From positions 62,001 to 126,000 of the forward strand of contig NZ_JABBGE010000002.1 in the NCBI RefSeq assembly GCF_012927245.1: a stretch of 64,000 nt of DNA, in the 5' to 3' direction. Both the position numbers and the translations under genes were made by a program. The notes beneath the pieces are model-generated. The model ran no database searches. It had not been told where the DNA came from and saw only the letters and a program-made list of their open reading frames with translations. This DNA comes from Streptomyces sp. R302 (lineage in GTDB: Bacteria; Actinomycetota; Actinomycetes; Streptomycetales; Streptomycetaceae). Positions 1 through 64,000 of this stretch are shown here, piece by piece. The stretch's first letter is position 1; each line of letters begins with the position of its first letter.

Positions 1-321
1 CTTGGGGGCCTTCTTGACGGAGACCTCGCCGCCCTTGGGGAGCTTCTTCGAGCCGCTGACCAGGTCCTTGAAGCCCTGGCCCGCGCGGAAGCGCGGAACG
101 GAGGTCTTCTTGACCCGCACGCGCTCGCCCGTCTGCGGGTTGCGGGCGTAGCGGGCCGGGCGGTCGACCTTCTCGAACGAGCCGAAGCCCGTGACCGAGA
201 CACGGTCGCCGGAGACCACGGCGCGCACGATGGCGTCGAGCACGTGGTCGACGGCTTCGGCGGCCTGCTGGCGACCGCCCAACTTGTCGGCAATCGCTTC
301 TACGAGCTGCGCCTTGTTCAC
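1..321 (-). CDS. hupS: HU-family nucleoid-associated DNA-binding protein (HupS type), C-terminus outside window
   Basis: Visible part is about 107 residues read from a GTG at 319-321 (protein begins VNKAQLVEAIADKLGG). It shows the complete HU dimer fold: the helical N-terminus, the VTGFGSFE turn and the DNA-contacting beta arm around ARNPQTGERVRVKKTSVPRF. The sequence continues past residue 90 into KKLPKGGEVSVKKAPK, the start of a lysine-rich tail, which distinguishes HupS from the short HupA. The family binds and bends DNA; HupS is linked to sporulation nucleoid compaction in Streptomyces. An AAGGGG ribosome-binding site lies just upstream of the GTG. The stop codon is beyond base 1, so the gene is partial here. 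Confidence 0.93.
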   Translation of the reverse strand, partial: MNKAQLVEAIADKLGGRQQAAEAVDHVLDAIVRAVVSGDRVSVTGFGSFEKVDRPARYARNPQTGERVRVKKTSVPRFRAGQGFKDLVSGSKKLPKGGEVSVKKAPK

Positions 322-428
322 GTCTTCCCCTTCGGAGACTTTGCCGGAACGAAACTGTTCAAGCTTTTTCGCACGTTAGGCATGTATATACCGCAAATCA
401 AACACGAAACGGTCTAATCACCCTAGTG

Positions 429-453
429 CCGCAACGCGGAAGTGCCGTTGCGG
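429..453 (-). terminator. hairpin terminator after the 465-692 gene
   Basis: Perfect 8-bp inverted repeat CCGCAACG / CGTTGCGG with a 9-base loop, placed 12 bases past the stop of the upstream minus-strand gene and before the hupS promoter region. There is no strong T-run, as is common in Streptomyces. Confidence 0.5.
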
Positions 454-464
454 AGTTCCTGGTG

Positions 465-692
465 TCAGTCGTCTTCAGGGAATCGACCCTCGTCGAGGTC
501 CTTCATCAACCGGTCCAGACGCGTCGCCGCGTCCGCGAGATCGTGCTTCGCCGCGGCCGTGACGACCAGCAGCTTCCGGGACAGCGCCATCCTTACGCCC
601 TCCGGGACTTGCAGTGCGCGCACTCGGGAGTGCGCTTCTTTCAATCGGTCGGCGACTTCCTCGTAGAGCTTGAGTTGGTTGTCGCGTTCCAT
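465..692 (-). CDS. small conserved helical protein, unknown function
   Basis: 75 residues starting MERDNQLKLYEEVADRL and ending in an acidic tail (DEGRFPEDD). The protein is predicted almost wholly helical, with charged heptad-like spacing and no membrane segment or signal peptide. I chose the ATG at 690-692 because upstream in-frame residues (MLRPCRATTRPRW) look like non-coding arginine/proline-rich read-through; no clear Shine-Dalgarno is visible, so the transcript may be leaderless. It lies between hupS and leuD, all on the minus strand. I do not recognise a named family. The compositional bias and the flanking terminators support a real gene. Confidence 0.7.
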   Translation of the reverse strand: MERDNQLKLYEEVADRLKEAHSRVRALQVPEGVRMALSRKLLVVTAAAKHDLADAATRLDRLMKDLDEGRFPEDD

Positions 693-744
693 GCACCGAT
701 TGTGCCATCTAGGGCGAGTTGTCGCCCGACAGGGTCTCAACAAG

Positions 745-782
745 CGACTGCGCCCCCCACCGGAGAGTGGGGGGCGCAGTCG
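745..782 (-). terminator. strong stem-loop terminator downstream of leuD
   Basis: Perfect 16-bp inverted repeat (CGACTGCGCCCCCCAC with its complement) and a 6-base loop, 15 bases beyond the leuD stop. On the minus strand the stem is followed by CTTGTT. It is positioned to end the leuCD transcript. Confidence 0.8.
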
Positions 783-796
783 TGGAAAAGCGCTGC

Positions 797-1390
797 TCAG
801 GCCGTAATTGTACGGGGCTTGAAGGACGGCCTGGCCGTCTCGTAGGCCGCGATGTCGGCTTCGTTCTGAAGGGTGAGGCTGATGTCGTCGAGGCCGTTCA
901 GGAGCCGCCAGCGGGCGTTCTCGTCGAGCTCGAAGTCGGCGTCGATCCCGGCCGCCAGGACCTTGCGGGCCTCCAGGTCGACGGTGATCTCGGCGGTCGG
1001 GTCGGCCTCGGTCAGCGCCCAGAGGGCGTCGACCGTCTCCTGCGGGAGGACGACCGTCAGCAGACCGTTCTTCAGCGAGTTGCCGCGGAAGATGTCGGCG
1101 AAGCGGGCCGAGATGACGGTCTTGAAGCCGTAGTTCTGCAGCGCCCAGACGGCGTGCTCGCGGGAGGAGCCGGTGCCGAAGTCGGGGCCGGCGACCAGGA
1201 CCGTGGCGCCCTGCCGCTCGGGGCGGTTGAGGACGAACTCGGAGTCCTTGCGCCAGGCCTCGAAGAGGCCGTCCTCGAAGCCGTCGCGGGTGACCTTCTT
1301 CAGCCAGTGCGCGGGGATGATCTGGTCGGTGTCGACGTTGCTGCGGCGCAGCGGGACGGCGCGGCCGGTGTGCGTGGTGAAGGCTTCCAT
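797..1390 (-). CDS. leuD: 3-isopropylmalate dehydratase small subunit
   Basis: 197 residues, the usual LeuD length, starting [20 protein letters not shown]. It is the swivelling small subunit of isopropylmalate isomerase, which with LeuC converts 2- to 3-isopropylmalate in leucine synthesis. The family signatures [30 protein letters not shown] and the [15 protein letters not shown] segment are all present. The start lies 5 bases after the leuC stop, so the two are co-transcribed and probably translationally coupled. A longer in-frame extension to 1618 exists but only overlaps leuC and is not coding. Confidence 0.97.
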
Positions 1391-1395
1391 GGTTC

Positions 1396-2820
1396 TCAGA
1401 CCCCCGCGGTGGTGACGGTGTCGGACAGGTCGGCCGGGGAGGCCAGGTGGCCGAGGACAGCGGTGGCGGCGGCGACCTGGGGGGAGACCAGGTGGGTGCG
1501 GCCGCCCTTGCCCTGCCGGCCCTCGAAGTTGCGGTTGGAGGTGGACGCGGAGCGCTCGCCGGGGGCCAGCTGGTCGGGGTTCATGCCCAGGCACATGGAG
1601 CAGCCCGCGTGCCGCCATTCGGCGCCGGCGGCCTTGAAGACCTTGTCCAGGCCCTCCTCGACGGCCTGCAGGGCGACCCGGACGGAGCCGGGGACGACCA
1701 GCATGCGGACGCCGTCGGCGACCTGGCGGCCCTCCAGGAGGGAGGCGGCGTTGCGCAGGTCCTCGATGCGGCCGTTGGTGCAGGAGCCTACGAAGACGGT
1801 GTCGACCTTGATGTCGCGCAGCGGCTGCCCGGCGGTCAACCCCATGTACTCCAGGGCCTTTTCGGCGGCGAGGCGCTCCGAGGGGTCTTCGTACGAAGCC
1901 GGGTCGGGGACGTTCGCCGAAAGCGGGGCGCCCTGGCCGGGGTTGGTGCCCCAGGTGACGAACGGGGCCAGCTCGGCGGCCTCGATGACGACCTCGGCGT
2001 CGAAGACGGCGTCCTCGTCGGTCCTCAGGGTCTTCCAGTAGGCGACGGCGGCGTCCCAGTCCTCGCCCTCGGGGGCGTGGGGACGGCCCTTGAGGTAGGC
2101 GAAGGTGGTCTCGTCGGGGGCGATCATGCCCGCGCGGGCGCCGGCCTCGATGGACATGTTGCAGATGGTCATGCGGCCCTCCATCGAGAGTTTCTCGATG
2201 GCGGAGCCCCGGTACTCCAGGACGTAGCCCTGGCCGCCGCCGGTGCCGATCTTCGCGATGACGGCGAGGATCAGGTCCTTGGCGGTGACGTCGGCGGGCA
2301 GCTCGCCGTTCACGGTGATGGCCATGGTCTTCGGGCGGGCCATGGGCAGCGTCTGGGTGGCCAGGACGTGCTCGACCTGGCTGGTGCCGATGCCGAACGC
2401 CAGGCCGCCGAAGGCGCCGTGGGTGGAGGTGTGGGAGTCGCCGCAGACCACGGTCATGCCGGGCTGGGTCAGGCCCAGCTGCGGTCCCACCACGTGGACG
2501 ACGCCCTGCTCGACGTCGCCGAGCGGGTGGAGCCGTACCCCGAACTCGGCGCAGTTCTTGCGCAGGGTCTCCAGCTGGGCGCGGGAGACCGGGTCGGCGA
2601 TCGGCTTGTCGATGTCGAGGGTGGGGGTGTTGTGGTCCTCGGTGGCGAGGGTGAGGTCGAGGCGCCGCACCTGCCGCCCGTTCTGGCGGAGGCCGTCGAA
2701 GGCCTGGGGGCTGGTCACCTCGTGCAGCAGGTGAAGATCGATGAAGAGGAGGTCGGGCTCGCCCTCGGCGCGCCGGACGACATGGTCGTCCCAGACCTTC
2801 TCCGCGAGTGTCCTACCCAT
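1396..2820 (-). CDS. leuC: 3-isopropylmalate dehydratase large subunit
   Basis: 474 residues beginning [15 protein letters not shown]. Aconitase-superfamily large subunit carrying the [4Fe-4S] cluster; cysteine ligands are visible in [10 protein letters not shown] and in [13 protein letters not shown], with [12 protein letters not shown] as the substrate/cluster loop. It partners LeuD encoded 5 bases downstream. The start at 2820 is set by a GGAGGGAA ribosome-binding site; an upstream in-frame ATG at 2856 has none. It is divergent from ndgR across a 139-bp intergenic region that is the expected NdgR target. Confidence 0.97.
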
Positions 2821-2926
2821 CGCTTTCCCTCCGGCCGGCGGCTGCGCCGACACCACTAGAGACCGTTGCGCGGTCCGTTGTGCGGCCGCCCCACCAGAGT
2901 GACAAGTTCCTCGGGAAATTGAACTT

Positions 2927-2947
2927 GCGTTTCACAGAGTGAGACGC
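2927..2947. promoter_or_regulatory. candidate IclR (NdgR) operator between leuC and ndgR
   Basis: Imperfect palindrome: half-sites GCGTTTCAC and GTGAGACGC around AGA, one mismatch in nine. It lies 13 bases upstream of the ndgR start in the divergent leuC-ndgR intergenic region. NdgR/AreB regulators are known to bind upstream of leuCD. Assignment of this exact palindrome is inference. Confidence 0.45.
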
Positions 2948-2959
2948 GAATATCGTTGC

Positions 2960-3676
2960 ATGGACAACTCTAGCGGCGTAGGCGTTCTCGACAAGGCAGC
3001 CCTTGTCCTGAGCGCCCTGGAGTCCGGTCCGGCCACCCTCGCAGGACTGGTCGCGGCGACGGGACTCGCACGACCCACGGCCCACCGACTGGCCGTGGCA
3101 TTGGAACACCACCGGATGGTGGCCCGCGACATGCAGGGCCGTTTCATTCTCGGCCCGCGGCTCGCGGAGCTCGCGGCGGCGGCCGGCGAGGACCGGCTCC
3201 TCGCGACGGCCGGTCCGGTGCTCACGCATCTGCGGGACGTGACCGGGGAGAGCGCGCAGCTCTACCGGCGCCAGGGCGACATGCGGATCTGCGTGGCGGC
3301 GGCCGAGCGGCTGTCCGGCCTGCGGGACACCGTCCCGGTGGGCTCGACGCTGACCATGAAGGCCGGCTCGTCGGCGCAGATCCTGATGGCCTGGGAGGAG
3401 CCCGAGCGGCTGCACCGCGGTCTCCAGGGCGCCCGTTTCACGGCGACGGCCCTGTCGGGCGTACGGCGCCGCGGCTGGGCCCAGTCGATCGGTGAGCGGG
3501 AGCCGGGCGTCGCGTCCGTCTCCGCGCCCGTGAGGGGCCCGTCGAACCGCGTGGTGGCCGCCGTGTCGGTCTCGGGTCCGATCGAGCGCCTGACGCGTCA
3601 CCCGGGCCGTATGCACGCCCAGGCGGTCATCGACGCCGCCGCCCGCCTCAGCGAGGCGCTCCGCCGCAACGGCTGA
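2960..3676 (+). CDS. ndgR: IclR-family transcriptional regulator of leucine/amino-acid metabolism
   Basis: 238 residues starting MDNSSGVGVLDKAALVL. An N-terminal winged helix-turn-helix (roughly residues 10-65, with TLAGLVAATGLARPTAHRLA as the recognition region) is followed by the IclR effector-binding domain (GSTLTMKAGSSAQILMAW, GEREPGVASVSAPV). NdgR/AreB proteins control leuCD and other amino-acid genes; the divergent position next to leuCD is diagnostic. The chosen ATG gives the family N-terminus; no Shine-Dalgarno is visible before it, so a leaderless transcript is possible. A strong terminator follows. Confidence 0.93.
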   Translation: MDNSSGVGVLDKAALVLSALESGPATLAGLVAATGLARPTAHRLAVALEHHRMVARDMQGRFILGPRLAELAAAAGEDRLLATAGPVLTHLRDVTGESAQLYRRQGDMRICVAAAERLSGLRDTVPVGSTLTMKAGSSAQILMAWEEPERLHRGLQGARFTATALSGVRRRGWAQSIGEREPGVASVSAPVRGPSNRVVAAVSVSGPIERLTRHPGRMHAQAVIDAAARLSEALRRNG

Positions 3677-3700
3677 TCTTCCTCTGTTCATCTGTACGTT

Positions 3701-3740
3701 CTCCGGCCCACCGCTCCAACGCCGCAGCGGTGGGCCGGAG
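3701..3740 (+). terminator. terminator after ndgR
   Basis: Perfect 15-bp stem (CTCCGGCCCACCGCT and its complement) with a 10-base loop, 24 bases after the ndgR stop and followed by TTGTG. Confidence 0.8.
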
Positions 3741-3805
3741 TTGTGCGCGCCGTGCCGGAACAGCGAAGAAGCCCTCCCCCGAAGGGAAGGGCTTCTTCGA
3801 TCGCG

Positions 3806-3878
3806 TACCCCCGACCGGATTCGAACCGGCGCTACCGCCTTGAGAGGGCGGCGTGCTAGGCCGCTACACAACGGGGGC
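3806..3878 (-). tRNA. tRNA-Glu (CTC)
   Basis: 73-nt cloverleaf on the minus strand. The acceptor starts GCCCCCG and pairs with CGGGGGT; T-arm GGTTCGAATCC; anticodon stem CCGCC/GGCGG around loop CTCTCAA gives anticodon CTC (Glu, GAG). No CCA is encoded. First of three identical copies in the cluster. Confidence 0.95.
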
Positions 3879-3914
3879 TTTGGATCATGCGGGCGTTTCC
3901 GCCGCAGATCCGAG

Positions 3915-3986
3915 CTGGTCTACCAGGACTCGAACCTAGACTAACTGAACCAGAATCAGTCGTGCTGCCAATTACACCATAGACCA
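3915..3986 (-). tRNA. tRNA-Gln (CTG)
   Basis: 72-nt cloverleaf; acceptor TGGTCTA/TAGACCA with discriminator G; anticodon stem ACTGA/TCAGT around TTCTGGT gives CTG (Gln, CAG). T-loop GGTTCGAGTCC. It differs from the second Gln copy at 4258-4329 in the acceptor stem and T-stem only. Confidence 0.95.
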
Positions 3987-4008
3987 ATACGTGGTTAGAC
4001 CAGCGTCG

Positions 4009-4081
4009 TACCCCCGACCGGATTCGAACCGGCGCTACCGCCTTGAGAGGGCGGCGTGCTAGGCCGCTACACAACGGGGGC
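4009..4081 (-). tRNA. tRNA-Glu (CTC), second copy
   Basis: Base-for-base copy of the tRNA at 3806-3878, anticodon CTC, no encoded CCA. It lies 22 bases upstream (transcription sense) of the first tRNA-Gln. Confidence 0.95.
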
Positions 4082-4142
4082 CCTAGCGATCCTGCATCGG
4101 CGTCACCGGGAGCTACCCAGGTGACCCCGCGGGAAGGATCTG

Positions 4143-4215
4143 TACCCCCGACCGGATTCGAACCGGCGCTACCGCCTTGAGAGGGCGGCGTGCTAGGCCG
4201 CTACACAACGGGGGC
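4143..4215 (-). tRNA. tRNA-Glu (CTC), third copy
   Basis: Identical to the other two Glu copies. The 61-base spacer between copies two and three is unrelated to the spacer between one and two, so only the mature tRNA is conserved. Confidence 0.95.
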
Positions 4216-4257
4216 TCGTGGATGCCAATCCACTGGTTTGCAGATGAGCTCTGCGAG

Positions 4258-4329
4258 CTGGCCTACCTGGACTCGAACCAAGACTAACTGAACCAGAATC
4301 AGTCGTGCTGCCAATTACACCATAGGCCA
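4258..4329 (-). tRNA. tRNA-Gln (CTG), second copy
   Basis: 72-nt cloverleaf with acceptor TGGCCTA/TAGGCCA, discriminator G and anticodon CTG. It is the first tRNA in transcription order of the five-gene cluster. It carries compensatory changes against the other Gln gene (GGCCTA/TAGGCC against GGTCTA/TAGACC), which keep the stem paired. Confidence 0.95.
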
Positions 4330-4421
4330 CCGGGGCAACTTCCCCGTGCGGGGGATCTTGCTCGGCTTGCGCTTTCCGGGTTCTTGCCTTTCGGCTTGCT
4401 CCCCTCGGCGCAGGAAGAACA

Positions 4422-5144
4422 TTACCCGAAGGTGGACGGTGCTCCAAAACGGGTATCCCCGCGGAGCAGCGGAGGGAGCTGGTGGAGGTCGGTGATCCGC
4501 CGCAGGCCGGGCTGTCCGCCGGTGTCGGCGCGGTCCAGCCAGATGCCGTGGAGCCCCGCCTCCTCGGCGCCGAGCGCGTCGATGTCGGGGCGGTCCCCCA
4601 CGTACGCCACCTCGTGCGGGGCGAGGCCGAGCGCCGCGCAGGCGGCGTGGAAGGCCTCGGCGGACGGCTTGGCGGCGCCCAGCTCGGCGGCGCACAGGAC
4701 GGCCTCGAAGTGGTCGCGGACGCCGAGGGCGCGCAGCTTGGGCTCCTGGGCGTGGAGGCTGGAGTTCGACAGGACGGCCTGCCGGTACTCGGCGGCGAGC
4801 AGGTCGAGGACGGGCAGGGCGTCGGGGAAGAGCTCCCAGGCGGCCTCGTAGTGGGCCACGTACCGGTCGAACCAGGCGTCGGTCTCGGCGTCGGCCAGCT
4901 CCTGCCGGTCCAGGAAGTCGCGGACCCGCCAGCGGCGCTGCTGCCGCCAGTCGCCGAGCCCGTCCTCGTACCGCCGCCAGTGGAGCTCGGTGAGCTCCTT
5001 CCAGAGCCGCAGGGCGTCCTCGACGGAGCCGTGCAGGCCGCTCAGCCCCTCGGCGGCCAGGTGGGCACGCATGCCGGCGCGGTCGGCACCCGCGTAGTCG
5101 AAGATCGTGTCGTCCACGTCCCAGAGGACGGCCCGGATGGTCAT
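4422..5144 (-). CDS. HAD-superfamily hydrolase (phosphatase-like)
   Basis: 240 residues. HAD motif I is AVLWDVDDTIFDYAG (nucleophile and general-acid Asp), motif II is AVLSNSS, the motif III Lys is in GAAKPSAEAF and motif IV is YVGDRPDIDALGAEEAG. A helical cap lies between motifs I and II, as in class I HAD phosphatases. Substrate cannot be predicted. It lies between gltX and the tRNA cluster on the same strand, 124 bases after the gltX stop and past a terminator, so probably its own transcript. The protein ends FGAPSTFG about 90 bases before the first tRNA. Confidence 0.88.
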   Translation of the reverse strand: MTIRAVLWDVDDTIFDYAGADRAGMRAHLAAEGLSGLHGSVEDALRLWKELTELHWRRYEDGLGDWRQQRRWRVRDFLDRQELADAETDAWFDRYVAHYEAAWELFPDALPVLDLLAAEYRQAVLSNSSLHAQEPKLRALGVRDHFEAVLCAAELGAAKPSAEAFHAACAALGLAPHEVAYVGDRPDIDALGAEEAGLHGIWLDRADTGGQPGLRRITDLHQLPPLLRGDTRFGAPSTFG

Positions 5145-5206
5145 GGAACCGACCGTACGCCCCGGAGGGCCGGGCCGGGAGGGGATCTCTGGATCTTGGT
5201 ACGCCG

Positions 5207-5248
5207 ACGGGGGCGGCGCCCGGAGGGTGTTCCGGGTGCCGCCCCCGT
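5207..5248 (-). terminator. terminator after gltX
   Basis: 17-bp stem (ACGGGGGCGGCGCCCGG with its near complement, one G/T mismatch) and an 8-base loop, 20 bases beyond the gltX stop on the minus strand. Confidence 0.7.
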
Positions 5249-5267
5249 GGTCGTACGGGTGGCGCGG

Positions 5268-6749
5268 TTACGCGGCGAGCTTCGCCAGGGCCGCGTCGAT
5301 GCGGGTCAGGGTCTTCTCCTTGCCCAGGATCTCCAGGGACTCGAAGAGGGGGAGGCCGACGGTGCGGCCGGTGACGGCGACGCGGACCGGGGCCTGGGCC
5401 TTGCCGAGCTTGAGGCCGTGGGCCTCGCCGGCGGCGAGGACGGCGCTCTTGAGCGACTCGGGGTCGTTCCAGTCGGCCGACTCCAGCTTCTCGCGGGCGG
5501 TGGTGAGGAGGGCCGCGGGCTCGCCCTTCATCGCCTTGTCCCAGGAGGGCTGGTCGAAGACCGGCTCGGGCAGGAAGAGGAAGTCGACGTTGGCCGTGAT
5601 CTCGGAGAGGACGGTCAGGCGGGTCTGGGCGTGCGGGGCGATCCGCTCCCAGGCCGCGCGGTCGAAGTCCTCGGGCGCCCAGGGGGCGTGCGGGGCGCGC
5701 AGCCAGGGCTCGCAGGCCTCGGCGAAGGCCTTCACGTCCAGCATGCGGATGTGGTCCGCGTTGATGGACTCGGCCTTCTTGAGGTCGAAGCGGGCCGGGT
5801 TGGCGTTGACGTCCGCGATGTCGAACTTCGCCACCATCTCGGGGATGGTGAAGATGTCCTGGTCGGCGGAGAAGGACCAGCCGAGCAGGGACAGGTAGTT
5901 CAGGAGGCCCTCGGGGAGGAAGCCGCGCTCCCGGTAGAGGTTGAGGCTCGCCTGGGGGTCGCGCTTGGAGAGCTTCTTGTTGCCCTCGCCCATGACGTAC
6001 GGCAGGTGGCCGAAGGCGGGGATCTCCTTGGCGACGCCCAGCTCGATCAGCGCCTTGTAGAGGGCGATCTGGCGGGGGGTGGAGGAGAGCAGGTCCTCGC
6101 CGCGCAGGACGTGGGTGATCTCCATCAGGGCGTCGTCGACCGGGTTGACGAGGGTGTAGAGCGGGGCGCCGTTGGCCCGGAGGATGCCGTAGTCCGGCAC
6201 GTTCTCCGGGGTGAAGGTGAGCTCGCCGCGGACCAGGTCGGTGAAGGTGATCGGCTCGTCGGGCATCCGGAAGCGGACGATCGACGCGCGGCCCTCGGCC
6301 TCGTACGCGGACTTCTGCTCCAGGGTGAGGTCGCGGCAGTGGCCGTCGTAGCCGGACGGGCGGCCGGCGGCGCGGGCGGCCTCGCGGCGCTCGTCGAGCT
6401 CCTCGGTGGTGCAGTAGCAGGGGTACGCGTACCCGCCGGCGAGCAGCTTCTCCGCGACGTCCTTGTAGATGTCCATCCGCTGCGACTGGCGGTACGGGGC
6501 GTGCGGGCCGCCGATCTCCGGGCCCTCGTCCCAGTCGAGGCCGAGCCACTTGAGGGAGTCGAGCAGCTGCTCGTACGACTCCTCGGAGTCGCGGGCCGCG
6601 TCGGTGTCCTCGATGCGGAATACGAACTGGGCACCGCTGCCCTGGTTGTGCCGGGCGAAGGCCCAATTGAAGAGGGCGGTGCGGACCAGGCCCACATGGG
6701 GGTTGCCGGTCGGGGACGGACAGAAACGGACGCGGATCGCGTTAGCCAC
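5268..6749 (-). CDS. gltX: glutamyl-tRNA synthetase
   Basis: 493 residues starting MANAIRVRFCPSPTG. Class I synthetase: the HIGH-type signature is PSPTGNPHVG near residue 12 and the KMSKS-type loop is NKKLSKRDPQ. It charges tRNA-Glu; in actinobacteria lacking GlnRS it also mischarges tRNA-Gln for the amidotransferase route (family knowledge). It sits just upstream of the cluster of its own substrates, three tRNA-Glu and two tRNA-Gln genes. The start overlaps the preceding gene by 8 bases, indicating co-transcription. Confidence 0.96.
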   Translation of the reverse strand: MANAIRVRFCPSPTGNPHVGLVRTALFNWAFARHNQGSGAQFVFRIEDTDAARDSEESYEQLLDSLKWLGLDWDEGPEIGGPHAPYRQSQRMDIYKDVAEKLLAGGYAYPCYCTTEELDERREAARAAGRPSGYDGHCRDLTLEQKSAYEAEGRASIVRFRMPDEPITFTDLVRGELTFTPENVPDYGILRANGAPLYTLVNPVDDALMEITHVLRGEDLLSSTPRQIALYKALIELGVAKEIPAFGHLPYVMGEGNKKLSKRDPQASLNLYRERGFLPEGLLNYLSLLGWSFSADQDIFTIPEMVAKFDIADVNANPARFDLKKAESINADHIRMLDVKAFAEACEPWLRAPHAPWAPEDFDRAAWERIAPHAQTRLTVLSEITANVDFLFLPEPVFDQPSWDKAMKGEPAALLTTAREKLESADWNDPESLKSAVLAAGEAHGLKLGKAQAPVRVAVTGRTVGLPLFESLEILGKEKTLTRIDAALAKLAA

Positions 6750-7527
6750 GCTTGATCACCCTGTTGGTGAGAGTGCCGATGCCTTCGATGGTGACGGCGA
6801 CCTCGTCGCCGACGGTGAGGGGGCCGACCCCGGCGGGGGTGCCGGTGAGGATGACGTCGCCCGGGAGCAGCGTCATGGCCTCGGTGATGTGGACGACCAG
6901 GTCCTCGATGGAGCGGATCATGTCGCTCGTCCGACCGAGCTGGCGTTGTTCGCCGTTGACCGTGGCCTGGACGGTCAGGTCGCTCGGGTCGAGGTCGGTC
7001 TCCACCCAGGGGCCCAGCGGGCAACTCGTGTCGAAGCCCTTGGCGCGGGCCCACTGGGCCTCGCGCTTCTGGACGTCGCGGGCGGTCACGTCGTTGGCGC
7101 AGGTGTAGCCGAAGATCACGTCCTTGACGCGCTCCCGGGGCACCTCGCGGCACATGCGGCCGATCACCACGGCCAGTTCGGCCTCGTGGTGCAGCTCGCT
7201 GGAGAAGGAGGGGAACTCGATGGCGTCGCCGGGGCCGATGACCGAGGTGGTCGGCTTGAAGAAGACGACCGGGGCCTCGGGGACCTCGTTGCCGAGCTCC
7301 TTGGCGTGCTCCGCGTAGTTGCGGCTGACGGCCACGACCTTGTTGGGGAGCACCGGCGGCAGGAGCCGTACCTTGCTCAGCGGGACCTTGGTGCCGCTGA
7401 GCTCGAAGTCGGTGTACGGGATGCCCTTGATGATGTCGAGGACGAGGCCGCCGGACTCGACGGTCCCCTCGCCCTCGACCGCGCCGAAGGCGACATTGCC
7501 GTCGATGGAGAATCTGGCGATGCGCAC
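6742..7527 (-). CDS. fumarylacetoacetate hydrolase (FAH) family protein
   Basis: 261 residues starting MRIARFSIDGNVAFGAVEG. The C-terminal FAH fold shows NYAEHAKELGNEVPEAPVVF, the metal-binding E-x-E in HHEAELAVVIGR, and ANDVTARDVQ, GDVILTGTPAGVG. Family members hydrolyse or decarboxylate acylpyruvates and similar 2-keto acids (fumarylpyruvate hydrolase, oxaloacetate decarboxylase and others); the exact substrate is not visible. It overlaps gltX by 8 bases and is the first gene of that operon. Confidence 0.92.
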   Translation of the reverse strand: MRIARFSIDGNVAFGAVEGEGTVESGGLVLDIIKGIPYTDFELSGTKVPLSKVRLLPPVLPNKVVAVSRNYAEHAKELGNEVPEAPVVFFKPTTSVIGPGDAIEFPSFSSELHHEAELAVVIGRMCREVPRERVKDVIFGYTCANDVTARDVQKREAQWARAKGFDTSCPLGPWVETDLDPSDLTVQATVNGEQRQLGRTSDMIRSIEDLVVHITEAMTLLPGDVILTGTPAGVGPLTVGDEVAVTIEGIGTLTNRVIKRG

Positions 7528-7651
7528 GAGTGCTGTCGCCCCTCACTTGGTACTGGCTGGAGTCTGACGCTCCAGGCTAACGCGGCGCGGGGCGGCCGCC
7601 CGGCGGTTCTCGCCGGTGGCGGGCGGGTGGAGTGCCCGATCGGGCCTCGGC

Positions 7652-7849
7652 TCAGGCCTCGGCGAGGTAGGCCGGGACGTACGGCGCGGGGGCCTGCATC
7701 AGGACCGTGCGGCGCGGGTTGGCCGTCGAGCCGGGGAGCTCCGTCGCGTACTCGGGGGTGGCGCCGCGGCCGAGGGCGGCGGCGTCCGCGAGGTGGGCGA
7801 GGGTGGAACGGCGCGGGTTGGCCGTGGTGGCGGGCGTGGGTGCAGTCAT
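7652..7849 (-). CDS. small protein with duplicated ANPRR motif, unknown function
   Basis: 65 residues starting MTAPTPATTANPRRSTLAHL. The segment TANPRRSTL near the N-terminus recurs as TANPRRTVL at about residue 42, giving two similar halves; there is no signal peptide, transmembrane segment or cysteine. The spacing of the repeat and its position between gltX/FAH and the conservon argue for a real gene. No good Shine-Dalgarno precedes the ATG (AGGACAAGG lies 17 bases away), so leaderless translation or a spurious ORF are both possible. Function unknown. Confidence 0.55.
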   Translation of the reverse strand: MTAPTPATTANPRRSTLAHLADAAALGRGATPEYATELPGSTANPRRTVLMQAPAPYVPAYLAEA

Positions 7850-8419
7850 CGCGCTGGCAGACCTTGTCCTGGGACGGGCGCCCGTGCGGGCGCGAGAATG
7901 GTGTAAAGCGTCAGGCTAAATCAAGGCGTTCCCTTCGAATACATGGCCAAGACATCGATTCCGGTGTGAGTTTGCTCACCACTGGGTGGATTTTCCGGGC
8001 ATTACGGACGCGCATGTCAGGTCACGGAAAGGGACATTACGCCACTGAACCAGTCATTCCGCTCCTGATCATCGCGACTGGGACACACGGGGATGCCGGA
8101 TCTTTGGTGCGGAAAAGTCCGAATCCTCCGTGATCATCTTCTACACCCCGTGATCTGGCGCGTACGGTTGGTCATCCCCCCTGCGGTACAGACCGCAGCC
8201 CTTGTTGGAGTTCCGGCACTGTGCTGGAATTCCACGCACCGCCGCGGGTTCGAGGCCGGCACGCAGGGGCGCAACGCAGCGCCGGCCGAGTGGCGGAGAA
8301 GGGGGATCTGCGCCGGTCACCGACGACCACCCGGGGCGCACCGATGCGTCCCGACGACGCCGACACCGTCCACTCCGGTTCCACCCGGAAGGACGCCTGG
8401 TCCAGAGGTTGCGACGCTA
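7850..8419. other. 570-bp intergenic region upstream of conservon 1
   Basis: No supported gene. It is less GC-rich than its surroundings, especially at about 7910-8110, consistent with promoters for cvnA1. It contains a perfect hairpin CTGCGGT-ACAG-ACCGCAG at 8181-8198 and an inverted repeat TGGAGTTCC / GGAATTCCA at 8206-8214 and 8226-8234 (one mismatch). These could be operator or 5'-UTR elements. The open frame that extends cvnA1 back to 8093 has non-coding composition. Confidence 0.5.
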
Positions 8420-11400
8420 GTGCAGGGACGTTTCAAGAGGGATGGCACGGGCTCTGCCCAGGCCCGCAAGGGCCGCGCGGAGGCTCCGTCGGAGCAGGAA
8501 CCGCGCGCCGGGGCCGACCGCGGCCCCGCGGCCCCGCACCCCACCCAGCAGGCGCCCGGCGCGGGCGGCCAGGGCAAGCCCCCGGCCAAGCCGCAGGCCA
8601 AGGGCAAGGGCAAGGGCAAGGGGTCGCGGCCGGACGGCGAGTCCGGCGAACAGTCCGGCGCGGCCGCCGCGCGCGGCGACAAGGGCACCACGCCCGCGAC
8701 GCCCGAGAACGCGGTCGGCCCCCGAATAGCCCTGCGGAACTGGCGCATCTCCACCCGCCTGGTGGCCCTGCTGACCCTCCCCGTGGTCGCGGCCACCAGC
8801 CTCGGCGGCATCCGCATCAACGAGTCGCTCCAGGACATGCAGCAGCTCGACCACATGCAGCTGCTCACCAAGCTCACCCGTGAGGCGACCGACCTCGCGC
8901 AGGCACTCCAGGCCGAGCGCGACCTCTCCGCGGGCCCGCTCGCCAACGGCCGTCCGGTCAGCGACTACCAGGTCGCCAACCCGCGCCGCCGCACGGACCG
9001 CGCCTACGACGCCTTCCTCGACGCCACCCGGGCCATCCCGAACAGCGAGGACGACGAGGCGCTGCAGAGCATCCGCTCCAACGTCGGCACCATCGCCGCG
9101 CAGGTCATCGACCTCCACAACATCCGGACGAACGCCTACCAGAAGGGCGTCCAGCAGTCCGTGACGGTCGAGGCGTACAGCCGCCTCATCCGCTCGCTGC
9201 TCAGCCTCTCGCAGGACATGGCGCAGGCGACCAGCAGCCCCGAGATGATCAAGCGGACCCGCGCGCTCGCCGCGTTCTCGTCCGCCAAGGAGTACGCCTC
9301 CATCCAGCAGGCGATCATCGCGGGCGCCCTGCCGGCCAGCGACAAGACCGCCGGCCGGATCCAGCCCGGTGACCGCCTCTACGGCGAGGCCGCGCTCAAG
9401 AGTGAGAACAACGCCTTCAAGTCGTTCACGGCGATCTACGAGGGGACCGGCGGCGACGCCACCTCCCTCACCGACTCGCTGCACACCGGCAACCCGACGA
9501 TCCTGGACGCCGAGAAGTACGCCGAGCGCGTGCTGGCCTCCGACGGCGCCATGCCGGGCGGCGTGCGCCGCGGTTACCTCAACTTCACCGACGAGTACGA
9601 GACGAAGATCGCGGCCATGGCCCGCATCGAGGAGCAGCTCCTCGGCGACATGGACACGATGGCCCGTGAGCTGCGCCAGGAGTCGCAGCGCGAGGCCATC
9701 ATCAACGGTGCGCTGATCCTGCTCGTCCTCGGCGTCTCCCTCATCGGCGCCTTCGTCGTCGCCCGGTCCATGATCCGCTCGCTGCGCAGGCTCCAGGACA
9801 CCGCCACCAAGGTCGCCCAGGAACGCCTGCCCGAGCTCGTCAAGCAGCTCTCCGAGTCCGACCCGCAGGACGTCGACACCTCCGTCGAGTCCGTCGGTGT
9901 GCACTCCCGGGACGAGATCGGCCAGGTGGCCGCGGCCTTCGACGACGTGCACCGCGAGGCCGTCCGCCTCGCCGCCGAGCAGGCCCTCCTCCGGGGCAAC
10001 GTCAACGCGATGTTCACCAACCTCTCGCGCCGTTCGCAGGGCCTCATCCAGCGCCAGCTCTCGCTCATCTCCGAGCTGGAGTCCCGCGAGGCCGACCCGG
10101 ACCAGCTCTCCTCGCTGTTCAAGCTCGACCACCTCGCGACCCGTATGCGCCGGAACGGCGAGAACCTCCTCGTCCTCGCCGGCGAGGAGCCGGGCCGCCG
10201 CTGGACCCGCCCGGTCCCGCTGGTCGACGTCCTGCGTGCCGCCGCCTCCGAGGTGGAGCAGTACGAGCGCATCGAACTGGCCGCGGTCCCGGCGACGGAC
10301 GTCGCCGGCCGGGTCGTCAACGACCTCGTGCACCTCCTCGCCGAGCTGCTGGAGAACGCCACCTCGTTCTCCTCCCCGCAGACCAAGGTCCGGGTCACCG
10401 GTCACGCGCTGCCCGACGGCCGCGTGCTCGTCGAGATCCACGACACCGGCATCGGCCTCTCCCCCGAGGACCTCGCGGCGATCAACGAGCGGCTCGCCTC
10501 GCCGCCCACCGTGGACGTCTCCGTCTCCCGCCGCATGGGCCTCTTCGTGGTCGGCCGCCTGTCCCTGCGACACGGCATCCGCATCCAGCTGCGCCCCTCC
10601 GACTCGGGCGGCACCACCGCGCTCGTCATGCTCCCGGTCGACGTCGCCCAGGGCGGCCGCAAGCCGGCCCCCAAGTCGGGCCCCGGCTCCCAGGGCGCGG
10701 CCCCGCAGGGCGGCAACGCCCCCGGCGGCCGGCTCCCCGGCGGCCCCGGCGCGGGCGGCGGCCCCGGCTCGGCCGGCGGTCCCGGCGCGCTCGGCGGACC
10801 GGCCGCCGGTGGCCCCGGCGCCGGACGTCCGGGTCTCGGCGGCTCCCCGGCCCCGGCCGGCCGGCTCGGCGCGGGCCCCGGTGCCTCGCGTCCCCAGGTC
10901 GGCCCCGCCGGCGGAGCGCGCACCGCGCTGCCCGCCCGGGACGGCGCGCCGCAGGCCCCGGCCCCGCAGCAGCCCCAGCCGGCCGACGCGCAGCTGGAGC
11001 AGACCGGTCAGCTGCCGCAGCTCCCCCAGCCTCCGCAGCCCGGCCCGGGCGCGGGTCTCATCGGCGGCGCGGCCAGCGCCATCCCGTCCCGCACGGACGT
11101 GTGGGGCGGCAGCCCGCGCACCCCGCAGGCGCCTCAGTCCCCTCAGGCCCCGGAGCAGCAGGACCCGCTGGGTGCCCCGAACGGCTTCCCGCGCGCCGAG
11201 CTTCCCGGCGGCAACCCGCAGCCGCAGCGCCCGCAGGCCGCGAGCTGGGGCAGCGACCCGGCCCAGCAGCCGGTGCGCCGCCCGCAGCAGGACATGACGC
11301 CGCTCGACGCTCCGCGCGGCCACGAGGACCTGGAGACCACGGGCTCGTTCGCCGCGCCCGGCGCCCCGCAGGGCCCGGGTTCGACGGGCCAGTTCCCGCG

Positions 11401-12349
11401 GCCGGACTTCAACGCCCCGCAGGCGCCCGTGGCTCCGCAGGCGCCGATGGCCCCGCAGGTCCCGCAGTACCAGGACCCGGCGTCCACCGCGGCCTTCCCT
11501 CGGCCGGACTTCGAGGCCCCGCAGGCACCCCAGGCCCCCCAGGCCCCCCAGGCACCGCAGTACCAGGCCCAGCCGCCGTACGGCAGCCAGCCCTTCGTAC
11601 CGCAGGCGCCCCTGGCCCCGCAGGTCCCGCAGAACCGGCAGGCCCCCCAGCCCGGCCTCCCGCAGCAGGGCTTCGCCCAGCCCGGTCAGCCGCAGCCCGG
11701 TCAGCACCAGCCCGGTCAGCAGCAGGCCGCCCCGCAGGCCGCCCAGCCGCGTCAGCAGCAGCCCGGTCAGCCGCAGCTCGGCCGGCCGCGTCGTCCGGAG
11801 GCCCTGCCGCCGGCGCCGGCCGCGGGCGACGGACGCACCCCGCTCTACGACACGCTGGAGACCAACTGGTTCCAGCAGGAGCAGGGGCAGCAGCAGGCCC
11901 CGGCCGCCCCGCAGGGCCGGCCGCAGCAGCAGCAGCAGCCGCAGCCGCAGGCGCCCGAGTTCGACCGGACCATGCAGACCCCGGTCGTCCCGCAGCCCGC
12001 CCCGGCGGCGCAGCGCCCGGCCCCCGGCCAGGCTCCCGACGGCGGACGGCCGGCCAACTGGCGGCCCTCGCCCAACGACGACCTGGTGCGCCAGGCCGAG
12101 CGGGCGCGCAAGCCCTCCGCCGGCGGGGTCACCACCTCCGGTCTTCCGCGCCGTGTGCCGAAGGCCAACCTCGTACCCGGGACCGCACAGGAGCAGGCCC
12201 ACACGGCCGGCCCCCAGGTCTCGCGTGCACCCGACGACGTCCGCGGCCGACTCACCAATCTGCGCCGCGGTATCCAGCAGGGCCGACAGGCGGGCAACTC
12301 GACCACGGGTAGCTTCCACCTCGGTCCGAACCACCAGCAGGAGCGATAG
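8420..12349 (+). CDS. cvnA1: conservon sensor-like histidine kinase CvnA (first copy)
   Basis: About 1309 residues from a GTG at 8420 (VQGRFKRDGTG). A basic, Pro/Gly-rich cytoplasmic start leads to TM1 near residues 112-133 (LVALLTLPVVAATSLGGI), a long extracytoplasmic nitrate-sensor-like helical domain, TM2 near 427-450, a HAMP linker, then a HATPase_c domain at about 633-745 (N-box ELLENATSF, G1 DTGIGL, MGLFVVGRLS). There follows about 480 residues of Pro/Gln/Ala-rich low complexity and a conserved tail (GGVTTSGLPRRVPKANLV). Conservon CvnA proteins act with CvnB-D in a membrane-associated GTPase switch. No classical phospho-accepting H-box is evident. cvnB follows with no gap. Confidence 0.93.
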   Translation: MQGRFKRDGTGSAQARKGRAEAPSEQEPRAGADRGPAAPHPTQQAPGAGGQGKPPAKPQAKGKGKGKGSRPDGESGEQSGAAAARGDKGTTPATPENAVGPRIALRNWRISTRLVALLTLPVVAATSLGGIRINESLQDMQQLDHMQLLTKLTREATDLAQALQAERDLSAGPLANGRPVSDYQVANPRRRTDRAYDAFLDATRAIPNSEDDEALQSIRSNVGTIAAQVIDLHNIRTNAYQKGVQQSVTVEAYSRLIRSLLSLSQDMAQATSSPEMIKRTRALAAFSSAKEYASIQQAIIAGALPASDKTAGRIQPGDRLYGEAALKSENNAFKSFTAIYEGTGGDATSLTDSLHTGNPTILDAEKYAERVLASDGAMPGGVRRGYLNFTDEYETKIAAMARIEEQLLGDMDTMARELRQESQREAIINGALILLVLGVSLIGAFVVARSMIRSLRRLQDTATKVAQERLPELVKQLSESDPQDVDTSVESVGVHSRDEIGQVAAAFDDVHREAVRLAAEQALLRGNVNAMFTNLSRRSQGLIQRQLSLISELESREADPDQLSSLFKLDHLATRMRRNGENLLVLAGEEPGRRWTRPVPLVDVLRAAASEVEQYERIELAAVPATDVAGRVVNDLVHLLAELLENATSFSSPQTKVRVTGHALPDGRVLVEIHDTGIGLSPEDLAAINERLASPPTVDVSVSRRMGLFVVGRLSLRHGIRIQLRPSDSGGTTALVMLPVDVAQGGRKPAPKSGPGSQGAAPQGGNAPGGRLPGGPGAGGGPGSAGGPGALGGPAAGGPGAGRPGLGGSPAPAGRLGAGPGASRPQVGPAGGARTALPARDGAPQAPAPQQPQPADAQLEQTGQLPQLPQPPQPGPGAGLIGGAASAIPSRTDVWGGSPRTPQAPQSPQAPEQQDPLGAPNGFPRAELPGGNPQPQRPQAASWGSDPAQQPVRRPQQDMTPLDAPRGHEDLETTGSFAAPGAPQGPGSTGQFPRPDFNAPQAPVAPQAPMAPQVPQYQDPASTAAFPRPDFEAPQAPQAPQAPQAPQYQAQPPYGSQPFVPQAPLAPQVPQNRQAPQPGLPQQGFAQPGQPQPGQHQPGQQQAAPQAAQPRQQQPGQPQLGRPRRPEALPPAPAAGDGRTPLYDTLETNWFQQEQGQQQAPAAPQGRPQQQQQPQPQAPEFDRTMQTPVVPQPAPAAQRPAPGQAPDGGRPANWRPSPNDDLVRQAERARKPSAGGVTTSGLPRRVPKANLVPGTAQEQAHTAGPQVSRAPDDVRGRLTNLRRGIQQGRQAGNSTTGSFHLGPNHQQER

Positions 12350-12772
12350 TTGAGCGCGATGAGCCAGGCGGCGCAGAACCTGAACTGGTTGATCACCAAC
12401 TTCGTGGACAACACCCCCGGGGTGTCCCACACGGTGGTGGTCTCCGCCGACGGCCTTCTGCTGGCCATGTCCGAAGGATTCCCCCGCGATCGTGCCGACC
12501 AGCTGGCGGCGGTCGCGTCCGGGCTCACCTCGCTGACCGCGGGCGCCTCCCGGATCTTCGAGGGCGGTCCCGTGGCACAGACCGTGGTGGAGATGGAGCG
12601 CGGCTTCCTCTTCCTCATGTCGGTCTCGGACGGTTCCTCGCTGGCCGTGCTCGCACACCCGGAGTGCGACATCGGCCTCGTGGGCTACGAGATGGCGCTG
12701 CTGGTCGACCGGGCCGGCAGCGTCCTCACCCCGGATCTCCGCGCGGAGCTCCAGGGCAGCCTGCTGCACTAG
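12350..12772 (+). CDS. cvnB1: roadblock/LC7-domain protein CvnB (first copy)
   Basis: 140 residues. The reading frame starts at a TTG immediately after the cvnA1 stop, with AGGAG 6 bases upstream; an in-frame ATG three codons later is the alternative. The Roadblock/LC7 fold is shown by GVSHTVVVSADGLLLAMSEG, and the family typically acts as a GTPase regulator like MglB. It is nearly identical in protein and DNA to cvnB2 at 17482-17904. Confidence 0.95.
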   Translation: MSAMSQAAQNLNWLITNFVDNTPGVSHTVVVSADGLLLAMSEGFPRDRADQLAAVASGLTSLTAGASRIFEGGPVAQTVVEMERGFLFLMSVSDGSSLAVLAHPECDIGLVGYEMALLVDRAGSVLTPDLRAELQGSLLH

Positions 12773-12928
12773 CGGTCCCCACCCGTCCGCGGCACCCCGC
12801 CTTCCCGCCGGGGCGGTACGACCCCACGCGTACCGCACCCGGCACCGTTCAATCGTCCGGCCGCCCCATCCGGCCCCCCACCGGCCCCATCAGACGGCAG
12901 AGGTCTTGCTGTCACGCCCGGAGGATTC

Positions 12929-13339
12929 ATGACCCCGCCCCCCGCCTCTCACGATCCGTACGGTGGCTCGTCGCTGGACGACCCGTACGGTCACGAGGGC
13001 GACCAGCCGCTGGTCCGTCCGTACGCGATGACCGGCGGCCGGACCCGGCCGCGCTACCAGCTCGCCATCGAGGCGCTGGTCAGCACCACCGCCGACCCGG
13101 CGCACCTCGCCACGCTCCTGCCCGAGCACCAGCGCATCTGCCACCTGTGCCGTGAGGTCAAGTCGGTGGCCGAGGTGTCCGCCCTGCTGTCGATGCCGCT
13201 CGGCGTCGCCCGGATCCTCGTGGCCGACCTGGCCGAGGCGGGCATGGTGGCGATCCACCAGCCGGGCAACGGAGAAGCCGGCGGCACGCCGGACGTGACA
13301 CTGCTCGAAAGGGTGCTCAGTGGACTTCGCAAGCTCTAA
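12929..13339 (+). CDS. cvnC1: DUF742 winged-helix protein CvnC (first copy)
   Basis: 136 residues starting MTPPPASHDPYGG, with GGAGG 7 bases upstream. A short disordered N-terminus precedes the DUF742 core LVRPYAMTGGRTRPRYQLAI and a helix-turn-helix-like C-terminus (SVAEVSALLSMPLGVARILV). CvnC is part of the conservon complex with CvnA, B and D. It overlaps cvnD1 by 20 bases. The 156 bases between cvnB1 and cvnC1 hold no gene. Confidence 0.95.
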   Translation: MTPPPASHDPYGGSSLDDPYGHEGDQPLVRPYAMTGGRTRPRYQLAIEALVSTTADPAHLATLLPEHQRICHLCREVKSVAEVSALLSMPLGVARILVADLAEAGMVAIHQPGNGEAGGTPDVTLLERVLSGLRKL

Positions 13340-13901
13340 CGGCGGCGCGGCCAGATCGACCACCAGCGCGAAGATCGTGGTGGCCGGTGGCTTCGGCGTG
13401 GGCAAGACCACGTTCGTGGGCGCCGTCTCGGAGATCAACCCGCTGCGCACCGAGGCCGTGATGACCGCGGCCTCCGCCGGGATCGACGACCTCACGCACA
13501 CCGGCGGGAAGACCACCACCACGGTGGCGATGGACTTCGGCCGCATCACGCTGGACCAGGACCTGATCCTGTACCTGTTCGGCACCCCCGGTCAGGACCG
13601 CTTCTGGTTCATGTGGGACGACCTGGTGCGCGGTGCCATCGGCGCCGTCGTCCTCGTCGACACCCGCCGTCTGTCCGACTGCTTCCCGGCGGTCGACTAC
13701 TTCGAGAACAGCGGCCTGCCGTTCGTCATCGCCCTCAACGGCTTCGACGGCGCCCAGCCGTACACGCCGGACGAGGTCCGCGAGGCGCTGCAGATCGGTC
13801 CCGACACCCCGATCATCACCACCGACGCCCGCCACCGCGCGGACGCCAAGAGCGCGCTCATCACCCTCGTCGAGCACGCCCTCATGGCCCGGCTCAAGTA
13901 G
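13320..13901 (+). CDS. cvnD1: conservon small GTPase CvnD (first copy)
   Basis: 193 residues from a GTG inside the end of cvnC1. P-loop GGFGVGKTTFVGAVSE, switch region and Walker B-like LYLFGTPGQDRFWFMW, and an IALNGFDG base-recognition-like segment place it in the MglA/Ras-like conservon GTPases. It is the output GTPase of the CvnA-D module, probably membrane-tethered through the other subunits. It shares nearly all residues with cvnD2. Confidence 0.95.
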   Translation: MDFASSNGGAARSTTSAKIVVAGGFGVGKTTFVGAVSEINPLRTEAVMTAASAGIDDLTHTGGKTTTTVAMDFGRITLDQDLILYLFGTPGQDRFWFMWDDLVRGAIGAVVLVDTRRLSDCFPAVDYFENSGLPFVIALNGFDGAQPYTPDEVREALQIGPDTPIITTDARHRADAKSALITLVEHALMARLK

Positions 13902-14060
13902 GTTTTCCGTCGGGGCAGTTGTCATATGCCGCCGCTCGGGGGCGGCCGGAGTCGATCTGTGGCCTTCGACACGACCCGCCCCGGGCTTCATAACATTTCG
14001 ACAGAGAATTCGGGCGCCTCGGACACCCGACGCATCCGATCAGTGTCGCTGTGCTCACAT

Positions 14061-14092
14061 GAGCCCCGCCTTTTGGCGGGGCTCGTTCTTTA
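14061..14092 (+). terminator. rho-independent terminator after conservon 1
   Basis: Perfect 10-bp stem GAGCCCCGCC / GGCGGGGCTC with a TTTT loop followed by GTTCTTTAT. It lies 160 bases after cvnD1 in the 351-bp cvnD1-cvnA2 gap; the rest of that gap holds only the presumed cvnA2 promoter and leader. Confidence 0.88.
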
Positions 14093-14252
14093 TGCCCGTT
14101 TTATCTGAGGCATGCACCACGGGAAGCCGTCCCGTCCCACTGTTTGGAAGGGACCCCCTTCACGTGCTGCAATTCATGAACTCCCGAGTAGTACGGCCCT
14201 GAATGAAACACCGGCACGACGTAGGTGCCGACGCGGAGAGGTTGTTGGTCGA

Positions 14253-17200
14253 GTGAGGCGAAGCATGGATGGCTCCGCGGAGCAGGAGGCGCGGGGCAAC
14301 TTCACCCCGCCGTCGCGCAGCGCGCTGTCGCCCGCGGACGTACCGGTGACTCCCGCGCCCGCGCCCGCCCCCGAGGGCAGCTCCAGCAAGCTGTCCCCGC
14401 GCAACTGGCGGGTGCCCACCCGGCTGAACGCCATCCTCCTCATACCCGTGCTCGTCGGCCTCGTCATGGGCGGCTTCCAGGTCAAGGGATCGATCGACAC
14501 CTGGCAGGAGGCGCAGGACGCCGAGAAGACGGCGCTCATCGTGCGCGCCGCCTCGCAGTACTCCAACGCCCTCCTCAACGAGCGCGACCTGACGGCCGTC
14601 CCGCTGCTCTCCGGCAAGGACCGGGCCTCGGACGAGATCACCCGGGCGCACGCGGCCACCGACGCGGCCCGCGCCGACTTCGACAAGGCCGTCGAGAACA
14701 TGCCCTCGGGCCAGGGCCTGGAGCGCCGCCTGCAGGCGTTCAAGAACGAGGAGCCCAAGCTCGCGGCCCTCCGCAAGGCCGCCTACACGGCCGCGCTCGA
14801 CCCGGTGAACACCCAGCTCGGCTACACCGGCGTGCAGCACTACCTCATGGAGTTCTCCAACGAGCTCGGCCTGGGCACCGGCAACATCACCAGCTACGGC
14901 CGGACCGTCTACGCGATCCAGCTGGCCAAGGCCGCCGGCTCGCTCCAGCGCTCCATCGGCACCCAGCTGCTCGTCCGGCCCAGCGCCAAGGACGCCGTCT
15001 TCGCCCAGCAGTCGGTCGCCTTCAACTCGTACAACTACCTGGAGCAGATCGCCCTCGGCGAGTACAACTCCGGTGGCACGGCCGAGGACGTCGAGCGCCT
15101 GAAGAAGGTCATGGCGGGCAAGGCCGCCGAGGGCGAGCGGAGGATGCAGGCCGCCGACATCACCCTGCCCAAGGGCAAGGACGGCTCGGTCTACTCCGGC
15201 GTCGCCACCGCGATCGGCTCCGCCGAGGACGCGGACGCGATCAAGGCCCTGGCGGCCAAGAAGATCAACGCCGAGACCTGGATGGCGATCGCCACCGCCA
15301 AGTTCGACGGCTACAGCGAGGTCGAGAAGACCCTCGTCGACAAGGCCGTGGCCGAGGCCACCGCGATCTCCGACGAGGCCAAGACCGACGCCTGGGTCAT
15401 GGGCGCCAGCGTCGTCGTCGCCCTGCTCGCCGCCTTCATCCTCGCCGGGATGATGGCCCGCCAGATGAGCCGCTCGATGCGCGAGCTGCGCACGGCCGCC
15501 TTCGGCATCGCCGAGCAGCGCCTGCCGATGCTCGTCGACCAGCTCTCCCGTACCGAGCCCGGCCGGGTCGACACCCGGGTGCAGCCCATCCCGATCGACT
15601 CCCAGGACGAGATCGGCGAGGTCGCCCGCGCCTTCGACCAGGTCCACCGCGAGGCCGTGCGGCTCGCCGCCGAGCAGGCCATGCTCCGCGGCAACGTCAA
15701 CGCGATCTTCACCAACCTGTCGCGCCGCAACCAGTCGCTGATCGAGGGCCAGCTGACCCTCATCACCGACCTGGAGAACAACGAGGCCGACCCGGACCAG
15801 CTGGAGAACCTCTTCAAGCTGGACCACCTCGCGACCCGTATGCGCCGCAACGGCGAGAACCTCCTGGTCCTCGCCGGCGAGGAGCCGGGCCGCCGCTGGG
15901 ACCAGCCGGTCCCCCTCGTCGACGTGCTCCGCGCCGCCTCCTCCGAGGTGGAGCAGTACGAGCGCATCGAGATCGCCGGCGTGCCGGAGGCCGAGATCCA
16001 CGGCCAGGCCGTGACCGACCTCGTGCACCTGCTCGCCGAGCTCCTGGAGAACGCCACCACGTTCTCCTCCCCGCAGACCAAGGTCCGTGTGACCGCGACC
16101 CGTCTCCCCGACGGCCGCGTGATGGTCGAGATCCACGACAAGGGCATCGGCCTCACCGCCGAGGACTTCGCGGACATCAACCACAAGCTGGCGAACCCGC
16201 CCACCGTGGACGCCGCCGTCTCCCAGCGCATGGGCCTCTTCGTGGTCGGCCGGCTCTCCGACCGGCACGGCATCCGCGTCCAGCTCCGCCCCTCGGGCGA
16301 GCAGGCCGGCACCACCTCGCTGGTCATGCTGCCGGACGCGATCACCCACGGTGGCGGTGGCGAGCAGCCGGTCCAGGACGACTTCACGGTCTCCCAGATC
16401 ATCCCGCACCAGCAGCAGGGCGGCTTCGAGCCCCAGGCGGCTCCGATGCGCACCGCGGCCGAGCTCGGCTTCGACGACTCGCGCTACGAGCAGCAGGGCG
16501 AGGGCCAGCAGCTGGACCCGGTCAACCGCTCGCTGATGCGCGAGGAGCGCCGCGCGGCCCTGGAGGCCCAGGTGCACGGCGCCGACTCCGCGCCGTACGA
16601 GGAGCCCGAGCAGGGCCAGGCGTACGGCTCCGAGTACGGCCAGGAGCAGGGCTACGGCCAGGAGTACGCCCAGGGCTACGAGCAGGGCCAGGGGTACGCC
16701 CCCGAGTACGGCCAGGAGCAGCAGGAGTACCAGCAGCAGCCGCAGGACGGCTACGGCTATGCCCCGCAGCAGGGGTACGAGGAGTACGCCCCGCAGGCCG
16801 AGGCGTACCCGCAGCAGACGTATGCGGAAGCGGCGTACGGCTCCCAGGAGCCGGCCCAGGGCGGCTACGAGCAGGCGTTCGAACCCCAGTCCCACCAGGG
16901 CGAGTGGTCGGAGCAGAGCTCCTACCAGGGCGCTTTCGACCAGGGTTACCGTCCGGAATCGGAATCTTCGCAGCGCGCTCCCGAACAGGGCGCCGAGCGC
17001 GTAGGCTTCGACCGTCCGGCCCCGGCTCCCAGTCCCGCTCCGGACACCGGCCACGGACTGACCGACGCCGGTCTGCCGCGCCGCGGCGGCGTCGCCCCGC
17101 AGGCGTCCCAGGCGCAGCGGCCCGTGCCGCCGGCCGAGCCCGAGCGGCCGGTGGGGCAGGACGAGCAGAACCAGAACAATGCCTCCGACGAATGGCGCTC

Positions 17201-17480
17201 GGCCAATGACGAGCGCTGGGAGCAGGCCAAGAAGCTCCGCGAGCCGAAGGCGGGCGGGGTCACCTCCTCCGGCCTCCCCCGGCGCGTCCCCAAGGCCAAC
17301 CTGGTCGAGGGCACGGCGGAGCAGACGCCGCAGGGCGGCCCCCAGGTCTCCCGGGCACCCGAGGACGTGCGGGGCAGGTTGAGCAACCTGCGCCGCGGGG
17401 TCCAGCAGGGCCGCACCGCGGGATCGGACACGAACGGATCGGGCTTCGGCCCGGGCAGTACCTACGACCAGGAGCGTTAG
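14253..17480 (+). CDS. cvnA2: conservon sensor-like histidine kinase CvnA (second copy)
   Basis: About 1075 residues from a GTG at 14253 (VRRSMDGSAEQEARGNF), with GGAGAGG 11 bases upstream; an ATG four codons later is the alternative. Same plan as cvnA1: TM1 at about 57-76, extracytoplasmic helical domain, TM2 at about 382-400, HAMP, HATPase_c at about 586-700 (ELLENATTF, DKGIGL, MGLFVVGRLS). Its low-complexity linker is unlike cvnA1: Gln/Tyr/Glu/Gly-rich (repeats such as YGQEQGYGQEYAQGYEQG) instead of Pro/Gln. The last 80 residues return to the shared tail GLPRRVPKANLV and VRGRLSNLRRGVQQGR. Confidence 0.93.
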   Translation: MRRSMDGSAEQEARGNFTPPSRSALSPADVPVTPAPAPAPEGSSSKLSPRNWRVPTRLNAILLIPVLVGLVMGGFQVKGSIDTWQEAQDAEKTALIVRAASQYSNALLNERDLTAVPLLSGKDRASDEITRAHAATDAARADFDKAVENMPSGQGLERRLQAFKNEEPKLAALRKAAYTAALDPVNTQLGYTGVQHYLMEFSNELGLGTGNITSYGRTVYAIQLAKAAGSLQRSIGTQLLVRPSAKDAVFAQQSVAFNSYNYLEQIALGEYNSGGTAEDVERLKKVMAGKAAEGERRMQAADITLPKGKDGSVYSGVATAIGSAEDADAIKALAAKKINAETWMAIATAKFDGYSEVEKTLVDKAVAEATAISDEAKTDAWVMGASVVVALLAAFILAGMMARQMSRSMRELRTAAFGIAEQRLPMLVDQLSRTEPGRVDTRVQPIPIDSQDEIGEVARAFDQVHREAVRLAAEQAMLRGNVNAIFTNLSRRNQSLIEGQLTLITDLENNEADPDQLENLFKLDHLATRMRRNGENLLVLAGEEPGRRWDQPVPLVDVLRAASSEVEQYERIEIAGVPEAEIHGQAVTDLVHLLAELLENATTFSSPQTKVRVTATRLPDGRVMVEIHDKGIGLTAEDFADINHKLANPPTVDAAVSQRMGLFVVGRLSDRHGIRVQLRPSGEQAGTTSLVMLPDAITHGGGGEQPVQDDFTVSQIIPHQQQGGFEPQAAPMRTAAELGFDDSRYEQQGEGQQLDPVNRSLMREERRAALEAQVHGADSAPYEEPEQGQAYGSEYGQEQGYGQEYAQGYEQGQGYAPEYGQEQQEYQQQPQDGYGYAPQQGYEEYAPQAEAYPQQTYAEAAYGSQEPAQGGYEQAFEPQSHQGEWSEQSSYQGAFDQGYRPESESSQRAPEQGAERVGFDRPAPAPSPAPDTGHGLTDAGLPRRGGVAPQASQAQRPVPPAEPERPVGQDEQNQNNASDEWRSANDERWEQAKKLREPKAGGVTSSGLPRRVPKANLVEGTAEQTPQGGPQVSRAPEDVRGRLSNLRRGVQQGRTAGSDTNGSGFGPGSTYDQER

Positions 17481-17481
17481 T

Positions 17482-17904
17482 GTGAGCGCGATGAGCCAGG
17501 CGGCGCAGAATCTGAACTGGTTGATCACCAACTTCGTGGACAACACCCCCGGGGTGTCCCACACGGTGGTGGTCTCCGCCGACGGACTCCTGCTGGCCAT
17601 GTCCGAGGGGTTCCCCCGGGACCGGGCCGACCAGCTGGCGGCGGTGGCCTCCGGGCTGACCTCGCTGACGGCGGGCGCGTCCCGGATCTTCGAGGGCGGC
17701 GCGGTCAACCAGACCGTGGTGGAGATGGAGCGCGGCTTCCTCTTCATCATGTCGGTCTCGGACGGTTCCTCGCTGGCCGTCCTCGCCCACCCCGAGTCGG
17801 ACATCGGTCTCGTGGGCTACGAGATGGCCCTCCTCGTGGACCGGGCGGGCTCCGTCCTCACCCCGGACCTGCGGGCGGAGCTCCAGGGAAGTCTTCTCAA
17901 CTAA
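17482..17904 (+). CDS. cvnB2: roadblock/LC7-domain protein CvnB (second copy)
   Basis: 140 residues starting VSAMSQAAQNLNWLI with a GTG one base after the cvnA2 stop and GGAGCG upstream. It differs from cvnB1 at only a few residues (for example AVNQTVV for PVAQTVV and PESDIG for PECDIG). Same predicted role as cvnB1. Confidence 0.95.
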   Translation: MSAMSQAAQNLNWLITNFVDNTPGVSHTVVVSADGLLLAMSEGFPRDRADQLAAVASGLTSLTAGASRIFEGGAVNQTVVEMERGFLFIMSVSDGSSLAVLAHPESDIGLVGYEMALLVDRAGSVLTPDLRAELQGSLLN

Positions 17905-17997
17905 CAGACAGACAGTGCGTTTCACGTCACCGCACCGTTAGGGTGCGGTGACGCGGCTCCAAGGGACATGGACCGCGAAGCAGTCGGAGGAGGAGAC

Positions 17998-18528
17998 GTG
18001 GGAACACCCCCGGGGGCGAACCCCTATAACGGTTTCGACGCGCATCAGGCGCCGCCCGGCGACACCGCGCAGAACCGGTACAACTTCCCTTCCGCACCCA
18101 GCAGACAGGGTGTCCCCCAGTCCTACGGGCAGCCGCAGGCGCAGCCGGTACCCCCGCGTGCGGCGGGCTCCTCTTCCGCCGGCGGGCACAACCCGCTCGT
18201 GCGGCCGTACGCGATGACGGGCGGCCGGACCCGTCCGCGCTACCAGCTCGCCATCGAGGCGCTGGTCAGCACCACCGCCGATCCGGCCAGGCTGCAGGGG
18301 CAGTTGCCCGAGCACCAGCGGATCTGCCGGCTGTGCTTCGAGATCAAGTCGGTCGCGGAGATCTCGGCCCTTCTCTCCATTCCCCTCGGCGTTGCCCGGA
18401 TCCTCGTCGCCGACCTGGCCGAGGCCGGACTTGTCGCCATTCACCAGCCCGGCGGCGACGAGGCCGCCGGCGGTCAGCCAGACGTGACACTGCTCGAAAG
18501 GGTGCTCAGTGGACTTCGCAAGCTCTAG
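17998..18528 (+). CDS. cvnC2: DUF742 winged-helix protein CvnC (second copy)
   Basis: 176 residues. I place the start at the GTG at 17998 (VGTPPGANPYNGFDAHQ) because GGAGGAGGAG lies immediately upstream; an ATG at 17968 is in frame but lacks such a site. The disordered N-terminus is about 40 residues longer than in cvnC1. The core LVRPYAMTGGRTRPRYQLAI is identical to cvnC1. It overlaps cvnD2 by 20 bases, exactly as in the first conservon. Confidence 0.94.
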   Translation: MGTPPGANPYNGFDAHQAPPGDTAQNRYNFPSAPSRQGVPQSYGQPQAQPVPPRAAGSSSAGGHNPLVRPYAMTGGRTRPRYQLAIEALVSTTADPARLQGQLPEHQRICRLCFEIKSVAEISALLSIPLGVARILVADLAEAGLVAIHQPGGDEAAGGQPDVTLLERVLSGLRKL

Positions 18529-19090
18529 CGGCGGCGCGGCCCGTTCAACCACCAGCGCGAAGATCGTGGTGGCGGGTGGCTTCGGCGTGGGCAAGACCAC
18601 GTTCGTGGGTGCCGTCTCGGAGATCAACCCGCTGCGTACCGAGGCCGTCATGACGTCCGCGTCCGCGGGCATCGACGACCTCACCCACACCGGCGACAAG
18701 ACGACGACGACTGTCGCCATGGACTTCGGCCGCATCACGCTGGACCAGGACCTGATCCTGTACCTCTTCGGTACGCCCGGTCAGGACCGCTTCTGGTTCA
18801 TGTGGGACGACCTGGTCCGCGGCGCCATCGGCGCCGTCGTGCTCGTCGACACCCGCCGCCTCGCCGACTGCTTCCCCGCGGTCGACTACTTCGAGAACAG
18901 CGGCCTGCCGTTCGTCATCGCCCTCAACGGCTTCGACGGCAACCAGCCGTACCAGCCCGAGGAAGTCCGCGAGGCCCTCCAGATCGGCCCGGACACCCCG
19001 ATCATCACCACCGACGCCCGCCACCGCGCGGACGCCAAGAGCGCGCTCATCACCCTCGTCGAGCACGCCCTCATGGCCCGGCTGCGGTAA
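18509..19090 (+). CDS. cvnD2: conservon small GTPase CvnD (second copy)
   Basis: 193 residues, GTG start within cvnC2. P-loop GGFGVGKTTFVGAVSE and GTPGQDRFWFMW as in cvnD1, with only scattered substitutions (TAASAG to TSASAG, AQPYTPDE to NQPYQPEE). Last gene of conservon 2, followed by a terminator shared with the convergent accBE genes. Confidence 0.95.
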   Translation: MDFASSSGGAARSTTSAKIVVAGGFGVGKTTFVGAVSEINPLRTEAVMTSASAGIDDLTHTGDKTTTTVAMDFGRITLDQDLILYLFGTPGQDRFWFMWDDLVRGAIGAVVLVDTRRLADCFPAVDYFENSGLPFVIALNGFDGNQPYQPEEVREALQIGPDTPIITTDARHRADAKSALITLVEHALMARLR

Positions 19091-19123
19091 CCGTCCCGAC
19101 GGTCGTCGGCGCAACGCCACGCG

Positions 19124-19160
19124 AAAGGGCCCCCGCTCCTCGAAGGAGCGGGGGCCCTTT
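19124..19160. terminator. bidirectional terminator between cvnD2 and accE
   Basis: Perfect 17-bp stem (AAAGGGCCCCCGCTCCT and complement) with a 3-base loop. The terminal AAA/TTT gives a T-run on either strand, serving the convergent conservon and acc transcripts. Confidence 0.88.
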
Positions 19161-19192
19161 GCCGTGCGTCCGGGGCGTCGGCGCCAGGGGCG

Positions 19193-19396
19193 TCAGCGCC
19201 AGCTGTGCGGGGCGCGGAAGCCGCCCTCGCGCTCCAGGCGGCGCCAGCCGGCGGAGGTGCGGCCGTGGCCGGCGGTGGCCGGCTCGGGCTGCGAGGCGGC
19301 GCGGGCGAGCAGGACCGCGGTGATGGCGGCGAGCTCCTCGGGGTCGGCGTGGCCCTTCTCGACTCGGAGAAGGTTGGCCGTGGCAGGCGTGGTCAC
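19193..19396 (-). CDS. accE: acyl-CoA carboxylase epsilon subunit
   Basis: 67 residues starting MTTPATANLLRVEKGHADPE. Matches the short AccE/PccE type: LRVEKGHADPEELAAITAVL, a Pro/Ala linker and a C-terminal W-rich RREGGFRAPHSW-like end. It stabilises the complex of AccB with the biotinylated alpha subunit AccA (encoded elsewhere). It starts 30 bases after the accB stop, same operon. The in-frame, conserved short length supports it despite its size. Confidence 0.9.
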   Translation of the reverse strand: MTTPATANLLRVEKGHADPEELAAITAVLLARAASQPEPATAGHGRTSAGWRRLEREGGFRAPHSWR

Positions 19397-19426
19397 TTCT
19401 GTGGACTCCTTGTGGCCGGGGCGGTC

Positions 19427-21010
19427 TTACTGGGGCGGGTTGCCGTGCTTGCGGGAGGGCAGGTCGGCGTGCTTGGTGCGGAGCATGGCGAGGGACCGGA
19501 TGAGCACCTGGCGGGTGTCGGAGGGGTCGATGACGTCGTCGACCAGGCCGCGCTCCGCCGCGTAGTACGGGTGCATCAGCTCGGCCTTGTACTCCTTGAC
19601 CATGCGGGTGCGCATGGCCTCGGGGTCCTCGGCCTCGGCGATCTGCTTGCGGAAGATCACGTTGGCGGCGCCCTCGGCGCCCATGACCGCGATTTCGTTG
19701 GTGGGCCAGGCGTACGTCAGGTCGGCGCCGATCGACTGGGAGTCCATGACGATGTACGCGCCGCCGTACGCCTTGCGCAGGATCAGCGAGATCCGGGGCA
19801 CGGTCGCGTTGCAGTAGGCGTAGAGCAGCTTCGCGCCGTGCCGGATGATTCCACCGTGCTCCTGGTCGACGCCGGGCAGGAAGCCGGGTACGTCCAGAAG
19901 GGTGATGATCGGGATGTTGAACGCATCGCACATCTGCACGAAGCGGGCGGCCTTCTCCGAGGCCTCGATGTCCAGGACACCGGCCAGGGACTGCGGCTGG
20001 TTGGCGACGATGCCGACGACCTGGCCGTCGAGGCGGGCCATCGCGCAGATGATGTTGCGGGCCCAGCGCTCGTGGATCTCCAGGAAGTCGCCGTCGTCGA
20101 CGAGCTCCTCGATGACCTTGTGCATGTCGTACGGGCGGTTGCCGTCGGCGGGCACCAGGTCGAGCAGGACGTCGGAGCGGCGGTCGGCCGGGTCCTCGGA
20201 GGCGACGGTCGGAGGGTTCTCGCGGTTGTTCTGCGGGAGCATCGACAGGAGGTAGCGGACCTCCGCGATGCAGGTCTCCTCGTCGTCGTACGCGAAGTGC
20301 GCGACGCCGGAGGTCTCGGCGTGGACGTCGGCGCCGCCGAGGCCGTTCTGGCTGATCTCCTCGCCGGTGACCGCCTTGACGACGTCCGGGCCGGTGATGA
20401 ACATCTGCGAGGTCTCGCGGACCATGAACACGAAGTCGGTGAGGGCGGGGCTGTAGGCGGCGCCGCCGGCGCACGGGCCGAGCATCACCGAGATCTGCGG
20501 GATGACGCCGGAGGCCTTGGTGTTGCGCTGGAAGATGCCGCCGTAGCCGGCGAGGGCGGAGACGCCCTCCTGGATGCGGGCGCCGGCGCCGTCGTTCAGG
20601 GAGACCAGCGGCGCGCCGGCCGCGATGGCCATGTCCATGATCTTGTGGATCTTCGTGGCGTGGGCCTCGCCGAGGGCGCCGCCGAAGATGCGGAAGTCGT
20701 GGGCGTAGACGAAGACCGTGCGGCCCTCGACCGTGCCCCAGCCGGTGATGACGCCGTCGGTGTACGGCTTCTTCGCCTCCAGGCCGAAGCCCTGCGCGCG
20801 GTGCCGGCGCAGCTGCTCGACCTCGTTGAAGGACCCCGCGTCCAGGAGCAGCTCGATGCGCTCGCGCGCCGTCAGCTTGCCCTTGGCGTGCTGGGCCGCG
20901 GTCGCGCGCTCGCCGGGGCCGGCCAGCGCCTGCTCGCGCAGGACGTGCAGTTCGGCGACGCGGCCTCGTGCGTCGGTGGGCTCGCTCGGGATCTCGTCGA
21001 CAAGGGTCAT
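19427..21010 (-). CDS. accB: acetyl/propionyl-CoA carboxylase beta (carboxyltransferase) subunit
   Basis: 527 residues starting MTLVDEIPSEPTDARG. The carboxyltransferase fold shows AKGKLTARERIELLLD, the oxyanion-hole segments NDGAGARIQEGVSALAGYGG and GPCAGGAAYSPALTDF, and VDQEHGGIIRHGAKLLYAY in the second half. It transfers carboxyl from biotin on AccA to acetyl- or propionyl-CoA, supplying malonyl-/methylmalonyl-CoA for fatty acid and polyketide synthesis. The adjacent accE indicates the actinobacterial AccB type rather than the PccB paralogue; the acyl preference (Asp/Ile position) I did not resolve. Confidence 0.95.
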   Translation of the reverse strand: MTLVDEIPSEPTDARGRVAELHVLREQALAGPGERATAAQHAKGKLTARERIELLLDAGSFNEVEQLRRHRAQGFGLEAKKPYTDGVITGWGTVEGRTVFVYAHDFRIFGGALGEAHATKIHKIMDMAIAAGAPLVSLNDGAGARIQEGVSALAGYGGIFQRNTKASGVIPQISVMLGPCAGGAAYSPALTDFVFMVRETSQMFITGPDVVKAVTGEEISQNGLGGADVHAETSGVAHFAYDDEETCIAEVRYLLSMLPQNNRENPPTVASEDPADRRSDVLLDLVPADGNRPYDMHKVIEELVDDGDFLEIHERWARNIICAMARLDGQVVGIVANQPQSLAGVLDIEASEKAARFVQMCDAFNIPIITLLDVPGFLPGVDQEHGGIIRHGAKLLYAYCNATVPRISLILRKAYGGAYIVMDSQSIGADLTYAWPTNEIAVMGAEGAANVIFRKQIAEAEDPEAMRTRMVKEYKAELMHPYYAAERGLVDDVIDPSDTRQVLIRSLAMLRTKHADLPSRKHGNPPQ

Positions 21011-21166
21011 GTACCGACCCTACGAACTCGACCAAGGAAACTCCGCCGTCGACTCCGTACAGTCTCGCGTGTCGATTCCTGGCGGGGACGGACAGAACCG
21101 TGGGGCCACCGGAGCGAGTCCACAGCCCGGAGGCCCCTCCGCTTGTGGGGAGTGCACAAAAGCAGA

Positions 21167-21197
21167 GCGCGGGCCTCCGGGTTGCCGGGGCCCGCGC
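21167..21197 (-). terminator. terminator after the secreted M15-like gene
   Basis: Inverted repeat GCGCGGGCC / GGCCCGCGC with a 13-base loop. On the minus strand it is followed by TCTGCTTTTG. It lies 19 bases beyond the stop at 21216. Confidence 0.8.
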
Positions 21198-21215
21198 CCG
21201 GTGGCGGTGCGCGGT

Positions 21216-21725
21216 TCAGCAGCCGCCGCAGTTGTAGAAGATCACGTCCCAGTGGTTGCCCTCGTCGGCGTAGACGTTGCCGGCGCCGGAGCGCCACTGC
21301 GGGGCGCCGTCGCCGCGGAGGCCGATGTAGGTGAACGTGTTCTTGATGTAGTTCCCGACGCACGTGTACTTGCTGAAGTCCAGCTTGTAGCCGTTCCAGT
21401 GCGAGTAGGTGCCGCCCGCGTGGCCGGTCTCGGTGCCGCCGGTGATGTTGAGGGCGCAGCCGCTGGCGCTCTTGAGGGTCTGGGCGCCCTGGGCGGTGGC
21501 GAGGTTGAGCTGCTCGAACGAGGTGCAGGTGGGGTTGTACCGGTCGGAGCAGCCGCCGGAGGACGACCAGGTGATGCCCGAGTTGCGGAACATCGAGGTC
21601 GCGGTGGCGTGGCTGATCTTGGTGACGGCGTGGGCCTCGCCGCCGGTGGTGAGGGCGCCGAAGCCGGGGGCGAAGAGGGCGCCGAGGACGAGCGCCAGGG
21701 CGGTGAGGACGGAGCGGAGCTTCAC
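21216..21725 (-). CDS. secreted M15-like (zinc D-Ala-D-Ala carboxypeptidase fold) protein
   Basis: 169 residues. A Sec signal peptide (MKLRSVLTALALVLGALFAP, cleavage likely after AHA near residue 33) precedes a small Cys-containing domain. The segment GTYSHWNGYKLDF fits the H-x-x-G-x-x-x-D zinc/catalytic pattern of M15 peptidases, and DEGNHWDV near the C-terminus fits their E-x-x-H pair. Five cysteines in the mature part suggest disulfides. M15 enzymes cut peptidoglycan stem peptides outside the cell. Match rests on motif pattern only; an amidase-like or non-catalytic relative is possible. Single-gene transcript with its own terminator. Confidence 0.7.
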   Translation of the reverse strand: MKLRSVLTALALVLGALFAPGFGALTTGGEAHAVTKISHATATSMFRNSGITWSSSGGCSDRYNPTCTSFEQLNLATAQGAQTLKSASGCALNITGGTETGHAGGTYSHWNGYKLDFSKYTCVGNYIKNTFTYIGLRGDGAPQWRSGAGNVYADEGNHWDVIFYNCGGC

Positions 21726-21879
21726 GGGGGATGCCTCCTGCTGGTGACCGTGACGAACGCGGACGGCTGTGCAGGTGGTGCTCTGCGCGCACGGGGATGA
21801 TGCCGCAGCTCTACGCGCGTCCGCCAGAGGGCGTCGGGGTCCGGCGCTGGGCCGTCCGGGGGAACGCCCGCAAGAGATG

Positions 21880-21929
21880 TTGAAAGTTGAACGGAATGGC
21901 GTTACAGTCGTTCTCGTTGAAGGTTCAAC
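21880..21929 (+). promoter_or_regulatory. yceI promoter with palindromic operator
   Basis: A -35-like TTGAAA (21880-21885) and -10-like TACAGT (21903-21908) are 17 bases apart. Directly downstream lies the perfect palindrome GTTGAA-GG-TTCAAC (21916-21929), and the related GTTGAA-AG-TTGAAC (21879-21892) covers the -35. The paired GTTGAA half-sites look like a MarR-family operator; no regulator gene is adjacent. Promoter and regulator class are inference. Confidence 0.6.
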
Positions 21930-21952
21930 AACCCCCCACCAAGGAGCACGTC

Positions 21953-22564
21953 ATGGGCATCTTCGGCCGCAAGAACACCTCGACCGCCGTCGACACCACC
22001 CCCCGCCCCGTGGACCCGGCCCTCGCCGCCCTGACCGGCGACTACACCATCGACGCCGCCCACAGCAGCATCGGCTTCACCGTCCGCCACGCCATGGTGA
22101 CCAACGTGCGCGGCTCCTTCGGCGAGCACGAGGGCTCCCTGAAGCTGAACGGCAGCGACCCGTCCGCCTCCAGCGCCGCCATCGACGTCAGGATCGCCTC
22201 CATCGACACCGGCATCGGCGACCGCGACAACCACCTGCGCGGCGGCGACTTCTTCGACGCCGAGCAGTTCCCGCTCATGACCTTCCGCTCCACCGAGGCG
22301 GCCCACCTGGGCGGCGACACGTACCGGATCACCGGCGACCTGACCATCAAGGACGTCACCAAGCCGCTCTCCATCGACCTGGAGTTCAACGGCACCGCCA
22401 CCGACCCGTACGGCAACGAGCGCGTCGGCTTCGAGGGCTCCGCCGAGATCCTCCGCTCCGCGTGGGGCCTGACCTGGAACGCGGCCCTGGAGACCGGCGG
22501 CGTCATGGTCAGCGACAAGGTCAAGCTGAACTTCGACATCTCCGCGATCAAGAACGCCGCCTGA
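21953..22564 (+). CDS. YceI-family lipid/isoprenoid-binding protein
   Basis: 203 residues starting MGIFGRKNTSTAVDTTPR, with AAGGAG 7 bases upstream. It has the single YceI domain: LTGDYTIDAAHSSIGFTVRHAMVTNVRGSF, GDRDNHLRGGDFFDAEQFP and LTIKDVTKPLSIDLEF. Members bind isoprenoid chains such as polyprenols or quinones in a lipocalin-like barrel. There is no signal peptide, so it is cytoplasmic here, unlike the E. coli periplasmic protein. It is preceded by a strong promoter and palindromic operator. An extension to an ATG at 21887 would overlap the promoter. Confidence 0.93.
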   Translation: MGIFGRKNTSTAVDTTPRPVDPALAALTGDYTIDAAHSSIGFTVRHAMVTNVRGSFGEHEGSLKLNGSDPSASSAAIDVRIASIDTGIGDRDNHLRGGDFFDAEQFPLMTFRSTEAAHLGGDTYRITGDLTIKDVTKPLSIDLEFNGTATDPYGNERVGFEGSAEILRSAWGLTWNAALETGGVMVSDKVKLNFDISAIKNAA

Positions 22565-22604
22565 CCCTCCTCCCTCCTCCCCTCCCCCGGGACCCGTGCG
22601 ACAC

Positions 22605-22646
22605 GAGCGCGCCCGCCCTCCGCGACGATGCGGACGGCGGGCGCTC
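22605..22646. terminator. convergent terminator between yceI and the beta-lactamase-fold gene
   Basis: GC-rich imperfect stem, GAGCG-CG-CCCGCC against GGCGGGCGCTC, in the 95-bp gap between convergent genes. No T-run on either side. Confidence 0.5.
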
Positions 22647-22659
22647 GGCGTCTCCCGGG

Positions 22660-23811
22660 TCAGTCCCGCGCGCGGGCCGCCTCGACGACGGCCTCGATCA
22701 GGCGGGCGTTCTCCGGCGCGCCGGGCCCGGCCATGAAGCCGAAGCGGCGGCGGGCGTAGCTGTAGGCGAGGCCCGTCGTGGCGTCGGCGAAGGACTGGGT
22801 GCCGGGGGCGCCGCTGTGCCCGACGGCGAGCGGGCCGAGGGAGGGGTAGACGGTGGCGAGCGGGACCAGGCCGAGCCCGAAGGCGTTCTCGTGGCCGGTG
22901 ACCAGGTCGGTGCCCTCGGAGTGGATCCGGGCGAACTCCGCCAGCGTCCCGGCGGTCAGCACCGGGGGCCGGCCGTCGAGCGGGCCGGCGACCGCCGCGT
23001 ACAGCCGGGAGAGGCCGCGCGCGGTGCCGATGCCGCCGCCGGAGAGCGGCGAGGCGGCGTGCACGGCGCGGGAGTTGCCGTACTCCACGAGGTCGATCGG
23101 GGGTTCGGAGTCCAGGCCGAAGGCGACGGCCATGCGGCTGCCGGGGGCGACCGGGTTCGCCGCCAGGAAGGCCCGCTGCACCGGGGTGGGCACCAGCGGC
23201 AGGGCGGGGGCGAAGCGGGCTTCGAGCTCCTCGGGGAGGCCGAGATGGTAGTCGATGCCGTACGGCGCGCGCAGCCGCTCCTCGTAGTGCTCCTGGACCG
23301 TACGGCCGGTGGCCCGCAGCACCACCTCGCCGACCAGGGCGCCGAAGGTGAGGCCGTGGTAGCCGTGGCCGGAGTCCGGCTCCCAGGAGGGGCGGTGGGC
23401 GGCGAGCCGGGCGGCGACCACCCGGTCGTCGGCCAGCTCGGCGAGGGTGAACCCGCCGTCGACCCCGATCGACCCCGACCGGTGCGCGAGGAGGGCGCGC
23501 AGGGTGGTCCCGCCCTTGCCCTCGGCCGCGTACTCCGGCCACCAGGAGGCCACCGTCCGGTCGAGGTCGAGCGCGCCCTCCTGCACGAGGAGGGCGACGA
23601 CCACGGAGGTGACGCCCTTGGCGGAGGAGTACAGGGCGAGCAGGGAGTCGCCGTCGACGCCGTCGCCGCCCCACAGATCCACGACAAGCCGGCCCCGGTG
23701 GTGGACGGCGAGCTGCGCGCCGCCGTCCCGCGCCTCGTCCGCCGCGACCCCGGCGAACACCTCCCGTACCGGCTCGAAGCCCGGCTCCACCGTGCCGTGG
23801 ACCTCGCCCAT
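22660..23811 (-). CDS. serine beta-lactamase-fold hydrolase/esterase (class C-like)
   Basis: 383 residues starting MGEVHGTVEPGFEPVREVF. It has the beta-lactamase/EstB fold: nucleophile S-x-x-K in LLALYSSAKGVTS near residue 64, Tyr of the Y-x-N-like motif in GHGYHGLTFGALV, and HSGAPGTQSFAD replacing the KTG triad. No signal peptide, so cytoplasmic; this points to an esterase or transesterase rather than a beta-lactamase. The start at 23811 follows a GGGGGAGCG site. Convergent with yceI and transcribed alone. Confidence 0.88.
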   Translation of the reverse strand: MGEVHGTVEPGFEPVREVFAGVAADEARDGGAQLAVHHRGRLVVDLWGGDGVDGDSLLALYSSAKGVTSVVVALLVQEGALDLDRTVASWWPEYAAEGKGGTTLRALLAHRSGSIGVDGGFTLAELADDRVVAARLAAHRPSWEPDSGHGYHGLTFGALVGEVVLRATGRTVQEHYEERLRAPYGIDYHLGLPEELEARFAPALPLVPTPVQRAFLAANPVAPGSRMAVAFGLDSEPPIDLVEYGNSRAVHAASPLSGGGIGTARGLSRLYAAVAGPLDGRPPVLTAGTLAEFARIHSEGTDLVTGHENAFGLGLVPLATVYPSLGPLAVGHSGAPGTQSFADATTGLAYSYARRRFGFMAGPGAPENARLIEAVVEAARARD

Positions 23812-23945
23812 CGCGCTCCCCCTTCGTTCGTGATCATGCACTGACCCCCGGAACGAACGGGGACGCCGTCGCATTCCCCGCGACCGGACGGCTCCTTCGG
23901 CCGCTCCCAGGGGCGTTGTCAGTGGTGGTCGTTAGCGTCGGACGC

Positions 23946-25049
23946 ATGGAAATCCGTATCGACAGCGCCGTGTTGACCGATGCCGTCGCGTGGGCCGCGC
24001 GCGTGCTGCCCGCCCGCTCCCCGATGCCCGTGCTCGGCGGACTCCTCCTGGAGGCCGGCGAGGACGGCACGTTGAGCGTCTCCGGACTCGACCACGAGGC
24101 CTCCGCGCGCGTGGCGGTCGAGGCCGAGACCGTGGTGGCGGGGCGTGCCCTGGTGCTCGGCCGGCGGCTGCTCGACATCTGCAAGGTGCTGCCGCCGGGG
24201 CGGATCGCGGTCGCCGTGGAGGAGGCCCGGCTCTCGGTCGGCGCGGGCGACGTCCGCTTCGGCCTCTCGCTGCTGCCGCTCGACTCCTATCCGGCCGCCC
24301 CGGAGCTGCCGCCGGTCCTCGGCGAGGTCGACGGCGGCGCCTTCGCCGAGGCGGTCGGCCAGGTCACGGCGGCGGCCGGCCGGGACGACTCGCTGCCGGT
24401 CCTCACCGGGATACGGCTCGCCCTGGACGGGTCCGTGATGACGCTGGCCGCCACGGACCGCTACCGGTACGCGGTCCGCACCCTGGAGTGGCACCCGGAC
24501 GCCTCGTTCGCGGACCCCGCCGACGTGGTCGTCCCGGCCCGCCGCCTCGCCGAGACCGCCCGCTCCTTCGCGGGCGCGGGACGGGCCGGGATCGGGCTCG
24601 ACGCGCACTCCATCGGCTTCGAGCACGCCGGCCGGCGCACCACCGCCCGGCTGTTCGACGGCCGGCTCCCCCGCCACGACAAGCTCTTCGCCCTCGGTGA
24701 CCACGCCGTCGCGGTCACCGGCAGGGCCGCCCTGGTGGAGGCCGTGAAGCGGGTCGCGGTGGTCGCGGAGGGCGACAGCCCGGTCCAGCTCGCCTTCGAG
24801 GGGACGACGCTCCTGCTGCGCGCGGGGTACGAGGACGACATCGCCTCCCAGACGCTCCCGGCGGTCCTCGACGGCGCCGGGGCGATGACGGTCGCCTTCA
24901 ACCCCGGGTATCTGCTCGACGCCCTGACCCGCTTCACCGCCGAGGAGGTACGGCTCCTCCTGCTCGGCCCCGGCCAGCGCGCCCTCCTCGCCGACGGCGC
25001 CGACGGCGGCCACCGGCATCTGCTGATGTCGGTGAAGCCGCTGGTCTGA
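23946..25049 (+). CDS. second DNA polymerase III beta-clamp-like protein (DnaN paralogue)
   Basis: 367 residues starting MEIRIDSAVLTDAVAWAAR. Three clamp-domain repeats are recognisable: residues 1-115 (RSPMPVLGGLLLEAG, GLDHEASARV), 120-240 (AAGRDDSLPVLTGIRLALDG, LAATDRYRYAVRTLEW) and 250-367, ending GHRHLLMSVKPLV where housekeeping clamps end in a LMPV/L-type strand. The family forms a ring that tethers polymerases. The housekeeping dnaN normally sits at oriC beside dnaA and recF, absent here, so this is a paralogue. No Shine-Dalgarno is seen before the ATG; leaderless translation is likely. Confidence 0.88.
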   Translation: MEIRIDSAVLTDAVAWAARVLPARSPMPVLGGLLLEAGEDGTLSVSGLDHEASARVAVEAETVVAGRALVLGRRLLDICKVLPPGRIAVAVEEARLSVGAGDVRFGLSLLPLDSYPAAPELPPVLGEVDGGAFAEAVGQVTAAAGRDDSLPVLTGIRLALDGSVMTLAATDRYRYAVRTLEWHPDASFADPADVVVPARRLAETARSFAGAGRAGIGLDAHSIGFEHAGRRTTARLFDGRLPRHDKLFALGDHAVAVTGRAALVEAVKRVAVVAEGDSPVQLAFEGTTLLLRAGYEDDIASQTLPAVLDGAGAMTVAFNPGYLLDALTRFTAEEVRLLLLGPGQRALLADGADGGHRHLLMSVKPLV

Positions 25050-25079
25050 CGGCCGGGCGGCGCGGAACCGAACCTGCCC

Positions 25080-26429
25080 TCAGAAGCCGCCACCGCCGAA
25101 GTCGCCACCGCCCCCGAAGTCGCCGAAGCCTCCGCCGCCGCCTCCGTAGTCCCCGCCGCCGAAGTCGCTGCCGCCGAAGTCCCCGGAGGAGATGTCGCCG
25201 CCGAAGTCGCCGCCGCCGTACTCCGCCGCGTACGCGGGGGTGGAGAGGGCGGAGCCGAGCAGGGTGCCCATGAGGAGGCCGGGGAGGAGGCCGCCGCCGA
25301 AGTAGCCGCCCGCCCAGGGGCCGTAGGCCGGGCCTGCCTCCCAGTAGGGGCGGCGGCCGGCGTCGGTCTCGACGGTGCGGGCGAGGGGGTCCCGGCCGTC
25401 GTCCAGGCGGGCCGCGTCGGCGGCGCAGACCGGGACCTCGCGGGAGGTCCCGCCGGCCGGGGTCCAGGTGCGGTCCTCGGTGGACGGGCCGTGGCGCGGG
25501 TCGAAGAAGCACGGGGGCCGGCGCTCGGGCAGCGGGCGCTTGGCCCGGCGGGCGTCGAGCACGGCCAGGGAGTAGCGCCCGTCCTCCAGGACCTCGGTGA
25601 CGCCGCGGACCTCGTGCGGGTGCTCCACCGCGCCCATCCGCGTCTTCGCCCGGTCGTAGGAGTCCAGGGCCTGTTCGTAGTCGGCGCGCATCGCCTCGTC
25701 GGCGCCCGCCTCGGCGGGGTGGAAGTCGAGCCGTTCCAGCTCCTCGCCGAAGGCGGTGATGTCCTCGTCGACGACGACCCGGAGCCGGTCCAGGGCGGCC
25801 CGCTCCTCGGCCTCCTTGCGCTTGCGCCGGCCGCGGACCACGGCATAGGCGGCGGTGCCGCCGGCGGCGGCGACCGCGCCCAGGGTGACGAGGCCGGCGA
25901 CCGGGACGCCGGAGTCCTCCGCGGCGCCGCCGGGCCAGGCGGCGGGCGCCGAGCCGCGCATCGCGGGCAGGGCCTGGTCGGCGAAGGCGTTCAGTTCGGC
26001 GGCGGCGTCGGCGCCGGGCCGGTCGGCGACGGTGACCATGTTGTTCACGGCGGCGGCCGACAGGACGCGGGTGTCGGCCTTGGCGGCGAAGTCGTCACCG
26101 AGCCGGACGGCGTACACGCCGGCGAGGCCGGTCTGCTCGCGGAGGTTCTCGATGAGCCCGTTCGGCGGGTACTCCGCGCTCTCCGGGAGAACGGCGACGA
26201 AGAGCGGTTTGTCCGCGTCCTCGATCTTCTCCGCGAGGGCGGCCGCGTCGGCCGTCGAGAGCTGTCCCGCCGCGCCCGGGTCGACGTAGACCGGGCCCTG
26301 TCTGAGGGCGGCGGCCGCGTCCGGGACGCCCGCGGCCCTGACACCCGCCGACGCGGGGGCCAGGGCCAGGAGCAGCAGGAGGATCAGCCCGGCGAGGGCC
26401 GACCCCACGGAAATCGCCCTGGTCCTCAT
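25080..26429 (-). CDS. TPM/YgcG-like membrane protein with glycine-rich tail
   Basis: 449 residues. Signal peptide MRTRAISVGSALAGLILLLL; extracytoplasmic domain to about residue 170 (GPVYVDPGAAGQLSTADAAA, YAVRLGDDFAAKADTRVLSA) resembling TPM-domain proteins; transmembrane segment about 175-197 (VPVAGLVTLGAVAAAGGTAAYAVV) followed by RGRRKRKEAEE; a cytoplasmic helical region; and a C-terminus of repeated GGGDFGG/GGDFGG units ending GGGGF. Gly/Phe tails of this kind are typical of the YgcG/TPM group, whose function is poorly known. Convergent with the clamp gene and upstream of nothing on its strand. Confidence 0.75.
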   Translation of the reverse strand: MRTRAISVGSALAGLILLLLLALAPASAGVRAAGVPDAAAALRQGPVYVDPGAAGQLSTADAAALAEKIEDADKPLFVAVLPESAEYPPNGLIENLREQTGLAGVYAVRLGDDFAAKADTRVLSAAAVNNMVTVADRPGADAAAELNAFADQALPAMRGSAPAAWPGGAAEDSGVPVAGLVTLGAVAAAGGTAAYAVVRGRRKRKEAEERAALDRLRVVVDEDITAFGEELERLDFHPAEAGADEAMRADYEQALDSYDRAKTRMGAVEHPHEVRGVTEVLEDGRYSLAVLDARRAKRPLPERRPPCFFDPRHGPSTEDRTWTPAGGTSREVPVCAADAARLDDGRDPLARTVETDAGRRPYWEAGPAYGPWAGGYFGGGLLPGLLMGTLLGSALSTPAYAAEYGGGDFGGDISSGDFGGSDFGGGDYGGGGGGFGDFGGGGDFGGGGF

Positions 26430-26493
26430 GGTTCGAAATTACCCGAATGGGTGCGAACTAGACATGCCGATCGAACATTGGGGCGGAAATCGG

Positions 26494-28110
26494 CTACTCG
26501 GCGGGGTCGACCCCGGCGCGGAGGAGCCCGTAGGTGAAGGCGTCCTCGATGGCCTGCCAGGAGGCGGCGATGACGTTCTCGCCGACGCCGACCGTGGACC
26601 ACTCGGCGTTGCCGTCGCTGGTGGTGACGAGGACGCGGGTGGTGGACTCGGTGCCGTGCCGGCCTTCGAGGATGCGGACCTTGTAGTCGACCAGCTCGAA
26701 CTTGGCGAGCTGCGGGTAGATCCGCTCCAGGGCGACCCGCAGGGCGCGGTCGAGGGCGTTGACCGGGCCGTTGCCCTCGGCGGTGGCGAGCATCCGCTCG
26801 CCCTTGGCCCAGAGCTTGACGGTGGCCTCGTTGGCGTGGGTGCCGTCGGGGCGGTTCTCGGTGATCGCCCGCCAGGACTCGGTGCGGAAGTAGCGGCGGG
26901 CCCGGCCCTCGGCCTCGGAGCGCAGCAGCAGCTCGAAGGAGGCGTCGGCGGCCTCGTACGTGTAGCCCTGGAGCTCGCGCTCCTTGACCCGCTCGACGAC
27001 CCGGGCGACCAGGGCGCGGTCGCCGCCGAGGTCGACGCCGAGCTCCTTGCCCTTGAGCTCGATGGAGGCGCGGCCCGCCATGTCGGAGACGAGCATCCGC
27101 ATGGTGTTGCCGACCCGCTCGGGGTCGATGTGCTGGTAGAGGTCGGGGTCGACCTTGATGGCGGAGGCGTGCAGCCCGGCCTTGTGGGCGAAGGCGGAGA
27201 CGCCGACGTACGGCTGGTGGGTGGAGGGCGTGAGGTTGACGACCTCGGCGATGGCGTGCGAGATGCGGGTCATCTCGGCGAGGGCGCCCGCGGGCAGCAC
27301 CCGCTTGTCGTACTTGAGCTCCAGGGCCGCGACGACGGGGAAGAGGTTGGCGTTGCCGACCCGCTCGCCGTAGCCGTTGGCGGTGCACTGGACGTGGGTG
27401 GCGCCCGCGTCGACGGCGGCGAGGGTGTTGGCGACGGCGCAGCCGGTGTCGTCCTGGGCGTGGATGCCGAGGCGGGCGCCGGTGTCGGCGAGGACGGTGG
27501 AGACCACGGCCTGGACCTGGGCGGGGAGCATGCCGCCGTTGGTGTCGCAGAGGATGACGACGTCGGCCCCGGCCTCGTGCGCGGCGGCGACCACGGCCTT
27601 GGCGTAGTCCGGGTTGGCCTTGTAGCCGTCGAAGAAGTGCTCGCAGTCGACGAAGACGCGGCGGCCCTGGGCGACCAGGTGGGAGACGGTGTCGCGGACC
27701 ATCTCCAGGTTCTCGTCGAGGGTGGTGCGCAGGGCCAGCTCGACGTGCCGGTCGTGGGACTTGGCGACCAGGGTGATCACCGGGGCGCCGGAGTCCAGGA
27801 GCGCCTTGACCTGCGGGTCCTCGGCGGCGCTGCCGCCGGCCCGGCGGGTGGCGCCGAAGGCGACGAGCTGCGCGTGCCGGAAGTCGATCTCCTGGCGGGC
27901 GCGGGCGAAGAACTCGGTGTCGCGCGGGTTGGCGCCGGGCCAGCCGCCCTCGATGAAGCCCACGCCGAACTCGTCGAGGTGCCGGGCGATGGTCAGCTTG
28001 TCCGCGACGGTGAGGTTGATGCCCTCGCGCTGCGCCCCGTCGCGCAGCGTGGTGTCGAAGACATGGAAACTGTCGTCGAGGCGCGAGCCCTCGGCGTTCT
28101 CCGTGGTCAT
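26494..28110 (-). CDS. cimA: citramalate synthase
   Basis: 538 residues starting MTTENAEGSRLDDSFHVFDT. The HMGL-like TIM barrel shows FDTTLRDGAQREGINL, IEGGWPGANPRDTEFF, GIHAQDDTGCAVANTLAAVDAG and GYGERVGNANLFP; the C-terminal regulatory LeuA dimer domain (AKFELVDYKVRILEGRHGTE) follows. The SFH/long GGWPGANP insertion is typical of CimA-type proteins rather than 2-isopropylmalate synthase. It condenses pyruvate and acetyl-CoA to (R)-citramalate, giving 2-oxobutyrate for isoleucine independently of threonine via LeuCD and LeuB, both in this window. The upstream leader carries a likely Ile-codon attenuator. Confidence 0.9.
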   Translation of the reverse strand: MTTENAEGSRLDDSFHVFDTTLRDGAQREGINLTVADKLTIARHLDEFGVGFIEGGWPGANPRDTEFFARARQEIDFRHAQLVAFGATRRAGGSAAEDPQVKALLDSGAPVITLVAKSHDRHVELALRTTLDENLEMVRDTVSHLVAQGRRVFVDCEHFFDGYKANPDYAKAVVAAAHEAGADVVILCDTNGGMLPAQVQAVVSTVLADTGARLGIHAQDDTGCAVANTLAAVDAGATHVQCTANGYGERVGNANLFPVVAALELKYDKRVLPAGALAEMTRISHAIAEVVNLTPSTHQPYVGVSAFAHKAGLHASAIKVDPDLYQHIDPERVGNTMRMLVSDMAGRASIELKGKELGVDLGGDRALVARVVERVKERELQGYTYEAADASFELLLRSEAEGRARRYFRTESWRAITENRPDGTHANEATVKLWAKGERMLATAEGNGPVNALDRALRVALERIYPQLAKFELVDYKVRILEGRHGTESTTRVLVTTSDGNAEWSTVGVGENVIAASWQAIEDAFTYGLLRAGVDPAE

Positions 28111-28212
28111 GGCTCTGATGGCTCCTGTCGGATGTGGCTCCGGAAGGTATGGATCCACTTGCCCCCATTCTCACGCGCTGTCCGTCTCCGGCGCGGGTGG
28201 GGCCGGAAAACG

Positions 28213-28238
28213 AAAAAACCCCTCGCGGGTGCGAGAGG
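28213..28238 (-). promoter_or_regulatory. cimA attenuator terminator hairpin
   Basis: On the minus strand CCTCTCGC-ACCC-GCGAGGGG forms an 8-bp stem (one internal mismatch) followed by TTTTTT. It lies 103 bases upstream of the cimA start and 57 bases after the stop of a candidate Ile-rich leader peptide. A terminator with a T-run inside a leader implies attenuation of cimA. Confidence 0.72.
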
Positions 28239-28294
28239 TCTGCGCGCGGGTCTGGGGCACGGTGTCCACTGCCGCGGGGGGTTCGTTCCGCGAT

Positions 28295-28336
28295 TCAGCG
28301 GTCACTGCGGACCGGCGCGCTGCTGCCGATAATCAT
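28295..28336 (-). CDS. candidate cimA leader peptide MIIGSSAPVRSDR
   Basis: 13-codon ORF with adjacent isoleucine codons (ATT ATC) directly after the ATG, ending 57 bases before the cimA terminator hairpin. The architecture mirrors the ilvB leader at 58711-58752. Ile starvation would stall ribosomes and favour read-through. No Shine-Dalgarno is visible, so it would be leaderless or weakly translated; the peptide itself would have no function. Confidence 0.55.
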   Translation of the reverse strand: MIIGSSAPVRSDR

Positions 28337-28394
28337 CGTGGAAGCAAGCACGCCGGAAGTCTGCCACAGGGGGGCGTCTAGCCGGACGCCGGTC

Positions 28395-29714
28395 TCACGA
28401 TACGGGCAGCCGGTCCCGCCGCTGCCCCGGCACGGACGTGCCGACCCGGCCGAGGTCGATGTCGCGGGTCTCCCGCATGGTGAGGTACACGATCAGCGAG
28501 ACGGCCGCGCAGCCGGCGACGTACCAGTAGTAGCCGGACTCGATGCCGGAGTCCTTGAACCAGAGGGCCACGTACTCGGCGGTGCCGCCGAAGAGGGCGT
28601 TGGCGATGGCGTACGGCAGGGCGACGCCGAGGGCGCGGATGCCGGTCGGGAAGAGCTCGGCCTTCACGCAGGCGTTGATCGAGGTGTAGCCGGTGATGAC
28701 GAGCAGGGCGAGCAGCGAGAGGCCGAGGGCCGGCCAGAAGGAGCCCGCGTGCTTGAGCATCGTCATGATCGGCACGGTGAGGAGCGTCGAGCCGACCGCG
28801 AAGGTGATGAGCAGCGGGCGGCGGCCGATCCGGTCGGAGAGGCGGCCGGCGAGCGGCTGGAGGCAGGCGAAGACGATCAGGGCGCAGAAGGAGACCAGGG
28901 TGGCGGTCTGCTTGGAGAGGCCGGCGGAGTTGGAGAGGTACTTGGTGAGGTAGGTGGTGTACGTGTAGTACGCCACCGTGCCGCCCATGGTGAGCGCGAT
29001 GACGAGGAAGGCCTCGCGCCGGTGCGCCCACAGGGCCTTGAGGGTGCCCTTCCGGCCGTGCCCGACGCCGTCGTCGGCGGTCTCCTCGTACACCTCGGTC
29101 TCCAGCATGTTCCGCCGCAGGTAGAAGACGACGGCGGCGCCGAGGGCGCCCACGATGAAGGGGATGCGCCAGCCCCAGCTGTGCAGGGCATCGGTGGACA
29201 TGGTCCGCTGGAGGACGATCTGGAGGCCGAGGCCGAGGATCTGGCCGGCGGTCATGGAGACGTACTGGAAGCTGGAGGCGAAGCCCCGGTGCTCGGGGGC
29301 GGAGGCCTCGGTGAGGTAGGTGGCGCTGGCCGCGTACTCGCCGCCGACGGAGAGTCCCTGGAGGAGGCGGGCGACGAGGAGGACGGCGGCGCCGCCGTAG
29401 CCGGCGACCGCGTAGGTGGGGGCGACGGCGATGAGCAGCGCCGAGGCGGACATGAGGGTGACGGTGAGGGTGAGCGCCGCCTTGCGGCCCTTGCGGTCGC
29501 CGACCCGGCCGAGGAGCCAGCCGCCGACGGGCCGCATGAAGAAGCCGACGGCGAAGATGCCGGCGGTGTTCATGAGTTTGGCCGTGTCGTTCCCCTCGGG
29601 GAAGAAGGCCCCCGCGAAGTAGGTCGCGAAGCTCGCGTACACGAACCAGTCGAACCACTCGACCATGTTCCCCGCCGAGCCGACCCAGATCTTCTTCCAG
29701 TGATCTCTTCCCAT
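28395..29714 (-). CDS. MFS transporter, metabolite:H+ symporter (KgtP/ProP-like) family
   Basis: 439 residues starting MGRDHWKKIWVGSAGNMVEW. Twelve predicted membrane helices; MHS-family hallmarks are GNMVEWFDWFVYASFATYFAG in TM1, GWLLGRVGDRKGRKAAL (loop 2-3) and LLQGLSVGGEYAASATYL in TM4. Family substrates include 2-oxoglutarate, proline/betaine, citrate and shikimate; which applies here is not visible. It is 75 bases downstream of the TetR gene on the same strand, likely one operon under that repressor. Confidence 0.88.
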   Translation of the reverse strand: MGRDHWKKIWVGSAGNMVEWFDWFVYASFATYFAGAFFPEGNDTAKLMNTAGIFAVGFFMRPVGGWLLGRVGDRKGRKAALTLTVTLMSASALLIAVAPTYAVAGYGGAAVLLVARLLQGLSVGGEYAASATYLTEASAPEHRGFASSFQYVSMTAGQILGLGLQIVLQRTMSTDALHSWGWRIPFIVGALGAAVVFYLRRNMLETEVYEETADDGVGHGRKGTLKALWAHRREAFLVIALTMGGTVAYYTYTTYLTKYLSNSAGLSKQTATLVSFCALIVFACLQPLAGRLSDRIGRRPLLITFAVGSTLLTVPIMTMLKHAGSFWPALGLSLLALLVITGYTSINACVKAELFPTGIRALGVALPYAIANALFGGTAEYVALWFKDSGIESGYYWYVAGCAAVSLIVYLTMRETRDIDLGRVGTSVPGQRRDRLPVS

Positions 29715-29789
29715 GGCCCGGAACCGTGCCGGACCCCGCCCGCGGCGGGCAAGGGTGCAGGGGGCAACGATCGGGAGTACTTGCGTGCG

Positions 29790-30419
29790 TTACGTTCGCG
29801 GAATCAGGGTTTCGTCGACGAACTCCCTGACCTGGGCGAGGACTTCGGCCCGCCCGGTACCCGGAAGACCGACCGCCACGTGCACGCTGTAGCCGTCGAG
29901 GAGGGCACGCATCCGGCCCGCGAAGCGGTCCGGGTCCACGGCCCGGAACTCGCCGCGCGAGATGCCCTCGGCGAGGATCGCGACGAGGTCCCGGTGCCAG
30001 GCCCGCTCGATGGCGGCCTGGCGGGCCCGGGCCTCGTCGTCGGCGTTCTGCGAGCGGTTCCAGACCTCCAGCCAGAGCGTCCAGTGCGGGTCGCGCGGCC
30101 CGTCCGGCACGTACACCTCGACGTATCCGTCGAGCCGTTCGCGGGCACTGCCGGGCCGGGAGAGCAGCGCGCCCCGCTCGGCCCCGAGCCGGCCCTCGCT
30201 CCACTCCAGGGTCTGCAGCAGCAGCTCGTCCTTGGTGCGGAAGTAGTAGAGGAGGTGGCCGCTGCTCATCCCCACCTGCCGACCGAGCCCGGCCATGGTC
30301 AGCCCGTCGAGCCCCCGCTCGGCCACGGTGTCCATGGCCGCGGCGAAGACCTCCTCCCGGGGCGGCGCGGCCTGGTTGCGACGGCGGGGGGCGGGGGGCT
30401 TGCTGCTCTGCTGACTCAC
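29790..30419 (-). CDS. TetR-family regulator (BetI-like C-terminus)
   Basis: 209 residues starting MSQQSSKPPAPRRRNQAAPP. TetR helix-turn-helix at about residues 22-66 (TVAERGLDGLTMAGLGRQVG, MSSGHLLYYFRTKDELL), then an all-helical ligand domain with WTLWLEVWNRS as in BetI-type C-termini. Probably represses the downstream MHS transporter. The 244 bases between its start and the HTH gene at 30664 hold divergent promoters but no clear palindrome that I could assign. Confidence 0.88.
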   Translation of the reverse strand: MSQQSSKPPAPRRRNQAAPPREEVFAAAMDTVAERGLDGLTMAGLGRQVGMSSGHLLYYFRTKDELLLQTLEWSEGRLGAERGALLSRPGSARERLDGYVEVYVPDGPRDPHWTLWLEVWNRSQNADDEARARQAAIERAWHRDLVAILAEGISRGEFRAVDPDRFAGRMRALLDGYSVHVAVGLPGTGRAEVLAQVREFVDETLIPRT

Positions 30420-30663
30420 TCGTACGTTCTACACCGCGGCCGCTGCCGGTGATGCAGTGGACAGAGCTGGCTCCGTCCGCCGGAATGGGCTCCGGCACAA
30501 CTTCCGTGATGTCGGGCCGATCTCCGGTCCGACATCGTCGTCGAACCCCTGCAAGGCTGACCGCCCCTCCGTGCCGGAGGGGCGCCTTCGTCATGTCCAA
30601 GCACGAGAAAGGGCCTTGCCCCTACCCTGGCGATGTCGAGCCGGTCAGAGAAGGAGCAAGGCC

Positions 30664-31917
30664 ATGTCGTCTCATGCTACCCCCGACCCCTACGCCAGCC
30701 CGATCGCTTTCGGGCAGCGCATGCAGATCCTCCGGGAGCGGCGGGGCATGACCCGCCAGGTGCTCGCGGGCCTCCTGGGCCGGTCCCCCGATTGGGTCAA
30801 GTCCGTCGAGGCCGGCCGCATGCAGGCACCGGGCCTGGAGATGGTCTACCGCATCGCCGAGGCGCTGCGCGTACGTGAGCTGGCCGACCTCACCGGACAT
30901 GGCGAGCACACCGTGAACCTCTTCACCGGGCCCGGGCACCCCCGTCTCGGGGCCGTACGCGAGGCGATCGAGCAACTGTCGCTCGGCACCGCGGGCAACC
31001 CGCCGCCGACCCCCGCCCACCTCGCGGCGCGCCTGGAGGTGGCATGGACCGCCCGGCACAGGGCACCCGATCACCGCGACCGGATCGGCGCCATACTCCC
31101 GGGCCTGATCCGAGATGCCCAGCTCGCGGTGGAGCACGCCGAGACCCCGAGCGACTGGCGCGCCGCCCAAGCCGTCTTGGCCGAGACGTATTCCCTGGCG
31201 CAGTTCTTCCTCGCGTACCAGCCTGACGCCTCCCTGCTGTGGCGGGTCGCAGAACGGAGCATGGTCGCGGCCCGGCAGTCCGGGGACCCTCACGCTGTCG
31301 GGGTCTCCGCGTGGCTCCTCGCCCAGGCCCACCGGGACACCGGCCCCAGTCACTACGATGCGGCGGACGACATCACCGCCCAGGCGATCGAATACCTGGA
31401 GCCTCTCTTGCCCGACGCCGACGCCACGGTGCTCGCCGTGGCGGGTGCCCTCCAGTTCGAGGCCGGTTACACCGCCGCCAGACGCGGTGCCACGGCCACC
31501 GCCTGGAGTCGCTGGGACACCGCCCGGGAGATGGCGGAACGGCTCCCCGAGGGCTACTACCACCCCATCACCAGCTTCTCCGAGGCGATCATGGGCGCCC
31601 ACGCCGTGACCGTCGCGGTCGAGCTGCACCAAGGGGCGGAGTCCGTGCGGCAGGCGGCCCGCGCCGACGCCACCACCATCCCGTCCAGGCCTCGCCGCGC
31701 GCGCCACCGCATCGAGGAGGCCCGTGGCTACCACCTCGACGGACAGCCGGACGTCGCCCTCGCAACTCTGGCGATGGCACACGAGGCGGCCCCGGAGACG
31801 ATCCGCTACAACGGGTACGCCCGCAGCATCCTCCTGGAGGCATGCGAGTCCAAGGTCACCTCCCGTCGGCGCCGCGCATCCGAACTCGCTGTCGAGATGG
31901 GCCTCTTGGCCGCCTGA
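30664..31917 (+). CDS. XRE-type helix-turn-helix regulator with TPR-like C-terminus, graspetide-cluster associated
   Basis: 417 residues starting MSSHATPDPYASPIAFGQRM with AAGGAG 8 bases upstream. N-terminal XRE HTH at about residues 16-75 (LRERRGMTRQVLAGLLGRSP, DWVKSVEAGR), then about 320 residues of helical repeats of the kind seen in streptomycete XRE/TPR regulators that sense small ligands or peptides. It precedes the graspetide genes by 86 bases on the same strand and ends with helix-rich RRRRASELAVEMGLLAA. Likely the cluster's own regulator. Confidence 0.85.
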   Translation: MSSHATPDPYASPIAFGQRMQILRERRGMTRQVLAGLLGRSPDWVKSVEAGRMQAPGLEMVYRIAEALRVRELADLTGHGEHTVNLFTGPGHPRLGAVREAIEQLSLGTAGNPPPTPAHLAARLEVAWTARHRAPDHRDRIGAILPGLIRDAQLAVEHAETPSDWRAAQAVLAETYSLAQFFLAYQPDASLLWRVAERSMVAARQSGDPHAVGVSAWLLAQAHRDTGPSHYDAADDITAQAIEYLEPLLPDADATVLAVAGALQFEAGYTAARRGATATAWSRWDTAREMAERLPEGYYHPITSFSEAIMGAHAVTVAVELHQGAESVRQAARADATTIPSRPRRARHRIEEARGYHLDGQPDVALATLAMAHEAAPETIRYNGYARSILLEACESKVTSRRRRASELAVEMGLLAA

Positions 31918-31957
31918 CGAGGGGGAGGATTCCTACCCTCACCCCTCTTTCACCGCC

Positions 31958-31996
31958 CCTACCGTCGTGTGTACCGCAGGTCACGCCGACGGTAGG
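31958..31996 (+). promoter_or_regulatory. perfect 10-bp inverted repeat reaching the ribosome-binding site of the DUF6415 gene
   Basis: CCTACCGTCG and CGACGGTAGG, separated by 19 bases. The right arm overlaps the TAGGGAG ribosome-binding site of the gene starting at 32004. It could be a DNA operator for the adjacent XRE regulator, or an mRNA hairpin masking the ribosome-binding site of the first graspetide-operon gene. Confidence 0.6.
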
Positions 31997-32003
31997 GAGC
32001 GAG

Positions 32004-32468
32004 ATGTCTGAGCAGATCCAGCACGTCAGGCCGCACGAGAACACACGGGCCATCCCCATCGGGAGCCTGCTCCTGGAGGACGGCCCGTCGGTAGACCGGC
32101 GCGCTGAACGGCTCGCCGAGGGGACCATCCACCGCGTCCTCGCGATGCGGGACCACCCCGGCGAGGCCGAGCTCGCCCGCATCACGAACGACTTGCTCAC
32201 CTACTGCACCGTCCTCGCCAACGGTCTCGACACCGTTCCCGACGGTGACCTGTGCACGCGCGGTCAGGCCGCCCTCGTCGCGTGGGACCAGCTGCGGACG
32301 GACGGCCCGGCCGACGGGCCCCTGGGCACGTGGTCCTACCCCCGGCACCTCGCGCACTGCGCCCGGGACATGATGACCGCCATCCGCGAGTACCGGCAGA
32401 ACGCTGCGTCCGCAGCGCGGTTCATCGGCCGGACCGTTCTGCCGCCCGTCGCCACGGACACTCCGTGA
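32004..32468 (+). CDS. DUF6415-family protein of natural-product clusters
   Basis: 154 residues starting MSEQIQHVRPHENTRAIPIG, with TAGGGAGCGAG directly upstream. Helical, with features recalled from DUF6415 family natural-product biosynthesis proteins: LLEDGPSVDRRAERLA, LARITNDLLTYCTVLANGLD and LAHCARDMMTAIREYRQ. Biochemical role unknown. Its stop overlaps the start of the 27-residue membrane peptide (GTGA), so the two are translationally coupled. Opens the graspetide biosynthetic set. Confidence 0.72.
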   Translation: MSEQIQHVRPHENTRAIPIGSLLLEDGPSVDRRAERLAEGTIHRVLAMRDHPGEAELARITNDLLTYCTVLANGLDTVPDGDLCTRGQAALVAWDQLRTDGPADGPLGTWSYPRHLAHCARDMMTAIREYRQNAASAARFIGRTVLPPVATDTP

Positions 32469-32548
32469 CGGAGCGCTGGCGGCAGGCCCTGTACTTCCTC
32501 ACCGTCCTCGCGATCCTCGCCGCTCTCGTCTACGGCATCGCCCACTGA
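32465..32548 (+). CDS. 27-residue single-membrane-span peptide, translationally coupled
   Basis: GTG start overlapping the DUF6415 stop by 4 bases. The peptide begins VTERWRQALYFLTVLA and continues as an uninterrupted hydrophobic stretch to GIAH: a basic N-terminus and one helix of about 18 residues. No known family. The coupling (GTGA) and hydrophobicity support real translation; position between the DUF6415 gene and the precursor suggests a role in the graspetide system. Could be an immunity, export or membrane-anchor peptide. Confidence 0.55.
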   Translation: MTERWRQALYFLTVLAILAALVYGIAH

Positions 32549-32622
32549 CTCCCTTCACGGCGGCTGCCGGCTGCCGTCGAACGGGTGCACAACGCCAAGA
32601 ACACCAACAGAGAGAGGGCCCC

Positions 32623-32904
32623 ATGTCCGCATTGATCGCCGAGCGCGCCCCCACCGTTTCCCACGACATCAGCACCGCGCCGACCGGGCCCGTGGCCACC
32701 CGGCCGTTCGGGCTCGACTCGCTCACCGGCCTCGCCTCCGTGTCCGGCCGCCGACCGCTCCTCGGCGTCGACCCCATCACGCAGCTCTCGCTCGTCGACG
32801 GCCGCCCGGCGATCGACACCCCGGGCATGAACGGCACCGCGTGCAACACGGAGAGCGACGGGCGCGACGCCATCGCGGTCGACTACGACCAGAACGACGA
32901 CTGA
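32623..32904 (+). CDS. tgmA: graspetide (ATP-grasp-modified RiPP) precursor peptide
   Basis: 93 residues starting MSALIAERAPTVSHDIST. Leader includes ATRPFGLDSLTGL (residues 25-37), like the conserved leader helix recognised by graspetide ligases. The likely core is the C-terminal ~30 residues from DTPGMNGTACNTESDGRDAI to the acidic end VDYDQNDD. Candidate acceptors Thr66, Thr72, Thr76, Ser78 and donors Glu77, Asp79, Asp82, Asp87, Asp89, Asp92, Asp93 are clustered there. An Asp79-Gly80 pair is a plausible aspartimide site. Stop overlaps the ligase start by one base. RBS is AGAGAGAGG. Confidence 0.85.
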   Translation: MSALIAERAPTVSHDISTAPTGPVATRPFGLDSLTGLASVSGRRPLLGVDPITQLSLVDGRPAIDTPGMNGTACNTESDGRDAIAVDYDQNDD

Positions 32905-33905
32905 TGCCCCCCTCGGGACAGAGCACGCGCGGCGGATCCTCGCCGCGCGTGCTCGTCGTCACCTTCGCCCTCGACCCCACCGCGGACTACGTGCTCCGCG
33001 AACTCAACCGCCGCGGCGTCCCGTTCTGGCGGACGGACCTCGCCGGCTTCCCCGCGCACACCCGTCTGTCCGCCGCGCTCGGATCGTCCGGCCGCTGGGG
33101 CGGCACCATGCGGGGCGACGTCCACGGCATCGACTTGTCCGAGCTGCGTGCCGTCTGGTGGCGCAAGCCCACCCCGTACGCCTTCCCCACGACCATGAGC
33201 GAGCCCGAGCAGCGCTTCGCCCGGACCCAAGCCAAGCACGCTCTTTCCGGAGTCCTCGGTTCCCTTCCTGATGTGCTCTGGGTCAACCGCCCTGAGGCGA
33301 ACGCGGACTGCACCAAGCCCCGCCAGCTTGCCGTGGCGGTGGAGTCCGGGCTGCACGTCCCGGAGACCCTGATCACCAACGAACCGGCCGCAGTCGCCGA
33401 GTTCGCCGAGCGCGTCGGTGGACCGGTCATCACCAAAGTCCTCGGCGGGATCGTCCACACCGAGGACGGCAAGCGGGGTCAGCTCTACACCCGCCGGGTG
33501 CCGCCCGAACAGTACGCGGACTCGCGCATCGCCCTGACCGCTCACCTGTTCCAGCGCGAGATCACGGACAAGGCGTACGAGGTGCGCGTCGCGGTCGTCG
33601 ACGGGCAGCTCTTCCCGGTGGCCGTCCACGCCGCAGCCGGCCCCGAGCAGCTCGACTGGCGGCGCGATTCCGCCGGCCACTCCTACAGTGCGGTCACGAT
33701 GCCCGACCCCGTACGCGAGGGCGTCCGCGTGATGATGCGACGCCTGGGGCTCGTCTACGCCGCGCTGGACTTCATCGTCGACAGCCGCGGCACGTACTTC
33801 CTCATCGACGTCAACCCCAACGGCCAGTGGGCCTGGATCGACCTGACCCGCGACGCCATCACCCACGCGCTCGCCGACCTCCTGGAGAAGGGCCACCCCC
33901 GATGA
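32904..33905 (+). CDS. tgmB: ATP-grasp graspetide ligase (macrolactone/lactam-forming peptide maturase)
   Basis: 333 residues starting MPPSGQSTRGGSSPRVLVVT. It is an ATP-grasp ligase of the MvdCD/TgmB type: the N-terminal pre-ATP-grasp domain (LVVTFALDPTADYVLREL, RAVWWRKPTPYAF) then the ATP-grasp domain (VITKVLGGIVHTEDGK, LFQREITDKAYEVRVAVVDG, and the metal-binding C-terminal strand DFIVDSRGTYFLIDVNPNGQ). It activates Asp/Glu side chains with ATP and joins them to Ser/Thr/Lys side chains of the precursor. The start overlaps tgmA by one base and its stop overlaps tgmC by four. Confidence 0.93.
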   Translation: MPPSGQSTRGGSSPRVLVVTFALDPTADYVLRELNRRGVPFWRTDLAGFPAHTRLSAALGSSGRWGGTMRGDVHGIDLSELRAVWWRKPTPYAFPTTMSEPEQRFARTQAKHALSGVLGSLPDVLWVNRPEANADCTKPRQLAVAVESGLHVPETLITNEPAAVAEFAERVGGPVITKVLGGIVHTEDGKRGQLYTRRVPPEQYADSRIALTAHLFQREITDKAYEVRVAVVDGQLFPVAVHAAAGPEQLDWRRDSAGHSYSAVTMPDPVREGVRVMMRRLGLVYAALDFIVDSRGTYFLIDVNPNGQWAWIDLTRDAITHALADLLEKGHPR

Positions 33906-35080
33906 CAGCCCACGACCTCGACACCGAGGCGTCCACCGCCCGGGCGCAGCTCACCCAGTCCCTCGCCGACGCCGGCGTCATCACCGATCCCGCCTGGCGT
34001 GCGGCGTTCAGGGAGGTCCCCCGGCATCTCTTCGTACCCGCCTTCTACGATCACACCGGCCGGCTCATCCGCGGGGACGACCCTGGTACGGCGGCGGAAT
34101 GGTTCGCAGCCGTACACGACGACCGTCCCCTGGTCACCCGTCGAACCGACGGAGTCGCCACCTCGTCGAGCACGGAGCCCTCGCTCATGGCCGAGATGCT
34201 GCACGCCCTGGACGTCGAGGACGGCATGCGTGTCCTGGAGATCGGCACCGGCACCGGGTACAACGCCGGGTTGCTCGCCCACCGCCTCGGGGGTGCCCAG
34301 GTCGTCACCGTCGACCTCTCCCCCGACATCACCGGGCCCGCGCGGGCCCACCTCGCGGCCGCCGGCCTCTCACCGTTCGTCGTCACGGGGGACGGTGTCG
34401 ACGGCTGGCCGTCGGGAGCGCCGTACGACCGGATCATCGCCACGTGCAGGCTGCACGCGATCCCGCTTCCGCTGCTTCAGCAGCTCACGGCCGATGGTCT
34501 TCTCCTCGCCCCGCTCGGCGGCGCGCTTGCGCTCCTGCGCCGCACCGGGTCCGACGCCGCCGAGGGGCGCTTCCTGTCGCGCGCGTTCTTCATGGCCATG
34601 CGGCGCGGCGGGGCCGACACCGGGGTCAGCCGACGGCCCCCGCTGCCTGAGGGCCGCGCCCGGCAGTCCTCGGTGGGCGCCTCGCTCCTCGCCGACAACG
34701 ACTTCCGGTTCCTCGTCAGCGTCGTCGCCCCTGGCCTCGTGTGGCAGTACGACCTCACCCAGGAGGGGAAGCCGGAGGCAGCGCGGGTCTGGGCGCCGGA
34801 CGGATCGATCGCCTCGCTGGCCGCTGACGGTTCCGTACGGGAGGCGGGTCCGCGCCGTCTGTGGGCGCTGATCGAGGACGCACACGACGTGTTCGTCGAC
34901 GCGGATTCGCCCGGCCCCGGCCGATACGGGGTGAGCGTGACGGGACCGGAGCAGCGCGTCTGGCTCGACGAGCCCGGCGGGCACGGCTGGGGCCTGATCG
35001 GCAGCGGGACCGTCCCACCACCTCCAGCAGCATGCGGGCGGCCGGCCGCGGCGCGCGATCCGCGGCATGGCTGGGGATGA
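33902..35080 (+). CDS. tgmC: graspetide-associated PIMT-like O-methyltransferase
   Basis: 392 residues starting MTAHDLDTEASTARAQLTQS. It is homologous to protein-L-isoaspartate O-methyltransferase: FREVPRHLFVPAFYD, the SAM-binding VLEIGTGTGYNAGLLAHRLG and APYDRIIATCRLHAIPLPLL. In characterised systems (ThfM of fuscimiditide) such enzymes methylate an Asp side chain in the cyclised core, which then collapses to an aspartimide. ATGA overlap with tgmB. After about residue 365 (GWGLIGSGT) the last ~24 residues are Pro/Ala/Arg-rich and may be read-through, because the gene's 3' end overlaps an acetyltransferase remnant. Confidence 0.88.
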   Translation: MTAHDLDTEASTARAQLTQSLADAGVITDPAWRAAFREVPRHLFVPAFYDHTGRLIRGDDPGTAAEWFAAVHDDRPLVTRRTDGVATSSSTEPSLMAEMLHALDVEDGMRVLEIGTGTGYNAGLLAHRLGGAQVVTVDLSPDITGPARAHLAAAGLSPFVVTGDGVDGWPSGAPYDRIIATCRLHAIPLPLLQQLTADGLLLAPLGGALALLRRTGSDAAEGRFLSRAFFMAMRRGGADTGVSRRPPLPEGRARQSSVGASLLADNDFRFLVSVVAPGLVWQYDLTQEGKPEAARVWAPDGSIASLAADGSVREAGPRRLWALIEDAHDVFVDADSPGPGRYGVSVTGPEQRVWLDEPGGHGWGLIGSGTVPPPPAACGRPAAARDPRHGWG

Positions 35081-35123
35081 CAGTGGCCCGGTCTTCGACT
35101 GGCGCGTAGGCGACGCGGTCTGA
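35067..35123 (+). pseudogene. C-terminal remnant of an AAC(2')-like GNAT acetyltransferase
   Basis: Reading from 35067 in a frame other than tgmC gives DDSGPVFDWRVGDAV then stop. This matches the C-terminus of the intact acetyltransferase at 44308-44844 (TAPLVFDWRDGDAV stop). Only about 15 residues survive, overlapping the end of tgmC. It looks like a fossil of a truncated gene at the right border of the graspetide operon. Confidence 0.6.
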
Positions 35124-35161
35124 GCCCGCGGCGCCCGCCGTCCCGTTTCCCCGGGGCCCGC

Positions 35162-35234
35162 CGTCCTGCTTCGCCTGGGTCTGTCGTCCTGCTTCGCCTG
35201 GGTCTGTCGTCCTACTGCGCCGTCCTACTTCGCC
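35162..35234. repeat. 23-bp tandem repeat
   Basis: Two perfect 23-bp copies (35162-35184, 35185-35207), core CGTCCTGCTTCGCCTGGG, followed by two shortened, diverged copies (CGTCCTACTGCGC and CGTCCTACTTCGCC). It fills the gap between the acetyltransferase remnant and the stop of the next gene, consistent with a rearrangement scar or slippage. Confidence 0.85.
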
Positions 35235-35956
35235 GCCGCCCGGCGGTCGTGGCCGGTGGACGGTTCCAGGGAGGCCGTCCAGACGCCGAGGAGGGACGAG
35301 GTCAGTGCGATGGCGAGGGCGAAGCCGGGGGCGCCGAGGCCGCCGGCGAAGAACGCCACCGTCGCGCCGGCCGTCAGGAGCACCCACGCCGCGAGCGCCG
35401 CCTTGCCCCGGCGGCTCAGGAAGAGCCACTGGCGCGGGGCGGCGGGCGGGGCGGCCACCGCGCCCGCCGGGCCGGCCGTCGCCGCCGCCGGGCGCTTGAA
35501 GTAGCCGTACACCAGCCACTCGCCGCACAGCTCCCAGCCCTCCGGCGTCAGTTCGTCCTCGATCCGGGCGCGCCGCCGGCCGGCGATCACCTCGCGGCGG
35601 TACTCCCAGCGGAGCGCCGTGCCGGGGGTGCGGCGGCAGACGAAGCGGCCGAGGGGGTCGAGGGACTCGACCTCCCAGCCCTGGGCGCCGTGCACCGCCA
35701 GCATCCGCCGGTCGTTGAAGATGTCCGTGGTCCAGGTCCAGTGCTCGGCCGCCTCGTCGGGGCCGTCCGGTTCGGGGGCCCGCCCGCCGAGCCGGGCCGC
35801 GAACCCGGCGGCCGGGCCGAACTCCTCCGCGGGGGAGGTGCCGGTCTCGGCGAGGTGGGCCCGCAGGTCCTCCACGGTGGCCTCGATCTGCGCGGACGGG
35901 ACGCCGGCGGCGGCGAGGACCCCGGCCACCTCGGCGAAGTAGGCGTCGTCGTTCAT
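35225..35956 (-). CDS. PadR-operon membrane protein, unknown function
   Basis: 243 residues starting MNDDAYFAEVAGVLAAAGVP. The N-terminal ~60 residues are helical and resemble HAAS-like (DUF1700-type) segments common next to PadR regulators. A middle domain repeats an aromatic pattern (HGAQGWEVESLDPLGRFVCR; TPEGWELCGEWLVYGYFKRP), then two membrane helices lie near residues 185-230 (KAALAAWVLLTAGATVAFFA; PGFALAIALTSSLLGVW). The ATGA overlap with padR indicates one operon. Its 3' end lies in the 23-bp tandem repeat, so the last residues may be variable. Function unknown. Confidence 0.8.
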   Translation of the reverse strand: MNDDAYFAEVAGVLAAAGVPSAQIEATVEDLRAHLAETGTSPAEEFGPAAGFAARLGGRAPEPDGPDEAAEHWTWTTDIFNDRRMLAVHGAQGWEVESLDPLGRFVCRRTPGTALRWEYRREVIAGRRRARIEDELTPEGWELCGEWLVYGYFKRPAAATAGPAGAVAAPPAAPRQWLFLSRRGKAALAAWVLLTAGATVAFFAGGLGAPGFALAIALTSSLLGVWTASLEPSTGHDRRAAAK

Positions 35957-36330
35957 GCGGTGCTTCCCCCTGGTCGTGGTGCGGTGTCGTCGGCCGGCGC
36001 GGTGTGGTCGGCCAGCGCGGTGTCGACGGTGCGGTGGAACTCCCGCCATGCCCGGCTCTCCCCGGCGAGGCGCTCGCGCCCCAGGGGGGTCAGCCGGTAG
36101 TAGCGGCGGCCCGGGCCGCGCTCGGCGGCCCGGAACTCGGCCTCCACCAGGCCCGCCTCCTCCAGGCGGTTCAGTACGGGATAGAGCGTCCCGCCCTTGA
36201 TCTCGCCGAGGCCCGCCTCGGCGAGCGCCTTGGCGATCTCGTACCCGTAACTCTCCCCGTCGGTCAGGCGGGAGAGGACGAGCAGGTCGAGGACTCCCTT
36301 GAGCCAGCTGGATCTGCGGTCTGCGGCCAT
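35953..36330 (-). CDS. PadR-family transcriptional regulator
   Basis: 125 residues starting MAADRRSSWLKGVLDLLVLS. Winged helix of the PadR type: LVLSRLTDGESYGYEIAKAL, EIKGGTLYPVLNRLEEAGLV and RRYYRLTPLGRERLAGE. Short C-terminal helix makes it a PadR-s2-type member. It is first in a two-gene operon with the membrane protein, with which it overlaps by 4 bases, and probably represses that operon via the repeats just upstream (36350-36374). Confidence 0.93.
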   Translation of the reverse strand: MAADRRSSWLKGVLDLLVLSRLTDGESYGYEIAKALAEAGLGEIKGGTLYPVLNRLEEAGLVEAEFRAAERGPGRRYYRLTPLGRERLAGESRAWREFHRTVDTALADHTAPADDTAPRPGGSTA

Positions 36331-36349
36331 GAGCGCATTGCATCACCAC

Positions 36350-36374
36350 CTAGGTAGGAATGCAAGCTAGGTAG
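36350..36374 (-). promoter_or_regulatory. direct repeat CTAGGTAG upstream of padR
   Basis: Two exact CTAGGTAG copies at 36350-36357 and 36367-36374, 17 bp start to start, 20 bases upstream of padR. Candidate autoregulatory site; not the ATGT-ACAT form best known for PadR. Confidence 0.35.
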
Positions 36375-36573
36375 CCGTGGCGAGGTGCTGACCGTGCGAA
36401 ACCGGGCGTCTCAGATAGTAGGAAGTCCGAGTAATTGTGGAGACAGATGCGGGTCCCTGGCCTAGCTTTGTAGGAGCCGAACGTCTCGCTTCATCAGCGA
36501 ATGGCGGTCGAGAGCGCGACGCCCTGTGCAGGCAACCCCTGCGGCGGCGCTCCCCGCCCCTTCCGGCGCCTTC

Positions 36574-36615
36574 GATCACCACTGATCTCCGCACGCCCGG
36601 ATCACCACTGATCTC
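36574..36615 (+). promoter_or_regulatory. duplicated palindrome GATCACCACTGATCTC
   Basis: The 16-base word occurs exactly at 36574-36589 and 36600-36615. Each contains inverted GATCA/TGATC arms around CCAC. The second copy ends just before the AAGGAG site of the small gene at 36632. Candidate operator pair; the remaining 36375-36573 stretch shows no gene. Confidence 0.45.
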
Positions 36616-36631
36616 AAGGAGTCGATCCCCC

Positions 36632-36763
36632 ATGGCCGTTCAGACCGCCCCCCGCGTCCGCCACTCCGCCGCCCGCCCCAGCGACGAGGCCCGGCAGAAC
36701 GCCGCCGCCGCCCTCCAGCGCGCCCTCGACCGCCGCGACAACGGCGGCTCCACCGGCCACTGA
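36632..36763 (+). CDS. 43-residue basic peptide, unknown function
   Basis: Starts MAVQTAPRVRHSAARPSDEA, with AAGGAG 10 bases upstream. Helical central part (ARQNAAAALQRALDRRDNG), no membrane segment or cysteine. Good ribosome-binding site and a duplicated upstream palindrome suggest real regulated expression. It lies 139 bases ahead of leuB with no obvious terminator between, so read-through into leuB is possible. No family recognised. Confidence 0.55.
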   Translation: MAVQTAPRVRHSAARPSDEARQNAAAALQRALDRRDNGGSTGH

Positions 36764-36902
36764 TCCGTCCGGCCGGTCCGGTCCGGTCCAGGCCCGTCCG
36801 ACGTCTGGCCGACGTCTTGTCCGCCGCCCGTCCGGCGTCATCCGTTCGTCCACATGATGGACGTTCCGTGTCAGACGATGGGACGAAGAGTAGGGTGCCG
36901 CC

Positions 36903-37943
36903 ATGTCTCACAGCATCAATCTCGCAGTCATTCCCGGCGACGGCATCGGCCAGGAGGTCGTGGCCCAGGGCCTCAAGGTCCTCACGGCCGCGCTTCCCCA
37001 GGACGTGAAGCTGGAGACCGAGGAGTACGACTTCGGCGCCCGGCGCTACCACGCCACCGGTGAGACCCTCACCGACGCCGACCTGGACTCCCTCAAGAAG
37101 CACGACGCCATCCTGCTCGGCGCGATCGGCGACCCCTCGGTCCCGTCCGGCGTCCTGGAGCGCGGCTTCCTCCTGAAGCTGCGCTTCGCCTTCGACCACC
37201 ACGTCAACCTGCGCCCCTCGAAGCTGCTCCCCGGCGTCGCGACCCCGCTCGCCGGCCAGCCCGCGATCGACTTCGTCGTGGTCCGCGAGGGCACCGAGGG
37301 GCCGTACACCGGCAACGGCGGCACCATCCGCAAGGGCACCGAGCACGAGGTCGCCACCGAGGTCTCGGTCAACACCGCCTTCGGCGTCGAGCGCGTGGTC
37401 CGGGACGCCTTCGCCCGCGCCCAGGCCCGTCCGCGCAAGAAGCTGACGCTGGTCCACAAGAACAACGTGCTGACCTTCGCCGGCCACCTCTGGACCGACA
37501 TCTTCAACCGGGTCGCCCAGGAGTTCCCCGAGGTCACCACCGACTACCTGCACGTCGACGCGGCGACGATCTTCCTCGTCACCGACCCGGCCCGCTTCGA
37601 CGTCATCGTCACCGACAACCTCTTCGGCGACATCATCACCGACCTCGCCGCGGCCGTCTCCGGCGGCATCGGCGTCGCCGCCTCGGGCAACATCAACCCG
37701 AGCCGCGACTTCCCGTCCATGTTCGAACCGGTCCACGGCTCCGCGCCGGACATCGCGGGCCAGGGCAAGGCCGACCCCACGGCCACCGTCCTCTCCGTCG
37801 CCCTCCTGCTGCGCCACCTCGGCTACGAGGCCGAGGCCGCCCGCGTCGAGGCGGCCGTCGAGGCCGACCTCACCGAGCGGGGCGCCACCGTTCGCACGAC
37901 GGACGAGATCGGCGACGCGCTCGCCGCTCGAGTAGCGAGCTGA
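36903..37943 (+). CDS. leuB: 3-isopropylmalate dehydrogenase
   Basis: 346 residues starting [23 protein letters not shown]-dependent beta-decarboxylating dehydrogenase: [43 protein letters not shown], the catalytic lysine in TLVHKNNVL and metal-binding Asp in [35 protein letters not shown]. It oxidises 3-isopropylmalate to 2-oxoisocaproate precursor and, in the citramalate pathway, methylmalate. Length is short of some actinobacterial LeuB but within family range. Ends at a terminator. Confidence 0.96.
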
Positions 37944-37968
37944 CCCGCGCGTCACTGACACCACTCAG

Positions 37969-38001
37969 CAGCCGCCGGGTCTCCCACGCACCCGGCGGCT
38001 G
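37969..38001 (+). terminator. terminator after leuB
   Basis: 12-bp stem CAGCCGCCGGGT / ACCCGGCGGCTG with a 9-base loop, followed by TTCTCG, 26 bases after the leuB stop. The remaining ~187 bases to ilvE hold only its presumed promoter. Confidence 0.82.
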
Positions 38002-38188
38002 TTCTCGTACGGTCGCGGGGTGCCACCATCGACCCCGGACCGCCTCACCCGCCTTTCGTACCCGGGTTCCCACGCGCGATAATCGGACGTGGGCCGCCAC
38101 ATGCGGGAAAGCTCGGACGTCCTAGCAGTCATGCCGGGACGGACGTGGGCGCGGTCCGACACACACAACCGGTGAAGGACAAGCACCC

Positions 38189-39274
38189 ATGACGACGATC
38201 GAGCTCAAGCCCTCCTCCAGCGCGCTGTCCGACGCGGAGCGCGCGGCGATCCTGGCCAATCCGGGATTCGGCCGCCACTTCACCGACCACATGGTCACCG
38301 TGCGCTGGACCGAGGGCCGCGGCTGGCACGACGGCCAGCTCGTGCCGTACGGCCCGCTCTCCCTCGACCCGGCGACCAACGTGCTCCACTACGCCCAGGA
38401 GATCTTCGAGGGCCTGAAGGCGTACCGCCGCCCCGACGGCTCGGTCGCCTCCTTCCGCCCGGACGCCAACGCCCGGCGCTTCCAGCGCTCCGCGCACCGG
38501 CTCGGCATGCCCGAGCTGCCGGTCGAGACCTTCATCGAGGCCTGTGACGCGCTGGTCCGCCAGGACGAGGCCTGGGTCCCGGAGCACGGCGGCGAGGCCT
38601 CCCTCTACCTCCGCCCGTTCATGATCGCGACCGAGGTCGGCCTGGGCGTCCGCCCGGCCAACGAGTACCTCTTCGTCGTCATCGCCTCCCCGGCCGGCCC
38701 GTACTTCCCCGGCGGCGTCAAGCCGGTCTCCATCTGGGCCTCCGAGGACCGCGTCCGCGCCGTCCCCGGCGGCATGGGCGACGCCAAGACCGGCGGCAAC
38801 TACGCGGCCTCCCTGCTCGCGCAGGCCGAGGCGGCCGCCAAGGGCTGCGACCAGGTCTGCTACCTCGACGCGGTCGAGCACAAGTGGGTCGAGGAACTCG
38901 GCGGCATGAACCTGTACTTCGTGTACGGCAACAAGATCGTCACCCCGTCCCTGAGCGGCTCGATCCTGGAGGGCATCACCCGCGACTCCCTCCTCAAGCT
39001 CGCCGCCGACCTCGGCCACGAGGTGGAGGAGGCCCGCGTCTCCATCGACCAGTGGCAGGCCGACACCGCGAACGGCACCCTCACCGAGGTCTTCGCCTGC
39101 GGCACCGCCGCCGTCATCACCCCGGTCGGCACGGTCAAGTCCGCCCGGGGCGAGTGGCAGCAGTCGGGCGGCGAGCCCGGCGAGGTCACGATGAAGCTGC
39201 GCGAGGCGCTGCTCGCCATCCAGACCGGCAAGGCCGAGGACGCCCACGGCTGGATGCACGAGCTCGGCAAGTAG
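38189..39274 (+). CDS. ilvE: branched-chain amino acid aminotransferase
   Basis: 361 residues starting [20 protein letters not shown]. Fold-type IV PLP transaminase of the eukaryote-like BCAT branch: [18 protein letters not shown], the PLP lysine in [33 protein letters not shown] and the phosphate-binding [10 protein letters not shown]. It performs the last step of Val, Leu and Ile synthesis and the first of their breakdown. Own transcript, starting after the leuB terminator; AAGGAC upstream of the ATG. Confidence 0.95.
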
Positions 39275-39286
39275 CCGCTCCGTCGG

Positions 39287-40720
39287 TCACTCCGACGCCA
39301 CCAGGGCTTCCGGGGCTTCCGGGTCCGTCACGGTCCCGGGAGCCCCGCGCGGCGTCAGGGCGGCGTACAGCGCGCCGCCCACCACGCCCGACAGCACGAA
39401 GCTGCAGTCGACCCCGCCGGTCAGGGCCAGCAGCGGACCCTCGTACAGCGGGGTGGAGACCGCCGCCAGGCCGACCGCCGCGCCGAGCCCCCAGGAGGCG
39501 GTGGCGCGCGGGTGCCAGCCGGCCGCGTACCAGTAGATCCCGCCGCGCGAGCGCCGGTTGTAGACCTGGAGCGCCTCGGGGTCGTACTCCCCGCGGCAGC
39601 GGGCGTGCCCGATGAGGGTGATCACCGCCCACGGGGTGCCGATCGCCGTCAGGAGCAGGACGAACGAGGTCATCGCCGACTGGGCGTCCGAGGCGAAGTG
39701 GCCGAGGAAGACGAAGCCGGTGGCGACCGCCGCCACCACGACGGTGGCCCGCGCCCGGGTGGCCCGGGGCAGGATCGCGTCCAGGTCCAGGCCCATCGAG
39801 TAGAGCATCAGACCGGCGTTGCCGACCGAGCCGGCGGTGGCGGCGAGGAGCAGCGGGACCAGGTACCAGCCGGGGGAGACGGCGACCAGCGGCCCCGCGT
39901 AGTCGAGGCCCGCGCGGGCGGCCAGCGCCGTGTACGTACCGAAGAGCTGGGGCACGAGCAGGCCGACGAGGAGGCCGAGCCAGGTGGCCCGGCGGACGGC
40001 GCGGGCGCTGTGCCGGGCCGGGGAGACGTAGCGGGTGTAGTCGCCGAGCAGGGTGATGAAGGCGACCGGGCCGCTGAGCCCCGCGGCGACCGCCGAGAGC
40101 AGCCAGGTCGGCCAGAAGGAGCCGAGCAGGTACGGGGTGTCCGGCGCGGGCGCCGCGGTGAAGTCGCCGGCGTACGCGACGAGCCCGAGGGCCAGCAGGG
40201 CGGTCATGCCCACGGCGAGCCCCTTGCTGAGCCGCAGCAGCAGCCGGTAGCCGTACACGGCGCCCACCGCCGTGCAGGCCGCGAGCAGCGCGTAGACGAG
40301 GGCGTGCGCGCCGTCCCCGGTGGACGCCCCGGTGAGCCGGGCGAGCACGCCCACGACGACGTCGCCGCCGATCCACAGGGTCAGGGCGGTGTAGCCGAGC
40401 GAGAGCAGCAGCCCCACCACCGAGCCGACGAGCCGGCCGCGGACGCCGAAGAAGGCGCCGGAGGAGGTGGAGAGGTTGGTGGCGGTACGCAGCGAGACCA
40501 GCGCCAGCGGGGCGGTGACGGCGACGCCGACGAGGGTGCCGGCGACCACGGAGGTCACCGAGCCCCACAGGCCGAGGCCGAAGGAGACCGGCAGCCAGCC
40601 GAAGACGATCACGCCCAGGCAGAGGTTGGAGCCGAGCAGGATCGCGACGAGGTCGCGGGGGCCGCTGGTGCGTTCGGCCTCGGGGATGGTGTCGACTCCG
40701 TGCTGTTCGATCGTCGCCAT
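39287..40720 (-). CDS. NCS1-family permease (cytosine/purine/allantoin type)
   Basis: 477 residues from the ATG at 40720 (MATIEQHGVDTIPEAERTSG), chosen for a GGAGG site 6 bases upstream. About twelve hydrophobic segments; NCS1 features are LLGSNLCLGVIVFGWLPVSF in TM1 and SGPVAFITLLGDYTRYVSPA in the middle. NCS1 proteins import cytosine, uracil, hydantoin, allantoin, thiamine or purines with H+ or Na+. Divergent from the urease-like operon and sharing its paired operators, so the substrate is probably nitrogenous and handled by those enzymes (inference). Convergent with ilvE. Confidence 0.87.
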   Translation of the reverse strand: MATIEQHGVDTIPEAERTSGPRDLVAILLGSNLCLGVIVFGWLPVSFGLGLWGSVTSVVAGTLVGVAVTAPLALVSLRTATNLSTSSGAFFGVRGRLVGSVVGLLLSLGYTALTLWIGGDVVVGVLARLTGASTGDGAHALVYALLAACTAVGAVYGYRLLLRLSKGLAVGMTALLALGLVAYAGDFTAAPAPDTPYLLGSFWPTWLLSAVAAGLSGPVAFITLLGDYTRYVSPARHSARAVRRATWLGLLVGLLVPQLFGTYTALAARAGLDYAGPLVAVSPGWYLVPLLLAATAGSVGNAGLMLYSMGLDLDAILPRATRARATVVVAAVATGFVFLGHFASDAQSAMTSFVLLLTAIGTPWAVITLIGHARCRGEYDPEALQVYNRRSRGGIYWYAAGWHPRATASWGLGAAVGLAAVSTPLYEGPLLALTGGVDCSFVLSGVVGGALYAALTPRGAPGTVTDPEAPEALVASE

Positions 40721-40750
40721 GGGACCTCCGGGGGAGCGGAAGGGATGTTT

Positions 40751-40834
40751 TTGAGTGGCGCTCAATGTGACCCGCGCCTGACGGGCGAGTCAATACTTGG
40801 AAGCATTCCGTCCAGCATTTAGAGTGTCGCTCAA
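40751..40834. promoter_or_regulatory. two palindromic operators in the permease/urease-like divergent promoter
   Basis: TTGAGTGGCGCTCAA (40751-40765) and TAGAGTGTCGCTCAA (40820-40834): 15-bp words with TTGAG/CTCAA arms sharing 13 of 15 bases, 69 bp apart start to start. One lies by each divergent gene. A GntR-, TetR- or MarR-like repressor could bridge them; no regulator gene is adjacent. Confidence 0.65.
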
Positions 40835-40850
40835 ACAGGAGGTGCATGAC

Positions 40851-41549
40851 GTGCGACTGACCCCCACGGAGCGCGACCGGCTGCTGCTCTTCGGCGCCGC
40901 CGAGCTCGCCCGGGCCCGGCGGGCCCGCGGCCTTCGGCTCAACGTCCCCGAGGCGACCGCCCTCGTCGCGGACACCGTCTGCGAGGCGGCCCGCGACGGC
41001 CGGAGGCTCGCCGAGGCCATCGAGGCGGCCCGCTCCGTCCTCGGCCCCGAGGACGTGCTGCCCGGCGTCGCCGACGTGGTGACCGAGGTCCACGTCGAGG
41101 CCGTCTTCGACGACGGCTCCCGGCTCGCCGTCGTCACCGACCCGATCGGCGGGGGCACGCTCGGCGCAGGCGCGCCCGGCGCGCTGCTCCCCGGCCCCGG
41201 CCACCCCGAGCCGGAGCCCGCGCTCACCCTCGCCGTACGCAACACGGCGACGGTCCCGGTCAGCGTCACCTCCCACTTCCACTTCTTCGAGGCCAACCCG
41301 CGCCTCGACTTCGACCGCGCCGCCGCCTACGGCATGCGCCTCGCCATCCCCGCCGGCGCCTCCTTCCGCTTCGACCCCGGCGGCGCCGCCGAGGTCGGGC
41401 TCGTGCCCATCGGCGGCGCCCGCGTCGCCATCGGCTTCGCCGGCCTCGTCGACGGGCCGCTGGACGCGCCCGGCGCGAAGGCGGAGGCCCTGCGGCGCGC
41501 CGCCGCCTGCGGCTACCTGGGCGTCACGGCCCCGAAGGAGGACGACTGA
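40851..41549 (+). CDS. ureAB: urease gamma/beta fusion-like subunit
   Basis: 232 residues from a GTG at 40851 (VRLTPTERDRLLLFGAAELA), set by AGGAGG 8 bases upstream. Residues 1-95 are UreA-like (LTPTERDRLLLF, RARGLRLNVPEATALVADTV, VLGPEDVLPGVADVV); residues 110-225 are UreB-like (LAVRNTATVPVSVTSHFHFF, FEANPRLDFDRAAAYGMRLA, IPAGASFRFDPGG). In a urease these form the scaffold around the catalytic UreC. Stop overlaps the ureC start (TGATG). No accessory genes (ureDEFG) are nearby. Confidence 0.92.
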   Translation: MRLTPTERDRLLLFGAAELARARRARGLRLNVPEATALVADTVCEAARDGRRLAEAIEAARSVLGPEDVLPGVADVVTEVHVEAVFDDGSRLAVVTDPIGGGTLGAGAPGALLPGPGHPEPEPALTLAVRNTATVPVSVTSHFHFFEANPRLDFDRAAAYGMRLAIPAGASFRFDPGGAAEVGLVPIGGARVAIGFAGLVDGPLDAPGAKAEALRRAAACGYLGVTAPKEDD

Positions 41550-43231
41550 TGGACCCGTACGAGTACGCCTCCGTGCACGGCCCCCGGGCCGGCGACCGGG
41601 TGGTCCTCGGCGACTCCGGACTCGTCGTCCGGGTCGAGGCCGACTCCCAGAAGCCCGGCGAGGAGTTCCTCGCCGGCTTCGGCAAGACCGCCCGCGACGG
41701 CCTCCACCTCAAGGCCGCCGCCGTCCGCGAGACCTGCGACGTCGTCATCAGCAACGTCCTGCTGATCGACGCCGTCCAGGGCATCCGCAAGGTCTCCGTC
41801 GGCATCCGCGAGGGCCGGATCCACGCCATCGGCCGGGCCGGCAACCCCGACACCCTCGACGGCGTCGACGTCGTCGTCGGCACCGGCACCTCGATCGTCT
41901 CCGGCGAGGGGCTCATCGCCACCGCAGGCGCCGTCGACACCCACGTCCACCTGCTCTCGCCGCGGATCATGGAGGCCTCGCTCGCCTCCGGCGTCACCAC
42001 GATCATCGGCCAGGAGTTCGGGCCCGTCTGGGGCGTCGGCGTCAACTCGCCCTGGGCGCTCCACCACGCCTTCAACGCCTTCGACGCCTGGCCCGTCAAC
42101 ATCGGCTTCCTCGCCCGGGGTTCCTCCTCGGACCCGGCGCCGCTGGTCGAGGCGCTCGCAGAGGGCGGCGCCTCCGGCTTCAAGGTCCACGAGGACATGG
42201 GCGCCCACACCCGCGCCCTCGACACCGCGCTGCGGGTCGCCGAGGAGCACGACGTCCAGGTCGCCCTGCACAGCGACGGCCTGAACGAGTGCCTGTCCGT
42301 GGAGGACACCCTCGCCGTCCTGGAAGGCCGTACGATCCACGCCTTCCACATCGAGGGCTGCGGCGGCGGACACGTCCCCAACGTCCTGAAGATGGCGGGC
42401 GTGCCGAACGTCATCGGCTCCTCCACCAACCCCACCCTGCCCTTCGGCCGCGACGCGGTGGCCGAGCACTACGGGATGATCGTCTCCGTCCACGACCTGA
42501 AGACCGACCTCCCCGGCGACGCCGCCATGGCGCGCGACCGGATCCGGGCCGGGACGATGGGCGCGGAGGACGTCCTGCACGACCTCGGCGCGATCGGGAT
42601 CACCTCCTCCGACGCGCAGGGGATGGGAAGGGCCGGCGAGACCGTACGCCGGACCTTCGCCATGGCCGGGAAGATGAAGGCCGAGCTCGGCCCGCTGGAG
42701 GGCGACGGCGCGCACGACGACAACGCGCGCGTGCTCCGCTACCTGGCCAAGCTCACCATCAACCCGGCGATCGCCCACGGCCTCGCCCACGAGATCGGCT
42801 CCGTCGAGGTCGGCAAGCTCGCCGACATCGTGCTGTGGCGGCCCGAGTTCTTCGGCGCCAAACCCCAGATGGTGCTCAAGGCCGGCTTCCCCGCCTGGGG
42901 CGTCACGGGCGATCCCAACGCCGCCACCGACACCTGCGAACCCCTCGTCCTCGGCCCGCTGTTCGGCGCCCACGGCGCCGCCGCCGCGGACCTCTCCGTC
43001 GCCTTCGTCGCCCAGGCCGCCGTCGACCTCGGCGGCGACCGGATGCCGACCCGGCGCCGCCGCGTCCCGGTGCGCGGCACCCGGGGGATCGGCCCCGCCG
43101 ACCTGCTCCTCAACTCCCGTACCGGCTCCGTCCAGGTGGACGACCGCACCGGCCTCGTCTCGCTCGACGGCTCCCCGATCCGCTCCGAGCCGGCCGACTC
43201 CGTCTCCCTGAACCGCCTCTACTTCCTCTAG
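41549..43231 (+). CDS. ureC: urease alpha subunit-like amidohydrolase with divergent substrate loop
   Basis: 560 residues starting MDPYEYASVHGPRAGDRVVL. All nickel ligands are kept by alignment to Klebsiella UreC: His pair DTHVHLL, carbamylated Lys in GFKVHEDMG, His in VALHSDGLNE, His in HIEGCGGGHVPN, Asp in SSDAQGMGRAGE; the flap catalytic His320 (VHDL) and Arg336 align too. But flap Cys319 is Val, and the substrate loop [20 protein letters not shown] is replaced by GQEFGPVWGVGVNSP with a shortening. Thus urease ancestry is clear while urea specificity is doubtful. Followed by agmatine deiminase. Confidence 0.9.
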   Translation: MDPYEYASVHGPRAGDRVVLGDSGLVVRVEADSQKPGEEFLAGFGKTARDGLHLKAAAVRETCDVVISNVLLIDAVQGIRKVSVGIREGRIHAIGRAGNPDTLDGVDVVVGTGTSIVSGEGLIATAGAVDTHVHLLSPRIMEASLASGVTTIIGQEFGPVWGVGVNSPWALHHAFNAFDAWPVNIGFLARGSSSDPAPLVEALAEGGASGFKVHEDMGAHTRALDTALRVAEEHDVQVALHSDGLNECLSVEDTLAVLEGRTIHAFHIEGCGGGHVPNVLKMAGVPNVIGSSTNPTLPFGRDAVAEHYGMIVSVHDLKTDLPGDAAMARDRIRAGTMGAEDVLHDLGAIGITSSDAQGMGRAGETVRRTFAMAGKMKAELGPLEGDGAHDDNARVLRYLAKLTINPAIAHGLAHEIGSVEVGKLADIVLWRPEFFGAKPQMVLKAGFPAWGVTGDPNAATDTCEPLVLGPLFGAHGAAAADLSVAFVAQAAVDLGGDRMPTRRRRVPVRGTRGIGPADLLLNSRTGSVQVDDRTGLVSLDGSPIRSEPADSVSLNRLYFL

Positions 43232-43242
43232 GACCCGCCGAG

Positions 43243-44265
43243 ATGACTTCGTACCGCATGCCCGCCGAGTGGACCCCGCACGAGCGGACCTGGATGGCCT
43301 GGCCCAGCCCCAACCCCACCTTCACCAGCGACGAGGAGCTCGCGGAGGCCCGCGGGGCCTGGGCCGCCGTCGCCCGCGCCGTCCGCCGCTTCGAGCCGGT
43401 GACGATGGTCGTCGCCCCCGGCGACGCCGAGGGCGCCCGGGAACTCCTCGGCGAGGACGTCGAGCTGGTCGAGCGGGAGCTCGACGACGCCTGGATGCGC
43501 GACATCGGCCCCACCTTCGTGAAGGACGCGGAGGGCCGGCTGGCCGCCGTCGACTGGGTGTTCAACGGCTGGGGCGCCCAGGACTGGGCCCGCTGGGAGC
43601 ACGACTCCAAGATCGCCCGCCATGTCGCGGACGCGGCCGAGGTGCCCGTACTGAGCAGCGAGCTGGTCAACGAGGGCGGCGGCATCCACGTCGACGGCGA
43701 GGGCACCGTCCTGCTCACCGACACCGTCCAGCTCGGCTCCGGCCGCAACCCCGAGTGGAGCCGCGAGCAGGTCGAGCGGGAGATCCACGCCAAGCTCGGC
43801 ACCACCCGGGCGATCTGGCTCCCGCACGGCCTCGCCGGCGACTACGGCCTCTACGGCACCCAGGGCCACATCGACATCGTCGCCGCCTTCGCCCGCCCCG
43901 GCACCGTCCTCGTCCACAGCCAGCAGGACCCCCGCCACCCCGACTACGGCCGCTCCCGGCTGTACGCGGACATCCTCCGCGCCCAGACCGACGCCCAGGG
44001 CCGCCCCCTGGAGGTCATCGAGGTCCCCGCCCCCACCGTCCTCACCGACGAGGAGGGCGACTGGGTCGACTACTCCTACATCAACCACTACCTCTGCAAC
44101 GGCGCCGTGATCCTCTGCGCCTTCGACGACCCCCACGACGAGCTCGCCGCCGAGATCTTCCGCCGCCTCTTCCCGGACCGCGAGGTCGTCCTCGTCGACG
44201 CCCGGACGATCTTCGCGTCGGGCGGCGGCATCCACTGCATCACCCAGCAGCAACCCGCGGTGTAG
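43243..44265 (+). CDS. aguA: agmatine deiminase (peptidyl-arginine deiminase-like)
   Basis: 340 residues starting MTSYRMPAEWTPHERTWMAW. Guanidino-group-modifying fold: catalytic Cys near the C-terminus in SGGGIHCITQQQ, catalytic His in YGTQGHIDIVAAF, acidic residues in DDAWMRDIGPTFV and VNEGGGIHVDGEG. Family members hydrolyse agmatine to N-carbamoylputrescine and ammonia. It lies 11 bases after the ureC stop, within the operon. The next enzyme normally needed, N-carbamoylputrescine amidohydrolase, is not present nearby. Only a weak RBS, so translation is likely coupled. Confidence 0.92.
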   Translation: MTSYRMPAEWTPHERTWMAWPSPNPTFTSDEELAEARGAWAAVARAVRRFEPVTMVVAPGDAEGARELLGEDVELVERELDDAWMRDIGPTFVKDAEGRLAAVDWVFNGWGAQDWARWEHDSKIARHVADAAEVPVLSSELVNEGGGIHVDGEGTVLLTDTVQLGSGRNPEWSREQVEREIHAKLGTTRAIWLPHGLAGDYGLYGTQGHIDIVAAFARPGTVLVHSQQDPRHPDYGRSRLYADILRAQTDAQGRPLEVIEVPAPTVLTDEEGDWVDYSYINHYLCNGAVILCAFDDPHDELAAEIFRRLFPDREVVLVDARTIFASGGGIHCITQQQPAV

Positions 44266-44307
44266 GTGCCACGGCGCCGATCAGGGCCGGTGGGGCCTGC
44301 CGCGGGC

Positions 44308-44844
44308 TCAGACCGCGTCGCCGTCTCGCCAGTCGAAGACGAGCGGGGCGGTCGGGTCGGGCAGGGCGAGTCCGCCGGCCGGGCGGACGAAGACGCCGCC
44401 CTCCTCCTCGGGGAGCGGGACGGTGCCGTCGGGGCCGAGCACCTCGATCCGCCCGCCCCACACCTCCCAGCCGCGCGCGCGGTAGAGCGCCGCGCCCTCG
44501 TCGGAGGCGGAGAGCGCGCCGAAGCGGTGGGTGCCGTCGATCACCCGCTCCAGGGCGTCCATGACGGCCCCGCCGAACCCCCGGCGCCGCGCGTCGGCCC
44601 GGACGGCGACGCCTTCCACGTACCCGGTCCGGTACGAGCGGCCGCGGTGCAGCACCCGGCGCTGGACGACGGCCCCGTGGGCGAGGAGCCCGGTCGCGTC
44701 CTCGATCCAGGCGTGGACCCCGCCCAGGGTGTGGTCCCAGTCCTCCGCGGAGAAGTCGCCGTCGAAGGCAGCGTCGAGCAGCGCGCGGACGGCCGTGAGC
44801 CGCTCCGCGCCGAGTTCGTGGGTGGGTGCGGTCCTCACGGTCAT
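44308..44844 (-). CDS. aminoglycoside 2'-N-acetyltransferase-like GNAT protein, AAC(2')-I family
   Basis: 178 residues starting MTVRTAPTHELGAERLTAVR, chosen over an upstream start because GGGAGGG precedes this ATG. Close family resemblance to mycobacterial AAC(2')-Ic: FDGDFSAEDWDHTLGGVHAW, the acetyl-CoA loop TGYVEGVAVRADARRRGFGG, ALYRARGWEVWGG and C-terminal VFDWRDGDAV. These enzymes acetylate the 2'-amino group of aminoglycosides; some act mainly on cell-wall or thiol substrates. Divergent from the hydrolase at 44966. A fragment of a second copy lies at 35067. Confidence 0.85.
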   Translation of the reverse strand: MTVRTAPTHELGAERLTAVRALLDAAFDGDFSAEDWDHTLGGVHAWIEDATGLLAHGAVVQRRVLHRGRSYRTGYVEGVAVRADARRRGFGGAVMDALERVIDGTHRFGALSASDEGAALYRARGWEVWGGRIEVLGPDGTVPLPEEEGGVFVRPAGGLALPDPTAPLVFDWRDGDAV

Positions 44845-44879
44845 CCCCTCACCCTCCCACAGCAACCCCCACCCCTCAC

Positions 44880-44960
44880 CTAACCCCCTTAGTGCCCTTG
44901 ACGGGTTAAGTAGCCCCTGATCGAATCCCCTTAACCGCTTCTTGAGAGTTGAGGGGTTAG
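44880..44960. promoter_or_regulatory. nested inverted repeats in divergent promoter
   Basis: Outer arms CTAACCCC (44880-44887) and GGGGTTAG (44953-44960); inner arms GGTTAAG (44904-44910) and CTTAACC (44930-44936). All share a GGTTA core, arranged symmetrically between the AAC(2')-like gene and the hydrolase. Suggests binding of a dimeric or tetrameric regulator; regulator unknown. Confidence 0.55.
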
Positions 44961-44965
44961 AGACC

Positions 44966-45847
44966 ATGTCCGTGCTGCCCACCCGCCACCGCACCGTCAC
45001 CGTCCGCGGCCACGAGATCTTCTACCGGGAGGCCGGACCGGCCGACGCCCCCGTCCTGCTCCTGCTGCACGGCTTCCCGACCAGCTCGCACATGTTCCGC
45101 GACCTGATCCCCCGCCTCGCCGACCGGTACCGGCTGATCGCCCCGGACCACCTGGGCTTCGGCCGCAGTGCCGCGCCCTCCGCCGACGCCTTCGCCTACT
45201 CCTTCGCGGAACTGGCCGCGCTCACCGGCGAGTTCACCGAGGCGCTCGGCCTCGACCGCTTCGCGATCTACATCCAGGACTACGGCGCCCCCATCGGCCT
45301 GCGCCTCGCCCTCGCCCACCCCGAGCGGATCACCGCGGTCGTCACCCAGAACGGCAACGCGTACGAGGAGGGCCTGGGCACGGAGGCCTGGGCCCCCGTC
45401 CTCGCCCTGATCGCCGACCGGACCCCCGAGACCGAGGCCCCGGTCCGGGCCATCCGCTCCCTCGACGGCATCCGGTGGCAGTACGAGACGGGCGTCCCCG
45501 CCGCCTACCGGGACCGCCTCAGCCCGGACGCCTGGCACCACGACGCCGCCCTGATGGCCCGCGAGGGCCAGGACGGCATCCAGCTCGGCCTGATCGCCGA
45601 CTACGGCTCCAACTTCGCCCTCTATCCGGCCTTCCAGGAGTGGTTCCGCACCTCCCGGGTGCCGCTCCTCGCCGTCTGGGGCGAGGGCGACGAGGTCTTC
45701 GTCCCGGCCGGCGCCGAGGCCTTCCGCCGCGACCTCCCGGACGCCGAGATCCACCTCCTGCCCACCGGCCACTTCGCCCTGGAGACGCACGCGCCGCGCG
45801 TCGCCGAGCTGATCGGGGACTTCCTGGAGCGGCACGTGACGGCGTAG
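44966..45847 (+). CDS. alpha/beta hydrolase with Asp nucleophile (haloalkane dehalogenase/epoxide hydrolase-like)
   Basis: 293 residues starting MSVLPTRHRTVTVRGHEIFY; GAGGGG 11 bases upstream. Oxyanion-hole motif LLHGFPTSSHMFRDLI; nucleophile elbow is IQDYGAPIGLRLA, i.e. Asp instead of Ser, the hallmark of haloalkane dehalogenases and epoxide hydrolases; acid Asp in WGEGDEVFVPAG and His in PTGHFALETH. Substrate not visible. Start is the ATG after an alternative TTG at 44942, which overlaps the operator region. Confidence 0.87.
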   Translation: MSVLPTRHRTVTVRGHEIFYREAGPADAPVLLLLHGFPTSSHMFRDLIPRLADRYRLIAPDHLGFGRSAAPSADAFAYSFAELAALTGEFTEALGLDRFAIYIQDYGAPIGLRLALAHPERITAVVTQNGNAYEEGLGTEAWAPVLALIADRTPETEAPVRAIRSLDGIRWQYETGVPAAYRDRLSPDAWHHDAALMAREGQDGIQLGLIADYGSNFALYPAFQEWFRTSRVPLLAVWGEGDEVFVPAGAEAFRRDLPDAEIHLLPTGHFALETHAPRVAELIGDFLERHVTA

Positions 45848-45860
45848 GCGGGAAATGAAT

Positions 45861-45904
45861 ACCGCCCCCGTCCCCGGCCTGGGGGGACCGGAGAGGGGGG
45901 CGGT
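45861..45904. terminator. convergent terminator between the hydrolase and pruA
   Basis: ACCGCCCCC / GGGGGCGGT arms around 26 bases that can fold internally. On the minus strand the stem is followed by ATTCATTTC. Confidence 0.6.
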
Positions 45905-45935
45905 GATCAGGGGCCGCTCACGCGGCGGGCGGGGC

Positions 45936-47567
45936 TCAGCCCATGTGCGGGTAGCCGTACTCGGTCGGCGGGACCAGCGTCTCCTTGATGGCGCGGGTCA
46001 GCGTCCAGCGCATCAGGTTCTGCGGGGCGCCGGCCTTGTCGTTCGTGCCCGAGGCGCGGCCGCCGCCGAAGGGCTGCTGGCCGACGACGGCGCCGGTCGA
46101 CTTGTCGTTGATGTAGAAGTTGCCCGCGGCGAAGCGGAGCTTCTCCATCGTGTGCGCGGCGGCGGCGCGGTCGTTGGAGATGACGGCGCCGGTCAGGGCG
46201 TAGTCGGAGACCGACTCCATCTGCTCCAGCATGGCGTCGTACTGGTCGTCCTCGTAGACGTGGATCGCCAGGATCGGGCCGAAGTACTCGGCCTTGAAGA
46301 CCTCGTTCTCCGGGTCGGTGCAGGCGATGACGGTCGGGCGGACGAAGTAGCCCTCCGAGTCGTCGTAGGTGCCGCCGGCGATGATCGTGCAGCTCGGGTC
46401 GGAGGAGGCACGGTCGATCGCCGCCTTGTTCTTGGCGAACGAGCGGTCGTCGATGACGGCACCGATGAAGTTCGACAGGTCGGTGACGTCACCCATGGCG
46501 ATGCCGTCGACCTCGGCCGCGAACTCCTCCTTGAAGCCGTCGTTCCAGATGGACGCCGGGATGTACGCCCGCGAGGACGCGGAGCACTTCTGGCCCTGGA
46601 ACTCGAAGGAGCCGCGGGTCAGCGCGGTCTTCAGGACGGCGCGGTCGGCGCTGGGGTGGGCGACGACGAAGTCCTTGCCGCCGGTCTCGCCGACGATCCG
46701 CGGGTAGGAGCGGTACTTCTCGATGTTGGTGCCGACCGTCTTCCACAGGTGCTGGAAGGTCTTGGTCGAGCCGGTGAAGTGGATGCCGGCCAGGTCGCGG
46801 TGGTTCAGGGCCACCTCGGAGACGGCGATGCCGTCGCCGGTCACCAGGTTGATGACGCCCTTCGGCAGGCCGGCCTCCTCCAGGAGCTCCATGAGGAGCA
46901 CGGCGGAGTGGGTCTGCGTCGGGGACGGCTTCCAGACGACCACGTTGCCCATGAGGGCGGGGGCGGTGGGCAGGTTGCCCGCGATGGCCGTGAAGTTGAA
47001 CGGCGTGATCGCGTAGACGAAGCCTTCGAGCGGGCGGTGGTCCAGACGGTTCCAGACGCCCGGGGAGTTCGCCGGCGGCTGCTCGGCGAGGATCTGGCGG
47101 GCGTACGCCACGTTGAAGCGCCAGAAGTCGACGAGCTCGCACGGGGTGTCGATCTCGGCCTGCTGGGCGGTCTTCGACTGGCCGAGCATCGTGGAGGCGG
47201 CCAGCGTCTCGCGCCAGGGGCCGGCGAGCAGCTCGGCGGCGCGCAGGATGATCGCGGCGCGGTCGTCGAAGGACATCGCGCGCCAGGCCGGGGCGGCGGC
47301 CAGGGCCGCGTCGATCGCGTCCTGGGCGTCCTGCTGGGTGGCGCCGGCGAAGGTGCCGATGACGGACTTGTGGTTGTGCGGCTGCACGACGTCGACGCGC
47401 TCGCCGCCGCCCATGCGCTTCACGCCGCCGATGGTCATCGGCAGCTCGCGCGGGTTGTCGGCCAGCTCCTTGAGCTTGGCCTCCAGACGGGCGCGCTCCG
47501 GGGAACCGGGGGCGTAACCGTGCACCGGCTCGTTGACGGGAGCGGGGACCTGGGTCACAGCGTCCAT
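45936..47567 (-). CDS. pruA: 1-pyrroline-5-carboxylate (glutamate semialdehyde) dehydrogenase
   Basis: 543 residues starting MDAVTQVPAPVNEPVHGYAP, the standard PruA length. ALDH fold: ITPFNFTAIAGNLPTAPALM, NAD loop HFTGSTKTFQHLW, catalytic Glu in IVGETGGKDFV and catalytic Cys in FEFQGQKCSASSRAY. It oxidises the putA product to glutamate. GAAGGAG lies 11 bases upstream. It follows putA after 35 bases on the same strand, giving a proline-catabolism operon controlled from the divergent PucR-type regulator. Confidence 0.96.
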   Translation of the reverse strand: MDAVTQVPAPVNEPVHGYAPGSPERARLEAKLKELADNPRELPMTIGGVKRMGGGERVDVVQPHNHKSVIGTFAGATQQDAQDAIDAALAAAPAWRAMSFDDRAAIILRAAELLAGPWRETLAASTMLGQSKTAQQAEIDTPCELVDFWRFNVAYARQILAEQPPANSPGVWNRLDHRPLEGFVYAITPFNFTAIAGNLPTAPALMGNVVVWKPSPTQTHSAVLLMELLEEAGLPKGVINLVTGDGIAVSEVALNHRDLAGIHFTGSTKTFQHLWKTVGTNIEKYRSYPRIVGETGGKDFVVAHPSADRAVLKTALTRGSFEFQGQKCSASSRAYIPASIWNDGFKEEFAAEVDGIAMGDVTDLSNFIGAVIDDRSFAKNKAAIDRASSDPSCTIIAGGTYDDSEGYFVRPTVIACTDPENEVFKAEYFGPILAIHVYEDDQYDAMLEQMESVSDYALTGAVISNDRAAAAHTMEKLRFAAGNFYINDKSTGAVVGQQPFGGGRASGTNDKAGAPQNLMRWTLTRAIKETLVPPTEYGYPHMG

Positions 47568-47602
47568 GAGGGTCTTGACTCCTTCAAAGAGGGGTAGTGG
47601 GC

Positions 47603-48529
47603 TCAGCCCTTGGTCAGGATGGAGCGGACGAAGAAGAGCAGGTTGGCCGGCTTCTCCGCGAGACGGCGCATGAAGTAGCCGTACCAGTCGGTGCCGTAGG
47701 CCGTGTAGACGCGCATGCGGTGGCCCTCGGCGGCGAGCCGGTTCTGCTCCTCGGAGCGGATGCCGTACAGCATCTGGAACTCGTACTCGTCCAGCTTGCG
47801 CCCGGCGCGGCGGGCCAGCTCCTGGCCGATGGCGATCAGGCGCGGGTCGTGCGAGCCGATCATCGGGTAGCCCTCGCCGTCCATCAGGATCTTCATGATC
47901 CGGACGTACGCCTTGTCGATCTCGGGCTTGTCCTGGATGGCGACCTCGGCGGGCTCCTTGTAGGCGCCCTTCACGATGCGCACGCGGGAGCCGTTCGCGG
48001 CCAGGCGGCGGGCGTCCTCCTCGGTGCGGAAGAGGTAGGCCTGGATGACGCAGCCGGTCTGCGGGAAGTCCTTCCGCAGCTCCTCGTGGATGGCGAACAT
48101 CGAGTCGAGGGTGGTGTGGTCCTCGGCGTCCAGGGTGACCGTGGTGCCGATCTCGGCGGCGGCCGCGACGACGGGCCGGACGTTCGCGAGGGCCAGCTCG
48201 TGGCCCTTCTCCAGCGACTGGCCGAACATCGACAGCTTGACGGACATCTCGGCGCGCTCGCCGAGGCCCAGCTCCTTGAGGCGGCCGATCAGCTCCAGGT
48301 AGGCGTCCCGGGCGGCGTAGGACTGCTCGACGGTGGTGATGTCCTCGCCGACGACGTCGAGGGTGACCTCCAGGCCGCGGGCGGTCAGGTCCCGGACGAT
48401 CGGGACGACGTCGTCCACGATCTCGCCGGCGATGAAGCGCGCCACGACCTGCTTGGTCCCGGGCGCGGCCGACACGAGACGGCGCATCTTGTCGCTGCGC
48501 GAGGCGGCGAGGATCACGGGACCCAGCAC
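47603..48529 (-). CDS. putA: proline dehydrogenase (monofunctional)
   Basis: 308 residues from a GTG at 48529 with GGAGG upstream. FAD-dependent ProDH TIM barrel: LDVVGEDITTVEQSYAARDA, SVKLSMFGQSLEKGHELALA, TVTLDAEDHTTLDSMFAIHE, RIVKGAYKEPAEVA, GSHDPRLIAIGQELARRAG and FQMLYGIRSEEQNRLA are all family signatures. It oxidises proline to pyrroline-5-carboxylate; the adjacent pruA completes the route. No fused dehydrogenase or DNA-binding domain, as expected in actinobacteria. Confidence 0.96.
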   Translation of the reverse strand: MLGPVILAASRSDKMRRLVSAAPGTKQVVARFIAGEIVDDVVPIVRDLTARGLEVTLDVVGEDITTVEQSYAARDAYLELIGRLKELGLGERAEMSVKLSMFGQSLEKGHELALANVRPVVAAAAEIGTTVTLDAEDHTTLDSMFAIHEELRKDFPQTGCVIQAYLFRTEEDARRLAANGSRVRIVKGAYKEPAEVAIQDKPEIDKAYVRIMKILMDGEGYPMIGSHDPRLIAIGQELARRAGRKLDEYEFQMLYGIRSEEQNRLAAEGHRMRVYTAYGTDWYGYFMRRLAEKPANLLFFVRSILTKG

Positions 48530-48677
48530 GGGGCACCTCCAAAGGGGCGAGGAAGAACAGGGCCATTACCGGTCGCGGGGGTACGAACCGGGAACAGCAC
48601 GGGTAACCACCGTGAAACCTAAGGATCGCTCCGATCCTGCGCCATCTACAGCTGTCACGCATCCGTGAACACGCCCT

Positions 48678-48691
48678 CAGACAACTGTCTG
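48678..48691. promoter_or_regulatory. palindrome in the putA/PucR divergent promoter
   Basis: Perfect CAGACA-AC-TGTCTG, 25 bases before the regulator's ATG and 149 bases before putA. A good candidate for the binding site of the divergent PucR-type activator; unproven. Confidence 0.5.
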
Positions 48692-48715
48692 AAGCAACCG
48701 GTCGGCGGTGCGAGA

Positions 48716-50059
48716 ATGGGCCCCGTGAAGGGCGATTACCAGGAGCTGGTGGACGAGATCTCGACGCTGCTCGGCACCCCGGCGACCCTGGAGAACCGCG
48801 ATTTCGGGCTGATCGCCTTCGGCGCCCACGACAGCGACGACGACAGCGCGATGGACCCGGTGCGCACCCGCTCGATCCTGACCCGCAAGTCCACCCCGGC
48901 GGTCCGCGCCTGGTTCGAGGGCTTCGGCATCACCCGCGCCACCGGCCCCGTCCGCATCCCGGCCGCGCCGGACGCGGGCGTCTACCGGGACCGGATCTGC
49001 CTCCCGGTACGCCATCGGGGTGTCGTCCTCGGCTACGTCTGGCTCCTGGACGCCGAACCCGGCCCCTCGCACGAGCGGCTCACCGCCGCGATGGAGGTCG
49101 CCGCGAGGATCGGCGAGCTCCTCGCCGACGAGGAGCGGGCGGGCGCCGACCTCTCCCGCGAGCTGCGGGCCGTCCTCACGGCGGAGCGCGGCTGGCAGTA
49201 CGACATGGCCGTCGCCGCCCTCCGCACGGCCCTGGGCCCGGACGCGGACGGCCTCCACGCCCTGGTCTGCGTGGCCCCCTGGACCGGCGAGGACTCCCCC
49301 TCCCCCCGTACGGTCCCCGGCGCGGCCGTCGTCTGCGCCCTCCCGTGGCGGGGCCCGGGCGGCCCCTACGCCGGCGCCCCCGGCCGCGACTCCGAGGCGG
49401 GGGCCTCCCGGGGCGAAGCGGTCCACGGACCCGGCCCGGCCCGGGGGGCCCGCGCCGCGTCCGGCGGTACGGGCTCCGCCCGCGGCACCGCGCCCGGACA
49501 CGGACCCTCCTCCGGAGCTCCGTCCGACGGGGGGTACGCCCCCGGGCCCGGGCCGCAGCGGGCCCTCGCCGTGCTGGTGCGGCTGCGCTCGGGCGACAAC
49601 CTCTCCCCCGCGACCACCGCCGCCGGGCGGCTGCGGGGCACGGCCGGGCAGGCCGCCGTCGCCGGGATCGCCGCGCCCCGGCGGGGCCTCGGCGAGCTGG
49701 ACCTCTCCTGGCGCGAGGCCTCGGCCGCCGCCCGCACCGCGCACTCCCAGCCCCGGCTCGGCCCGCTCGCCCACTGGTCGGAGCTCGGCGCGTACCGGCT
49801 GCTCACCGCCCTCCCGCAGGCCGAGCCCGACCCGGCCGTACGGGCGCTGCTCGCCCCCGCGCACACGGAACTGGCCCGCACGGCCGAGGTGTTCCTCGAC
49901 CACGCGGGCCAGGCGGGCCGCACGGCGGCGGCCCTGGGCATCCACCGGCAGACGCTCTACTACCGCCTCTCCCGGGTCGAACAGCTCACCGGACTCGACC
50001 TGGACTCCGGCGAGGACCGCCTCCTGCTGCACATGGCGCTGAAGGCGGCCCGGCTGTAG
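48716..50059 (+). CDS. PucR-family regulator (GAF-like plus CdaR-type helix-turn-helix)
   Basis: 447 residues from the ATG at 48716 ([20 protein letters not shown]). An N-terminal ligand-binding region ([40 protein letters not shown]) precedes a Gly/Pro/Ala-rich insert of about 100 residues (roughly 215-315), then the PucR C-terminal HTH ([40 protein letters not shown]). PucR-type proteins activate proline and purine catabolism in actinobacteria. The divergent putA/pruA operon is the obvious target. A GTG at 48725 is an alternative start. Confidence 0.9.
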
Positions 50060-50069
50060 CGGGCGGCCT

Positions 50070-50570
50070 TCACTCCGCCCGGGGGACGGTGGCCGGACCG
50101 GGCGCCGGCTCGGGCGCCGGACCGGTGTCGGGGGCGGTGGCCGGCCGGGGCACACCCGCGGCGGCAGCCCCGTCCTCGTCCGCGTCCTCGGTCTCGTCCG
50201 CTCCCCCGCCCTCGGGGCCGTCCAGGCCCCGCATCGCCGGTACGACGAGGAGGAGCACCGAGACCGCGCACCAGGCGATGCCGAGCGCCACGCCCGTCTC
50301 GCGGAGCCCGGCCCGTTCGACGACGAGTCCGGCGAGGAGGGTGCTCACCGGGACGGCCGTCATGGAGACGGCGTTCTGGAGCCCGAGGACCCTGCCCCGC
50401 ACCTCCTCCGGGACGCGCTCGCCGACGAGGACGAGGAAGAGCGCGGGCAGCGGTCCCGCCCCGACGCCGGCCAGCACCGCGCAGGCGACGAGCACCGGCA
50501 CCGGCGGCAGCAGGGCGAGCCCGGCCACGCCGACGGTCGACACGAGCTGGGAGACCGCTTCTCTCCGTAC
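50070..50570 (-). pseudogene. truncated MFS transporter, C-terminal part only
   Basis: About 165 residues of membrane protein remain. Helices include STVGVAGLALLPPVPVLVA, FLVLVGERVPEEVRGRVLGL (the MFS loop motif), SMTAVPVSTLLAGLVVE and GIAWCAVSVLLLVVPAMRGL, then a Pro/Ala-rich tail ending VPRAE. These correspond to the last three or four TMs of a 12-TM transporter; everything before SQLVSTVG is missing and the upstream frame is non-membrane. The break meets a truncated plus-strand gene at about 50570. Confidence 0.75.
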
Positions 50571-50574
50571 CTGT

Positions 50575-50982
50575 CCCCCCGGCGACGCGCTGCGCCGGGT
50601 CCTCGGGGCCCGGGTGGGGCTGTGGCGGGCCCAGTACCGGCGTGCCTCGTTCACGTACCGGCTGGGCTTCGACTCCGTCACCCTGACCGACCGGCGCCCC
50701 GGGCTCCCCGCCGAGGACACCGTCCTCACCGGCGACGACGCCCGCCTCTACCGCGCCGTCATCGGCGGGGCGCGCCACCGTGACCTGACCGGCGGGGACC
50801 CGGAGCGGGTACGGGCCACCCTGGCCGGCTGGGAGCGCAGGCGGTGGGTCCACAGCGAGGGGACGAAGGTGATCGCGCTGGCCACCCGGGCGACGCCGTC
50901 CGCCTACCGCACCCCGCCGCCGAAGGGCACCCCCCGGCGGGCCCGCACCCCCGTCCCCCTCACGCTCACCACCCGGCCCTGA
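50575..50982 (+). pseudogene. C-terminal remnant resembling a RiPP-maturation B12/radical-SAM protein
   Basis: Open frame from about 50575 to 50982, about 134 residues: DALRRVLGARVGLWRAQYRR, FTYRLGFDSVTLTDRRPGLP, LTGDDARLYRAVIGGARHRD and VRATLAGWERRRWVHSEGTK. The ordered pattern (W-rich helix, TDRR strand, LY-x-A winged helix) is like the C-terminal domain of RiPP maturation radical SAM C-methyltransferases. No start codon or N-terminal Cx3Cx2C domain exists, as upstream sequence is the truncated MFS gene in the other direction. Family match is by memory and moderate. Confidence 0.5.
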
Positions 50983-51153
50983 CCGAGCCGTACGGGATCT
51001 GGCCGAAACCGCGCGCATGCCGCCGAACGCCGTTTCCCGACGGGCCCGCCGCACGGTAGTCCTGGGGGCACGGGGCCGCCGTCCCCGACCCGCCGCGCCC
51101 GGACCGCCGCCCCGGCGGACCCGGCGCCCGCACGAGAATCCGAGGGCAGAGAG

Positions 51154-51750
51154 TTGACCAGCGAGTACACCCCCGGCACCGCCGCCCCGACCGCCCCCGC
51201 CCCGGAGGGCGGACCGGAGGGCGGACCGCAGGGCGGTGAGCGTCCGCCGTCCTGCCGCGACCTGGTCGGACTGCTCGCCCAGGACGACCGGCGGTCGGCC
51301 TACGCGGCCCTGGTCCTCGGCGCCACCAGCCTGCCGCAGGTCGCCGAGCGCACCGGGCTCCGCCCGGCGGCAGCGGCGATGGCCCTGCAGAAGCTGGTGG
51401 AGGGCCGGATCGCCTGCCACGACCCCGAGGGCGGCTACACGCTGCTCGACGACACCTTCCGGCTCGCGGTGCGCGAGGAGGTGCGGCTGACCGGCCGGGG
51501 CGGCGGGGACGGCGCGGGCGCCTACTTCCGCAAGGGCCGGCTGACCTCGATCCCCGGCAAGGCGGAGGTGCGCCGACGGGTGCTCACCGTGGTCGCCGAC
51601 TCCTTCGAGAAGGGCACCGTCTACGAGGAGTCCAAGGTGAACGCCGTCTGCGGCGGCTGGCTCGACGACTGGGTCTCGCTGCGGCGCGCCCTGGTCGACG
51701 AGGGGCTGCTGCTGCGGGACGACGCCACGGCGCGCTACCAGCGGGCCTGA
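51154..51750 (+). CDS. DUF2087 winged-helix protein
   Basis: 198 residues from a TTG start (GAGGGCAGAGAG upstream), beginning with a Gly/Pro-rich stretch. Residues 38-105 form an ArsR-like winged helix (LLAQDDRRSAYAALVLGATS, LPQVAERTGLRPAAAAMALQ); residues 125-195 match DUF2087 (KGRLTSIPGKAEVRRRVLTV, EKGTVYEESKVNAVCGGWLD). Such proteins are probable regulators of unknown target. It lies 13 bases before the M17 aminopeptidase and is likely co-transcribed. The 171 bases upstream hold no gene. Confidence 0.85.
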   Translation: MTSEYTPGTAAPTAPAPEGGPEGGPQGGERPPSCRDLVGLLAQDDRRSAYAALVLGATSLPQVAERTGLRPAAAAMALQKLVEGRIACHDPEGGYTLLDDTFRLAVREEVRLTGRGGGDGAGAYFRKGRLTSIPGKAEVRRRVLTVVADSFEKGTVYEESKVNAVCGGWLDDWVSLRRALVDEGLLLRDDATARYQRA

Positions 51751-51763
51751 GCGGGCGCCGGAG

Positions 51764-53206
51764 GTGACCCTGATCCGCGCCGGCGCCGTGGACGAGCCGG
51801 CCGACGTGGTGGCCCTGCCCCGGCACACGGCCGCCGAGGCCGGCGCGTTCGCCCGCCGCCGGGGCTTCCTCGGCCGGGTCGGGCAGGTGGTGGCCGAGCC
51901 CTCGGCGGACGGGCGGGGCGTCCTGCTGCACGTGGGGCTCGGCCCGGCGGCCACCGCCGACGTCGCCGCCCTCCGGCAGGCGGCCGCGGCCGCCGTCCGG
52001 GCCGCCGGGCCGGCCAGGACCGTCCGCCTCGACCTGGCGCTCACCGAGCGGACCGGGGTGACGGCCGCCGACCGGGTCGCCGCCGTCACGGAGGGCGCCC
52101 GGCTCGCGCTGTACCGCTTCGACGGCTTCCGTACCGGCCGCGGGCAGCCCCCGCCCGCCGAGCTCAGGGTGACGGGCGACCGGCCTGCCGCGCTCGCGGC
52201 GGCGCTGGCCGCGGCCGAGGGCACCTGTCTCGCCCGGGACCTGGTCAACTCCCCGCCCGGGGCGCTGACCCCGGCCGCGTTCGCCCGCCGGATCGAGACC
52301 GAGGCCGCGGCGGCCGGGCTGTCCTGCGCGGTGTACGAGGGTCAGGACCTGGCCCGGCTGGACCTCGCCGGCCTGACGGCGGTGAGCAGGGGCTCCGCCG
52401 AGCCCGCGCGGTACGTGGAGCTGGTGTACGAGCCGACCGGGCCGGCCGCGCTCACCGTGGCCCTGGTCGGCAAGGGCGTCACCTTCGACTCCGGCGGCCT
52501 GTCCCTCAAGCCCTCCGGCGAGCTGCACACGATGAAGGCCGACATGGCCGGGGCCGCCGCCGTCCTGGGCGCCCTGGTGGCGCTGCCCCGGCTCGGCCTG
52601 CCGGTCCGGGTGCGGGCGCATCTGCCGCTGGCGGAGAACATGCCGGACGGCGGGGCGCTGCGGGTGGGCGACGTGGTGCGGCACCTCGACGGCACGACCA
52701 CCGAGATCACCCATACGGACAACGAGGGGCGGGTGGTGCTCGCGGACGTCCTGCTGCGGGCGAGCGCGCCCGGCGCCGCCGATGTCGTCCTCGACGTGGC
52801 CACGCTGACCTCGGCCGCGGTGCACGCGCTCGGCACCCGTACCGGCGCGGTCTTCTCCCCCGACGACGGGCTCGCGGAGCTGGTGCGGAGGGCGGGCGAG
52901 CGGGCCGGGGAGTCGCTGTGGCGGCTGCCGCTCCTTGCCCACGAGCGGCGGCGGCTGCGCTCGGCGGTCGCCGACCGGGTCAACTGCTCGCACCGGCACG
53001 GGGACACCGTGCAGGCGGCGCTGTACCTCTCCGAGTTCCTCGCCCCGGGCACCCGGTGGGCCCATCTGGACATCGCGGCGCCGGCCTGGAACGACGAGCC
53101 GCCTTACGGGGAGGTCCCGCACGGCGCGACGGGCTTCGGGGTCCGCACCCTGCTGGAGACGCTGCGGGCGCTGACCGCCGGTGCCGCCGACCCGGCCGGC
53201 TACTGA
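51764..53206 (+). CDS. M17 leucyl aminopeptidase
   Basis: 480 residues from a GTG (VTLIRAGAVDEPADVVALPR). C-terminal di-metal peptidase domain: VGKGVTFDSGGLSLKPSGEL (metal-binding Lys and Asp), MKADMAGAAAVLGALVALPR, and the signature THTDNEGRVVLADVLLRA in which the usual N-T-D-A-E-G-R reads H-T-D-N-E-G-R; all metal-ligating Asp/Glu and the catalytic Arg remain. N-terminal macro-like domain ~150 residues. Probably cytosolic peptide turnover. Follows the DUF2087 gene after 13 bases. Confidence 0.92.
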   Translation: MTLIRAGAVDEPADVVALPRHTAAEAGAFARRRGFLGRVGQVVAEPSADGRGVLLHVGLGPAATADVAALRQAAAAAVRAAGPARTVRLDLALTERTGVTAADRVAAVTEGARLALYRFDGFRTGRGQPPPAELRVTGDRPAALAAALAAAEGTCLARDLVNSPPGALTPAAFARRIETEAAAAGLSCAVYEGQDLARLDLAGLTAVSRGSAEPARYVELVYEPTGPAALTVALVGKGVTFDSGGLSLKPSGELHTMKADMAGAAAVLGALVALPRLGLPVRVRAHLPLAENMPDGGALRVGDVVRHLDGTTTEITHTDNEGRVVLADVLLRASAPGAADVVLDVATLTSAAVHALGTRTGAVFSPDDGLAELVRRAGERAGESLWRLPLLAHERRRLRSAVADRVNCSHRHGDTVQAALYLSEFLAPGTRWAHLDIAAPAWNDEPPYGEVPHGATGFGVRTLLETLRALTAGAADPAGY

Positions 53207-53243
53207 GCCGGCCGGGTCGGGGTGGGATCTGTGACGCGGTGCG

Positions 53244-54833
53244 TCAGATCAGGTTGACCGAGCGGGCCGAGGTGGCGCCGATCTCCGTGGAGATCTCGGC
53301 GATCACGGCCGCGGGGACGGTGTCGTCGACGGTGAGGACGACGAGCGCCTCGCCGCCCTCCTCCGTACGGGAGACCTGCATGCCCGCGATGTTCAGACCG
53401 GCCTCGCCGAGGATCCGGCCGACGGTGCCGACGACGCCGGGGCGGTCCTCGTAGCGGAGCACGACCATGTGGTCGGCGAGCGCCAGGTCCACGTCGTAGC
53501 CGCCGACGGCGACGATCTTCTGGAGGTGCTTGGGGCCGGCCAGGGTGCCGGAGACCGAGACCTCCTCGCCGCTGGAGAGGGTGCCGCGCACGGTGACCAT
53601 GTTGCGGTGGTCGGGCGACTCGGAGCTGGTGGTGAGGCGGACCTCGACACCGCGCTCCTGCGCGAAGAGCGGGGCGTTGACGTACGACACGGTCTCGTCG
53701 ACGACGTCCTCGAACACGCCCTTGAGCGCGGAGAGTTCGAGCACCTTGACGTCGTGCTGGGTGATCTCGCCGTACACCTCGACGTCGAGGCGGGCCGCGA
53801 CCTCGCCCGCGAGGGCGGTGAAGATCCGGCCGAGCTTCTCGGCGAGCGGCAGGCCCGGCTTGACGTCCTCGGCGATGACGCCGCCCTGGACGTTGACCGC
53901 GTCCGGCACCAGCTCGCCGGCGAGCGCGAGGCGCACCGACCGGGCGACGGCGATGCCGGCCTTCTCCTGGGCCTCGTCGGTGGAGGCGCCGAGGTGCGGG
54001 GTGCAGACGACCTGGTCGAGCTCGAAGAGCGGGGAGTCCGTGCAGGGCTCCTTGGCGTACACGTCGAGGCCGGCGCCGGCGACGCGGCCCTCCTTGAGGG
54101 CCGAGTACAGCGCGGCCTCGTCGACGATCCCGCCGCGGGCGGCGTTGACGATGCGGACGCTCGGCTTGACCTTGTGCAGCGCCTCGTCGCCGATGAGACC
54201 GAGGGTCTCGGGGGTCTTCGGCAGGTGGACGGTGATGAAGTCGGCGACCTCCAGGAGCTCGTCCAGGGTCAGCAGCTTCACCCCCATCTGGGCGGCGCGG
54301 GCCGGCTGCACGTAGGGGTCGTACGCGACGACCTTCATGCCGAAGGCGGACATGCGCTGGGCGACCAGGACGCCGATGCGGCCGAGGCCGACGACGCCGA
54401 GGGTCTTCTCGCTGAGCTCGACGCCCGTGTACTTGTTCCGCTTCCACTCGCCGTTCTTCAGCGCGGTGTTGGCCTGCGGGATGTTGCGCGCGGTGGCGAC
54501 GAGGAGGCCGCAGGCGAGCTCGGCGGCGGTGACGATGTTGGAGGTCGGCGCGTTCACGACCATCACGCCGGCCTTGGTGGCGGCGGAGACGTCCACGTTG
54601 TCCAGGCCGACGCCGGCGCGGGCGACGACCCGCAGCTTCTTGGCGGCGGCGATGGCCTCCGCGTCGACCTTGGTCGCCGAGCGGATGAGGATGGCGTCGA
54701 CGTCGGCGATCGCGGGGATCAGCTCGGCGCGGTCGGCGCCGTTGCAGTGCCGGATCTCGAAGTCCGGCCCCAGGGCGTCGACGGTGGCGGGCGACAGCTC
54801 TTCAGCGATGAGTACGACAGGTTTCGAGCTCAC
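53244..54833 (-). CDS. serA: D-3-phosphoglycerate dehydrogenase
   Basis: 529 residues from a GTG at 54833 (VSSKPVVLIAEELSPATVDA), the usual long SerA type. Catalytic and NAD domains: RAGVGLDNVDVSAATKAGV, VVGLGRIGVLVAQRM, NAARGGIVDE (Arg), VYAKEPCTDSPLF (Glu), TPHLGASTDEAQEKAG (His); then the intervening domain and C-terminal ACT (VVLRYEDRPGVVGTVGRILG) that lets serine inhibit the enzyme. First committed step of serine synthesis. 5' read-through residues before the GTG are non-coding. Separate from ilvC by 237 bases and a terminator. Confidence 0.95.
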   Translation of the reverse strand: MSSKPVVLIAEELSPATVDALGPDFEIRHCNGADRAELIPAIADVDAILIRSATKVDAEAIAAAKKLRVVARAGVGLDNVDVSAATKAGVMVVNAPTSNIVTAAELACGLLVATARNIPQANTALKNGEWKRNKYTGVELSEKTLGVVGLGRIGVLVAQRMSAFGMKVVAYDPYVQPARAAQMGVKLLTLDELLEVADFITVHLPKTPETLGLIGDEALHKVKPSVRIVNAARGGIVDEAALYSALKEGRVAGAGLDVYAKEPCTDSPLFELDQVVCTPHLGASTDEAQEKAGIAVARSVRLALAGELVPDAVNVQGGVIAEDVKPGLPLAEKLGRIFTALAGEVAARLDVEVYGEITQHDVKVLELSALKGVFEDVVDETVSYVNAPLFAQERGVEVRLTTSSESPDHRNMVTVRGTLSSGEEVSVSGTLAGPKHLQKIVAVGGYDVDLALADHMVVLRYEDRPGVVGTVGRILGEAGLNIAGMQVSRTEEGGEALVVLTVDDTVPAAVIAEISTEIGATSARSVNLI

Positions 54834-55027
54834 GTGAGTCCTCACAGAGGCAGTGCGGACGGCCGTCCCGACGGCCGCAGGCGGTGGAGGGGGCTTGCCG
54901 CGTGGAAGCGCACGACGCTGTGGGCCAGACGCGATGTTGTTTGAGCAGTGTAGTGCCGCATCGGCGCACGTCGTACGCCTCGTTGGAAGGATCACCCGTC
55001 CGTGGTTGGACGGGGTGTCCAAGGATG

Positions 55028-55064
55028 CGGCGCGGGGCCGGACGACGTGTCCGGCCCCGCGCCG
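55028..55064 (-). terminator. terminator after ilvC
   Basis: 14-bp stem CGGCGCGGGGCCGG / CCGGCCCCGCGCCG with a 9-base loop, 6 bases past the ilvC stop. The rest of the 237-bp ilvC-serA gap holds only the serA promoter region. Confidence 0.85.
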
Positions 55065-55070
55065 AGGGGC

Positions 55071-58554
<3,484 letters not shown>

Positions 58555-58634
58555 CAGCATCTCTTCTCGAAGCAGAGGGTTTTTGCGGGGGTTTTGCGGG
58601 GTTTGGCGTCGACGTCCGGGAGAACCGGTGCAAC

Positions 58635-58668
58635 AAAAAACCCCTCGTGCCAGAAGGCAAGCGAGGGG
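58635..58668 (-). promoter_or_regulatory. ilvB attenuator terminator
   Basis: On the minus strand CCCCTCG...CGAGGGG with an inner GCC/GGC pair forms a hairpin followed by TTTTTTG. It sits 43 bases after the leader-peptide stop and 81 bases before ilvB, the standard transcription-attenuation layout. Confidence 0.88.
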
Positions 58669-58710
58669 AGCGCGTCGGGTGGTTCTCAGCCGGCCTTCAG
58701 GGGCCCGGCT

Positions 58711-58752
58711 TCAGCCGACGCGCTTTCCAAGTACGAGAATTCGGGTGCGCAT
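58711..58752 (-). CDS. ilvBNC leader peptide MRTRILVLGKRVG
   Basis: 14 codons including stop, on the minus strand. Contains consecutive Ile-Leu-Val-Leu codons plus a further Val. When branched-chain aminoacyl-tRNAs are scarce, ribosome stalling here would prevent the downstream terminator hairpin. The sequence matches the known Streptomyces ilvB leader type. Confidence 0.88.
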   Translation of the reverse strand: MRTRILVLGKRVG

Positions 58753-58810
58753 GGCACTGACCCTCCCTCCCGGGCCACACCACTGTCAAGTGGGTGGGAC
58801 GCACGTCTCA

Positions 58811-61800
58811 TCATGTGAACGGTTCGGGGGAGGGATTCCGCCGCTCCTCGGACCCCTTGCCGGCCGGTACGGAGACGGCTCCGGGCAGCGGATAGTCGCC
58901 CCGTACGAGGGCGCGCCGCAGCCGGTACTCGTCGAGCGGGCCCGAGAAGGCCATGCCCTGCGCGTGCCGGCAGCCCATGGACCGCAGGGCCAGCACCTGC
59001 TCGGGGACGTCGACGCCCTCGGCGACGGTCTGCAGGCCCAGCTCGCCGGCGATGCGGAGCACCCCACTTGTGATCTTGCGGAGCCGGGCGGATTCGACCA
59101 CGCCTTCGACGAGTGCCCTGTCCAGCTTCAGTATGTCGACCGGGAGGCGCCTGAGGGCGTGGACGGCGACGTGTCCGCTGCCGAATCCGTCGAGGGCGAC
59201 GCGGACGCCGAGCCGGCGCAGGGCGACCAGGCGCTGCTCCAGCTCGTCGAGGGGGGTCCGCTCGTCGGTGTCGGCCAGCTCGACGACGAGGGAGCCGGAC
59301 GGCAGCCCGTGCCGGGCGAGCAGGGCCTCGACGGAGCCGAGGGGCAGGGAGCGGTCGAGCAGCCGGCGGGCGGAGACCCGGACGGAGACCGGGGTGCGGT
59401 GGCCGGCGCCGGCCCGCTCGGCGGCCTGCTCGACGGCCTCCTCCAGGACCCAGCGGCCGAGCTCGGCGGTGCGCTCGCCGTCGTCGGTGACGCGGAGGTA
59501 CTCGGCGGGGGTGAAGAGGATGCCCTGGGCGGAGCGCCAGCGGGCCTGCGCGCTGACGGCGGAGACCCGGCCGGTGGCGAGGTCCACGACGGGCTGGTGG
59601 AGGAGGGCGAACTCGCCGTCGTGGAGCGCGCTGCGCAGCCGGGCGGCGAGCTCGGTGCGCCGGACGACCTCGGCCTGCATCTGGGGGACGTACAGCTCGA
59701 CCCGGTCCTTGCCGCCGGCCTTGGCCCGGTACATGGCGAGGTCGGCGTTGCGCAGCAGGTCGCCGGCGCCGATGCCGGGCTCGGCGAAGGCGACGCCGAT
59801 GGAGGCGGCGACCCGGACCTCGGTGCCGCCGTCGACCCGGTAGGGGCGGGAGAGGGTGAGCCGGAGCCGGTCGGCGATCTCCTGGACCTGGGTCTGGCGG
59901 GCGGCGCGGTCGTGGTGCCCGTCGCCGAGGATGAGGGCGGCGAACTCGTCGCCGCCGAGCCGGGCGGCGGTGTCCCCGGCGCGTACGGCCTCCTGGAGGC
60001 GGCGGGCGGCCTGCACGAGGAGGTCGTCCCCGGCCTGGTGGCCGAGCCGGTCGTTGACCGCCTTGAAGCCGTCGAGGTCGATGAAGAGGACGGCGGTGCC
60101 GGGGTCGGAGGAGCGGCGGCCGCCGAGGGCCTGTCCGACGCGTCGGGTGAAGAGCGCGCGGTTGGGCAGGTCGGTGAGCGGGTCGTGCTCGGCGTTGTGC
60201 TGCAGCTGGGCCTGGAGCCGGACCCGTTCGGTGACGTCGCGGCTGTTGAAGATCAGGCCGCCCTGGTGGCGGTTGACGGTGGACTCGACGTTGAGCCACT
60301 CGCCCTCTCCCTCTCCCTCGGCCTCGGCCTCGGCCTCAATCTCGGTCTCGGCGGGACGGTGGGCGCCCGCGGGGCCGGAGCGGAAGCGGCACTCGATGCG
60401 GGTGGTGGGCTCCTCGGCGGGCGAGGCGGCGAGGAAGCGGCGGATCTCGTGGACGACGGCGCCGAGGTCCTCGGGGTGGATGAGCGCGGCCAGCTCGGAG
60501 CCGATGAGCTCCTCGGCGTCCCGGCCGTACACCCCGGCGGCGGCGGGGCTGACGTACCGCAGGACGCCGTTGGGCGCGGCGATCATGATGACGTCGCTGG
60601 AGCTCTGCACGAGCGACCTGAAGTGGTTCTCCTTCTGGGCCAGTTCGTGGGTGAGGGCGATGTTGTCGATCAGCATGATGCCCTGGCGGACGACGAGGGC
60701 GAGGACGACGGCGCAGCCGGTGAGGACGACGACGCGGTCGACCCGGCGCCCCTCGACGACGTTGTACAGGATGCCGAGGGTGCACACGGCGGCGGCGAGG
60801 TACGGGGTGAGGGCGGCGAGCGAGCCGGCGATGGGCCGGCTGGCGGGCACCGGGGCGCGGGCCGCCGTCGCCTCCGGCGGGCGGTGGACCCCCCAGGGGG
60901 CGTAGGCGAGCAGCAGGGAGCCGGCGAACCAGCCGGCGTCGAGCAGCTGGCCCGAGACGTAGTTGGCGCGCAGCAGCGGCGAGGTGAAGAGGGCGTCGCA
61001 GAGCACGGTGAGGGCGAGCGCGGCGATCGCGGTGTTGACCGCCGAGCGGTTGGCCGGGGAGCGCCGGAAGTGGAGGGCGAGGACCATGCTGACGAGCACG
61101 ATGTCGAGCAGCGGGTACGCCAGGGACAGCGCGGCCTGGGCCACGGACTCGCCCTGGAAGTGGGCGGTGTGGGCGAGGGCGAGGCTCCAGGAGAGGGTCA
61201 GCAGGGATCCGGCGATGAGCCAGGCGTCGAGCCCCAGGCAGACCCAGCCGGCCCGGGTGACGGGCTTCTTGGCGAGGACGAGGAGGCCGACGATGGCGGG
61301 CGGGGCGAAGAGTAAGAAGAACAGGTCGGCGACGGAGGACTCGGGGACGTCCTGCCCGAGCACGACCTCGTACCAGCCCCAGACGGCGTTCCCGGCGCCG
61401 GCCATGAAGGACGAGAAGGCGAAGAGGAGCCAGGCGGGGCGGGTGCCTCCGGGCTCGGTCCTGGCGTAGAGGAAGCAGGAGACGGCGGCGGTGAAGGCGG
61501 CGGCGCTCAGCCCGAAGTCCCCCATGAACAGGGCGAGTCGGGGCGAGCCCCAGCCGAGGGAGGCGCCGGTGGTGTAGCCGGCGCAGACGAGACCGAGGGC
61601 GATCTGCGCGAGGAACGAGCCGGCCCAGGCGGCCCCGCACTCGGGGCCGGAGCCGGGGGCGGGCTGATCGGTTCCGGGCGGACCCGGGGGTCCGGGCGGC
61701 CCCGCGGGGGCGGGCCCGCGCCGCATCAGCGCGGTGGCGCCGGTGCCGTTCACCGCGCTCCCCCACCCCGCGTCGCGCCCGGGGCCGCCGCCCTCGCCGC

Positions 61801-62140
61801 CGCGCGGGGCGGGCACGTCGCGCCCTGTGCGCGCGGGGGCCGGGCCGGGTGCGCCGGAGCCGTGGGCGTGCGCCCCCGGGACGGTCGGTGCGGTCCCGGG
61901 CCCCGGGACCCGCGGCAGGCCCGCGGTGTCGGCGCGCGACGGACCGTCCAGGCGCTCCGCGCGGTGTGGCGCGGCCTGGTCCGGCACCGAACGCGCGAGG
62001 TCGGCAGGGAAGAACGGGAGGCGCCCTGGCGGCGTCGTCGCGCCGGACCGTCGGTCCGTCGGCCGTGCCTCACCCGTCACCCCCCTCGGATTCTGATGAC
62101 CCGTCACGTCGCTCCCCAGCGTCAGCCCGTACAGACGCAT
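58811..62140 (-). CDS. membrane-bound PAS-GGDEF-EAL-like cyclic-di-GMP protein with degenerate EAL
   Basis: About 1109 residues from the ATG at 62140 (MRLYGLTLGSDVTGHQNPRG), set by GGGGGAC upstream. A disordered Pro/Gly-rich start (1-165), eight or so TM segments (about 172-490), PAS (about 505-600: HFRSLVQSSSDVIMIAAPNG), a GAE-repeat linker, GGDEF near residue 728 with intact ARLGGDEFAALIL and an upstream RxxD inhibitory site (RAGD), then an EAL-fold domain. The latter reads SAQARW for EALLRW, VALDGFGSGH for the DDFG motif and AEGVDV for AEGVE, so phosphodiesterase activity is unlikely. Resembles S. coelicolor SCO5511-type (CdgC-like) proteins. Confidence 0.88.
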   Translation of the reverse strand: MRLYGLTLGSDVTGHQNPRGVTGEARPTDRRSGATTPPGRLPFFPADLARSVPDQAAPHRAERLDGPSRADTAGLPRVPGPGTAPTVPGAHAHGSGAPGPAPARTGRDVPAPRGGEGGGPGRDAGWGSAVNGTGATALMRRGPAPAGPPGPPGPPGTDQPAPGSGPECGAAWAGSFLAQIALGLVCAGYTTGASLGWGSPRLALFMGDFGLSAAAFTAAVSCFLYARTEPGGTRPAWLLFAFSSFMAGAGNAVWGWYEVVLGQDVPESSVADLFFLLFAPPAIVGLLVLAKKPVTRAGWVCLGLDAWLIAGSLLTLSWSLALAHTAHFQGESVAQAALSLAYPLLDIVLVSMVLALHFRRSPANRSAVNTAIAALALTVLCDALFTSPLLRANYVSGQLLDAGWFAGSLLLAYAPWGVHRPPEATAARAPVPASRPIAGSLAALTPYLAAAVCTLGILYNVVEGRRVDRVVVLTGCAVVLALVVRQGIMLIDNIALTHELAQKENHFRSLVQSSSDVIMIAAPNGVLRYVSPAAAGVYGRDAEELIGSELAALIHPEDLGAVVHEIRRFLAASPAEEPTTRIECRFRSGPAGAHRPAETEIEAEAEAEGEGEGEWLNVESTVNRHQGGLIFNSRDVTERVRLQAQLQHNAEHDPLTDLPNRALFTRRVGQALGGRRSSDPGTAVLFIDLDGFKAVNDRLGHQAGDDLLVQAARRLQEAVRAGDTAARLGGDEFAALILGDGHHDRAARQTQVQEIADRLRLTLSRPYRVDGGTEVRVAASIGVAFAEPGIGAGDLLRNADLAMYRAKAGGKDRVELYVPQMQAEVVRRTELAARLRSALHDGEFALLHQPVVDLATGRVSAVSAQARWRSAQGILFTPAEYLRVTDDGERTAELGRWVLEEAVEQAAERAGAGHRTPVSVRVSARRLLDRSLPLGSVEALLARHGLPSGSLVVELADTDERTPLDELEQRLVALRRLGVRVALDGFGSGHVAVHALRRLPVDILKLDRALVEGVVESARLRKITSGVLRIAGELGLQTVAEGVDVPEQVLALRSMGCRHAQGMAFSGPLDEYRLRRALVRGDYPLPGAVSVPAGKGSEERRNPSPEPFT

Positions 62141-62286
62141 GTCCCCCGATCCGGGACGATACACCAGTACCGTCACTCAGGGACAGGGTCGCAGTACTCT
62201 CCGTGACGGACTGGGGGCTCGCGGGCGGCGCGCCATGGGGGCGCACTCGCATCCGCGGGCCCCCGGATCCCCCGGAGAGGTGGTCC

Positions 62287-63249
62287 TCAGGTGGTGCGGA
62301 GGACGTTCGCGAGCGCCTCCCCCGCCGCGTACCGTCCGACCTGCGCCGCGATCAGCCGCTTCGCCCTCGGCATGAACGCCGAGGTGGAGCCGCCGACATG
62401 GGGCGTCACGAGCACCCCGGGAGCGTGCCAGAGCGGGTGCCCGGCCGGCAGCGGCTCCGGGTCCGTGACGTCGAGCGCCGCCGTGATCCGTCCGCTCTCC
62501 ACCTCCTTGAGCAGGGCGTTCGTCTCCACCACCGGGCCGCGCGCGACGTTGACGAGCAGCGCCCCGTCCTTCATCCGGGCGAGGAACCCGGCGTCGGCCA
62601 GGTGCCGGGTCTCCGGCGTGAGCGGGGTGGACAGCACCACCACGTCCGCCTCGGGGAGCAGCGCCGGAAGGTCGGCGAGGGCGTGCACCGGGCCGCGGGC
62701 CGTGGTGCGCGCCGAGCGTGCGACGCGCGCCACCCGCGCGCATTCGAAGGGCGCGAGCCGGTCCTCGATCGCCGCGCCGATCGATCCGTACCCGACGATC
62801 AGCACGGACTTGTCGGCGAGCGCCGGGTAGAAGCCGTCCCGCCACTCCTCGGCGTCCTGGCCGCGCACGAAGCGCGGGATGCCGCGCAGGGAGGCGAGTA
62901 TCAGGGCGAGGGTGAGTTCGGCGGTGCTGGCCTCGTGGACGCCCTTGGCGTTGCAGACCGAGACGCCGGGGCCGAGTGCGCCGAGCCCGGGGACGACGTG
63001 GTCGATGCCGGCCGAGAGGGTCTGCACGACGCGCAGCGAGGTCATCGCGGCGAGCGGCCGGACCGCGATCGCGGAGCCCTTCATGTACGGGACGACGTAG
63101 AAGCCGCAGTCGGCGGGATCGGCCGGGAAGTCGGCTCCGCCGTCCCAGAAGCGGTAGTTCAGCCCCGACGCGCCCGGGTCGGGCAGCCCGTCGATCTCGT
63201 CGGCGGGTATCGGGAGCCACACGTCGGCGGTGGTGGGTGCGAGTGTCAT
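62287..63249 (-). CDS. D-isomer specific 2-hydroxyacid dehydrogenase
   Basis: 320 residues starting MTLAPTTADVWLPIPADEID. NAD fold VLIVGYGSIGAAIEDRLAPF; catalytic Arg in LLVNVARGPVVET, Glu in DVTDPEPLPAGHPLW and His in TPHVGGSTSAFMPRAKRL. Shorter than SerA and without ACT, so a single-purpose hydroxyacid/glyoxylate-reductase-like enzyme; substrate unknown. No Shine-Dalgarno before the ATG; likely leaderless. Divergent from the aldo/keto reductase (76 bp), 146 bp upstream of the GGDEF gene. Confidence 0.9.
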   Translation of the reverse strand: MTLAPTTADVWLPIPADEIDGLPDPGASGLNYRFWDGGADFPADPADCGFYVVPYMKGSAIAVRPLAAMTSLRVVQTLSAGIDHVVPGLGALGPGVSVCNAKGVHEASTAELTLALILASLRGIPRFVRGQDAEEWRDGFYPALADKSVLIVGYGSIGAAIEDRLAPFECARVARVARSARTTARGPVHALADLPALLPEADVVVLSTPLTPETRHLADAGFLARMKDGALLVNVARGPVVETNALLKEVESGRITAALDVTDPEPLPAGHPLWHAPGVLVTPHVGGSTSAFMPRAKRLIAAQVGRYAAGEALANVLRTT

Positions 63250-63324
63250 GACCGGGAGGCTATGCGAAGAATCCCGTGCGCCATTGGTTACTTTGGGGGG
63301 CGGCACAGGGAGGGGTAGCGGCAC

Positions 63325-64000
63325 GTGGAGCGCAGGACTATCGGGGCGACGGCGCTCGGCGTGGGGGCCATCGGCCTCGGCTGCATGCCGATGAACTGGG
63401 GCTACAGCCGCTCGCAGCAGCGCGGTGACCGCTCGCTGCGGGCCGTGCACGCGGCCCTGGACGCCGGGGTGAGCCTGCTCGACACGGCCGACATGTACGG
63501 GCCGTTCACCAACGAGCTGCTGCTCGGGCGGGTGTTGAGGGAGCGCCGGTCGGACGTCTTCGTGTCGACGAAGTGCGGACTGCTCGTCGGCGACGGGCAC
63601 GTGGTGGCCAACGGCCGGCCGGAGTACGTGCGCCGGGCCTGCGACGCGTCCCTGCGGCGGCTCCAGACCGACGTCCTCGACCTGTACCTGCTGCACCGCG
63701 CGGACCCCGAGGTCCCGGTGGAGGAGACCTGGGGCGCGATGGCGGGCCTGGTGGCGGCGGGCAAGGTGCGGGCGCTCGGCCTGAGCGCGGTCGGGGTGCG
63801 GCGGAGCCGGCGTTCGCTTCCCGGCGATCTGTACGAGGGAACGATCCGCCAACTGGCCCGGATGCAGCAGGTGTTCCCGGTGGCGGCGGTCCAGGCCGAG
63901 CTGTCGCTGTGGGCGCCGGAGGCGCTGGCGCGGCTGCTGCCCTGGTGCGCGGCGCGCGGCGTCGGGCTGCTCGCGGCGATGCCGCTGGGCAGCGGCTTCC
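63325..64000 (+). CDS. aldo/keto reductase, 3' end outside window
   Basis: GTG start at 63325 after GGGAGGGG. Visible 225 residues: VERRTIGATALGVGAIGLGC, SLLDTADMYGPFTNELLLGR (catalytic Asp-Met-Tyr), STKCGLLV (Lys), DLYLLHRADPEVPVEETWGA (His), and ARGVGLLAAMPLGSGF. NADPH-dependent TIM-barrel reductase; substrate unknown. Gene runs off the right edge before its stop. Confidence 0.9.
   Translation, partial: MERRTIGATALGVGAIGLGCMPMNWGYSRSQQRGDRSLRAVHAALDAGVSLLDTADMYGPFTNELLLGRVLRERRSDVFVSTKCGLLVGDGHVVANGRPEYVRRACDASLRRLQTDVLDLYLLHRADPEVPVEETWGAMAGLVAAGKVRALGLSAVGVRRSRRSLPGDLYEGTIRQLARMQQVFPVAAVQAELSLWAPEALARLLPWCAARGVGLLAAMPLGSGF

Follow-up and report, generated by a model that had tools for sequence, protein, structure and literature searches.

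The window analysed here, a 64,000-nucleotide stretch of the Streptomyces sp. R302 genome, carries a compact three-gene operon, tgmABC, whose product is very probably a group 13 graspetide (graspimiditide) with cross-links and a modified aspartate, and which represents a small divergent branch of that group. The full reading of this cassette, in which TgmB closes nested esters, TgmC modifies Asp79 of the precursor and an upstream XRE protein is the probable regulator, is in our judgement highly likely to be correct. What an earlier note on this DNA had taken for one complete six-gene operon is made up of two modules: tgmABC and a phage-linked trio of genes encoding the XRE protein, a DUF6415-like protein and a 27-residue membrane peptide.

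Gene organization and family assignment

All six genes lie on the forward strand between positions 30664 and 35080, in one direction as originally described. The trio comprises the XRE regulator gene (30664-31917; 417 aa; HTH_31, E 3.9e-11; PHROG 5823, E 2.9e-101), the DUF6415-like gene (32004-32468; 154 aa; PF19979, E 1.8e-5) and, overlapping it by 4 bases and beginning with a GTG start, the gene of the single-span 27-aa membrane peptide (32465-32548). The regulator had been described as an XRE/TPR protein, but its sequence gave no match to a Pfam TPR family. The graspetide genes are tgmA, encoding the precursor (32623-32904; 93 aa), tgmB, encoding the ATP-grasp graspetide synthetase (32904-33905; 333 aa; TIGR04187, E 1.7e-104), and tgmC, encoding a PIMT/PAMT-type aspartyl O-methyltransferase with a C-terminal domain (33902-35080; 392 aa; TIGR04188, E 1.7e-89). 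The claimed overlaps of 1 base between tgmA and tgmB and of 4 bases between tgmB and tgmC were confirmed. The cassette had been thought to end at 35123; tgmC stops at 35080, and the stop at 35121-35123 is in a different frame and belongs to a copied 3' end of a GNAT-like gene at a rearrangement junction, which accounts for the wrong end.

TgmA, TgmB and TgmC all score under the curated NCBI cut-offs, a point against the assignment, TgmB by 0.6 bits (349.4 bits against 350 for the NCBIfam profile TIGR04187) and TgmA, which matches TIGR04186 weakly, with 18.5 bits against 25. TgmB and TgmC nonetheless show unmistakable homology to the group 13 ATP-grasp and PIMT/PAMT families. TgmB exceeded the cut-off of PF21068, belongs to the MvdC/MvdD-like clade of ATP-grasp synthetases, and has as its nearest PDB relatives the solved graspetide synthetases 5ig8, 7m4s (AMdnB) and 7mgv (CdnC). 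TgmC matches PF01135 (E 6.5e-29), and its AlphaFold model (pLDDT 81) has the two-domain structure 1DL5 as best PDB match (E 6e-16, 352 columns). As in other group 13 clusters, this adjacent PIMT homologue has an extra C-terminal domain of more than 100 residues, a published trait of this enzyme clade. The precursor search found no TgmA relatives in the PDB. The TgmB of the window falls in a separate, well-supported clade, and a second tgmB, from another tgmB clade, is present on contig C19 of the same genome.

Conservation of orthologous cassettes

The comparison set comprised ten loci, namely the window and nine orthologous cassettes (eight from Streptomycetaceae, one from Nocardioides). Both the gene order tgmA-tgmB-tgmC and the 4-base tgmB/tgmC overlap are kept in 10/10 loci, and the conservation of precursor, ATP-grasp protein and PIMT across them is far above chance expectation. 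The leader motif RPFG (TgmA residues 27-30; 32701-32712) occurs in nine of the ten loci and reads RPYG in locus L036, the precursor of which runs two residues past Asp93. The core (residues 72-93, TACNTESDGRDAIAVDYDQNDD; 32836-32901) follows the consensus [TS]x[CS]xTESDGx(5-6)[VIL]DxDx[NS]DD common to the ten orthologous precursors, with T/S72, C/S74, T76, E77, S78, D79, G80, I84, D87, D89, D92 and D93 conserved in every core. Cys74 and the Asp79-Gly80 pair (32857-32862) are present as claimed; position 74 is Cys in eight loci and Ser in two, and the Asp-Gly pair, the predicted methylation/aspartimide site, is invariant. Conserved Thr/Ser and Asp residues flank the Asp-bearing loop on both sides in the homologues, a feature by which group 13 is recognized. 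The earlier note had named the lack of a Thr/Ser-Asp/Glu pattern in homologous cores as grounds for giving up its assignment; the pattern is invariant in all ten. Taken together, the family matches, the orthologues, the RPFG leader and the invariant Asp-Gly strongly support its central claim of a graspetide with PIMT-type aspartate modification. A literature search for a description of the TESDG motif, which did not extend to the supplementary tables of mining papers, returned no relevant paper.

Predicted ring topology and aspartate modification

We propose that TgmB would bind the RPFG motif in the leader of TgmA, the tetrapeptide by which the fuscimiditide synthetase recognises its precursor (PMC13003496), and would phosphorylate core aspartates and close nested Thr/Ser-Asp side-chain esters. 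The predicted hairpin has Thr76-Asp89, enclosing a 12-residue loop, and Thr72-Asp93 as its esters, possibly with Ser78-Asp87 as a third, and Cys74 would stand opposite Asn91, probably without a cross-link. This arrangement is the best supported and corresponds to the register i+j=165, in which three donor-acceptor rungs are conserved throughout the ten cores, the maximum of all registers. In fuscimiditide the esters join Thr3 to Asp22 and Thr7 to Asp18 and the C-terminal stem reads DVEKD (PMC12291112, PMC13003496); the spacing of T72...T76 and D89-QND-D93 in TgmA equals the 4-residue spacing of fuscimiditide. The core is compatible in its register with a fuscimiditide-type topology of two nested, 4-residue-spaced Thr-Asp esters around a 10-12-residue loop, a compatibility that does not make the connectivity itself readable from sequence. 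Loops in published members span 10-12 residues. Two observations count against the proposed arrangement: a Ser78-Asp87 rung leaves a loop of 8 residues, under the published lengths, and the invariant Asp92 has no partner in register 165.

Shifting the register to i+j=163 would instead pair Thr76 with Asp87 in an inner ester and Cys74 with Asp89 in a thioester. The 10-residue loop so formed equals that of fuscimiditide, residue 74 is always a nucleophile (Cys or Ser), the register is fully conserved if Cys is counted, and Cys is accepted by engineered graspetide synthetases (PMC12291112). We nevertheless regard this pairing as very unlikely, since it leaves the invariant Asp92 and Asp93 unused and sets Thr72 against Asn/Ser91, and the thioesters in the literature found are all engineered.

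With the nested Thr/Ser-Asp esters of register 165 in place, TgmC would methylate the loop residue Asp79 in the already cyclised peptide, and the methyl ester would give an aspartimide with Gly80 that may persist or hydrolyse mainly to isoaspartate. The modified site is Asp-Gly in 4/4 characterised graspimiditides (PMC13001092). The net loss of 18 Da by which the earlier note proposed to recognize the TgmC product is too strict a criterion, because the SsfM product has the mass of its substrate, its aspartimide being hydrolysed to isoaspartate (PMC10787088). Neither protease nor exporter genes are encoded near the cassette, which counts against the reading, and the leader would be removed by a host protease encoded elsewhere.

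Motif change and C-terminal tail of TgmC

The WxxxGxP motif, which RiPP PIMTs commonly but not universally carry near the C-terminus, is replaced by [FY]xxx[GD]xP in 10/10 members of the clade, its Trp being changed to Phe or Tyr; in the window the equivalent position reads F331-VDA-D-S-P337 (34892-34912). This change is not decisive, because the motif is also missing from several other graspetide PIMTs in our sample and a review figure legend speaks of 'most'. The Trp is required in TceM and dispensable in LihM. In addition, the TgmC of the window ends in about 27 extra residues (34994-35080; pLDDT <50) that all orthologues lack and that result from the rearrangement junction into which the gene runs. 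Both features could be read as signs that TgmC is inactive or an isoaspartate repair enzyme, which would leave a graspetide without the aspartate modification. We consider this most improbable: the substitution occurs in the whole ten-member clade, in which the PIMTs are conserved, the EIGTGTGYNA and TSSSTEPS regions for SAM binding are preserved, and Asp-Gly is invariant in the cores paired with these enzymes. The clade-wide Trp to Phe/Tyr change provides natural variants for probing substrate recognition by PIMTs.

The upstream XRE-DUF6415-peptide trio

The trio, defined by a PHROG 5823 XRE gene, a DUF6415-type gene and a 26-34-aa membrane peptide with a 4-base overlap, is found in the window and also in Streptomyces phage Chymera and prophage-like loci. 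The DUF6415-like protein scores 25.9 bits against PF19979, just short of the gathering score of 27.5, and has a 41% homologue in gp25 of phage Chymera. A spurious reading frame can be rejected for the 27-residue peptide, as a membrane peptide with the same 4-base overlap follows 8/8 DUF6415 homologues and Chymera gp25, against 2 of ~587 other gene ends. The view that a complete TgmABC operon includes the XRE, DUF6415 and peptide genes as essential parts is not supported, and an ancestral six-gene operon can be rejected as a family trait: the DUF6415 and peptide genes are absent from all nine orthologous cassettes. They form a phage-linked companion module that encodes no biosynthetic enzymes. 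The XRE protein encoded upstream probably regulates the cassette, in line with its homologues before other tgmABC genes (67%, directly upstream, in G055 and 37% in G046) and with the recurrence of the XRE family upstream of unrelated graspetide clusters. The XRE pair known from groups 11 and 13 consists of an HTH fused to DUF5753 and a DUF397 partner; no match to either DUF was found in the XRE protein, the DUF6415-like protein or the 27-residue peptide, and a literature search for DUF6415 gave no relevant paper.

It is doubtful, though a real possibility, that the six genes work as one operon in which the 27-residue peptide serves the graspetide in export, immunity or signalling. They are co-directional, with a 74-bp gap free of terminator-like sites, and lie within one block that is missing from relatives. 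Regulators of the same XRE family stand before tgmABC in G055 and G046, and in G046 the space between the XRE gene and tgmA encodes a small membrane peptide related to that of the window (E 5.8e-6). Against this, 0/9 orthologous cassettes carry the DUF6415 and peptide genes, and eight DUF6415-peptide pairs, like phage Chymera, have no adjoining tgmABC. Promoter and terminator scans returned nothing. It seems unlikely that the XRE and 27-residue peptide genes are a portable control module shared by Streptomyces phages and graspetide clusters, with a real role in the latter (peptide sensing, export or tolerance, for example); if they were, graspetide loci would take part in phage-host exchange.

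Insertion at a rearrangement junction

Synteny with the close relatives G004, G015 and G006 shows that the whole 4.6-kb block containing the cassette (30462-35090) is missing from them and sits at an inversion breakpoint. Alignment identified junction scraps on both sides: an inverted copy of 44231-44265, a gene end by the inversion breakpoint, at 30429-30461, and an inverted copy of 44293-44340 at 35091-35136. The latter 46-bp scrap is the GNAT-like gene 3' end (...VFDWRDGDAV*) left at the junction, with the stop at 35121-35123. A phage-borne graspetide was rejected, as viral contigs have no tgmB relative and phages carry only remote RimK-like ATP-grasps. Plasmid tgmB genes are at most 44% identical among the matches listed. 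A prophage at the site was also rejected (no tRNA within 20-45 kb), as was a defence system, the PADLOC matches being to generic HTH and methyltransferase domains only.

Implications and comparison with known systems

This work adds a coherent ten-locus branch to the graspimiditides, of which the proteins in the window fall under all three automatic naming cut-offs, and its core conservation is high enough to predict ring connectivity and the modified residue. It also illustrates that neighbouring genes which a reader would assign to an operon may belong to a module of their own, linked to phages, whose membrane micropeptide has been overlooked.

Phage Chymera gp24-gp25 resembles the upstream trio in its PHROG 5823 XRE gene, DUF6415-type gene and unannotated 27-aa peptide with a 4-base overlap, whereas in the phage these genes are flanked by lysin and integrase, and graspetide genes are absent. 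The families and gene order of SAV_5884-type tgmA/tgmB/tgmC (TIGR04186/04187/04188) match those of the window; in contrast, the three scores here are under the cut-offs and the TgmB clade is separate. SsfA/B/M of Streptomyces sp. F-3, amycolimiditide (AmdA/B/M) and albusimiditide are likewise group 13 systems in which a PIMT homologue modifies an Asp-Gly. The number of links is five in SsfA, where one is proposed to the C-terminus, and four in amycolimiditide, whereas two or three are predicted here. Fuscimiditide (ThfA/B/M, Thermobifida fusca) shares the precursor, ATP-grasp and PIMT genes, the RPFG leader, the C-terminal Thr-x3-Thr ... Asp-x3-Asp stem and the modified loop Asp. The product of the window would differ from it in a predicted loop of 12 rather than 10 residues, in the TESDG loop motif and Cys/Ser74 in the stem, and in the extra conserved Ser78, Asp87 and Asp92, which could allow a third link.

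Gene organization and family assignment

The region holds six genes, all co-directional: an XRE regulator-like gene (30664-31917), a DUF6415-like gene (32004-32468), a gene for a 27-residue membrane peptide (32465-32548), and tgmA, tgmB and tgmC (32623-32904, 32904-33905 and 33902-35080), which encode the precursor, the ATP-grasp synthetase and the PIMT-like methyltransferase. The overlaps of 1 and 4 bases within tgmABC are seen in the sequence. All three proteins score under the cut-offs of their families, namely TgmA against TIGR04186 (18.5; cut-off 25), TgmB against TIGR04187 (E 1.7e-104, 349.4 bits; cut-off 350) and TgmC against TIGR04188 (E 1.7e-89, 300.7; cut-off 380), so automatic annotation with these models would miss all of them. 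The points of interest are a directly testable ring topology, an altered PIMT motif and a phage-linked front module.

Distribution of the tgmABC cassette

Genome searches identified nine orthologous tgmABC cassettes beyond the window, with TgmB 59-76% identical (loci L056, L041, L032, L058, L033 from Nocardioides speluncae, L061, L034, L035 and L036). The TgmB clade (support 100/99) holds these, the window and the looser relatives L042, L062 and L063. It is an uncommon clade: out of 395 Streptomycetaceae genomes sampled, 9 carry a TgmA relative, a distant one only in the two weakest cases, and a phylum-wide sample of 396 genomes contained no precursor relative except the window's own. The 4-base tgmB/tgmC overlap is present in all ten cassettes; surroundings differ among most of them, with one neighbour common to L034 and L035. 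We place the window cassette in group 13 of the graspetides, as a divergent sub-branch. A second graspetide cluster in the same genome (C19:129863-130783), with a PWG leader motif and Asp-Gly within the core, belongs to another clade, its TgmB being 42% identical. At L042 and L062, which hold close TgmA/TgmB relatives, the PIMT gene is non-adjacent, 4-6 kb off, and the cores are without the TESDG motif.

Origin of the inserted block

The block 30462-35090 was not found at the corresponding place in three related genomes (G004, G015 and G006), in which 35350-44265 (mapped in full in G004 and G015) has the opposite orientation, adjoining a TetR gene. In the window this segment is inverted. The cassette sits at one of the breakpoints, with a short inverted copy of sequence from 44231-44340 on either side of it (30429-30461 and 35091-35136). 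The signature is that of an inversion of ~9 kb (the leuB-ilvE segment) in which short stretches were duplicated at the ends and 4.6 kb was inserted at one of the breakpoints. The six genes therefore already formed one block when the present arrangement arose, and the rearrangement changed the last tgmC codons, although the arrangement in the window may instead be an assembly error. The tgmC stop lies at 35080. Position 35123, where the earlier note had ended the cluster, is a stop within 35091-35136, a 46-bp inverted copy of a gene's 3' end; the gene is putatively GNAT-like, and its intact copy terminates near 44308.

Phage-linked genes upstream of the cassette

Of the six genes that the earlier note read as one complete operon, the DUF6415 and membrane peptide genes fall outside the conserved tgm unit. 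Along its whole length the XRE protein matches PHROG 5823 (E 2.9e-101), and its relatives (71-81%) occur in two viral contigs and at L074, which we read as prophage-like from its lysin- and integrase-like neighbours, a label backed by the annotated order lysin, XRE, DUF6415 homologue, integrase in phage Chymera. In this phage, DNA-binding gp24 accompanies the DUF6415 homologue gp25 (41%), whose stop is overlapped by 4 bases by the unannotated peptide VNEWQRQALYCLIVLGMLAALCLGIAP (KU958700 19936-20019). A membrane peptide with a 4-base overlap follows the DUF6415 homologues of other Streptomyces in 8 of 8 cases (L073-L080), compared with 2 among some 587 ends of other genes. These peptides and that of the window form a single-span family of 26-34 residues, usually with XRE ahead. 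At L073 a 178-residue unknown protein ending ...CGPINPGNCATHGGGDDD comes after the DUF6415-peptide pair, 608 to 1144 bases past the DUF6415 gene start.

Members of the XRE family nevertheless recur near graspetide genes. Homologues lie on the same strand ~1.5 kb upstream of other-clade tgmABC genes in G055 (67% identical) and G046 (37%); fewer than 0.1 such pairs are expected by chance, a rough estimate that takes 46 XRE places over 199 genomes, some two tgmB genes in each genome and neighbourhoods of 6 kb. L034 and L035 have upstream homologues (35%) in divergent orientation, and most remaining loci have other XRE or TPR proteins nearby. Because of this recurrence, we think that the XRE protein regulates the window cassette. 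A related membrane peptide (E 5.8e-6; L125 4864-4953, contig C201) is encoded in G046 as well, after a different short gene, downstream of a PHROG 5823-type XRE and upstream of an unrelated tgmABC cluster. At L114 (G165), the same XRE family is followed by two small genes and the start of a PIMT/FxLD-like methyltransferase, which hints at another PIMT-dependent peptide cluster.

Methyltransferase TgmC

TgmC (METHYLTRANSFERASE) is a PIMT homologue carrying an extra C-terminal domain. Its AlphaFold model (nine-sequence alignment; pLDDT 81, pTM 0.80) best matches Thermotoga PIMT 1DL5 (E 6e-16), the structure by which the RiPP-type C-terminal domain is defined (PMC10787088). In place of this domain's WxxxGxP motif (PMC13001092), each of the ten clade members has [FY]xxx[GD]xP. 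The W-to-A change abolished the activity of TceM but not of LihM (PMC13001092), so an aromatic replacement may be tolerated. Asp79-Gly80, the predicted substrate site, is invariant across the ten precursors. The net -18 Da proposed earlier as a mass test is too strict, since intermediates of the related SsfM system (+14, -32, +18 Da) end at zero net change (PMC10787088).

Precursor and predicted ring topology

Comparison of the ten precursors revealed two conserved leader blocks, TRPFGLD and VDPxTQLS, and the core pattern [TS]x[CS]xTESDGx(5-6)[VIL]DxDx[NS]DD; in the fuscimiditide system, RPFG is the tetrapeptide recognised by the synthetase (PMC13003496). Every core has hydroxyl donors at T/S72, T76 and S78 and, beyond the loop, acids at D87, D89, D92 and D93. 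When every antiparallel register was scored for fully conserved rungs, the register with donor and acid positions summing to 165 gave three (72-93, 76-89 and 78-87) and the others two at most, a count that is suggestive rather than improbable because donors and acids are both spaced by two. The one-residue insertion in the L041 core is located in the loop, and in the more distant L063, read by eye, the register is retained with a different set of rungs, 78-87 and 74-91. The resulting TgmA topology is a prediction from sequence to which we give roughly even chances. Fuscimiditide has the links Thr3-Asp22 and Thr7-Asp18 and the stem DVEKD; TgmA positions 72/76 and 89/93 reproduce exactly the 4-and-4 spacing of these links, and the predicted loop of 12 residues is within the published range of 10-12.

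Follow-up and report, generated by a model that had tools for sequence, protein, structure and literature searches.

Prli42 has 31 residues and the topology of a single membrane helix. According to the available text of PMC9840623, this stressosome miniprotein holds the soluble protein RsbR1 at the membrane, while its physiological role is itself unclear; to that extent, the analogue counts against an anchoring role for the micropeptide described here. The two are alike as tiny single-helix membrane proteins tied to a regulatory protein, a tie that in the case of the micropeptide is proposed. The Prli42 model (NF033880) has no match to the peptide of the window, i.e., the whole 64,000-nucleotide stretch of Streptomyces DNA that was analysed, and matches 3 of 24 members of the peptide family weakly (best E value 0.0059). 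In contrast to Prli42, the micropeptide gene overlaps a companion gene, sits in HTH cassettes and belongs to another phylum.

With the Rgg/SHP and RRNPP systems the locus shares a regulator of a predicted HTH-TPR type, a short hydrophobic peptide and RiPP operons downstream. It differs from them in that a companion gene lies between regulator and peptide, the N-terminal half of the peptide is the most conserved, and Streptomyces is its host; a survey of RRNPP systems, in the portion of its text available, covered Firmicutes and viruses (PMC10075063). In the excerpts consulted, cassettes of a related type are built from paralogues of BldB, WhiJ and AbaA (PMC10294661), and DUF397-DUF5753 regulator pairs co-occur with some graspetide groups (PMC13097080). 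These XRE-DUF397 and WhiJ-BldB-AbaA arrangements resemble the present one in having an HTH regulator beside small companions and HATPase (AbaA-like) genes, and some peptide genes overlap HATPase genes. The consulted portions of PMC13097080 and PMC10294661 mention no membrane micropeptide, and the companion in the window, unlike that of the XRE-DUF397 pairs, is DUF6415-like and has no DUF397 match in the Pfam search. Finally, a graspetide operon of the tgmABC type lies directly downstream in the window, whereas the peptide is absent from 28 of 28 loci ranked by TgmB.

The micropeptide gene and its neighbourhood

The first-pass annotation had described a GTG codon that overlaps the stop of the DUF6415 gene by four bases and opens a hydrophobic frame, and this was confirmed (32465-32548, 27 residues). 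The start codon GTG at 32465-32467 and the DUF6415 stop codon TGA at 32466-32468 combine in the four-base overlap GTGA, and the micropeptide frame closes at the TGA at 32546-32548. Translation of the frame from 32465 yields VTERWRQALYFLTVLAILAALVYGIAH, a product of 27 residues whose N-terminus, MTERWRQ, has a net charge of +1 (R4 and R6 against E3); a single hydrophobic stretch comes next. The placement of the frame between the DUF6415 gene and the precursor was likewise borne out, the putative precursor starting at 32623, 74 bases downstream (Table 1). A sigma-70-type promoter, a terminator pattern and an unusual fold were sought in this gap (32549..32622), and none was found.

Table 1. Predicted features around the micropeptide gene, in window coordinates
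Feature	Position	Strand	Basis or remark
Regulator, 417 residues, HTH_31 and predicted helical (TPR-like) repeats	30664..31917	+	Pfam HTH_31 E value 4.9e-11; start from comparison with L289; model, Foldseek
DUF6415-like companion, 154 residues, predicted four-helix core	32004..32468	+	PF19979 25.9 bits; model; tree
Membrane micropeptide gene (predicted)	32465..32548	+	27 codons; GTG start shares four bases with DUF6415 stop; family conservation
Gap, micropeptide to precursor	32549..32622	+	74 bases
Putative graspetide precursor (TgmA-like)	32623..32904	+	TIGR04186 18.5 bits, cut-off 25
ATP-grasp maturase (TgmB-like)	32904..33905	+	TIGR04187 349.4 bits, cut-off 350
Methyltransferase (TgmC-like)	33902..35080	+	TIGR04188 300.7 bits, cut-off 380

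Conservation of the micropeptide family

When the 27 residues were first searched against 150 genomes, most matches were weak; several matches (in G046, G012 and G038) lie directly downstream of independently found PF19979 matches. The same micro-ORF, with the GTGA overlap, is present past the ends of most homologues of the window DUF6415 gene, and 7 of 7 named Streptomyces relatives carry the peptide with the identical overlap. After the DUF6415 homologues of L108, L110 and L111 the micro-ORF is decayed, altered or absent. In L111 the DUF6415 gene itself is interrupted by a stop and has apparently undergone a deletion, through which its frame continues into the final part of a helix resembling that of the peptide; judged from these features, it looks like a decayed copy.

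In an alignment of 15 members, residues R6, Q7, Y10 and G24 are invariant. The profile of these 15 members matches 34 of 392 sampled Streptomyces genomes at an E value of 0.01 or lower (best 1e-16). An order-level draw gave matches in 14 of 245 genomes, all of them Streptomyces (1 of 8 genera), and a class-level draw in 4 of 246 genomes, corresponding to 2 of 103 genera when a non-Streptomyces match is counted. That match, the only one of its kind in the class-level draw, is partial (E value 0.0045), lies inside a frame of 499 codons and was taken as chance. Among the loci compared, 36 distinct members score below 1e-4, and 32 of the 36 overlap the stop of the upstream ORF by exactly four bases.

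Residue conservation was counted in 44 sequences, comprising the listing of family members plus L112 and L116 and leaving out L267, L268, L271 and the poorest matches of that listing as well as the more divergent overlapping peptides of L155, L159, L162, L207, L227, L182 and L198. Among the 44, Y10 is kept in 43, Q7 in 42, G24 in 38, R6 in 37 and E3 in 34. Conservation is strongest in the N-terminal half, which includes the family's conserved juxtamembrane motif, E-x-x-R-Q-x-x-Y; the part that follows G24 has a length of 2 to 23 residues. Positions 16, 19 and 24 all hold small residues in 39 of the 44 members, whereas 2,000 shuffles of each helix gave this in 1.1 members on average and in 6 at most; since the members are related, the pattern is read as constraint and not as a set of independent events.

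The family has a codon-position GC content of 0.71/0.42/0.91 (404 codons, 15 members), and values of this kind are the usual coding pattern in Streptomyces. Pairwise pN/pS over 26 codons ranges from 0.21 to 1.23 and from 0.40 to 1.23 in a shifted-frame control, and is uninformative alone. As a further control, a hydrophobic micro-ORF with the four-base overlap follows 7 of the 381 genes called in the fetched loci, six of these genes being DUF6415 and the seventh micro-ORF (L084) being itself a family member after another gene; because four of the seven (L082, L084, L085 and L088) lie in loci fetched for the peptide, and a simple gene caller was used, this control is weaker than one on whole genomes. 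The corresponding figure for DUF6415 genes is 15 of 104, a set that was taken from the listed matches without the weak ones that close the listing.

It is barely conceivable that the frame is untranslated, arose by chance or is a mere translational spacer. Pairwise pN/pS is not consistently low and GC-rich DNA keeps frames open easily, as such an account would have it, but the same protein, with its conserved residues and coding-type codon positions, follows unrelated genes, recurring in unrelated contexts at E values from 1e-16 to 1e-4. A chance frame was therefore rejected on the conservation of the family, and on comparative grounds the micropeptide of the window is a real gene. The earlier proposal of a genuine micropeptide with one predicted membrane helix, placed for translational coupling to the DUF6415 gene, is supported.

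Searches of Pfam and NCBIfam gave nothing at cut-off for 24 family members, and plasmid records contained no match to the family consensus. The peptide is not described in the titles and opening abstract lines of open-licence literature on DUF6415, Streptomyces small ORFs, RRNPP/peptide quorum sensing and graspetide small ORFs. DUF6415 appears in one paper of this literature, which is unrelated, and a term search of the text available for the Streptomyces small-ORF paper PMC10654065 returned neither XRE nor RiPP. The family thus defined is conserved in Streptomyces and apparently undescribed.

The size and hydrophobicity of the peptide, together with its small-residue face, suit a self-assembling helix, and they raise the question of a small membrane-active effector, similar to a holin or a type I toxin, that would be restrained by the HTH regulator and the companion. 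XRE-DUF397 pairs have been proposed as toxin-antitoxin systems, according to the available portion of PMC10364602. Neither Pfam nor NCBIfam, however, gave a toxin or holin match at cut-off, and the conserved, presumably cytoplasmic E-x-x-R-Q-x-x-Y suggests contact with a protein rather than lysis, so that we regard an effector of this type as quite improbable.

Companion genes

The DUF6415-like protein of the window scores just under the gathering cut-off of PF19979 (25.9 against 27.5 bits; E value 1.8e-5) and clusters with other DUF6415 domains in a tree. That tree (123 domains) contains a strongly supported group of 23 rows, 20 of them labelled as having the peptide and three with a profile match just downstream. 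The latter (L008, L255 and L271) were labelled 'none' by the strict overlap rule, and the match in L271 is shortened. In five other DUF6415 genes (L228, L236, L238, L240 and L241), which form a group not directly sister to the 23 rows, a predicted C-terminal membrane helix is fused to DUF6415. Seven rows elsewhere on the tree have other overlapping hydrophobic micro-ORFs, and under the rule applied 91 of the 123 lack a helix of this kind; the survey covered DUF6415 rows of at least 60 residues that lie wholly within a contig. The structural model of DUF6415 has a predicted four-helix core with disordered tails, for which no confident match was found in the PDB (best Foldseek E value 0.88; best Z 7.3), a result that does not show a new fold.

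Three of the five fused-helix genes also have an overlapping hydrophobic micro-ORF of another type. DUF6415 genes followed by overlapping hydrophobic micro-ORFs of other sequence types were seen, in addition, in L155, L159 and L162, in L207 and L227, and in L182, L198 and L221; these micro-ORFs are possibly distant relatives of the peptide.

The peptide gene also overlaps or adjoins genes of the HATPase_c_2, small cysteine-rich, short MSEQYEYVPH and GVECLG types, among others. When ten such or neighbouring proteins were compared with Pfam, the HATPase was recognised and two more matched weakly. The association of the peptide with DUF6415 is not exclusive. In L296 and L301 the peptide lies near an HTH gene and a protein judged by eye to be DUF397-like (BldB-type), an arrangement that possibly links the family with the WhiJ/BldB cassettes.

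The upstream HTH regulator

An HTH-type regulator, usually with TPR-like repeats, is a more constant neighbour of the peptide gene than the companion and is found within about 3.2 kb of it in 35 of 38 loci, against a chance expectation of approximately 6% (78 HTH_31 matches in a 7.95-Mb genome). Regulators of the window type (64-71% identity) keep the peptide together with either a DUF6415 companion (L289, L291) or a GVECLG-type companion (L303, whose regulator is 64% identical to that of the window). The cassette predicted from these loci consists of an HTH-TPR regulator, a small companion and the micropeptide as its last gene, and stands before different peptide-product operons. The label 'has peptide' can be mapped onto the DUF6415 tree with 9 changes (24.8 when shuffled) and onto the regulator tree (FastTree only) with 18 (36.6 when shuffled); as it is clustered on both, the trees do not decide the partner.

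The regulator of the window was modelled from three sequences, and the weak model obtained (pLDDT 63) has an HTH domain and helical repeats. With Foldseek, ComR ranked first (E value 6.4e-4), and PlcR, Rap, Rgg2, PrgX and NprR were among the best 50, with low TM-scores; in a second structural comparison, unrelated TPR proteins reached an equal Z. RRNPP receptors are expected to have 250-500 residues and peptide-binding TPRs. The window regulator has 417 residues and HTH_31, with TPR-like repeats in the low-confidence model. Adjacency of propeptide and receptor, as in RRNPP systems, was not found in the window, where the DUF6415 gene lies between, or in the loci whose gene order was compared, where the peptide overlaps the companion and not the regulator.

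These resemblances would fit an RRNPP-like signal, in which the propeptide would be secreted and processed, and its C-terminal part, once back inside cells, would bind the TPR domain of the regulator and switch on the RiPP operon. In addition to the Foldseek ranking, the HTH gene near 35 of 38 peptide genes and the RiPP-type maturases downstream in 8 of 38 loci are consistent with such a signal, and a cassette placed before RiPP operons mirrors the control of RaS-RiPPs by Rgg/SHP, as given in the available excerpt of PMC13361665. Against this, the model is weak, its TM-scores are low and unrelated TPR proteins score equally; the DUF6415 gene separates the peptide gene of the window from the regulator; a peptide with its most conserved residues in the N-terminal half and a tail of variable length is unlike a C-terminal signal; and the helix has a patterned packing face. 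We consider a signal of this kind unlikely, while still a serious candidate. The wider proposal that Streptomyces has an RRNPP-like system hidden from annotation, with an HTH-TPR receptor and a micropeptide signal forming a portable switch before graspetide, radical-SAM and MNIO operons, i.e., an actinobacterial counterpart of Rgg/SHP, is likewise unlikely.

Graspetide genes and other cargo

All three tgm-like genes of the window fall below their NCBIfam cut-offs, the maturase by less than 1 bit. The first-pass annotation had coupled the micropeptide to this operon and suggested that its absence from related tgmABC loci would speak against the connection. In the nearest graspetide locus, L061 (TgmA 52%, TgmB 74% and TgmC 58% identical), the upstream region is different and has neither DUF6415 nor the peptide, and the peptide is equally absent from the 27 other loci chosen by TgmB rank. 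Of the 35 graspetide loci examined, a set without L097 (shorter than 5,000 bases), L081 alone has the peptide, and that locus had been fetched for it. Conversely, graspetide genes follow in none of the 7 named DUF6415 relatives with the peptide. Membership of the peptide in the graspetide machinery thus found no support, and a graspetide-specific role was rejected as a general one.

Graspetide genes follow the peptide in the window, L081 and L310. RiPP-type genes are downstream of the cassette in 8 of 38 loci, namely these three graspetide loci, four with radical-SAM genes (L308, L312, L302 and L298) and one with an MNIO gene (L311). In other loci the next gene encodes a protein with a VDxGWHxxIxHT-like motif or one of the MRLDTFHAF type, while L088 contains regulator, DUF6415 gene and peptide with no cargo, a convergent gene coming after.

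An accessory of the peptide product, whether a maturation anchor, an export helper or a self-protection peptide for graspetides or other RiPPs, would account for the peptide genes found upstream of graspetide genes in three loci, of radical-SAM genes in four and of an MNIO gene in one. However, several cargos with no chemical relation to one another follow the same peptide, the cassette of L088 has none, and the peptide is missing from all 28 TgmB-ranked loci, the closest relative included; we therefore give an accessory role little weight. By its distribution, the peptide is not a standard graspetide component and belongs to the regulator cassette. As two further graspetide loci (L081 and L310) carry it, the peptide is likely to have a part in controlling operons of this type.

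Several features of the cargo may be added. The gene at L311:3302-4678 (-) encodes an MNIO-type RiPP maturase (MbnB_TglH_ChrH, E value 6.7e-77) downstream of the cassette. In two genomes the cassette is followed by radical-SAM/SPASM genes that resemble each other, at L308:6293-7198 (+) and L312:6160-7068 (+); these perhaps represent an undescribed peptide-maturation operon. The VDxGWHxxIxHT-like family is a recurrent cargo (L085, L090, L239, L288, L292, L307, L309 and L311), some of its members having cysteines near the C-terminus; two of these proteins were tested and had no Pfam match. L301 has tgmBC genes as well, on the strand of the peptide and several kb before it; these lie beyond the cassette and were not counted. 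The genome of the window has a second TgmB-like locus, G000:C19:129863-130783 (L092), without the peptide.

Proposed role of the micropeptide

Sequence comparison establishes the reality of the gene, its conservation, the overlap, the linkage to HTH genes, the turnover of companion and cargo, and the existence of DUF6415 homologues with a predicted C-terminal membrane helix of their own. Tentatively, and at slightly less than an even chance, we favour the explanation that the peptide is a membrane-anchored subunit of the cassette which tethers the regulator or the companion. An anchor is preferred because of the conservation of the N-terminal half, the patterned face of the helix and the group of DUF6415 proteins with a fused helix; since the companion varies, the tethered protein is given as regulator or companion. 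The evidence from the fused helix is indirect, given the position of that group on the tree and the further micro-ORFs in three of its five members, and the majority of DUF6415 genes (91 of 123 rows), which lack a helix of this kind, speak against an anchor.

For the micropeptide we infer translation, topology, oligomerisation, binding partner and regulatory step as follows. It would be made by termination-reinitiation from the companion gene and would insert in the membrane with its short N-terminus in the cytoplasm. There, it might pack with itself or with a partner through the small-residue face of the helix (positions 16, 19/20 and 24), while the juxtamembrane E-x-x-R-Q-x-x-Y would hold the regulator or companion at the membrane. 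Tethering or release could then set the expression of the downstream operon, here the putative graspetide genes.

A conserved family that starts inside the stop of another gene marks regulator cassettes, some of which precede peptide-product operons. Should the peptide anchor the HTH-TPR regulator or act on it as a signal, it would provide a direct means of activating silent clusters of the graspetide, radical-SAM and MNIO kinds, and the family would explain some of the small genes without assignment that surround the numerous XRE loci in Streptomyces. For annotators, the profile of the family, i.e., E-x-x-R-Q-x-x-Y followed by a helix face of small residues, can serve as a search tool.

Elsewhere in the window, five tRNA genes, in the order Glu, Gln, Glu, Glu and Gln, are located at 3805-4329 (-).
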